This document shows positions 1 to 37,382 of a stretch of DNA of 37,382 nt, in pieces. The notes under the pieces are model-generated. The model did no database searches, was not told where the DNA came from, and saw nothing but the letters and a program-made list of their open reading frames with translations. A program made the translations under genes and the position numbers. The DNA lies in the NCBI GenBank assembly GCA_017458265.1, contig JAFTFV010000045.1:1-37382 (forward strand). The letters are read 5' to 3'. Positions within the stretch are counted from its first letter, which is position 1. Each line of letters starts with the position of its first letter. This stretch comes from Bacteroidales bacterium. Its GTDB lineage: Bacteria > Bacteroidota > Bacteroidia > Bacteroidales > UBA932.

Positions 1-117
1 AAAACTTATGACATCAAGCGACCGATTGATGAATCGTACCAGAAGAGGCTTGCCAGGCAGGTCGTCTTCGCCCCGGAACTCGGTAAGTGGAATTACCTCG
101 TCAAACCGGCCAACTGA
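1..117 (+). CDS. C-terminal fragment of an unidentified protein (partial)
   Basis: Frame 1 is open from the left window edge to a TGA at 115-117 and encodes 38 residues ending in ELGKWNYLVKPAN. The N terminus lies outside the window. I do not recognise the family. It does not look like the end of an ECF sigma factor, which would be the usual gene upstream of a FecR anti-sigma gene. It is on the same strand as the following FecR gene, 47 bp away, so it may belong to the same transcription unit. The frame assignment is supported only by the absence of stops and by codon use similar to the neighbours. Confidence 0.5.
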   Translation, partial: KTYDIKRPIDESYQKRLARQVVFAPELGKWNYLVKPAN

Positions 118-164
118 TGCAACTTATTTTTTACACATTACATAACTGTAAATACAATCGCAAA

Positions 165-1124
165 ATGGATATAGAAAAACTACTTCGCTACATCAGAGGC
201 AATGACTCGGACAAAGCGGAAATAGAGAAATGGGCCGATTCCGACCCTGAAAATGTCAAGGAATTGCTGGATACCGCAAAGACCGATTACGCTCTCAGGT
301 TCCAAGGCCATGAGGGAGATTATGATGCGGACCAGGCATGGCGTAAGGTGATGCGAAAACAGTCTTTGCGTCGTGTAAAACCGTTGATCAGAGTCGCCGC
401 TGCTGTTGCCGTTTTCGTTCTTGGCGGAGCAATCGGCAGATTCCTCATTAAGCCGGCACCGGCAACTGAAACCATTGCTATTGCATCAGGAGCAAGTAAG
501 AAAGCGGAGATTACTTTGCCTGACGGAACACTGGCATACCTGAATTCCAACACAAAGATAAGTTTCCCTTCTTCATTCAAGGAGCAGGGGAGGCGGGAAG
601 TACGCCTTTCCGGCGAGGCATGCTTCCGCGTAGCGCCAAGTAAGGTGGGCGATTTTGTGGTTCTTACTAATAAGGATGTCATTGTGACGGACTTGGGTAC
701 GGTATTCAATGTCCAATCTTTCGACAGGGATTCGGTAGTGCAGGTTGCACTTATAGAAGGAAGTGTAAGGACAGACATCATGAAGGACGGGTTTGTGAAT
801 GACACTCACCTCCTTAAGTCTGGAGATCATCTGACTTATAATTGCAACAGCGGAGAATTATCTATGGTTAACAGAGGAGAAGGAAGCGGGGCCGAATGGA
901 TGCAGAATCGCCTCGTATTTACCGATACACCTTTGAATGAGGTTGCAAGGCAGTTGGGCCATCTTCTTGACAAGGAGGTCAAACTGGGGCCTGGTCTGGA
1001 CAGGGTGCGGTTCTCCGGAACATTTGATGACAGGGATGAGAAAACTATCCTCTCTTATATTTCCGAGGCGTGCGGCGTACATGCATCTGTTTCTGATAAC
1101 AGGGTATTACTGATAAGAAAATAA
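165..1124 (+). CDS. FecR-family anti-sigma factor (PUL regulator)
   Basis: 319 residues. I chose the ATG at 165 over an in-frame upstream GTG at 87, because the extra residues overlap the preceding frame and look non-native, whereas MDIEKLLRYIRG is a normal cytoplasmic anti-sigma start. A charged N-terminal region is followed by one membrane segment at about residues 74-94, a periplasmic FecR domain (about 103-200, with the typical LPDGT, LNSNT and GEAxF motifs) and a C-terminal DUF4974-like region (about 245-319). In Bacteroidota such proteins sit in the inner membrane, sense the STN domain of a partner SusC receptor and release an ECF sigma factor. The next gene, 4 bp downstream, is exactly such an STN-containing SusC. 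No sigma gene is next to it inside the window. Confidence 0.93.
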   Translation: MDIEKLLRYIRGNDSDKAEIEKWADSDPENVKELLDTAKTDYALRFQGHEGDYDADQAWRKVMRKQSLRRVKPLIRVAAAVAVFVLGGAIGRFLIKPAPATETIAIASGASKKAEITLPDGTLAYLNSNTKISFPSSFKEQGRREVRLSGEACFRVAPSKVGDFVVLTNKDVIVTDLGTVFNVQSFDRDSVVQVALIEGSVRTDIMKDGFVNDTHLLKSGDHLTYNCNSGELSMVNRGEGSGAEWMQNRLVFTDTPLNEVARQLGHLLDKEVKLGPGLDRVRFSGTFDDRDEKTILSYISEACGVHASVSDNRVLLIRK

Positions 1125-1128
1125 TTGT

Positions 1129-4100
1129 ATGATGAGAAGACTGCTCCTGATATTGTTATTGTCTGTATTTTCCGTCACTGTTTATTCGCAAGCTGTTCCT
1201 GGGAAAATCAGCATGCACAAACAGAACGCTCCTCTTTCAGAGATTCTTGCTGAAATGGAGGAGATGACCCCATATCATTTCTTTTACAGTAATGAGGTCC
1301 CCGGCATGCAGCGAAGAGTTAACGTTTCTGCAAACAATGAGGCGCCGCGTCCGCTGATAGAACAGATACTCAAGGAAAACAATCTGGACTATACGATAGA
1401 TGGCTATGACGTGGTAATCCTGGCAGAAAAGCGTACCAAGGCTGTGACGGTAAGAGTGTCAGGAAAGGTAACAGACGAGAATGGAGAGCCACTTCCGAGT
1501 GCGGGTGTCATTGTTTCCGGCACAACGGCAGGCGTTGTTACCGGGATTGATGGCGAATATTCCATTGATGTAACCCTTCCGGCCAGTTTGGAATTCAGTT
1601 TTATAGGCTATTTGAGCCATACGGAGAAGGTGAAGCCGTCCCAGACAGTATTGAATGTAAGGCTTTATCCTGATGAAAACCGTCTTGAAGAAGTCGTAGT
1701 CATCGGTTATGGTACCCTTGAAAAGAAAGAAGTTACAAGTTCAATAACGTCTATAAACGGGAAGGACCTTATTCAAGGTAGCGGTGGTGCAACCCTTGCG
1801 ACTGCACTTCGAGGTGAAATATCCGGAATGACAGTTACCACGAATGCAAGTCCAAATGCATCATACGGGTTCCAGTTGCGCGGGGTTTCGTCCATCAATG
1901 CCGATGATGCTCCTCTTGTTGTCATTGACGGTATTCCCGGTGGACACTTCAGTTCCCTGAACCCGGATGAGATTGAGTCTATCGACATTCTGAAAGATGC
2001 ATCGGCCGGAGCCATCTATGGGACAAGGGCGGCAGGAGGCGTAATCTTGGTAACGACAAAAAAGGCAAATGAGGGTTCATTCAAGGTGAGTTATACAGGA
2101 GAACTGTCTACAGAGGCGGTTACGGCAAGGCCCAGAGTTCTCAGCGCAGAAAGATATCTGAAATATGATATTGGGACCGACTATGGCCACAATACGGACT
2201 GGTATGGTGAATTGCTCAATGAGGGAGCTCTTTCGCAGAGGCATTCAGTCAGTATGACCGGAGGCTCTTCTGTTGCCAAGATTTACGCAAATTTTATGGC
2301 TCAGGACCAGAACGGGATCGCAATCGGAGATGCCAGAACCGACTATGAAGGAAGGATAAACGGATACTTCAGTGCAATAGATAAACTGATTGAAATCAAC
2401 TACCACGCGCAGTATCTTCAGGTTCAAAGAGATTTGCGTTCTTCTGCTGCACAGTTTAATCAGGCGATAAGATTGAATCCTACGATGAGCCCTTACAGTG
2501 ACAAGAATGAATCCGGTTACAATGTCCTCACGGGTAGTAAGGAAGTATTCAATCCGGTTGCAGATGTAATGCTCAAGCAGATGGACAGGACGGAATCCTG
2601 GCTGTCTGCTGATGCCTCGCTCAAGGTCAATCTGCCTTATGACATTGACCTTCAGGCTACGGTTGGATGGCAGAACAAGACCCGTCAAGGCATGACTTAT
2701 CTCAACAGCCATCATAAGGACTGCATTGACAATGGTTACCATGGCTATGGCGCTCACAGCTTTGACAAGGACATCGACATCACGACAGAGGCAACGGCAA
2801 GCTGGACGGGAATGATTAAGGAGCATAAGATCTCTGCAGTGGCCGGCTACAGCTTTTTTCAAAGTGGAGGCGAAGGTTTCAGTGTATCTAATGCCGATTT
2901 CGTCATTGACGGCATAGGTGCATGGGATATCGGGAAAGGTTCATATCTTTCCAAAGGCGATGCCGGTATGTCTTCAAGTAAATACCCGCGCGAACGCCTT
3001 CTGGCTTTTTTCGGGCGAGCGAACTGGTCATGGATGGACCGGTATATACTGATGGCATCTATACGCCGCGAGGGCTCTTCCAAGTTTGGAAAGAACAATC
3101 GCTGGGGCACATTCTGGAGCCTTTCCGGTGGCTGGAGACTTTCACAGGAGCCGTGGCTTAGGGAAGTAAGCTGGCTTAACGACCTGAAACTGCGTCTCGG
3201 TTACGGCGTTACCGGAAACAACAATTTTTCGAATGGAGTCACTGTTTCGACATACAGTTCCAACTCAGGCTGGGTATATGACGGAGAGTGGATTGTATCA
3301 TATGGGCCGACGAGAAATGTTAATTTCGACCTCCGCTGGGAAGAAAAATCCGAGCTCAATCTGGGACTGGACTACGCTCTGTTTGAGAACAGGCTTCACG
3401 GAAAAGTTGACGTCTATAGACGGGCCGTGACAGGATTGCTGTACAATATAAGTGTCCCGCAGCCTCCCGCAATTTACGGATCGACAGTGATGAACCATGG
3501 CGACCTGGAGAATATTGGTTGGGAGATAGAGATTGGCGGCATACCCGTCAAGAAGAATGATTTGCAGTGGTCCACGACGTTACGCCTGTCTCATAACGTT
3601 TCCCACATAACATCACTTTGGGGAAGCAATACCTACTCTGACCGTGTCCAGTTCCCGTCCCCGGGCAATCCGGGCTATGGCGGCCGTCTTGAAGCAGGGA
3701 CGCGAATCGGCCAGTTTTATATATGGAAGTATGCAGGCGTTACCGAGGAAGGCAAGTGGCTGGTATATGATAAAAACGACAATATCATACTTGCCGATAA
3801 CCGCAAATACGAAGACAAACGATATATGGGAGATGCAATCCCGGCGGTAATAGCCTCTCTCAACAATACATTCAGGTACAAAGACTTTTCCCTTGGCGTG
3901 AACCTGAGAAGCTGGATTGACTTTGACGTGTTCAACACTATCAATATGTATTATGGACTTGCTACAAATGAAGGGACCAACGTGCTGAGATCGGCATACA
4001 TAGAGAATCGCCAGATCAAACATGAGAAAGTCCTCTGTGATTACTGGATTGAGGATGGAACATTCCTCAAGATAGACGCGGTTACGCTCGGGTACAATTT

Positions 4101-4296
4101 TGACCTGAAAAAGAGGCAAAACATCATAAGCGATGTATATCTTTATCTTACCATTCGCGACCTTGCCTGCTTCAGCATGTACAGCGGACTTGATCCGGAA
4201 GTTAACATAAATGGTATCGACGTTGGATATGAGTGGTTTAACAGATTATATCCGAGAACGGCAAGATTTACTTTGGGAGCAAAAATTTCATTCTGA
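1129..4296 (+). CDS. susC: SusC/RagA-family TonB-dependent outer membrane receptor with STN domain
   Basis: 1055 residues. A signal peptide ends near VYSQA. It is followed by an STN domain (about residues 24-100), a carboxypeptidase-regulatory-like domain (about 106-190, VSGKVTDENGEPLPSAGV), the EEVVVIGYGT segment characteristic of SusC proteins, a plug domain (about 195-315, with LRGVSSIN and DAPLVVIDG) and a 22-strand-type barrel ending in the aromatic terminus LGAKISF. The protein imports oligosaccharides across the outer membrane using TonB energy, with the SusD lipoprotein as lid. The STN domain couples transport to the FecR anti-sigma factor encoded just upstream. The SusD gene begins 1 bp after the stop. 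The imported glycan is not predictable from this protein; the downstream lyase and GH88 suggest a uronic-acid glycan. Confidence 0.97.
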   Translation: MMRRLLLILLLSVFSVTVYSQAVPGKISMHKQNAPLSEILAEMEEMTPYHFFYSNEVPGMQRRVNVSANNEAPRPLIEQILKENNLDYTIDGYDVVILAEKRTKAVTVRVSGKVTDENGEPLPSAGVIVSGTTAGVVTGIDGEYSIDVTLPASLEFSFIGYLSHTEKVKPSQTVLNVRLYPDENRLEEVVVIGYGTLEKKEVTSSITSINGKDLIQGSGGATLATALRGEISGMTVTTNASPNASYGFQLRGVSSINADDAPLVVIDGIPGGHFSSLNPDEIESIDILKDASAGAIYGTRAAGGVILVTTKKANEGSFKVSYTGELSTEAVTARPRVLSAERYLKYDIGTDYGHNTDWYGELLNEGALSQRHSVSMTGGSSVAKIYANFMAQDQNGIAIGDARTDYEGRINGYFSAIDKLIEINYHAQYLQVQRDLRSSAAQFNQAIRLNPTMSPYSDKNESGYNVLTGSKEVFNPVADVMLKQMDRTESWLSADASLKVNLPYDIDLQATVGWQNKTRQGMTYLNSHHKDCIDNGYHGYGAHSFDKDIDITTEATASWTGMIKEHKISAVAGYSFFQSGGEGFSVSNADFVIDGIGAWDIGKGSYLSKGDAGMSSSKYPRERLLAFFGRANWSWMDRYILMASIRREGSSKFGKNNRWGTFWSLSGGWRLSQEPWLREVSWLNDLKLRLGYGVTGNNNFSNGVTVSTYSSNSGWVYDGEWIVSYGPTRNVNFDLRWEEKSELNLGLDYALFENRLHGKVDVYRRAVTGLLYNISVPQPPAIYGSTVMNHGDLENIGWEIEIGGIPVKKNDLQWSTTLRLSHNVSHITSLWGSNTYSDRVQFPSPGNPGYGGRLEAGTRIGQFYIWKYAGVTEEGKWLVYDKNDNIILADNRKYEDKRYMGDAIPAVIASLNNTFRYKDFSLGVNLRSWIDFDVFNTINMYYGLATNEGTNVLRSAYIENRQIKHEKVLCDYWIEDGTFLKIDAVTLGYNFDLKKRQNIISDVYLYLTIRDLACFSMYSGLDPEVNINGIDVGYEWFNRLYPRTARFTLGAKISF

Positions 4297-4297
4297 C

Positions 4298-5977
4298 ATG
4301 ATGAAGAAGATTATCATATCGTTAGCGGCGGCAATAATGGTGGCGGGGTGCAGCCTAGAACCGGAATTCTATTCATCGGTTACACCGGACGTATATTATG
4401 ACAGTCCATCGACCATTTATTCTGCTTTGGCCAGGCCGTTTACACATTGGAGAACTTTTCAGCAGGAGTACAGATGGTACCTTCAGGAGTATCCCACCGA
4501 TGAACTGTGTTCCCCCCAAAGGTATGTCCATTTCGAGGACGGAGGCATGTGGGCAGAGCTGCACCATCACAAGTGGACACCTGACCACAAATGTATAATT
4601 GAGACCTGGAGTGCAGTGGGCATGGGAATATCATTGTCCTATGCCATAGCAGAGGATCTTAAGGAGGTTGACTATGAGAAATGCGGCCTTGACAATGACA
4701 TCAAGGCCGATCACCAGCGCCAGCTGAAGGCTCTCGTGGCTTACTTCTATCTGAAAGGATTGGATTATTTCGGCGGAATGCCAATTTATCGGGGTTATTC
4801 TCTGCAGGAAGTGGAGCGTTCATCGGCAAAGGAGACGTTTGATTTCATAGAGGAAACCCTGCTGGATGTAATCCCGGGACTTAAGCCCTACAGGAAAGGC
4901 ATGTCGCATGACGGGTTCATTACTCAGGGTGCGGCTGCGGCAATGCTCGCAGAGCTATACTTCAATGCGATATCTTATATCGGCGAAGACCATTTCGCAG
5001 AGTGTGCAAAGGTGTGTCAGGATATTATTGATCAGAAATATGGCCAATATGAGCTCTCAAGCACATGGAACGCGCATTTTGGCTTTGATAATGACAAGAG
5101 TGCAGAAGTAATCTGGGCCGCCCCATCTGCGAACTCCCAGTTCCTTTGTTCCTGGTATTTCTCCCAGTCAAGCCCTAATAATATTGCAAACTTTTACGGG
5201 TCTTCAGGAGCATCGGCATACAACGGGGTGTGCCTCCAGCCCTCTCTTGCCCCGACGGGAGAGCCTTATACCTGGAAGATGGGACGCCCGTTCCGTAAAT
5301 ACAACGATTCGGATTTGAGGAAAAAACTCTTTGTCTATCGCGGTAACAAAGAGTACGAGGGAATGTTTCTGATGGGGAAACTGATAAATCCTGTTACCGG
5401 CGGCACATGTACCGGGAACTGGGATTATTCAGGTGAAGTCTTAGAGCTGGTGGATATGATAGCGCATTTCAAGCAGCTTGGCAAGGAGTATCCGGATGTT
5501 TCTGTCCTTCCGTCGGACATGTATTCTGGAGAGGAGAACTCCGGAATCAGGCTTGTGAAGTACCCGACTCCCAATCTTGCCGATGATGCCTATCGCTGGG
5601 ATCCGGACTGGGTGGTGATCAGGCTTGCCGAGGTCTACTACATGCTGGCGGAGTGCAAGTTCCGCTCGGGGGACAAAACCGGTGCAGCCAACCTTTTCAA
5701 TCAGGTCAGAAAAAGAGATTTTGCAGGTGCCGATCCCGACCCTGTGACAGAATCGAATATTGACAAATACCGCATCCTGGATGAGTGGATGTTGGAATTC
5801 CTTGGTGAAGGGCGCAGACGTACGGACCTTATCCGTTGGGATGTGTTCACGACAGAAACTTGGTGGGATCATAATCCTAGCCGCAAAGAATATCTTAAAC
5901 TGTTCCCGCTTCCTACAACGGCAATATCAAACAGCAACTTACTAAAACAGAATCCCGGTTATGGAGAGAATATATAA
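4298..5977 (+). CDS. susD: SusD/RagB-family glycan-binding surface lipoprotein
   Basis: 559 residues from the ATG at 4298. An in-frame upstream extension to 4211 lies inside susC and is rejected. The start MMKKIIISLAAAIMVAGC is a lipoprotein signal with Cys18. Helical SusD/TPR features follow, including the VYYDSP segment near residue 28, VIRLAEVYYMLAECKFRSGD near residue 445, EFLGEGRRRTDLIRW near 515, and the family-typical C terminus LFPLP...NLLKQNPGY. SusD caps the SusC barrel on the cell surface and binds the glycan. It is spaced 1 bp from susC and overlaps the following MBL gene by 17 bp, so translation is probably coupled. Confidence 0.97.
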   Translation: MMKKIIISLAAAIMVAGCSLEPEFYSSVTPDVYYDSPSTIYSALARPFTHWRTFQQEYRWYLQEYPTDELCSPQRYVHFEDGGMWAELHHHKWTPDHKCIIETWSAVGMGISLSYAIAEDLKEVDYEKCGLDNDIKADHQRQLKALVAYFYLKGLDYFGGMPIYRGYSLQEVERSSAKETFDFIEETLLDVIPGLKPYRKGMSHDGFITQGAAAAMLAELYFNAISYIGEDHFAECAKVCQDIIDQKYGQYELSSTWNAHFGFDNDKSAEVIWAAPSANSQFLCSWYFSQSSPNNIANFYGSSGASAYNGVCLQPSLAPTGEPYTWKMGRPFRKYNDSDLRKKLFVYRGNKEYEGMFLMGKLINPVTGGTCTGNWDYSGEVLELVDMIAHFKQLGKEYPDVSVLPSDMYSGEENSGIRLVKYPTPNLADDAYRWDPDWVVIRLAEVYYMLAECKFRSGDKTGAANLFNQVRKRDFAGADPDPVTESNIDKYRILDEWMLEFLGEGRRRTDLIRWDVFTTETWWDHNPSRKEYLKLFPLPTTAISNSNLLKQNPGYGENI

Positions 5978-7214
5978 AACTTTGTTACTGGTCATCGCCA
6001 CCCTTCTTGCCGTGTCATGTTACAGGGAGAAGCCATTCCCCGACGACGAGAAGGAAAGTACGCTGGAAAAGCTTCCGGCATGGCATAAGGGTTATATGGA
6101 CATTCATCACATCAGTACCGGAAGAGGGGACTGTGCATTGTTGATTCTTCCCGATGGCACTACAATGATGGTTGATGCGGGAGATCTTGGCCCCGGAGAT
6201 AATTTCAAACAGGAAATTATGAGCAGGGTGCCGTATACCAGCCGCACCCCTGGAGAGTGGATTGTCCGTTATGTCTCTCATTTCCTGGAGGATGCCGGAT
6301 TGCCGTCCAAGCAGATAGACTATATGCTTGTGACCCATTTCCATAATGACCATATGGGAACACCGACAAGCTATTCGATAACCAGCAATAACGGCAAATA
6401 TCTTATGACGGGCGTTTCCCATGTGGGAAATTTCCTGAACATAGGAAACCTTGTAGACAGGGGGTATCCTGATTATAATTTTCCTTATACAGGTGTATTT
6501 GAAAACACCATGCTCGATAATTATTTCGCATTTTTGCGGGATGAAGGGAACCTTGTGAAGGAACAGTCAGAGTTCAAGGTGGGCTCTTCAGATCAGTTTG
6601 TGTTGCTCCATGAAAGAGATAACTATCCCTCTTTCAATATCCGTAACATTTACTGCAACGGCCGGATTTGGACCGGAACCGGAGAGAATACGGAATACTT
6701 TGTTCCTTCCGGCGTAGACCAGTCGGTCCTGTCAAACGAGAATCTCTGGTCAGAGGTCATAAACATCAGTTACGGAGACTTTGATTATCACACAGGAGGA
6801 GATATCCTCGGTGGATTCGGCGACTGGCGCAATATCGAATCGAGGGTTGCAAAGGTGATTGGAGAGACAGATGTGGTTCAGTGCAACCATCACGCATATA
6901 AGGATGCGATGAATGCAGATTTTGTCAATGCTACCAAGGCTCAGGCGTTTATTATACCGGCATGGGATTACTATCATCCCGAGTCGGCACCATTAAGCCG
7001 TATGATACATAACGGCGGCATGGTGTTCTCTGCCGGGCTTGTTGCCAGCAACAGGGCGCGCCTCCTGGATGACGGCAGACTAATAAAACCCGAGGGGCAC
7101 ATAGTCGTAAGGGTTTATGAAGGAGGGGGAGAGTTCCAGATATTTGTCCTGAATGACAAAACTACTGATTATGAAGTTATTTACAAGACCGACAGGATTA
7201 CCTCAAACAAATAG
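5961..7214 (+). CDS. MBL-fold lipoprotein, ComEC/Rec2-like metallo-beta-lactamase domain
   Basis: 417 residues; lipobox LAVSC with Cys20, so it is probably a membrane-anchored exported protein. The MBL fold is visible as LPDGTTMMVDAG (about residues 60-71), the metal motif THFHNDH (His126, His128, Asp130, His131), a GGD loop (Asp281) and a CNHH motif (His310/311). The set is intact and the late GGD...HH arrangement resembles the C-terminal hydrolase domain of ComEC. It starts inside the last 17 bp of susD and is 4 bp from the BACON gene, so it is an integral member of the locus. The substrate is unknown: phosphodiester, sulfate ester or other ester hydrolysis are all possible for this fold. 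A paralogous domain forms the C terminus of the third GLUG lipoprotein at 13072-16794. Confidence 0.88.
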   Translation: MERIYKTLLLVIATLLAVSCYREKPFPDDEKESTLEKLPAWHKGYMDIHHISTGRGDCALLILPDGTTMMVDAGDLGPGDNFKQEIMSRVPYTSRTPGEWIVRYVSHFLEDAGLPSKQIDYMLVTHFHNDHMGTPTSYSITSNNGKYLMTGVSHVGNFLNIGNLVDRGYPDYNFPYTGVFENTMLDNYFAFLRDEGNLVKEQSEFKVGSSDQFVLLHERDNYPSFNIRNIYCNGRIWTGTGENTEYFVPSGVDQSVLSNENLWSEVINISYGDFDYHTGGDILGGFGDWRNIESRVAKVIGETDVVQCNHHAYKDAMNADFVNATKAQAFIIPAWDYYHPESAPLSRMIHNGGMVFSAGLVASNRARLLDDGRLIKPEGHIVVRVYEGGGEFQIFVLNDKTTDYEVIYKTDRITSNK

Positions 7215-7218
7215 TCTT

Positions 7219-7860
7219 ATGAAAAGAGTTTTATTGGGCATATTTGTAATTGCGTCCATCGCCGCCTGTGACAAAAAAGAGGTTCCGGGGACCCTGGAGG
7301 TGGAAAGCGATGTTATTTACCTTCCGGCCGATGAAGGTATAAGGCATATACTTGTCGATGCCACTACAGAATGGCGACTGGAGTACGATACCTCAACACC
7401 ATGGATGTCTACAGACCTTCATGGCGGGAAAGCGGCAAGGAAATACTTCACGGTATCGTATCTTGAAAACCCCAATGCTTCGGCACGTACCTGTACCATC
7501 AAGATTTTCACAAGCGACAGGAATGATGTCAAAGAGTTGACTCTTATTCAGCGCCGCCAGGCTTCAGCCATTCATTTCTCAGTGGATGAGTTTCAGGCCG
7601 AGTGCTGGGCCGGGTCTTATTCTGTGGCTTTTACCGACAATATCATAGACCGTTCAAACATGACGGTCAGTACCGATTCAGACTGGATAACACTCTATCC
7701 ATTTACGGCAGATACTGATGCCGTTGAATTCTATCTTGACCGTATCCCCAGCGTCGTTACAGGAAGCCGGGTGGGTCATATTTATGTATCATGCGAAGTT
7801 GAAGATGAGGGGACGGTTACGGGAGCTCTCACAGTAAGGCAGTTTGCAAAAACAAATTAA
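7219..7860 (+). CDS. BACON-domain lipoprotein
   Basis: 213 residues from the ATG at 7219, four bases after the MBL stop. Signal MKRVLLGIFVIASIAAC with Cys17 followed by DKKE, an acidic/basic start compatible with surface export of Bacteroidota lipoproteins. Two BACON-like immunoglobulin-type modules are visible: about residues 25-110 (STPWMSTDLHGGK, then a CTIKIFTSDRNDVKELTLIQR strand pattern) and about 111-213 (DSDWITLYPF, then ALTVRQFA). BACON domains occur in PUL surface proteins, where they act as glycan- or mucin-binding or spacer domains. It contains no catalytic motif. Its position between SusD/MBL and the GLUG lipoproteins fits a SusE-like accessory surface glycan-binding role, which is inferred. 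Confidence 0.85.
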   Translation: MKRVLLGIFVIASIAACDKKEVPGTLEVESDVIYLPADEGIRHILVDATTEWRLEYDTSTPWMSTDLHGGKAARKYFTVSYLENPNASARTCTIKIFTSDRNDVKELTLIQRRQASAIHFSVDEFQAECWAGSYSVAFTDNIIDRSNMTVSTDSDWITLYPFTADTDAVEFYLDRIPSVVTGSRVGHIYVSCEVEDEGTVTGALTVRQFAKTN

Positions 7861-7864
7861 GATT

Positions 7865-10402
7865 ATGAAAAGAAAGAAGATATTCATATTTCTTTTACCG
7901 GTGCTGCTTCTGGTTTCATGTACGGAAAAAGGCTTGACTCCGGAATTGGAACTGCCGCCTGAAAGCTCAGATACGGCATCCGAAAAACTGTTGGAATACA
8001 ATTTCACGGCAAAAATGCCAGAAGGCCTCGAATGGAAAGACTCAGAGGCTGTTGCCATATATGATGGCACAGCAATCCGTTCCTTTTCAATAAAAGAAAC
8101 GGGCGGAAGTGTGACCTTGAACGGCTATGCCTCGGCCGAGTCTTCATCATTCCAGGCCGTGTATCCTTTCTCTGCCGCCGTAGTTGCCGAATCCGTCCCG
8201 GGGAGTGAAACAGAGCCTTCTGGGAAGATATTGGGTTTGAAGATTCCGTCTGTACAGACAGTGGGTGCGGGTAATGACCATGATACATCGGCCATGATAT
8301 GCTCCGGAACCGCTGTTGGGGATGTCATTACTTTCGCTCCTGCAGTGTCGTATCTTGCGATACACGTTCCGGAGGGTGTTAATTCGGTTTCACTAAAAGG
8401 GCTGGCCTACGAGAATGTCACGGGGGATTCATCGGCCATAGTTCTTGATCCCTCAGAATCGGTTTTCACGCCCGGGAACTACAAGATTGCCCTTCTTCCC
8501 ATGAATTTCAAGACGGGTTTCAAGCTGGTTTATTCCAAAGACGGTGCAATCTCCGTTGTAAAGTTCATTCCGGGGCAGGATAAAACAGCCTTTGTGGCAG
8601 GCGGCGTAAGTGATGTCACAAAGCGGACTGCTGCTGATGCACATGTGTGGTTGGCCAACCCCATAATGAATGAGGAGCAATTGCTTGCCTATCTGAACAG
8701 TCAGGATGCTTTTGCCTCTGAAGTGGCCAAAATAGGAGCAGACATTTCGCTGACTACAAACTGGACACCTGTTGCACTTACAGGAACGCTTGACGGCCAG
8801 GGACATACCATCTCTGGACTGTACGTTTCTGCATCTGTGGATGCGGGTATGTTCTCCAGTATTTCTGAAGATGCGGCTCTCAAGAACATAACGGTTGAAG
8901 GTAATGTTACGCTCGCGGCCTCACGTCACCCCGCCAAGGCCGGATTGGTTGCAAATCTTTATGGAACCATGTACAAGGTCGTGAACAGGGTTAACGTGTC
9001 GGCATCATCTGAAAAGGGCGCCTGCTACCTTGGCGGCCTTGCCGGTCTTGTCAGCGACGGCAGTCTGACAGAATGTGAGAACGCGGGTACCGTCGCTCTT
9101 GAAAAGACATCCGGGAAAGGTTATGCCGGAGGCATTGCCGGAGTTGTTTACCCTGCCGGAATGGTGGATAAGTGCAACAATGCGGGCACTATAAAATCCT
9201 CATCTGCGAATATGGGAAGCATAGGCGGAATCATCGGTCTGCAGCAAGGTGGAGAGACAAAGAACTGTGGCAATACCGGAAAGATTATGGTAGATGCCGG
9301 ATTCTCAACAGCCGCCGCAGGTGGCGTGGTGGGAATGCTTCAGAATTATTCGGCAAAGACACTGAAGCTGACAGGTTGTACCAACGAGGGCGAAATACTC
9401 TTGAATGCTCCTTCTATCCAATCGGTGGGCGGAGTTGTCGGTGCGTTGGAAGACGGTGCGGGAGATGAGCCGTGTGACAGCGAAGTCTCTTCATGCCGCA
9501 ATCTTTCCGATATTTCCGTCAAAGTTGGGAAAAAGGCATTGAGCGGAGGCCTGGACGGTTTTTATCTTGGCGGAATTGTCGGCAGAATAAATGCTTCCAA
9601 TGATTCTGCTGTACTGAACACTGTAAAAGGATGTGTCAATTCCGGGAATATCAGTGCGACTCTGTCTGATGATGCCGGAGCCAATAATGCAGTCAAAGTT
9701 GGAGGAATATGCGGCAATACAAGGGGACAAGTGAATGTCAGCGGCAATGAGAACGCTGCACGCTCCATTTCTTTGGAGATTTCGAACGCTGCAAGGCTTC
9801 TGTGCTCCGTGGGCGGAATCATCGGTGAAGTAGGAGATCCCTGGGAATCTGAAGATGCGGAAATCGCTTTAATATCCAATACTAACAGAGCGAATATCCT
9901 GAGCAAAACCAACAATACAGAAACCCCGGCCGGTGGGCTCGTGGGCTATTTGTTCGGCCCCATGAGAGGCAGCGGCAACTTAAACCTCGGAGACGTGGAA
10001 AGGGCTGCGTCAGATGGCTCTTCACCTGATGTCAAGAGCTGCTTCGCCGGCGGTTTCATCGGCATGGCGAATCTGTCTCCGGAGCACCGTCTTCCCGTTC
10101 ATTTCAACGGAGATGTTACGGTCGGGACGATAAAGTCCATTGGACGGGCTGGCATTTTCTTCGGTGGCCTCAGGAGCGGCAGCCGGGCCGACTTCAAGTT
10201 TACCAACTGCATTGTCGGAGGCCGTCTGATAAGCCCTTATCCGGGGAACTATGACATTGTCATGAACGATGACAATTGGGACGATATGAACCGTAAAGGC
10301 GACGGCGGATACCTCTGGGGTTATATTTCCGGCAATTATGGCCTTTCCCTGGATGGAGTGAGCTACGGAGATGCATTCACTTATGATGGTGCGTCCGAAT
10401 AA
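7865..10402 (+). CDS. Fimbrillin-like lipoprotein with GLUG repeats (paralog 1)
   Basis: 845 residues from the ATG at 7865, four bases after the BACON stop. Lipoprotein signal MKRKKIFIFLLPVLLLVSC (Cys19). Residues about 45-260 resemble the Mfa/fimbrillin-like domain (VAIYDG, SFQAVYPFSA, FKTGFKLVYSKDG). Residues about 265-845 contain repeated GLUG-type units: each has a LGGLAGLV / AGGIAGVV / IGGIIG core followed by a CxNxG turn, which should build a right-handed beta-solenoid. It closely matches, end to end, the first 860 residues of the protein at 13072-16794, but stops (VSYGDAFTYDGASE) just where that protein continues into its MBL domain. Likely a surface adhesin or glycan-binding scaffold. 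The role is inferred. Confidence 0.85.
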   Translation: MKRKKIFIFLLPVLLLVSCTEKGLTPELELPPESSDTASEKLLEYNFTAKMPEGLEWKDSEAVAIYDGTAIRSFSIKETGGSVTLNGYASAESSSFQAVYPFSAAVVAESVPGSETEPSGKILGLKIPSVQTVGAGNDHDTSAMICSGTAVGDVITFAPAVSYLAIHVPEGVNSVSLKGLAYENVTGDSSAIVLDPSESVFTPGNYKIALLPMNFKTGFKLVYSKDGAISVVKFIPGQDKTAFVAGGVSDVTKRTAADAHVWLANPIMNEEQLLAYLNSQDAFASEVAKIGADISLTTNWTPVALTGTLDGQGHTISGLYVSASVDAGMFSSISEDAALKNITVEGNVTLAASRHPAKAGLVANLYGTMYKVVNRVNVSASSEKGACYLGGLAGLVSDGSLTECENAGTVALEKTSGKGYAGGIAGVVYPAGMVDKCNNAGTIKSSSANMGSIGGIIGLQQGGETKNCGNTGKIMVDAGFSTAAAGGVVGMLQNYSAKTLKLTGCTNEGEILLNAPSIQSVGGVVGALEDGAGDEPCDSEVSSCRNLSDISVKVGKKALSGGLDGFYLGGIVGRINASNDSAVLNTVKGCVNSGNISATLSDDAGANNAVKVGGICGNTRGQVNVSGNENAARSISLEISNAARLLCSVGGIIGEVGDPWESEDAEIALISNTNRANILSKTNNTETPAGGLVGYLFGPMRGSGNLNLGDVERAASDGSSPDVKSCFAGGFIGMANLSPEHRLPVHFNGDVTVGTIKSIGRAGIFFGGLRSGSRADFKFTNCIVGGRLISPYPGNYDIVMNDDNWDDMNRKGDGGYLWGYISGNYGLSLDGVSYGDAFTYDGASE

Positions 10403-10425
10403 TGGAATAAACTAACAACAATAAT

Positions 10426-10566
10426 ATGAAGACCACTTATGTAACACCGGAATGTCTGCTATGTGATGTGCAGCTTCCCTTAGCCGTTTGCCTCAGCGAC
10501 ATGAATACTGGCGAGGCTACTTTTGAGAACTTTAATGATCTGGGTGAAATTGACTTTATATTTTGA
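10426..10566 (+). CDS. Small peptide gene 1 (46 aa, YxxPEC type)
   Basis: A 46-codon ORF beginning ATGAAGACCACTTATG and ending TGA at 10564-10566. It lies 23 bp after GLUG gene 1 and 4 bp before GLUG gene 2, in the same strand and spacing style as the rest of the operon. The peptide starts MKTTYVTPEC, has further Cys residues (C10, C13, C22) and ends in an acidic/aromatic tail (FENFNDLGEIDF). It has no signal peptide or transmembrane segment. The second small ORF at 12945-13067 shares the spaced motif M-x3-Y-x2-P-E-C, then [VI]-C and S, then an F-[DE]-x-F tail. Comparable short Y-x-x-P peptides are, from memory, common hypothetical genes in Bacteroidales. The function is unknown to me. Confidence 0.72.
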   Translation: MKTTYVTPECLLCDVQLPLAVCLSDMNTGEATFENFNDLGEIDFIF

Positions 10567-10570
10567 TGCC

Positions 10571-12937
10571 ATGAAACAGAGAGTATTTATTCTTTTAGCT
10601 GCTATAGCGACATTTACAATTGTTTCCTGCAATAAAGAAACGGACAATCAGGTAACTGAAAAGCCAGATGCTGGCAAAACTGAAAAGCCTGTTGTGACAG
10701 ACGGTCTTGTAGATATGACATTCACCGCATCCCTTGATGCGACCGAGTCCAAGGCCACTCTTTCGGGGAATACGGTTTCATGGCAGGAAACTGATCATGT
10801 CGCGGTTTATGACGGAACCGCCCGCCGTGATTTTACCGTGAAATCCATAACCGCAGGCAAGGCTGTCCTGCAGGGCAAAGTAAAAGAGGGCTCTTCGGAA
10901 TTTTATGCCATTTATCCATATTCGGCAGCCTCCGAGACTCTACCTTCGGCAGAGGGTGTGCTTTCCTATACATTCCCTTCTGCCCAGACGGGTGTTGTGG
11001 GCGGTGCCGATGCTTCGGCCCTCGTCAGCCTGGCAAAAGCAGATGGCTCCGGGAACCTTGCTTTCAAGAACGTTGCATCTCTTCTCAAGATACATGTTGA
11101 GGCTGGTGTGGAGCGTGTAAGGCTCAGCGGAAAGGCGGGAGAGAAAATTGCCGGAGCTTCTACTTCGAAATTGGCCGAAAAGGCGGCTGAGGGCACTGAG
11201 CCGGAGATTGTGCTTACTCCTTCCGGCAGTGCTTTCGAGGCAGGCGATTATTGCATCGGCCTTCTTCCCACCAACTTTACCGCGGGATTCAGCCTGACCT
11301 TTGAAAAGACCGTGAGCTCGGCCGACAAGAAGGCTTTCGTAAGCACTGACACGGCCGTCGATTTCGAGCGTAACGGCGGTAAAAGCGCCACTACGGCTAC
11401 TGCCTCTTTGGACTGGATAGGCTTCCCCATCATGAATGAAGCCGAGCTTCGCAACTTCGCCGCACATACAGCTCTCTTCGGCACGGCGGATACAATTGAA
11501 CTTGGTGCCGATATCGCCCTTTCATCGGCCTGGGCGCCTTTTGACCTCTCCTGTACGCTGGATGGAAAGGACCATAAAGTGTCCGGCCTCAAGGTTGATG
11601 CGGCCGAGAAAGCGGGCTTTGTGAGCACGTTGAATGCAGGTGCTGTCTTGAAGAATATTGAATTCACTGCCGATGGAGAGGCCCTCGTAAAACTCACGGG
11701 AACAAGCGGAGCTCAGAGTGCCGGAATCGTTGCAGTAAACAACGGAACAATAACGAATGTGATCAACCGCGTACCTGTATGGCATTTTGGAAAGTGCCAG
11801 GCTTATGTGGGCGGAATAGCCGGCCTTCTTGATAATGGCGGAATCGTATCACATTGTGACAATTACGGCACCCTGTCCTCAGGCGACGGAACTGCAGCCG
11901 GTATCCCCGACGGCAGTGCTGACACATGGCTTGGCGGTATCGTGGGCAAGGTTGATACCGGCTCCGGTCTCGTGGAATATTGCACCAACTACGGCATGGT
12001 GACAAGTGGCCAGGGCAAGACCAAGGCCGTTGCCGGTATAGCTGCTCTGGTGAAAGCCGGCAAAGTCTCACATTGTACAAATGAAGGCACTTTGGCTCCT
12101 GACTATACACACGATGCCGACCTCAGCAGCTGGATTTCAGGTATCGTCGGCCGCGCTCAGAATATGAATGCAGAAGCGGACCTGATAATTGAGAACTGCG
12201 TCAACAAGGCAGACATCAATTGCAGCATCACTTATGTGACCGGTGTTGCCGGAATCGTCGGTCAGTGCCATAATGAGGCTGTAGGAACACTGTGGATAAA
12301 TGACTGCGACAACCTTGGTGACATTACTCTCGACGTCCCCGACCTCAACAAGTTAAGAATGGGAGCAGGTATTATCGCTTATGTCAACGGCGTTACGGGA
12401 ATCAAGCAGAACGTTAACCGGGGCAATATAACGGTCAATGCCAAGAATGCGAACATCGCATGTGCAGGTATTGCCGCGTGGGTGGATAAAGCCGGACAGA
12501 CCAATACCAATTATAACTTCGGTGATATTGCTTATGCCCAGACAGGTGTCAGCACACCAAACGACAAATGCTCTGGCAGCCCCATCGTCGCCTGTCTTGC
12601 TCTGGCAGAGGAGACCGAGGCTACTTTCTCGATGAAGAACGACAGGGCTCTGGGCTCCATCAAGGGAACAGGAAGAGTCGGTGGTATTTATGCCATCGCC
12701 CGTTCCTCTGCCAAGAACATGAAACTTACAGTGACCGACCCTTACCTTGGATGCACCCTCAGCGGATATTGGGGAAGTGAGGTCATTGACGGTCTCACGC
12801 CCACCGATGATGAAACTGCGAAGCCTTACTATTTCAGCTATCGCAAGTCGGGCAACGGCAATACGTACAATACTCCTACAGTAAAATATATTTCCCTCGC
12901 AACTGCCGAGGCTGAAGTGGTCGAACTCAGAAAGTAA
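10571..12937 (+). CDS. Fimbrillin-like lipoprotein with GLUG repeats (paralog 2, divergent)
   Basis: 788 residues from the ATG at 10571, four bases after the small peptide gene. An in-frame upstream extension overlaps the peptide gene and is rejected. Signal MKQRVFILLAAIATFTIVSC (Cys20). The fimbrillin-like N-terminal domain (about residues 45-280) contains VAVYDGTARRDFTV and FYAIYPYSAAS. GLUG-type repeats follow (YVGGIAGLLDNGGIVSHCDN, LGGIVGKVD, AVAGIAALV, SGIVGRAQ, AGIVGQC). It shares the junction WIGFPIMNEAEL with paralogs 1 and 3, but its repeats are clearly more divergent and no MBL domain is present. The product is probably surface exposed. A structural or adhesive role is inferred. Confidence 0.84.
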   Translation: MKQRVFILLAAIATFTIVSCNKETDNQVTEKPDAGKTEKPVVTDGLVDMTFTASLDATESKATLSGNTVSWQETDHVAVYDGTARRDFTVKSITAGKAVLQGKVKEGSSEFYAIYPYSAASETLPSAEGVLSYTFPSAQTGVVGGADASALVSLAKADGSGNLAFKNVASLLKIHVEAGVERVRLSGKAGEKIAGASTSKLAEKAAEGTEPEIVLTPSGSAFEAGDYCIGLLPTNFTAGFSLTFEKTVSSADKKAFVSTDTAVDFERNGGKSATTATASLDWIGFPIMNEAELRNFAAHTALFGTADTIELGADIALSSAWAPFDLSCTLDGKDHKVSGLKVDAAEKAGFVSTLNAGAVLKNIEFTADGEALVKLTGTSGAQSAGIVAVNNGTITNVINRVPVWHFGKCQAYVGGIAGLLDNGGIVSHCDNYGTLSSGDGTAAGIPDGSADTWLGGIVGKVDTGSGLVEYCTNYGMVTSGQGKTKAVAGIAALVKAGKVSHCTNEGTLAPDYTHDADLSSWISGIVGRAQNMNAEADLIIENCVNKADINCSITYVTGVAGIVGQCHNEAVGTLWINDCDNLGDITLDVPDLNKLRMGAGIIAYVNGVTGIKQNVNRGNITVNAKNANIACAGIAAWVDKAGQTNTNYNFGDIAYAQTGVSTPNDKCSGSPIVACLALAEETEATFSMKNDRALGSIKGTGRVGGIYAIARSSAKNMKLTVTDPYLGCTLSGYWGSEVIDGLTPTDDETAKPYYFSYRKSGNGNTYNTPTVKYISLATAEAEVVELRK

Positions 12938-12944
12938 TAACGAT

Positions 12945-13067
12945 ATGGGAAAAAACTACACCGCACCCGAGTGCGAAATCATGAAAATTGCCGTTGAGGC
13001 AAATATCTGCTCCTATGGGGGAAGCACGCAAAAATTTGATGAATTCGGTAACCCTATAATGGAATAA
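12945..13067 (+). CDS. Small peptide gene 2 (40 aa, YxxPEC type)
   Basis: A 40-codon ORF from ATG at 12945 to TAA at 13065-13067, 7 bp after GLUG gene 2 and 4 bp before GLUG gene 3. The peptide begins MGKNYTAPECEIMK, has ICSYGG in the middle and ends FDEFGNPIME. It matches small peptide 1 at Y5, P8, E9, C10, a central [VI]-C followed by S, and the F-[DE]-x-F tail. The second copy in the same relative position (immediately before a GLUG lipoprotein start) makes it very unlikely to be chance. It has no signal peptide. Candidate roles are a translational-coupling leader peptide, a small chaperone or anchor, or a modified-peptide precursor. No modification enzyme is visible nearby. Confidence 0.74.
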   Translation: MGKNYTAPECEIMKIAVEANICSYGGSTQKFDEFGNPIME

Positions 13068-13071
13068 GGAT

Positions 13072-16000
13072 ATGAGTAACAAATACTTATTGGCTGGCCT
13101 TCTGGCCGTTTCACTGGCCGGCGTTGTTGCCTGTGAGAAGGAAGTGGCACCAGAAGAAATAGTGCCTCAAGATGAAAAGTTGGTTGAAATAACAATCCGG
13201 GCTCATGATGTTGATACAAAATCCACATTCACCGGTACCCAGATTGGCTGGGAAATGACGGATAAGGTGGCTATTTATGATGGAGTAGCCAAGCGCGAGT
13301 TCAGTGTAACCGCCATAAACGATGGGGTCGCTACTCTCAGTGGACTTGTATCGGCCGGGGCAACAGACTTATATGCTGTTTTCCCATATTCTGCTGGTAG
13401 GGAAGTCCTTCCGTCAGATAACAATATCAGGGTTACAATTCCCAAAGATCAGGTGGTTTCTTCCGAAAAGAATTTTGATGAAAACGCATTCGTCTCTGCC
13501 GGAAAAGTGGTAGACGGCAATGTGGCCTTCAAGAATATTGTTTCCGTTCTTAAATTCAATATCCCTTCTGGAATAACTTCGGTTTCGCTCAAGGGATTTG
13601 ACTCTTCAATCGGCGGAGACAAGATTGCTGGAGCTGCTACTGTAACGTATAATGAAGGCGAACCTGCGTCTGTGGTTTCGACAGCAGAGGCCGTGAACTC
13701 GCCGACGATTGTTTTCAGGCCTTCAGGTGCAACTTTTACCGAGGGTGTTCACTATATCGCCCTCATCCCTTCAACTTTGGCCAGCGGATTCAAGGTTGTA
13801 TTTGCGAATGACGATAACAAGATATCCATCAAAAAGAATACTTCCAGCGTGACATTCCCCTTGAATGGTGGCAATGATATCACGGCATACACAACAGCTT
13901 CGGCACTGACCACATGGTTGCCGAATCCTATCATGACAGAAGCGGATCTTCTCACATTTGTGGGGTCACAGGATTCATATGCCGGGGAAGAAGCTGTGCT
14001 TGGCCAGAATATCACACTTACAAGTGAGTGGGCTCCTGTAGACTTAACCGGAACTCTTGACGGACAAGGCTATACAATTTCTGGATTGAATGTCAATGCT
14101 ACAACAGTTGGAGGTATGTTTTCCATTCAATCGGGGGCTGTACTGAAAAATGTAACAGTTGAAGGTAATATTAATCTTACCACAACATCAACAAATCGGC
14201 CGGTGGGACTTGTCGGTTATTTGCATGGAACCATGCACAGGGTAACGAACAGAACAAGCATCACACTTACATCGGCTGCTGGCAACTGTTATCTTGGCGG
14301 TCTTGCCGGGTGGGTGAGTCGTGGAACGATGACAGAATGTAAGAATGAGGGCAATCTGACCATCGGAAGTACTACGGGACAGGGATTTGCCGGAGGCGTA
14401 GTAGGTGTAATCTATCCTGACGGCCTTATACAAGACTGTGTTAATACTGGCACCGTTACATCCACAGCATCCAGCACGGGAGGCCTTGGTGGAGTAATAG
14501 GTGTACAAGAAGGAGGTGTTACGCAAAACTGTGTAAACAGAGGTACTGTTGTGGCAAATGATATGCGCAGCAATGGCGGTGCAGGCGGTGTCGTAGGAGC
14601 CCTGTACAATAACTCGGAGTCTGTCACCAGCGTGATGCAATGTGTCAACGAAGGTACAATCACCATCAGTACGAACAACCTGATGTCTGCCGGAGGAATT
14701 GTTGGAGCTCTTTCCGACGGCGCTGGCACGACGCCCTCTGCCGCAGAGGTCTTAGAATGCACAAATAAGTCAAATATCTCGGTATCGATTGCCAAGAGTG
14801 CGAAAAACAGCGGCATGGACGGCTTTTATCTTGGCGGTATTGTCGGAGCGATAAATGCGGCCAATACTTCGACGCTTTTAAATAAGATAAAGTATTGCCA
14901 GAATGCCGGAGCGCTGTCGGTGACGACTACCGGAACGAACAATGACGTAAAAATCGGCGGCATTGCGGGCAACACCCGCGGAACGGCAGTCATAGAGGGC
15001 AACGAGAATTCTGCAACCGCCTCATTGTCTCTTGTGAGTTCAGCAGCAAAGAGCCTTTTATGCGCAGTTGGCGGTATCGTGGGAGAATCCGGAGACCCGT
15101 GGAATAATGAAACCACCAGTTTTACCCTCACTGGCAATATCAACCGTGCCGCAGTGAGCAGCAAGACTAATGTGACCGAAAACCCGGCAGGCGGACTCAT
15201 CGGTTATTGTTTCGGACCGGTAGAGTCAAGCAATAATATGAACTTTGGCAATGTCGAAAGGACGGCTGCCGATGGATCATCGCCGGCAACAGGAAGTTGC
15301 TTTGCCGGCGGTCTCGTTGGCTTTATGGCCGTTGGCGGTTCTACTGATGCGCACGCATACTTTACATCGGACAAGTCATTTGGAAACATAAGCTCTTATG
15401 GCAGGGTCGGTTTGCTTTTCGGAGGCTTGAGGTCATCAAGCTATGCGGGATTCAAGTTTTCCGAATGTGTCGTTGCCGGCCATATTATAAGTGGTCACAC
15501 CTCCTATGACTTGGACATTACGGCAGATAACTATTGGTCCCGTTCCTCAAGCAGGGAGGATGCATATGTATGGGGTTTCCTGCCTGCCGGACGCTATAAT
15601 TTCAATGCCGGGCTATCTGTTTCTTATGGTGACGCAGCAACATATGATACTTCTTCGAGTATTCCTGCATGGACAACGGGCATGATGGATATCCATCATA
15701 TCAGTACCGGCCGTGGAAACTGTACTTTCTTTATTCTTCCGGACGGAACTACAATGATGGTGGACGCCGGAGATAACGGCCCGGAAACAGAAGGGAAACT
15801 TCCCCGTGTGCCGAATGATACCAAGACCCCTGCTGAGTGGATTGTAAGGTATGTAACTCACTTCCTGGATGAAGCGTCACTCCCTCATAAACTTGATTAT
15901 TTCCTCATTACGCATTTTGACAATGACCACATGGGGACCCCAGTTGCTACCTATCCCGTTGGTCGGGGCAGACGGTATTACATGACAGGAGTTTCCTATA

Positions 16001-16794
16001 TTGGCAACTATCTGGATATTGACAATCTGGTTGACAGGGGATACCCGGATTATGACTTCCCGTATACGGGGTACTTTGACAGAGGCAGCATGGGTATAAT
16101 CATGAATAATTACAAGGAATTCATCCTTGATGATTATAACAGGGTTGGAACCATGTCGGCCTTTGTACCCGGAGTGTCGAATCAGTTTGTCCTTAAAAAT
16201 AATCCCGGGGATTATGGTGGTTTCGAAGTAAGAAACGTATATGGCAACGGACAGGTTTGGACGGGTTCCGGAAGTGCGGCCAATGACATTGTCCCGGCAT
16301 CTGCGACTCAAAGTGAATTGTCAATTGAGAATCTGTGGTCTTCTGTCATTCATATAAACTATGGAGACTTTGACTATCATACGGGAGGAGATATATTAGG
16401 AGGTTTTGGAGATTGGCGGAACATTGAGTCAGAGGTGGCCTCCGTTATAGGAGAGACAGATGTATTCCTATGTGACCATCATGGAAACGATGACGCCATG
16501 GACAGTGCGATAATAGCAGCCACAAAGCCGCAGTCATTCATTATACCGGCATGGTCTGATTCTCAACCCGGCTCAGCAGCACTTGCACGTATGCACGACA
16601 CTTCACTATACAGTGGTAACAGAACTGTTTTTGCGGCCGGTCATGTCGCCGCCAACCCGCAGATTGAGGCCTCCGGTCATGTTGTGGTACGTGTTTACAA
16701 TGGTGGAGATCAATTCCAAGTATTCGTGTTGGATGATACTTCAACAGACTATGAGATAATCCATCAGACAAGCATAATGGATTCAAACGAATAA
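13072..16794 (+). CDS. Fimbrillin-like/GLUG lipoprotein fused to a C-terminal MBL-fold domain (paralog 3)
   Basis: 1240 residues. Signal ending LAGVVAC (Cys21). Fimbrillin-like domain about residues 40-285 (VAIYDGVAKREFSV, LYAVFPYSAG), GLUG-repeat solenoid about 288-860, then a complete MBL domain from about 863 (IPAWTTGMMDIHHISTGRG) to the C terminus. The metal ligands appear intact: THFDNDH (His948, Asp950, Asp952, His953; the HxDxDH variant common in ComEC-like enzymes), GGD (Asp1107) and CDHH (His1136/1137). The N-terminal two thirds is paralogous to the protein at 7865 and the last third to the protein at 5961, so the same operon carries the pair both split and fused. The stop overlaps the next start (TAATG) by one base. 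A surface-anchored hydrolase on a binding scaffold is inferred. Confidence 0.88.
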   Translation: MSNKYLLAGLLAVSLAGVVACEKEVAPEEIVPQDEKLVEITIRAHDVDTKSTFTGTQIGWEMTDKVAIYDGVAKREFSVTAINDGVATLSGLVSAGATDLYAVFPYSAGREVLPSDNNIRVTIPKDQVVSSEKNFDENAFVSAGKVVDGNVAFKNIVSVLKFNIPSGITSVSLKGFDSSIGGDKIAGAATVTYNEGEPASVVSTAEAVNSPTIVFRPSGATFTEGVHYIALIPSTLASGFKVVFANDDNKISIKKNTSSVTFPLNGGNDITAYTTASALTTWLPNPIMTEADLLTFVGSQDSYAGEEAVLGQNITLTSEWAPVDLTGTLDGQGYTISGLNVNATTVGGMFSIQSGAVLKNVTVEGNINLTTTSTNRPVGLVGYLHGTMHRVTNRTSITLTSAAGNCYLGGLAGWVSRGTMTECKNEGNLTIGSTTGQGFAGGVVGVIYPDGLIQDCVNTGTVTSTASSTGGLGGVIGVQEGGVTQNCVNRGTVVANDMRSNGGAGGVVGALYNNSESVTSVMQCVNEGTITISTNNLMSAGGIVGALSDGAGTTPSAAEVLECTNKSNISVSIAKSAKNSGMDGFYLGGIVGAINAANTSTLLNKIKYCQNAGALSVTTTGTNNDVKIGGIAGNTRGTAVIEGNENSATASLSLVSSAAKSLLCAVGGIVGESGDPWNNETTSFTLTGNINRAAVSSKTNVTENPAGGLIGYCFGPVESSNNMNFGNVERTAADGSSPATGSCFAGGLVGFMAVGGSTDAHAYFTSDKSFGNISSYGRVGLLFGGLRSSSYAGFKFSECVVAGHIISGHTSYDLDITADNYWSRSSSREDAYVWGFLPAGRYNFNAGLSVSYGDAATYDTSSSIPAWTTGMMDIHHISTGRGNCTFFILPDGTTMMVDAGDNGPETEGKLPRVPNDTKTPAEWIVRYVTHFLDEASLPHKLDYFLITHFDNDHMGTPVATYPVGRGRRYYMTGVSYIGNYLDIDNLVDRGYPDYDFPYTGYFDRGSMGIIMNNYKEFILDDYNRVGTMSAFVPGVSNQFVLKNNPGDYGGFEVRNVYGNGQVWTGSGSAANDIVPASATQSELSIENLWSSVIHINYGDFDYHTGGDILGGFGDWRNIESEVASVIGETDVFLCDHHGNDDAMDSAIIAATKPQSFIIPAWSDSQPGSAALARMHDTSLYSGNRTVFAAGHVAANPQIEASGHVVVRVYNGGDQFQVFVLDDTSTDYEIIHQTSIMDSNE

Positions 16795-19700
16795 TGAGGA
16801 TCAAACTGTTCGTTCTTCTGTTGTCTATTGGGGTGCTGTGCTCTTTCACGGCGCCCAAATATGACAATCTCACTTCCGGAAATCACCCGAGGTTGTTCAT
16901 GGATGATGAAACCTTTGACGGCATAAAGTCCCAGGTGGCCGCCGGCACCAACCGTTATCTGAAGCTGGTCCATGACGGGGTGATGCCCCTTGCAGACTGG
17001 GCCGTTGCAACCGGTGAGGAGTTGTCATATAAACTGGACCCCTCAGGAAGGAGAATCCTTCAGGTGTCGCAGGATGCCCTTGCCAGGATTTTTTCATGTG
17101 CCTATGCCTGGAGATTTACTGGGGAAGACCGGTATCTTGAACGGGCTGTAAAGGACCTTGATGCGGTATGCTCTTTCCCCGACTGGAATGCGAGGCGCCA
17201 TTTCCTTGATACCGGAGAAATGTGCGCTGCAGTGGGCATAGGTTATGATTGGCTGTACAATGACCTTTCGGATACGTTACGTACGGCAGCTCTAAGTGCC
17301 ATTGAGCATTACGCTTTCGATGCGGCACTTGGGGGTGTGTGGAACCTTAATTTCTACAAGTCCAGGGGGAATTGGAATCAGGTATGCAATGGCGGCCTTG
17401 CAATTGGTGCTCTTGCTGCGTATGAGTCCATGCCTGACAAGGCAAAAGTCATAATAGAAAAGGCCGTTGAGGCCAATCCGCTTGCGATGACACTATATGC
17501 CCCCGACGGCAATTATCCGGAAGGCGTAAATTACTGGAGTTACGGCACCCGCTATGAAATGTTCATGCTCTGTGCTTTGGAAAGCTGCCTGGGAACAGAT
17601 TTCGGCCTTTCAGAGGCGCCCGGATTTGACAAAACCGGTGAATACTGTCTTTTCACTTACGGTTCTTCCGGGATGGCGTACAATTACTCCGACAATCGTC
17701 CGGGCGAATATCCTCTTCAGGCTCTGTGGTATCTTGCTTACAAGCAAGGCCGCCCAGACCTGCTATGGCGTGAACTTCGTTTCGTTGAGGATGGCATTTA
17801 TGGGACACAGGGCTCGGAAGACCGCTTCCTGCCTCTTCTGCCGTTATTCGCCTCAAAACTCTCAATAAACCGGACTACAGTCCCGGACAGGAAACTGTTC
17901 ATTGGCTGTGGCCCGGTTCCGGTAATGATGGTTCACAGTGATATGGGAAACCCTAATGATGATCATTATATCGGGTTTAAGGGCGGATGCCCCCGCGAAA
18001 GCCATTCGCATATGGACAACGGCTCTTTCGTGTATGATTCACAGGGGATTCGTTGGGCAATCGATATCCCAAGACCGGAGTATTCTGACCTTGAAGTTCC
18101 CATACGTAAAGCAGGGGGCAGCCTATGGGATATGAGGCAGAACTCGCTCCGCTGGAAACAGAGGGCATACGACAACTTCCATCACAACACAATCACCATA
18201 AACGGTCATCAGCACCGGGCGGATGGAAGAGCTTTCTTTACCGAAAAGTTCGAAACAGAGGACAAGCTTGGCGCCACCCTTGACATGAGCGGCAGTTTTG
18301 CCGGAGATGCTGCATTTGTGCTAAGAACGGTGACGCTGGAAGATGGCAAAACAATGCGTGTTGCCGATGAGATATCGGCCCTTGATACTCTGGATGCGTA
18401 TGTCCGCTGGGTAATGGTTACGGATGCTTTTCCTGAAATTACGGGGGATGGATTCATTCTTGAAAAAGAAGGGAAAAGGGTCTCTCTGAAATTCTCTTCG
18501 GCAGGAATGCTAAAACCATTCAAGGAGATCGACGGGAATGTATGGATTATCGGTTTTGAAACTGTTGTTCCCAAAGGTTCGGCTTCTCTGATTACAGCGG
18601 AATTTGAAGATATGGCTCCTCTTGAACAGGAGTCTATGGCTGCACTGACAGGCAGAGTATTCCTCCGGGCTGCGGATAATCTGCTGCGCCTTGACAATCG
18701 TCTTGATGACAAAAGTCTTCCGGGCAGCATTAATCCTGATGGATCGTTCAGGAAAGAGAAGCCTACTGTGTGGACAAGCGGATTCTTCCCCGGAAGCTTA
18801 TGGTATTTGTATGAGTATTCCCATGATGAAAAGGTTAAGGACGTAGCGTGGAAAAACACCCTTAAGCTGGACCCTATTCTTGATCCGGAACTGGATGTGA
18901 GCCATGATGTCGGATTTATGGTTGAATGCAGTTACGGGAACGCATACAGGCTCACCGGCAACAGTCATGCGTTGGATGCCCTGAGGGCAGGTGCGGCAAA
19001 ACTTGCATCCAGATATTCTCCCGCTGTGGGATGTATCCGCAGCTGGAGCAATAAGGATCCGAGAGTATTCAGGGTTATCATCGACAATATGATGAACCTG
19101 GAACTCTTGATGGACGGATATGAGAGGTTCGGTACGGATTCTCTGCGTAGTATTGCAATTCGGCACGCGAATACCACCATGAAGAATCATTTCAGGAAGG
19201 ACGGCTCGTGCTATCACCTTGTGATTTATGACGGAGAAAGCGGCGAGGTCACAAAGAGGCGTACTGTGCAGGGATTTGCGGATGAATCGGCATGGTCCCG
19301 CGGTCAGGCATGGGCTCTTTATGGTTATACTATGATGTACGGGAAAACCGGGAAGAAGGCATATCTTCGTCATGCGCGCCGTATAGCATCCTATATTATT
19401 CCGAAGCTGCCTGAAGATGGCGTGCCTTATTGGGATTTTAATGCGCCGGGTACGCCGGATGCTTTGCCGTCAGACGCTCCGGGCTGTCCCTCCGACTACA
19501 GATGGCAGCCAGGGGACAAGATTGAAAGGGATGCATCGGCAGGCGCCGTGATGGCATCGGCCTTTGTTTCCTTGAGCCGATATACAAAGTGCCGCAAGGA
19601 GTCGGAGAAGTACCTGAAGGCTGCCGAAACCATTCTCCGGACGTTGTCTTCTGATGAATATCTTGCCGGGCCGGATGAGGAGTATGGATTCCTTCTCAAG

Positions 19701-19820
19701 CATTCTGTGGGGAATCTCCACGGCAATGCGGGCGTCGATGTCCCCTTTACGTTTGCCGACTATTATTTCCTTGAAGCTCTTGTGAGGTATCAGGCCTCAA
19801 TGGATAAACAATTTTTTTGA
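16794..19820 (+). CDS. Bifunctional heparinase II/III-like polysaccharide lyase + GH88 unsaturated glucuronyl hydrolase
   Basis: 1008 residues with an N-terminal signal (LLLSIGVLCSFTAP). Residues about 25-600 are a heparinase II/III-type lyase: an alpha-helical toroid with NWNQVCNGG (Asn193) and EGVNYWSYGTRYEMF (Tyr247), then a beta-sandwich domain with ESHSHMDNGSF (His404/406) and FHHNTITI (His464). Residues about 615-1008 are a GH88 (alpha/alpha)6 domain: WTSGFFPGSLWYLYE, DNMMNLELL (Asp764) and QGFADESAWSRGQAW (Asp830), whose two Asp match the spacing of known unsaturated glucuronyl hydrolases. The lyase would create a 4,5-unsaturated uronate end and the GH88 domain would remove it. It is translationally coupled to the preceding GLUG-MBL gene. 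The exact polymer is not predictable from sequence. Confidence 0.9.
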   Translation: MRIKLFVLLLSIGVLCSFTAPKYDNLTSGNHPRLFMDDETFDGIKSQVAAGTNRYLKLVHDGVMPLADWAVATGEELSYKLDPSGRRILQVSQDALARIFSCAYAWRFTGEDRYLERAVKDLDAVCSFPDWNARRHFLDTGEMCAAVGIGYDWLYNDLSDTLRTAALSAIEHYAFDAALGGVWNLNFYKSRGNWNQVCNGGLAIGALAAYESMPDKAKVIIEKAVEANPLAMTLYAPDGNYPEGVNYWSYGTRYEMFMLCALESCLGTDFGLSEAPGFDKTGEYCLFTYGSSGMAYNYSDNRPGEYPLQALWYLAYKQGRPDLLWRELRFVEDGIYGTQGSEDRFLPLLPLFASKLSINRTTVPDRKLFIGCGPVPVMMVHSDMGNPNDDHYIGFKGGCPRESHSHMDNGSFVYDSQGIRWAIDIPRPEYSDLEVPIRKAGGSLWDMRQNSLRWKQRAYDNFHHNTITINGHQHRADGRAFFTEKFETEDKLGATLDMSGSFAGDAAFVLRTVTLEDGKTMRVADEISALDTLDAYVRWVMVTDAFPEITGDGFILEKEGKRVSLKFSSAGMLKPFKEIDGNVWIIGFETVVPKGSASLITAEFEDMAPLEQESMAALTGRVFLRAADNLLRLDNRLDDKSLPGSINPDGSFRKEKPTVWTSGFFPGSLWYLYEYSHDEKVKDVAWKNTLKLDPILDPELDVSHDVGFMVECSYGNAYRLTGNSHALDALRAGAAKLASRYSPAVGCIRSWSNKDPRVFRVIIDNMMNLELLMDGYERFGTDSLRSIAIRHANTTMKNHFRKDGSCYHLVIYDGESGEVTKRRTVQGFADESAWSRGQAWALYGYTMMYGKTGKKAYLRHARRIASYIIPKLPEDGVPYWDFNAPGTPDALPSDAPGCPSDYRWQPGDKIERDASAGAVMASAFVSLSRYTKCRKESEKYLKAAETILRTLSSDEYLAGPDEEYGFLLKHSVGNLHGNAGVDVPFTFADYYFLEALVRYQASMDKQFF

Positions 19821-19821
19821 T

Positions 19822-19829
19822 TATTTTTG
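19822..19829 (+). promoter_or_regulatory. Possible -7 box before the GH2 gene
   Basis: TATTTTTG matches the Bacteroidota -7 consensus TAnnTTTG, 22 bases before the GH2 start. No TTTG is found at the expected -33 distance, so an internal promoter is only possible. Confidence 0.3.
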
Positions 19830-19851
19830 TTGTCAGAATAATACTAAGACT

Positions 19852-21693
19852 ATGCGCAGAATCATTTCAATCCTGATGCCGCTGGCGGCCATGGCGGCGT
19901 GTTCGCAAAACGTTGAATGGAGGCCGGCGGGGGAGCATATCCGTACGGCGTGGGCCGATGAGGTGAGTCCTGCATCGGCACATCCGGAGTATCCGCGTCC
20001 GGAGATGATAAGGAAGGACTGGAAGTCCCTGAACGGGCTTTGGGAGTATGCGGTGACATCGGCAGAGGGGGAGAGGCCGCAGGAGGCCGACGGGAAGATT
20101 CTGGTGCCGTTCTGCATAGAGTCGTCCCTTTCCGGGGTGGGCAGGACCGTAAGTGCCGATGAGGCCCTCTGGTACAACCGTACGTTCACCGTTCCGCGTT
20201 CGTGGAAGAAGGTGCTGCTGCATTTCGATGCGGTGGACTGGAAGAGCGAGGTCTGGCTCAACGGAAACCGCCTTGGAGAGCACACTGGCGGCTATACCGC
20301 TTTCTCATACGACATTACCCCTTATCTGGTCAAGGGTAAGCAGGAGCTTGTAGTGAAGGTCCTTGACGGAACCGACAACGGCGAACAGCCCCGCGGCAAG
20401 CAGGTTTCCCGGCCTGGTGGCATCTGGTACACCGCCGTCACCGGCATCTGGCAGAGCGTCTGGATTGAACCCGTTGCCGATGCCTATGTCACGGACTATT
20501 ATCCCGAGGCCGCAGAGAACGGCCTCACAGTCACCGCCTGGGCATCTGAAGAGGCCGATGCCGTAGAGGTCTCCGTCCTTGAAGGTGCCGATGGCTGGGA
20601 CGCCGAAAACGGCAAACCCGGAAAGCTGATTGCATCGGCAAAAGGAACTCCCGGAGAGGCCCTGCAGCTTGAAATCCCTTCTGCAAGGCTCTGGAGCCCC
20701 GAGTCTCCCTATCTCTATGCGCTTGAAATCAAGGCGCTAAAGGGTGGCAAGGTGCAGGACAAGGTGCGCGGCTATGCTGCCATAAGGACTTCTTCCGAGG
20801 TAGTAGATGCCAACGGTTTCAAGCGCCTTGGACTCAACGGAAAGCCGTATTTCCAGTTTGGCCCGCTGGACCAGGGCTGGTGGCCTGACGGCCTCTATAC
20901 CGCCCCCACGGACGAGGCCCTCAAATATGACATAGTCAAGACCAGGGACTTTGGCTACAACATGATTCGCAAGCACATCAAGGTTGAGCCGGCCCGCTGG
21001 TACTACTACTGTGACCGCCTGGGCATTGCCGTGTGGCAGGATATGCCCTCGATGGCAGCCAATCTTCCCGGCGGCCAGTGGGGGGAATGGGGCTACGACA
21101 CAGGCTGGGATTATCCTCTCACAGAAACCGCAAAGGCTACATATTACAAGGAATGGGGAGAGATTATAGCCCAGCTCAAAAAGCACCCCAGCATTCTGGT
21201 ATGGGTGCCGTTCAACGAGGCCTGGGCCCAGTTTGATACGGAAAAGGCCGTAGAGTTCACCCGTTCCTGCGACAATACCCGCCTCATCAACTCCGCATCC
21301 GGCGGCAACTCCCGCCACACCGGAGACATCCTTGACAGCCATAACTACCCCCGTCCCATCATGAAATTCCGAAGCGGAGGTTCCCAGATTGACGTTCTGG
21401 GTGAATACGGAGGCATCGGCCTCGCCGTGGAAGGCCACCTCTGGCAGCCGGACAAGAACTGGGGCTACCAGGGCCTCTGCAAGGACGGCGCACAGGTTCT
21501 CGAAACCTACACCCGCTATGCCGATGAATTCATTCCTGAAATACGCTCCGGCGTCTCTGCCGGCGTCTATACCCAGACAACGGACGTGGAGATAGAGGTC
21601 AACGGCCTTATGACCTATGACCGCAAGGTTATCAAGATGGACGAGGCGAAACTGCGCGAAGTGAACCTCCGCGTGCGTGCCGCAATGGACTAG
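19852..21693 (+). CDS. Glycoside hydrolase family 2 lipoprotein
   Basis: 613 residues. Signal MRRIISILMPLAAMAAC (Cys17) predicts a lipoprotein. The N-terminal GH2 sugar-binding jelly roll (about 40-200; SLNGLWEYAV, VWLNGNRLGEHTGGYTAF) is followed by an immunoglobulin-like middle domain and a TIM barrel carrying VPFNEAW (acid/base Glu456) and VLGEYGG (nucleophile Glu518). It lacks the large C-terminal domains of LacZ enzymes and belongs to the compact PFNE(A/G)W branch, whose specificity I cannot assign (beta-glucuronidase, galactosidase or other). It closes the PUL, 31 bp after the lyase-GH88 gene, and would trim the oligosaccharides in the periplasm or at the surface. Its stop codon overlaps that of the convergent LAB_N gene. 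Confidence 0.9.
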   Translation: MRRIISILMPLAAMAACSQNVEWRPAGEHIRTAWADEVSPASAHPEYPRPEMIRKDWKSLNGLWEYAVTSAEGERPQEADGKILVPFCIESSLSGVGRTVSADEALWYNRTFTVPRSWKKVLLHFDAVDWKSEVWLNGNRLGEHTGGYTAFSYDITPYLVKGKQELVVKVLDGTDNGEQPRGKQVSRPGGIWYTAVTGIWQSVWIEPVADAYVTDYYPEAAENGLTVTAWASEEADAVEVSVLEGADGWDAENGKPGKLIASAKGTPGEALQLEIPSARLWSPESPYLYALEIKALKGGKVQDKVRGYAAIRTSSEVVDANGFKRLGLNGKPYFQFGPLDQGWWPDGLYTAPTDEALKYDIVKTRDFGYNMIRKHIKVEPARWYYYCDRLGIAVWQDMPSMAANLPGGQWGEWGYDTGWDYPLTETAKATYYKEWGEIIAQLKKHPSILVWVPFNEAWAQFDTEKAVEFTRSCDNTRLINSASGGNSRHTGDILDSHNYPRPIMKFRSGGSQIDVLGEYGGIGLAVEGHLWQPDKNWGYQGLCKDGAQVLETYTRYADEFIPEIRSGVSAGVYTQTTDVEIEVNGLMTYDRKVIKMDEAKLREVNLRVRAAMD

Positions 21694-22319
21694 TCTTCTT
21701 TCTGATTGGCTATGCTTATCATCAGGTTGCGGATAGAAAAGACTATCGAGAACTGGCCGATGGCAAGCACCCAGTCATGCCTGATGAGACCGTAACTTAT
21801 AATCATCGCAGAACCTATAACTGCAAGAATCCAGTGTCCAAGCGGTAGGATTGATTCCTGCCGCTTGACGCTATATATAAGCTGATACAGCGAGCGTATC
21901 TCATATACGAACTGCCCCAGGACGCCGTAGAGCAGCAGCCACGGCGGTATCTGGCTGTTCTCGAGGAACTGGGCGTTGAACTGAGGGAAATCCTTCACGA
22001 TAAGGCCGATAATCACCACCGGGAACAGCGCCTGCAGCACGATAAGGATCTTGGGAACCTTCTTGTACAGCCCCAGGATGGAGATATTCCACATGTAGAT
22101 GTAGTAGCCGATGCTCTCTCCGAACAGGATGGAGAAGTCCTTCCTGAGCCAGCCGTAGATGTACAGCAGGATGGCTCCGGCGCTGCTCAGTATCCAGTAT
22201 ATGCCGGGAGACTCCACCCTGTGGGATTTCTCCGACATGTACCACTGGATGAGAATCCGGAGGCCATATACGCCCATGCCGGCAAGGCCGATGAGATATA
22301 CCCAGAACGGACTGTCCAT
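21690..22319 (-). CDS. LAB_N-domain (lipid A biosynthesis N-terminal-like) membrane protein
   Basis: 209 residues, highly hydrophobic, with about six membrane segments arranged as two similar modules. Module 1 (about residues 5-80) reads GxxxYGLRILIQWYMSEKS...PGIYWILSS...YGWLRKD. Module 2 (about 128-200) reads GQFVYEIRSLYQLIYSVKRQES...GHWILAVIGS...YGLIRHD. This repeat is typical of the lipid-A-disaccharide synthase N-terminal domain family (PF07578), found alone or in front of LpxB or glycosyltransferases. It lies 5 bp downstream of the fused acyltransferase gene and is probably cotranscribed with it, which supports a role in envelope lipid synthesis or transport. Its biochemical activity is not established. 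Confidence 0.85.
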   Translation of the reverse strand: MDSPFWVYLIGLAGMGVYGLRILIQWYMSEKSHRVESPGIYWILSSAGAILLYIYGWLRKDFSILFGESIGYYIYMWNISILGLYKKVPKILIVLQALFPVVIIGLIVKDFPQFNAQFLENSQIPPWLLLYGVLGQFVYEIRSLYQLIYSVKRQESILPLGHWILAVIGSAMIISYGLIRHDWVLAIGQFSIVFSIRNLMISIANQKED

Positions 22320-22324
22320 GCTCC

Positions 22325-24139
22325 CTACTCCTTCCCGTAGAACTTCATGAGTATCGTTTTCTGCATTTCCGGTTCAAGGATGCGCACGAATGAGCGGGTG
22401 CTTGCCTCCGGGAAGTCCTTGAAATCCAGTGAAATCATGGTGTCAAGGCAGTTTGAGAAGTCGGGGTCTACGTTGAAGCAGGCCGCATTTGCGCCGCAGC
22501 TGAAATACTTCCTCACCAGCACCGGAAGGCGGAACTGATTGTCTGAAAGTGCCAGCAGGAGGCGGTCCAGGGCATCAATGTCATGCGGATCCATGTAGAG
22601 AAGACCGTCTGGATCCACCCTCATGTAGTCCGGCTTGAAGGGATTGGTGCAGCGGGCAAAACGGTCGGGGTTTTCAAACCTGTAGCCCCTGTCCAGGAAG
22701 CGCACGACTATGCTCTTGAGGAAGTCCGGGATGCAGGCGCTGATGCTCACAAGGCCGGCGAAGCGGTCTACGGGAGGGCCCGACACGGTTGCGACGCAGA
22801 GGCCGGTGAACATCATCTTCAGGGGAAGTACGTCCCTCTGGTACTTGGCGACGATGAATGAGCGGCCAAGTTCCATGGCTCGGCACATGATGGTCTCGGC
22901 GTCGGGGCCGTAGTCGATGAGCGTTGCCGTGTAGAGGCCTTTGAGGCCACCGTGGTTTTGGATGATATCGGCCCCGTAACCAATCCTGTAGGAGCCTGCA
23001 ATCTCGCTGCCTGCGGTGTTCCAGAGGATGAGGTGGTTGTAGTAGGAGTCGTAGGAGTCGGTGTCTTCGGGCTTGCCGGTTCCTTCGCCGATTTCCCTGA
23101 AGGTCACTTCCCTGAGGCGGTAAAGCTCCTTCATGAGGTTCGGGGCATCGGCAGCCTTGATGATGTATGCGTTGTAGTCTCCGGCGCTGAAGGCCTTCCT
23201 GTTTTCGATGGAGGCGACATCGGCCCGGACAAGGGCGGGGTCTACTGCGGGGGCGATGGGCTGCTGGTGTGCAACTTGGGCGGTGGCGGCTTCGGTAGTG
23301 CGGCACTGCCATTCCAGGCCGTAGGTTGCGTTTCTGAGGAAATCGCCCAGGGCTTTGTCGTCAAGGGAGGCAATGATGGAAGGGGAAATGGGTTTGCCGA
23401 TTCTCACCTTCACGGTCTTTCCGCTCATCCTGAACATCTCGCCGGGAAGACGCAGCGTCCTGAAAATGGGGTGGATGCAGCCCAGGATGTGGAAGAGGCG
23501 GGAATTGCCGCCGTCGAAATAGACCGGAACCACGGGAAGTCCGGAACGCCTTATGAGCTTAATCATATTGAGCGCCCAGGGCTTGTCCTCTACAACCCTT
23601 TTATCGCTCAGAGCCGTTCTATCGCCCTTTTTCTGCCATGTGGCGACTTCTCCTGCGGGGAAAAGGCCCAGGCCGCCGCCGGATTTGATGTGGTCCAGCG
23701 CAACCCTGATGCCGCTTACGCTCTTGGCCTTTCCGGAAGAGAAATTGTTCACCGGGATGAAACTGCCCCTGAGGTTGCGCACGAGGGACAGGAAGAAGGT
23801 AGTGAGTATCTTGTAGTCCGGCCTTCTCTTGCCGATGTATGCGCTCAGGATGAGCCCGTCCACGGCGCCGAAGTGGTGGTTGGACACGGTGATGAAACCG
23901 CCCTCCAGCGGGATGTTTTCAAGCTGCCTGTCCGGCAGGTCTACAGTGAGCGGAAGGTCTTCCAGGATGGTTTCGGAGAAGGAGGAGTCTTTCGGACGCT
24001 CCCTCATGCGGTAGAATCTGTCTACTTTTCCCAGTCCGAGGACCGCATAGACAGCGGCCGCTATGGCTTTTCCGGGAAAACCCTTAATGCCGATGGCGTT
24101 CTGAAGGTCATCGAGGCTCAGGAGTGGTGCGGGTGTCAT
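22325..24139 (-). CDS. Fused PlsC-type acyltransferase / GNAT acyltransferase (ornithine- or glycine-lipid synthase type)
   Basis: 604 residues. The N-terminal half is a lysophospholipid-acyltransferase-like domain with NHHFGAVD (His89-x4-Asp94), GSFIPVNN, FPAGEVATW (160-168) and VPVYFDGGN. The C-terminal half (about 310-600) is an OlsB/hemolysin-type GNAT domain with RLREVTFREIGEGTG, DSYDSYYNHLIL and the IAGSYRIGYG strand. This order (O-acyltransferase then N-acyltransferase) is that of OlsF, which makes ornithine lipids in one polypeptide; Bacteroides uses separate GlsA and GlsB proteins for glycine lipids. I infer synthesis of an aminolipid; the amino acid head group is not predictable. 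It heads an operon with the LAB_N gene and has a well-matched promoter at 24167-24199. Confidence 0.87.
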   Translation of the reverse strand: MTPAPLLSLDDLQNAIGIKGFPGKAIAAAVYAVLGLGKVDRFYRMRERPKDSSFSETILEDLPLTVDLPDRQLENIPLEGGFITVSNHHFGAVDGLILSAYIGKRRPDYKILTTFFLSLVRNLRGSFIPVNNFSSGKAKSVSGIRVALDHIKSGGGLGLFPAGEVATWQKKGDRTALSDKRVVEDKPWALNMIKLIRRSGLPVVPVYFDGGNSRLFHILGCIHPIFRTLRLPGEMFRMSGKTVKVRIGKPISPSIIASLDDKALGDFLRNATYGLEWQCRTTEAATAQVAHQQPIAPAVDPALVRADVASIENRKAFSAGDYNAYIIKAADAPNLMKELYRLREVTFREIGEGTGKPEDTDSYDSYYNHLILWNTAGSEIAGSYRIGYGADIIQNHGGLKGLYTATLIDYGPDAETIMCRAMELGRSFIVAKYQRDVLPLKMMFTGLCVATVSGPPVDRFAGLVSISACIPDFLKSIVVRFLDRGYRFENPDRFARCTNPFKPDYMRVDPDGLLYMDPHDIDALDRLLLALSDNQFRLPVLVRKYFSCGANAACFNVDPDFSNCLDTMISLDFKDFPEASTRSFVRILEPEMQKTILMKFYGKE

Positions 24140-24166
24140 TTGTAAGGTTAGGTTAGTACAAAAGAC

Positions 24167-24199
24167 AAATATAGTAAAAAAATATACGAGTCATACAAA
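24167..24199 (-). promoter_or_regulatory. Bacteroidota-type promoter for the acyltransferase operon
   Basis: On the - strand TTTG (24196-24199) and TATATTTG (24167-24174) are separated by 21 bp, matching the TTTG-N19-21-TAnnTTTG consensus. This leaves a leader of roughly 20 bases before the ATG at 24139. The -33 box overlaps the T-tract of the upstream gene's terminator. Confidence 0.7.
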
Positions 24200-24233
24200 A
24201 AAACTCGCCGCGGGCTTCACAGCCGGCGGCGAG
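24197..24233 (-). terminator. Rho-independent terminator of the cyclophilin gene
   Basis: Arms 24204-24216 and 24221-24233 pair over 13 positions with one mismatch (CTCGCCGC...GCGGCGAG core) around a 4-base loop. Read on the - strand, the hairpin is followed by seven T residues (24197-24203). It lies 34 bp downstream of the cyclophilin stop. Confidence 0.88.
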
Positions 24234-24266
24234 GATCATCTAACCTAAAAACTTAACCTATTAAAA

Positions 24267-24998
24267 CTATTCGTCCGTTTTTACTGCAATATCCGTGCCT
24301 TGATACTGCTTCTGGTTAAGTTCTTCGTCGGGTTTTATGGAAATTATTCGCACATCGGTGACGGGACGGTCGTAACGGTCCCGTTTTACCTGGGAAATCT
24401 TGTCTATTACGTTGAGCCCGGCGACGGTTTCTCCAAAGACCGTGTACTCACCGTCAAGATGGGCGCAGCCGGCTTCGTCCTGGACAATGTAGAACTGCGA
24501 GCCGGAAGACTCCTTGAACGGATTTGCAAGGTCTCCGCGGCGGGCGGCGGCAAGGGCGCCCTTGATGTGGCGGTGAAGCGGCTCTCCGTCGGCGTTGCGC
24601 ATTTCGGCCTTGATGGTGTAGTCCGGGCCGCCCTGGCCGTAAAGGTCTACTTTGGATGTGTCACGGGTGAAAGGGTCTCCGCCCTGAATCATGAATCCGG
24701 GGATTACACGGTGGAAAAGGAGGCTGTCATAGTAGCCGGCAATTGCCAGCTTTTCGAAATTGTCACGGTGAAGCGGCGTGTCCTTGTACAGTTTGACCTT
24801 GATGGTTCCAAGGGATGTTACAATATCGAAAACGGGTTCCTGAGGCAATGCCTTGGCTGCAATTGCGGCTGCGGCGGTGTCAAGGGCTTCCATGGTCGGG
24901 GCTTCTTCCGGTTCCGCGGCCTTTGTTCCACGGCCTTTGCAGGCAGCTATTGCACAAACGGCACAAAGCAAATAGACAAACTTCTTCATAGGGTTCAT
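24267..24998 (-). CDS. Cyclophilin-type peptidyl-prolyl cis-trans isomerase lipoprotein
   Basis: 243 residues from the ATG at 24998; a second in-frame ATG at 24989 gives MKKFVYLLCAVCAIAAC, so either start yields a lipobox signal. The longer frame up to 25076 runs into the divergent flippase gene and is rejected. The cyclophilin domain (about residues 60-225) shows FHRVIPGFMIQGGDP, the catalytic Arg/Phe region, SSGSQFYIV and the GEYTVFGETVAGLNVIDKI strand. The enzyme speeds up proline isomerisation in exported proteins, here as an envelope lipoprotein. It is a monocistronic unit with its own -7 box (25007-25014) and a strong terminator (24197-24233). Confidence 0.93.
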   Translation of the reverse strand: MNPMKKFVYLLCAVCAIAACKGRGTKAAEPEEAPTMEALDTAAAAIAAKALPQEPVFDIVTSLGTIKVKLYKDTPLHRDNFEKLAIAGYYDSLLFHRVIPGFMIQGGDPFTRDTSKVDLYGQGGPDYTIKAEMRNADGEPLHRHIKGALAAARRGDLANPFKESSGSQFYIVQDEAGCAHLDGEYTVFGETVAGLNVIDKISQVKRDRYDRPVTDVRIISIKPDEELNQKQYQGTDIAVKTDE

Positions 24999-25006
24999 AT
25001 TTTCTG

Positions 25007-25040
25007 CAAAAATAACTAATTTTGTACACAATATGGCAAA
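25007..25040 (-). promoter_or_regulatory. Promoter of the cyclophilin gene
   Basis: On the - strand TTTG (25037-25040) and TATTTTTG (25007-25014) are 22 bp apart, one base more than the usual maximum. The -7 box ends only 8 bases before the ATG at 24998, so the leader would be nearly absent. The -33 box lies inside the start of the divergent flippase gene. Confidence 0.5.
25017..25024 (+). promoter_or_regulatory. Possible -7 box of the flippase operon
   Basis: TAATTTTG fits TAnnTTTG and ends 8 bases before the ATG at 25033. No clear TTTG lies at -33. It sits back to back with the cyclophilin -7 box, three bases apart. Confidence 0.4.
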
Positions 25041-26460
25041 AAATCCACTCAAACAACTGGCGGGAGAAACCGCCATCTACGGATTCAGTTCCATCCTTGC
25101 CAGGGTGCTGAATTTCCTCTTCGTCCCCATTTACACACGTATGCTCACGCAGGTGCAGTACGGAGTGGTAACGGAATTCATGGCATACATAGCTATCCTG
25201 CAGGTGGTTCTGGTACTTGGGCTGGAGACAGGCTGCTTCCGCTTTGCCAACAAGGAAGGAGAAGACCCGCGCAAGGTATACAGCGGCGCCCTGCTTGCCG
25301 TAACAGGCCTCAACCTGGCGTTCCTCGCATGCATGGTGGCGTTTTCGGATCCCATCTCGGCAGCGCTCGGGTATGCAGGCTACAGGAGCCTTATCATATA
25401 TGTGGCAGCAATCCTGTTCTGCGACAGCATCACGGCAATCCTCTTTGCAAAACTCAGGCAGGAGCACAAGGCTGTGAAATTCGCCGTGCTCAAGAGCGTT
25501 AAGATACTCACTGAGACCGGAGCCAACATCATCCTCTTCTTCGTCTGGCCCAAGAATCCGGATTTCACCTATCCCATCATTGCCATATTCATAAGCTGCA
25601 TACTGTGCCTGGTGCTTTTCATACCGGATATCATGAAGCTCAGGCTCACCTGGGACGGAAAGCTGGTGAAGAGGATGCTGGCCTATTCGCTTCCGCTCAT
25701 GATTGCCGCGCTTCCAGGCGTTGCCAACGACTTCCTGGACAGGGTGCTCTTCCGCTATTTCGATACCTCTTCCGAGGCCTGGCGCGCTTCCCTGGGCGTT
25801 TATCAGGCAGCCGTGAAGCTTGCCGTCATAATGAACCTCTTCATCCAGATGTTCCGGTATGCGGCCGAACCGTTCTTCTTCCAGAGGGCCAAGGACAAGG
25901 GCTCAAAGGAATTCTATGCAACGGTCATGGAGTATTTCACCGCCTTCTGCGGCCTTGTGCTGCTTGGCGTCGTGGGTTATATCGACATAATCTCCCTCAT
26001 CCTTGGAAAGGACTTCAGGATAGGCGTTGGTGTTGTGCCGATAATGCTTCTCAGCTACATGATCCTGGGAATGCTGTTCAATGTTTCCATGTGGTACAAG
26101 CTCTCCGGAAAGACCAACATGGCCATCTGGATAACCCTTGCCGGCCTTGCCGTAACGGCGGTGGTGAACGTAGTGTTCATGCCGCGCTTCTCCTACTGGG
26201 CATCGGCCTTCGGGCATCTTGCGAGCTACACGGTGATGTTTATCCTGAGCGCTTCGCTGGGCGCGAAATACTATCCCATCCCCTATAAATGGGGCCGGCT
26301 GGGACTGTTCTTCCTCCTGATGGGCGCCGCGCTTGCCGGAATGTATCTCATCCCCGCAGGCGGAGAGGGCGTTCACTGGGTGAACATCGGCCTCAATACC
26401 GTTCTCATTTTGGCCTATGCCGGCCTTTCGTGGATGATACTGAGAAGGAGGAAAGCATGA
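25033..26460 (+). CDS. MOP-superfamily polysaccharide flippase (Wzx/MATE-like)
   Basis: 475 residues with about 12-14 hydrophobic segments over the whole length and no other domain. The N terminus (GETAIYGFSSILARVLNFLFVPIYTRMLT) is the characteristic first helix pair of O-antigen/oligosaccharide flippases, and LPGVANDFLDRVLFRYF in the middle resembles the second half of the MOP fold. It would move lipid-linked oligosaccharides across the inner membrane for LPS or capsule synthesis. No glycosyltransferases are nearby, so its pathway partners are elsewhere. The stop overlaps the start of the next gene (ATGA). Confidence 0.88.
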   Translation: MAKNPLKQLAGETAIYGFSSILARVLNFLFVPIYTRMLTQVQYGVVTEFMAYIAILQVVLVLGLETGCFRFANKEGEDPRKVYSGALLAVTGLNLAFLACMVAFSDPISAALGYAGYRSLIIYVAAILFCDSITAILFAKLRQEHKAVKFAVLKSVKILTETGANIILFFVWPKNPDFTYPIIAIFISCILCLVLFIPDIMKLRLTWDGKLVKRMLAYSLPLMIAALPGVANDFLDRVLFRYFDTSSEAWRASLGVYQAAVKLAVIMNLFIQMFRYAAEPFFFQRAKDKGSKEFYATVMEYFTAFCGLVLLGVVGYIDIISLILGKDFRIGVGVVPIMLLSYMILGMLFNVSMWYKLSGKTNMAIWITLAGLAVTAVVNVVFMPRFSYWASAFGHLASYTVMFILSASLGAKYYPIPYKWGRLGLFFLLMGAALAGMYLIPAGGEGVHWVNIGLNTVLILAYAGLSWMILRRRKA

Positions 26461-27002
26461 AAAAGGTGCCTCTGTGGCAGATATTCACGGTCTTTGCGAA
26501 GATAGGAGCCTTCACCATAGGCGGGGGATATGCCATGATACCCCTCATCCAGGCCGAAATGTCCAAACGCGGATGGATTTCGGACGACGAACTGCCGGAC
26601 ATCGTTGCCCTGTCCCAAAGCGCTCCGGGCGTGATGGCGGTGAACATATCCATATTCGCCGGCCATAAGCTGCGCGGCTTCAAGGGCAGCCTTGCCGCAA
26701 CGCTGGGGAGCATCCTCCCGTCCTTTCTCATCATCCTTGCCATAGCGATGTTCTTCACCGCCTTCAAGGACAATCCATGGGTGGAACGAGCATTCAAGGG
26801 CATACGTCCCGTGGTGATTTCGCTCATAGCCGTGCCCATGATAAACATGGCCAAGAAGTCCTGCAAGAGCTGGTGGGCCTGGGGGCTCGCCATTGCCTCG
26901 CTGGTATTGGTGGCGTTTCTGAACGTTTCTCCGATATACATCATCATCTGTGTGATTGTGATTGGGTTCAGCATAACTTATTTCAAGGGGCGGACGGAAT
27001 GA
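26457..27002 (+). CDS. Chromate transporter family protein, half-size subunit 1
   Basis: 181 residues from the ATG at 26457, which overlaps the flippase stop. The longer frame starting at 26289 is inside the flippase gene. It contains the CHR-family signature FTIGGGYAMIPLIQAEM and the SQSAPGVMAVNISIFAGHKLRG segment, plus about six membrane segments. It is one half of the ChrA fold. The second half is encoded by the next gene, again with an ATGA overlap, and the two subunits presumably assemble. Family members export chromate in some bacteria. In anaerobes the physiological anion is uncertain. Confidence 0.92.
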   Translation: MKKVPLWQIFTVFAKIGAFTIGGGYAMIPLIQAEMSKRGWISDDELPDIVALSQSAPGVMAVNISIFAGHKLRGFKGSLAATLGSILPSFLIILAIAMFFTAFKDNPWVERAFKGIRPVVISLIAVPMINMAKKSCKSWWAWGLAIASLVLVAFLNVSPIYIIICVIVIGFSITYFKGRTE

Positions 27003-27601
27003 CAGTGGTTTATCTCATACTCCAGCTTGCCTGGACATTCTTCGTGATAGGGGCTTTCACTATCGGCGGTGGATATGCCATGCTGTCCCTCATCCAGAAC
27101 CAGGTGGTAGTTGTGCACCCCTGGATTACCGAGAGCGCCTTCACGGACATAGTCGCAGTTTCCCAGATGACACCCGGGCCGATTGGCATCAACAGCGCCA
27201 CATACGTAGGCTATGACGTGCTGTACGGCGCAACCGGAAGCCATATTCTTGGCATCTGCGGCTCGCTCACGGCAACTCTCTCGCTCATGCTGCCGTCGTT
27301 CGTCATCATGCTTCTCATCGTGAAGTTCTACCAGAAATTCAAAACGAGCACGCTCTACAGCGGCACCATGGCCTTCCTGAGGCCAAGCGTTGTGGGACTC
27401 ATCGGCGCCGCAGCAGTCATTCTCATACTCAAGACCACCTGGACCGGCATGACGCCATCCGTGCAGGTAGTGACCGAAAACTTCCCCGACTGGAAAAGCT
27501 GGTGTCTCCTTGGCGGAGCATTCGTCGCCGGCTACTGGGGAAAGGTCAATCCCATATATATCATTCTTGCCGGCGCCGCCCTTGGCCTCCTCCTGTACTG
27601 A
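26999..27601 (+). CDS. Chromate transporter family protein, half-size subunit 2
   Basis: 200 residues from the ATG at 26999, which overlaps the TGA of subunit 1. Longer frames start within subunit 1. The same signature recurs (FTIGGGYAMLSLIQNQV, SQMTPGPIGINSATYVGYD), followed by hydrophobic segments up to a C terminus ending in LGLLLY. Pairs of short CHR proteins in tandem are the known alternative to the single long ChrA. The gene ends the + strand operon begun by the flippase; a repeat-rich 142-bp spacer separates it from the convergent GH20 gene. Confidence 0.92.
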   Translation: MTVVYLILQLAWTFFVIGAFTIGGGYAMLSLIQNQVVVVHPWITESAFTDIVAVSQMTPGPIGINSATYVGYDVLYGATGSHILGICGSLTATLSLMLPSFVIMLLIVKFYQKFKTSTLYSGTMAFLRPSVVGLIGAAAVILILKTTWTGMTPSVQVVTENFPDWKSWCLLGGAFVAGYWGKVNPIYIILAGAALGLLLY

Positions 27602-27743
27602 TACATTCAAACCACCACTCTATGCTCTGGAATTGCGTTTTTGGTGGTTTGCCCTAGTTTAAACATAGCCAAACCACCGTTTTCGGCCTCCTGTGAAGCA
27701 AAAGCGGTGGTTTGCGTGTATCAAGGCCAAGAATGCCTGCGCG
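27602..27743. repeat. Intergenic spacer with four alternating CAAACCACC/GGTGGTTTG repeats
   Basis: The 9-mer CAAACCACC occurs at 27608-27616 and 27670-27678, and its complement GGTGGTTTG at 27643-27651 and 27706-27714. Two stem-loops in tandem can form; the second is extended by TTTT/AAAA next to the stem. No long T-tract follows, so this is not a typical intrinsic terminator, although it lies between two convergent genes. Confidence 0.7.
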
Positions 27744-29405
27744 CTATTCCCCGGCGGGGAGGCGGTCAAGGCCGATGAGGCCCTTGTGGTCGAGGGAGTA
27801 GTTGAGGCCCATGGCATCCAGAATCTCGAAGGTGTGGTCCAGGGACTGGAGGAAGCGCTGATAGTCCTTGGCATCTGCAGCACACCACTGTACTTCCGAC
27901 AGGGCGCACATGCGCGGGAGAAGCATGTATTCCAGGTGCTCCTCCGTGGTTATATACTCTGTCCACAGGTTGGCCTGGACTCCAAGGATGTGGTCTTCGG
28001 CACCGGGCTTGATGCCGTCAAACGGCTCGTATCCATATACTTTCTCAAGGGGAGTGTAACCGCCTATGGCAAGCGGCTCCTTGTCAGTCTCCTTGCTCTG
28101 GTAGAAGTCGAAATACAGGTGTGTATACGGCGTCATGATTGCGTCAAAGCCCCTTTCTGAAGCCTTGATGCCGCCTTCGATACCTCTCCAGGACATTACG
28201 GTTGCACCCGGAGCAAGCTCTCCCTGCAGGATTTCATCCCAGCCGATAATCTTCCTGCCGTAGCCTTCGAGCATCTTCTGCACACGTGCGGTCACGTAGT
28301 TCTGCAGGTAGTGCTTCGCCTGAGGCCCCCTCTTGATTCCAAGGGAGTGCATCCTGGCCGCACACTTGGGGCATACGTCCCACGGGTCAGGACGCAAAGG
28401 CTCGGCATCCCCGCCGAAGCACTCATCCCCGCCGATATGTATATACTCGGAAGGGAAGATGTCAACAACCTCTGCAAACACATCGGCAAGGAAATCGAAG
28501 ACTTTGTCATTTCCGGCGCAGAGGATGTCCTTGGCAACGCCCCAGCGGGTCCAGACCTCGTACGGACCGCCCGTGCAGCCAAGCTCAGGATAAGCTGCCA
28601 GAGCCGCCAGCATATGTCCCGGAAGGTCTATCTCCGGTATCACTGTGATGCCCCTTTCGGCAGCGTAGGCTACCACCTCGCGAAGTTCATCCTGCGTATA
28701 GAAACCGCCGTAGCGTATACCGTCCGAAGACCCCCACTCCTTGCCGATCATCGTCCCGCTTCTCCATGCTCCTACCTCAGTCAGGCGCGGCCAGGACTTG
28801 ATTTCCATCCTCCAGCCCTGGTCCTCCGTGAGATGCCAGTGCAGCCTGTTCAGCTTGTAGGCGGCCATCACGTCGATATACTTCTTTGTCTCCTCCACCG
28901 TCCAGAAATGGCGGCAGGGGTCCATGTGCATGCCACGGTAGTCAAAGCGCGGGCTGTCGAAGATGCTGACATACGGCAGCACCCACGGCCCCGAAGCCTT
29001 CTTCCCGGAGTAAATGCCCGCCGGCAGCATCTGCTTCAGCGTTTCCGTCGCATACACGAACCCGCTCAGTGCCGATGCCTCCACAACCGCACCGTCCCCG
29101 GAAATGTTCACCGCATACTCCTCTGCCCCCAGGTCCCTGTTCAGCACGAAGGAGAAGCCGCCCTCGCCCTCGTGCATCTTTTTCCCGGAAGCCTTCTCCA
29201 GGGCCGATGCAAACCTTACGATGGCCTTCAGCGCATCGTCCGGGATGTTTTCATCTATCTTGACGGCGGCGCCTGCGGCCTTGAAAGAGCCTTCGGAAAC
29301 TGTTACGGACTCCGGCATGGGAATCACGTTAAAATCCTGAGGCACAGGTGCCTGGCATGCTGCGGCGCAGATGGCGGCAGCGAGAAGTATGGAATGAGTT
29401 TTCAT
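27744..29405 (-). CDS. Glycoside hydrolase family 20 beta-N-acetylhexosaminidase lipoprotein
   Basis: 553 residues. Signal MKTHSILLAAAICAAAC with Cys17. The GH20b-type N-terminal domain (about 20-145, NVIPMPESVTVSEG) is followed by the catalytic barrel: FDYRGMHMDPCRHFWTVEE, LNRLHWHLTEDQGWRMEI, TVIPEIDLPGHMLAAL, then HIGGDEC with the catalytic pair Asp327/Glu328. Later barrel signatures are IIGWDEIL, VMSWRG and GVQANLWTEY. It removes terminal GlcNAc or GalNAc from glycans, working through the substrate's acetamido group. It is divergent from the LacZ-type gene. Together they could strip galactose and HexNAc from host-type or N-acetyllactosamine glycans. Confidence 0.95.
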   Translation of the reverse strand: MKTHSILLAAAICAAACQAPVPQDFNVIPMPESVTVSEGSFKAAGAAVKIDENIPDDALKAIVRFASALEKASGKKMHEGEGGFSFVLNRDLGAEEYAVNISGDGAVVEASALSGFVYATETLKQMLPAGIYSGKKASGPWVLPYVSIFDSPRFDYRGMHMDPCRHFWTVEETKKYIDVMAAYKLNRLHWHLTEDQGWRMEIKSWPRLTEVGAWRSGTMIGKEWGSSDGIRYGGFYTQDELREVVAYAAERGITVIPEIDLPGHMLAALAAYPELGCTGGPYEVWTRWGVAKDILCAGNDKVFDFLADVFAEVVDIFPSEYIHIGGDECFGGDAEPLRPDPWDVCPKCAARMHSLGIKRGPQAKHYLQNYVTARVQKMLEGYGRKIIGWDEILQGELAPGATVMSWRGIEGGIKASERGFDAIMTPYTHLYFDFYQSKETDKEPLAIGGYTPLEKVYGYEPFDGIKPGAEDHILGVQANLWTEYITTEEHLEYMLLPRMCALSEVQWCAADAKDYQRFLQSLDHTFEILDAMGLNYSLDHKGLIGLDRLPAGE

Positions 29406-29425
29406 GGTTTTTTATAAGTACAGTC

Positions 29426-29433
29426 CAAAGTTA
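29426..29433 (-). promoter_or_regulatory. Possible -7 box of the GH20 gene
   Basis: TAACTTTG on the - strand fits TAnnTTTG, 20 bases before the ATG at 29405. No good -33 box is seen. Confidence 0.4.
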
Positions 29434-29466
29434 TGAAAAAACCTTCAGAAATCCCCGGGAATTTCC

Positions 29467-29474
29467 TATATTTG
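29467..29474 (+). promoter_or_regulatory. Possible -7 box of the beta-galactosidase operon
   Basis: TATATTTG fits TAnnTTTG, 13 bases before the ATG at 29488. No clear TTTG lies at -33. Confidence 0.42.
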
Positions 29475-29475
29475 A

Positions 29476-33680
<4,205 letters not shown>

Positions 33681-33712
33681 TGCACTTTTTTTCATAAAAC
33701 TGACGGTCCGGA

Positions 33713-33744
33713 TTTGCACAAAAGCGCCCGGATTGCTATTTTTG
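33713..33744 (+). promoter_or_regulatory. Bacteroidota-type promoter of the Na/Pi-PhoU-winged-helix gene
   Basis: TTTG (33713-33716), a 20-bp spacer and TATTTTTG (33737-33744) match the consensus exactly. The -7 box ends 4 bases before the ATG at 33749, so the transcript would be leaderless or nearly so. Confidence 0.78.
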
Positions 33745-33748
33745 CAAA

Positions 33749-35698
33749 ATGATTCTTACTCTCCTGAAACTCCTAGGCTGCATCGCCCTTCTCATGTATG
33801 GCATGAAGGTGATGAGCGAAGCCCTGCAGAAAATGGCAGGCCCCGGTCTCCGTCATATACTTGGCGCCATGACAACTAACCGCTTCACCGGCGTTCTTAC
33901 CGGTATGCTCGTATGCGTGGCCGTCCAGTCATCGGCAGCAACCACCCTCATGACGGTGTCATTCGTAAATGCCGCGCTCCTGAGTCTTGCACAGGCCATT
34001 TCGGTGATTATGGGTGCAAACATCGGCACTACGCTGTCGGCCTGGATCATGTCGGCGGGATTCTCCTTCAACATCACCAACCTGGTGTGGCCGGTCTTCC
34101 TGGTGGCTGTGGTTCTCATCCAGTCCAGGAAGCGGAGGTATCTGGGAGACTTCCTCTTCGGCCTTGGTTTCATGTTCTTCGCGCTGGGTACGCTCAATGC
34201 CACAGGCCGTGAGATGGACCTTGCAAACAACGCCGGAGTGGTGAATTTCTTCTCTTCATTCGATTCGGGAAGCTACTGGACCATACTGCTGTTCATACTC
34301 ATAGGCTCCATCCTAACTTTCATGGCGCAGTCATCGGCAGCGCTTATGGCAATTACCATGGTCCTCTGCACCAGCGGCGTGCTCACAATATATCAGGGTA
34401 TAGCGCTTGTCATGGGCGAGAACATCGGCACGACGCTCACTGCGAATATAGCGGCGCTGTCGGCAAATACGCAGGCAAGGAGGGCTGCGCTGGCGCATCT
34501 GGTGTTCAACGTTTTCGGCGTCCTGTGGGTGCTGGTGGTGTTCTATCCCTTCGTCAACACGGCCTGCCGCATAGTTGATGTAGACCCCCATGCCGACGTG
34601 GTGAATCCCGCAAGGCTCTCCTTCGTCCTTGCCATGTTCCACACCATGTTCAATGTCACCAACACCCTCATCCTCATCTGGTTCATCCCTCAGATTGAGA
34701 AGTTCGTGAGTAAGCTCATCCCCCAGAAGGCCGCAGACGAAGGCTTCAAGCTGCAGTACATTCAGCTGGGCATCATGAAGACTCCGGAAATCGCCGTCTT
34801 CCAGGCCCAGAAGGAAACGGAACTCTTTGCCGAAAGGATGCGCGGCATGTTTGCCGAAGTACGTGAACTCTACTCCATCACCGATGCCGACGCCTTCGAG
34901 AAGAAGGTCCTCCGCATAAAGGAAATGGAGGAAATGAGCGACCGCCTCGAAAGCGAAATCGGCGGATACCTTGCCCAGGTAGGTGATGCCCACCTCAGTG
35001 ACGACACCAAGCGCAAGGTGCGCAGCCTCCTCCGTGAGGTGAGCGAGCTGGAAAGCATCGGCGACAGCCTCTTCAACCTTTCCCGCACCATGGACCGCAA
35101 GCACAGCCAGAAGGCCGTCTTCACCGCCAGCCAGGAACAGGGAATTGCCGATATGTTCGGCCTCCTGGACGGCGCCATGTCCAGCATGGAAGCCGTTCTC
35201 AAGGGAACCGGCGACTACGAGACCTCCCAGGACTTCGAGAACCAGATCGACGCCCTCCGCAATGCCCTCAGGGCCAAGAATACTGCCGATGTCGATGACA
35301 ATGTCTATAGCTTTGCAGTGGGCACCATCTTCATCGACCTGGTACGGGAATGCGAAAAGTGCGGCGACTACGTCATGAACGTCGTCGAGGCCAAGCTTGG
35401 CAAGAGGGACAACGCCCCCGAAACAGGCTCCCTGCACATCGACACGGTCCAGAAAACCGCTTCCGTGAACGGTCAGGTGCTTGACCTCACCAAGGCCGAA
35501 TTCGAGCTCCTGAGCCTCTTCGTCTCCAACCCCGGAAGAGTGTTCTCACGCGAGGAACTCATCGAACTCGTATGGCCCAAGGATGCACTTGCCGGAGAAC
35601 GCGAAGTGGATCCCAGTGTGCGCGAAATCCGCTCCAAACTGGGCGCTCTGGCAGAGCATTTCCGCACCCGTGCCGGCTACGGTTACTATTACGAGTAG
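33749..35698 (+). CDS. Na/phosphate cotransporter-PhoU protein with C-terminal OmpR/PhoB-type DNA-binding domain
   Basis: 649 residues. Residues about 1-320 are a Na/Pi cotransporter (NptA/PF02690-type) with two inverted QSSAA repeats (VQSSAATTLM and MAQSSAALMA) and two GxNIGTTL motifs (MGANIGTTLSAW, MGENIGTTLTAN). Residues about 345-550 form PhoU-like helices with long heptad-like segments. Residues about 561-649 are a complete winged helix of the response-regulator type: LDLTKAEFELLSLFVSNPGR, VFSREELIELVW, REVDPSVREIRSKLG and RTRAGYGYYYE. There is no receiver domain. The PhoU and winged-helix parts should both be cytoplasmic. A membrane-tethered, phosphate-responsive DNA-binding transporter is inferred; the frame is continuous with no sign of a frameshift. 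It has its own strong promoter. Confidence 0.9.
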   Translation: MILTLLKLLGCIALLMYGMKVMSEALQKMAGPGLRHILGAMTTNRFTGVLTGMLVCVAVQSSAATTLMTVSFVNAALLSLAQAISVIMGANIGTTLSAWIMSAGFSFNITNLVWPVFLVAVVLIQSRKRRYLGDFLFGLGFMFFALGTLNATGREMDLANNAGVVNFFSSFDSGSYWTILLFILIGSILTFMAQSSAALMAITMVLCTSGVLTIYQGIALVMGENIGTTLTANIAALSANTQARRAALAHLVFNVFGVLWVLVVFYPFVNTACRIVDVDPHADVVNPARLSFVLAMFHTMFNVTNTLILIWFIPQIEKFVSKLIPQKAADEGFKLQYIQLGIMKTPEIAVFQAQKETELFAERMRGMFAEVRELYSITDADAFEKKVLRIKEMEEMSDRLESEIGGYLAQVGDAHLSDDTKRKVRSLLREVSELESIGDSLFNLSRTMDRKHSQKAVFTASQEQGIADMFGLLDGAMSSMEAVLKGTGDYETSQDFENQIDALRNALRAKNTADVDDNVYSFAVGTIFIDLVRECEKCGDYVMNVVEAKLGKRDNAPETGSLHIDTVQKTASVNGQVLDLTKAEFELLSLFVSNPGRVFSREELIELVWPKDALAGEREVDPSVREIRSKLGALAEHFRTRAGYGYYYE

Positions 35699-35706
35699 CC
35701 GCCCCC

Positions 35707-36294
35707 TCAGAATTTCCAGCCCATACCACCGTGCAGCACCGATGCGTATGGGCTGAAGTTGTTTTCCAGGAAGAAATACAAGTGCTCCCATCCGCTGCGC
35801 ATGCCGATAAGAGTCACTCCCGGGAACAGCCGCATTGAGGGTGAAATATCAGGAACGAATCCTACTCCCAGGGCAGAGTAGAGAGAAATATTCTTGTGCG
35901 TTTTCCAAATATAACGGAACGACAGGGTTGCGCTCCATCTCAGTTTGTCCTTACTCCAGTAACGTTCATTATCCACCAGGAATTGCCTGGACAGATTGCC
36001 GGTGAGGACGGCGTCCCACCTTGGCGAAAACCGGACAACGGAAGACAGCATTACCGAAGGGATGAATTTTGCAGTTCTGCCGGGAGCTTCGACCATATAA
36101 TAGGGTCCAGTTCGGGGCATGTCATCATAGCGTATTTCTCCGTAGGTCGTGTATGTGTGGAACGGAGCCGCTCCGGTCCCGATTTCAACGGACCATTCGT
36201 ACTCTTTTTCCTGGTCCTGGGCATGTGCCGGAAAAGCAAAGACCAATGCCGTGGCAAATACCGCTGTTTTGTGGATGAAGCCTGTCATATTCAT
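35707..36294 (-). CDS. Predicted outer membrane beta-barrel protein, function unknown
   Basis: 195 residues from the ATG at 36294, with an in-frame ATG at 36288 as alternative. A signal peptide ends at AFPAHAQ. The mature part alternates polar and aromatic residues in strands (WSVEIGTGAAPFHTY, WSATLSFRYIWKT, NISLYSALGVGFVP, WEHLYFFLENNFSPY) and ends with Phe (GGMGWKF), as expected of a small 8-strand outer membrane barrel inserted by Bam. I do not recognise a named family. It is convergent with the phosphate transporter gene, 8 bp apart, and is preceded by a near-perfect -7 box at 36327-36334. Confidence 0.75.
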   Translation of the reverse strand: MNMTGFIHKTAVFATALVFAFPAHAQDQEKEYEWSVEIGTGAAPFHTYTTYGEIRYDDMPRTGPYYMVEAPGRTAKFIPSVMLSSVVRFSPRWDAVLTGNLSRQFLVDNERYWSKDKLRWSATLSFRYIWKTHKNISLYSALGVGFVPDISPSMRLFPGVTLIGMRSGWEHLYFFLENNFSPYASVLHGGMGWKF

Positions 36295-36326
36295 GTTGGC
36301 GAAAATAGTAATTCAATACTTAAATA

Positions 36327-36334
36327 CAAAGATA
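36327..36334 (-). promoter_or_regulatory. -7 box of the beta-barrel gene
   Basis: TATCTTTG on the - strand matches the Bacteroidota -7 consensus, 32 bases before the ATG at 36294. No clear -33 box is seen. Confidence 0.5.
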
Positions 36335-36408
36335 ACTCAATCTTGCGCATGAATCGTAGGATAATTTTTGGCGTGAAATGTAACAAGCTGTGGAACAGTG
36401 CATTACGC

Positions 36409-36442
36409 AAAAGGCTTGCCTCGTTTTGGAGGCAAGCCTTTT
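36409..36442. terminator. Strong bidirectional intrinsic terminator
   Basis: A perfect 14-bp inverted repeat: AAAAGGCTTGCCTC (36409-36422), loop GTTTTG, and GAGGCAAGCCTTTT (36429-36442). Short T-runs close both arms. It lies 39 bp downstream of the stop of the - strand gene at 36482 and would end that transcript before the beta-barrel gene. No + strand gene clearly needs it. Confidence 0.88.
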
Positions 36443-36481
36443 GGCTTATTTATTGATAGTCAGGCGTTTGTGTTTCACGCT

Positions 36482-37382
36482 TTATAAGAGACCTAGACCT
36501 GACTGAGGCCAATTAATATAAGTAGCCAGGTAAACAGGGGTGGTGTTGTACTTTCCTTGTTTATCGAAAGCAAGTGTGTACTGACCTGACAAGGAGTCAT
36601 ATGCAAGATCAACAACCACTGCATCCTCTACTGATGCTTCAGTGGATGTCCAGAAGGTGATATGTGGTCCAAGCAATTCGGATACATTAGTCGAGGCGGC
36701 CCCAAGGTTAAGCGTTTTGGCCGCTTCCCCAGAGTAGCCAAACAGGCTCTTGAACATGATATATGACTGCTGGACCGTAGGGATGAATCCGTACTCGGGG
36801 TCATCTAAAGCATAACTGAATGCGGGATATTTCCAGCGGTATGCATTTTCGTGACTCATGCCGTAGACTTGAATGTTAAACAACCTCTCCGACCCACTGG
36901 ATGGCGTTAAATAGGCACTTGCCGGTGCTGTGTCCGGATCAAAAAGGTATTCATCTCCGAATTCCACTTTGGCGGGGTTGGTCTCTGCGTTGACTTCCAT
37001 CCATTTTAAGCTGCTGCTGCCACTCCATTCGAATACCAGGCCGAGGGTTTCCCCCGTGAACTTGTCATCGGTAGTTGTGTCTGGATCATCCAGATAAGCT
37101 ACTATCCCGACCGGTTCTCCAAGTTCCGGCTGAGGTGAGGAATAGAAGCCGCCGTTGCTGTAGAGCAGGTCTCCAACGGCGAGCTTGTGCATCGTGAAAG
37201 TGGCCGTCCCGTACAGTTTGCCTGCCTCTAGAAAAGCTCTTTTGACAGGTGTGGTATATATACTTCCGTCCGTAGTTTTGATGCGGAATGTATACTCTTC
37301 GGTCGGTCCTGTATTCGGCTCCATTGCAACATACAGTTTCCCGGCAGCAAGGGCGGATGAAGAAGGGGTTATCAAATAGCTA
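36482..37382 (-). CDS. Fimbrillin-like protein, C-terminal part (N terminus beyond the window)
   Basis: About 299 residues are visible; the frame is open to the right window edge (...SYLITPSSS), so the start lies outside. The first part (FRIKTTDGSIYTTPVKRAFLEAGKLYG) is like the strands of Mfa/fimbrillin-like domains. It is followed by VGDLLYSNGGFYSS...VGIVAYL, a motif common in Bacteroidota fimbrillin-associated C-terminal domains of the DUF1566/FISUMP type, and YRWKYPAFSYALDDPEYG. No catalytic motif or membrane segment is visible in this part. It is probably a surface lipoprotein whose signal is outside the window. A strong terminator follows at 36409-36442. Confidence 0.65.
   Translation of the reverse strand, partial: SYLITPSSSALAAGKLYVAMEPNTGPTEEYTFRIKTTDGSIYTTPVKRAFLEAGKLYGTATFTMHKLAVGDLLYSNGGFYSSPQPELGEPVGIVAYLDDPDTTTDDKFTGETLGLVFEWSGSSSLKWMEVNAETNPAKVEFGDEYLFDPDTAPASAYLTPSSGSERLFNIQVYGMSHENAYRWKYPAFSYALDDPEYGFIPTVQQSYIMFKSLFGYSGEAAKTLNLGAASTNVSELLGPHITFWTSTEASVEDAVVVDLAYDSLSGQYTLAFDKQGKYNTTPVYLATYINWPQSGLGLL

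Follow-up and report, generated by a model that had tools for sequence, protein, structure and literature searches.

A Bacteroidales Na/phosphate symporter joined to PhoU and a PhoB-type DNA-binding domain, a candidate one-component transporter regulating its own gene

One-component regulators of the CadC and ToxR layout carry an N-terminal winged helix, a single membrane pass and a periplasmic sensor. In E. coli, the phosphate-sufficiency signal passes via Pst, PhoU and the kinase PhoR, as described in the available portions of PMC4415409 and PMC6978683. The accessible text of PMC13170248 describes S. aureus NptA, where nptA was more strongly expressed at intermediate phosphate once the PhoU domain had been deleted, although PitR is the dominant regulator; the PhoU tree in that text excluded Na_Pi_cotrans proteins. 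In Bacteroidota, PhoB of B. fragilis (BF1576) binds the pst operon and is required for it, according to the part of PMC3547664 at hand. Transporters have also been found fused to signalling outputs, namely the SLC5 transporter-histidine kinase transceptors CbrA and CrbS (cf. PMC7096432, PMC13022988 and PMC5715377).

In the literature searched, which covered few subscription papers, no description of a transporter-PhoU-winged-helix protein was found. Such a protein is encoded in the window, the whole 37,382-nucleotide stretch of Bacteroidales DNA analysed here. It resembles S. aureus NptA in having a transporter and PhoU, a domain contributing to phosphate control, on one chain, but NptA acts on a separate PhoPR whereas here the PhoB-type DNA-binding domain lies on the same chain (PMC13170248, available text). 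With Bacteroidota PhoB (BF1576, PMC3547664 in part; model NF053854) it shares the DNA-binding half, its fold and, in several fused members, an 11-bp tandem box; unlike PhoB, it has no receiver, would work without phosphorylation and is predicted to be membrane-tethered. The sequence-only reading had likened the protein to CadC or ToxR, and a DNA-binding domain on a one-component membrane protein is indeed common to both (PMC10269533, available portion). The fused winged helix is however C-terminal, behind a complete multi-pass transporter and PhoU, so that the ToxR/CadC layout is a different one. The kinase output of CbrA and CrbS needs a response regulator, while the output here is a DNA-binding domain itself (cf. 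PMC7096432, PMC13022988 and PMC5715377). Membrane one-component regulators as such are known; this one would have a whole transporter as its sensor. The features of the fused gene are as follows.

33749..35698, + strand: fused gene for a Na/Pi symporter-PhoU-PhoB-type winged helix, 649 aa (ORF, Pfam, NCBIfam)
33752..34729, + strand: Na/Pi symporter, residues 2-327 (TIGR00704)
34784..35398, + strand: PhoU domain, delimited by the helices of the model to residues 346-550 (PF01895, PhoU fold)
35399..35428, + strand: linker of residues 551-560 (mean pLDDT of the block 59, a low confidence)
35429..35695, + strand: winged helix, residues 561-649 (PF00486, NF053854, PhoB effector fold)
35597..35659, + strand: recognition helix region, residues 617-637, with Glu626 at PhoB Arg201 and Arg628 at Arg203 (alignment, model)

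The frame starts with ATG and runs through 649 codons with no internal stop, in agreement with the single uninterrupted frame proposed from the sequence. Three Pfam models exceeded their cut-offs in the fused protein, Na_Pi_cotrans (178.1 bits vs 29.1), PhoU (28.5 vs 23.5) and Trans_reg_C (62.6 vs 26.2, residues 575-647), and the NCBIfam Na/Pi-cotransporter II-related model gave 223.8 against 210.1. Residues 555-649 by themselves, the segment that had been singled out for an HMM search, matched Trans_reg_C with 66.9 bits. The C terminus aligned to positions 130-225 of the 225 of the Bacteroidota PhoB model NF053854 with 88 bits, the cut-off of 270 being set for whole PhoB and not for the DNA-binding half alone; by these model positions, that half is all that the fused protein keeps of PhoB. 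The QSS and NIGTT motifs of both symporter repeats, as well as the ExxxD motifs of PhoU (E435/D439 and E536/D540), were invariant in 40 of 40 aligned fused proteins (the window protein plus 39 taken from the 49 fused loci described below), and the complete cotransporter and PhoU region described earlier were thus borne out. The ExxxD motifs have a metal role in PhoU.

The AlphaFold model of the fused protein had a mean pLDDT of 77.8 and a pTM of 0.47, and its C-terminal blocks, at pLDDT 77-86 except for one at 62, contained winged-helix elements at 562-648. In Foldseek, the top chain was the PhoB effector domain 1gxq, closely followed by its complex with pho-box DNA, 1gxp (best E 3.6e-4, target-normalised TM 0.81-0.83), so the structure prediction suggested for the winged helix also led to PhoB. 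The middle part matched the PhoU structures 2i0m and 1t72 (TM 0.80, E 0.0035 and 0.007), weaker than the E value for PhoB. Further searches of solved structures, PHROGs, Rfam and tRNAs added nothing on function. No PF00072 receiver match was detected by Pfam in the fused protein, nor any receiver or HATPase_c match on the window contig C8, consistent with the earlier statement that no receiver domain and no kinase lie nearby. Domains and model together describe a single chain that has membrane segments as well as a DNA-binding domain, and neither receiver nor kinase; membrane insertion is assumed from membership in the symporter family. As judged from sequence, the symporter and PhoU motifs are intact, a PhoB-type winged helix follows on the same receiver-less chain, and the protein is predicted to carry out sodium-driven phosphate uptake. 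Elsewhere in the window, two adjacent chromate-transporter ORFs (PF02417) were noted at 26289-27601, overlapping when taken from their first start codons.

The distribution of the fusion was surveyed among 346 relatives in named genomes, from which the best 80 were retained by a ranking that favours full-length matches. Among these best 80 of 346, 49 were fused in one frame (one of the fused loci, L053, is interrupted by a contig end), in 3 a separate phoB came after the transporter-PhoU gene, and the other 28 had transporter-PhoU alone; as the ranking prefers full-length matches, 49 of 80 is not to be read as a frequency. The fused copies included those of Prevotella sp. P6B1 (L110) and Bacteroidales KHT7 (L107). 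On the transporter tree (130 rows, after removal of 8 near-duplicate or short rows and of L001 and L018), the fused genes fell in three regions, referred to here as clade A, which includes the window gene, clade B, and the Prevotella-like clade C. The genome G335 holds two classes of the fused gene, L032 and L201, the latter grouping with clade B. The window's genus had the full fused gene in 7 of 37 genomes, twice in G003, and a fragment in an eighth, G025. A search of 295 genomes sampled from all over the Bacteroidales gave the window gene as its only full-length match at E<=1e-100. The architecture seems narrow, belonging to the window's genus and to related, largely rumen-derived Bacteroidales including Prevotella.

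An unfused arrangement of the same parts was found in four loci (L064, L066, L094 and L011 of G016), where nptA-phoU, phoB and phoR are consecutive and share their strand; nptA-phoU and phoB overlap in L064 and are separated by at most 18 nt in L066. Two operon PhoB proteins scored 297 and 286 and passed the NCBI PhoB cut-off of 270. PhoR of L064 covered positions 352-581 of the 583 of the PhoR model with 329 bits, below the cut-off of 500; all three operon PhoR proteins scanned had HisKA and HATPase_c, and PAS and HAMP were absent from the same three (E<=0.01). The operon PhoR is thus short of much of its sensor half, as if the transporter-PhoU protein already gave the signal. The operon is the likely source of the fusion. 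The winged helices of fused and operon proteins clustered with a support of 96/84, and of 96/86 in a second tree. This cluster is not closed to free PhoB, because in a tree with the free PhoB of three more loci added, L190, from a genome with unfused nptA-phoU, joined clade C and L011 (96/90).

On the transporter tree, the operon copies were scattered: next to clade A, close to the base of A+B, and within C. The NptA-PhoU tree, made from 48 chosen rows, rejected a single clade of fused rows (p-AU 5e-6), which the short winged-helix alignment did not (p-AU 0.275). The four operon receivers grouped with 90/86 in a tree holding 19 of the 25 rows asked for and one very long outgroup, and some rows were lost to filters in the later trees. 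L094 stood beside clade A in an early winged-helix tree and did not settle when other rows were used. The junction linkers also differ from clade to clade. From these sequence comparisons, we lean towards repeated fusion, starting from an old operon; a single early fusion followed by many losses, a history we favour less, would also be compatible with the NptA-PhoU tree.

The genome of the window (G000, 97% complete) contained a single Trans_reg_C match, that of the fused protein. A PhoR-like kinase was not found at E<=1e-30, PstC and PHO4/Pit were not found at E<=1e-10, and a second NptA match was not found at E<=0.001. By the models used, the fused protein seems to be the sole dedicated phosphate importer and the sole PhoB-type regulator of this genome. 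Across the 37 genomes of the genus (E<=1e-8), Trans_reg_C was present only as the fused form in 7, as a free form in 12 and not at all in 18, and none had both the fused and the free form. PhoR was present in 10 of the 37 genomes and in 0 of the 7 fused ones; a mutual exclusion of fusion and PhoR was considered and set aside, as these counts, with many genomes incomplete, are no more than suggestive. The absence of PhoBR alongside the fusion could be chance, since as many as 18 of 37 genomes had no Trans_reg_C at that threshold. The pattern in the genus fits the replacement of PhoBR by the fusion, short of proof.

Among 10 further genomes of clades A and B, G335, G338 and G339 had another Trans_reg_C match, which was non-PhoB by eye. 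P6B1 had three other Trans_reg_C proteins, likewise non-PhoB by eye, and neither PstC nor PHO4 was found there (E<=1e-10). Clade C, whose other regulators were inspected in three of 15 genomes, was mixed: the fused genome G363 retains a PhoB-like regulator, and G367 (KHT7) has PstC. Of the sequence-only reading, the recurrence of the architecture in Bacteroidales thus held (49 among the 80 best-ranked of 346 relatives), and so did a possible replacement of PhoR-PhoB as far as the window's genome is concerned, where PhoB, PhoR and Pst were not found by the searches above; a general loss of PhoB did not extend to clade C. A conserved neighbourhood of phosphate genes around the fused gene was considered and set aside, as clustering of the neighbours gave no shared gene order.

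Two other groups of proteins came up in these scans. A PHO4/Pit-type match lies in long frames of 773 and 750 aa in two genomes of the same genus (L271 at G013:C5:84288-85115, and G030:C44:113164-114069), each a short way from phoB and phoR, perhaps another PhoBR-coupled transporter. L187, L192, L195 and L196, all small and from Prevotella-like and related genomes, end in a Trans_reg_C domain and seem by eye to have membrane segments; they resemble another family of membrane-anchored one-component regulators.

The upstream regions of the fused genes carried repeats that differed among the clades. The form YGTAACC-N4-YGTAACC or a near one preceded the clade C genes, with the seed in 20 of 21; some clade B genes had GTTAAAATTCTGTTACAAT-like repeats; in clade A, part had GTTAAAATATTGTTAAA and another part GTTGATAAA or a tandem of GTTGATAAA. 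Pho boxes share this 11-bp tandem geometry (PMC4415409, available text). Because a box model from clade C alone scored most of clade A not above shuffles, the repeat period was tested instead, after removal of near-identical upstream regions. The mean best period-11 repeat near the promoter was, out of 8, 5.20 in clade A (20 genes), 5.83 in B (6) and 6.56 in C (16), compared with a mean of 3.57 for the 28 unfused genes; in the fused sets, means at other periods were 2.6-4.8. Over the whole 110 nt upstream, fused and unfused genes differed at period 11 only, out of eight periods. At least 7 of 8 matches at this period were reached by 24 of 48 fused and 6 of 66 unfused genes (MWU p 6.8e-5, uncorrected for kinship), and by 1 of 32 of the closest unfused relatives; before thinning, 7/8 was reached by 27 and missed by 28 of the 55 fused loci. 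Six phylogenetically independent pairs favoured the link between fusion and repeat (2.1 vs 0.1), which at n=6 was not significant. The box was absent by the repeat measure from three of four operon-type loci. At the level of sequence, many fused genes, unlike their unfused homologues, bear a Pho-box-like 11-bp tandem repeat immediately upstream of their own promoter.

The box preceded the -7 element by approximately 30-37 nt and lay immediately upstream of the -33 element, a place suited to an activator. In 13 genomes (10 of clade C and 3 unfused), the strict box gave 8 matches in 7 clade C genomes, 7 of the 8 at the fused gene itself, while three clade C genomes had none. The reversed pattern gave 5 matches in the same 13 genomes, so the position of the matches rather than their number is informative. 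A wider clade C regulon was not accepted, as 22 one-mismatch matches in four genomes compared with 16 for the reversed pattern and the 4 exact ones lay at the fused gene; two extra clade C sites common to related genomes were discarded as well, being inside long open frames. In the PhoBR-bearing relatives G038 and G056, which account for 2 of 7 pst loci, box-like repeats preceded pst or separated it from a porin-like neighbour gene, and the same scan gave five matches inside coding frames of these loci.

The window gene itself differs in this region, which contains the following features.

33713..33744, + strand: promoter TTTG-N20-TAttTTTG, Bacteroidota-type, near-leaderless (from sequence)
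33691..33698, + strand: TTCATAAA, possible degenerate half-site (weak; by eye)

The near-leaderless promoter noticed earlier was recovered: TTTG-N20-TAttTTTG, which we take to be the Bacteroidota promoter consensus, ends four bases ahead of the ATG and has its single match in the window there (expected 0.20; at least one match in 19 of 100 shuffles). A sigma-70 and terminator scan gave no match at this site. The tandem box is absent from the 110 nt upstream of the gene, and a pattern search of the entire window gave no match either. TTCATAAA lies at roughly the offset that GTTGATAAA has in some relatives, a weak likeness seen by eye.

The residues facing DNA were compared at positions 197, 198, 201 and 204 of E. 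coli PhoB, which are presumably the base-contacting ones, the Arg at 201 included. Arg occupied position 201 in all 21 clade C rows and all 4 operon PhoB, as well as in 6 of the 7 free PhoB-like rows, and clade A had His in 9, Asp in 8, Arg in 4, Glu in 3 and Gln in 1. The four positions were invariant in clade C except for 198 and average in clade B. Their mean entropy in clade A was 2.21, compared with 0.19 for buried positions, and random sets of four reached 2.21 in 0.4% of cases. The DNA-facing residues are thus most variable in clade A, with its changing box, where they rank among the most variable parts of the domain, and near-invariant in clade C, with its fixed one. Clade A genes with Val-Asn...Arg/His (L034, L035, L039 and, in part, L037) had GTTAAA boxes, and the eight with Asp (Glu in L047), the window pair excepted, all had GTTGATAAA. 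By these alignments, the recognition residues change together with the box across relatives, although common descent of those eight close relatives may explain part of the covariation. The window protein has Pro-Ser...Glu at the recognition positions. Of the winged helix said to show all core signatures, the PhoB-type domain was therefore upheld, whereas the recognition helix is altered, with Glu626 in the place of Arg201.

We consider it somewhat more probable than not that this protein is a PhoU-gated, self-regulating one-component transporter, in which a sodium-driven phosphate importer brings along both its regulator and its transcription factor. According to this reading, an nptA-phoU / phoB / phoR operon would have lost its kinase and receiver, and the DNA-binding half of PhoB would have joined the PhoU end. 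A change of transport state would alter PhoU and thereby expose or pair the winged helices, two per 11-bp tandem repeat, the pairing perhaps being provided by an oligomer of the transporter or of PhoU. When phosphate is short, the protein would bind upstream of its own -33 element and activate its own synthesis; when phosphate flows, PhoU would keep the winged helix off DNA. This would be a private feedback loop operating without phosphorylation, whose direction is deduced from the position of the box as its sole basis. In the window's lineage, the winged-helix fold would have been kept while the DNA-facing residues changed, and the present target may differ. The full combination, in which an ion-coupled transporter is the transcription factor of its own gene, arose perhaps at least three times by fusion from the operon, has its DNA binding gated by PhoU and, in the window, directs its recognition helix to a new target, is put forward tentatively.

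In the window's lineage, the winged helix could instead be a decaying passenger on a protein working as transporter and PhoU only, which we regard as unlikely. The missing box and the Glu at the Arg201 position would fit such decay, as would the fast change of the domain: between the window and L032, dN of the winged helix was 0.135 compared with 0.017 for the rest, 7.9-fold (0.6-8.0 over 19 pairs). The dS of this segment (35429-35695) was also about three times higher, 0.93 vs 0.28, a hint of local recombination. The clade A relatives L054-L057 have no winged helix, and L054, which has 82% identity to the window protein, stops at residue 558. Directly past its stop (L054:7074-7130) lie codons like the end of a winged helix, a probable secondary loss of the domain. 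Against decay, the omega of the winged helix was 0.146 in the window pair (0.041-0.267 across 19 pairs), the fused frame is retained in 25 of 29 clade A rows, and the low entropy of buried positions beside the high entropy of DNA-facing ones is a pattern like changed specificity and not general decay.

A self-regulating transporter gated by PhoU also has to be set against a winged helix binding DNA without phosphate gating, as a constitutive autorepressor, an anchor or a proteolytically freed regulator, which we hold to be improbable. Membrane-bound regulators released by cleavage exist, and the linker is low in model confidence; the box upstream of the -33 element, however, suits an activator, and the PhoU domain of NptA affects the phosphate response of S. 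aureus (PMC13170248, accessible text). Cross-talk from a separate kinase or receiver is very improbable: the genome has 8 receiver and 13 HATPase_c matches, none on the window contig, but the fused protein offers no receiver to phosphorylate and no PhoR-like kinase was found at the above threshold. An assembly or frameshift artefact, conceivable in a 67-contig assembly, is already refuted, because full-length fused relatives occur across many other assemblies (49 of the 80 loci).

In the PhoU-gated reading, the fused importer may control gene expression directly, apparently replacing a separate sensor and regulator. The relatives show an apparent intermediate, the operon with its shortened PhoR, together with secondary losses, and may outline a possible route from two components to one. 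How a phosphate importer and PhoU report phosphate sufficiency to the cell is a long-standing question; with the kinase and receiver gone and PhoU joined to the output, the effect of PhoU could here be read directly as DNA binding.
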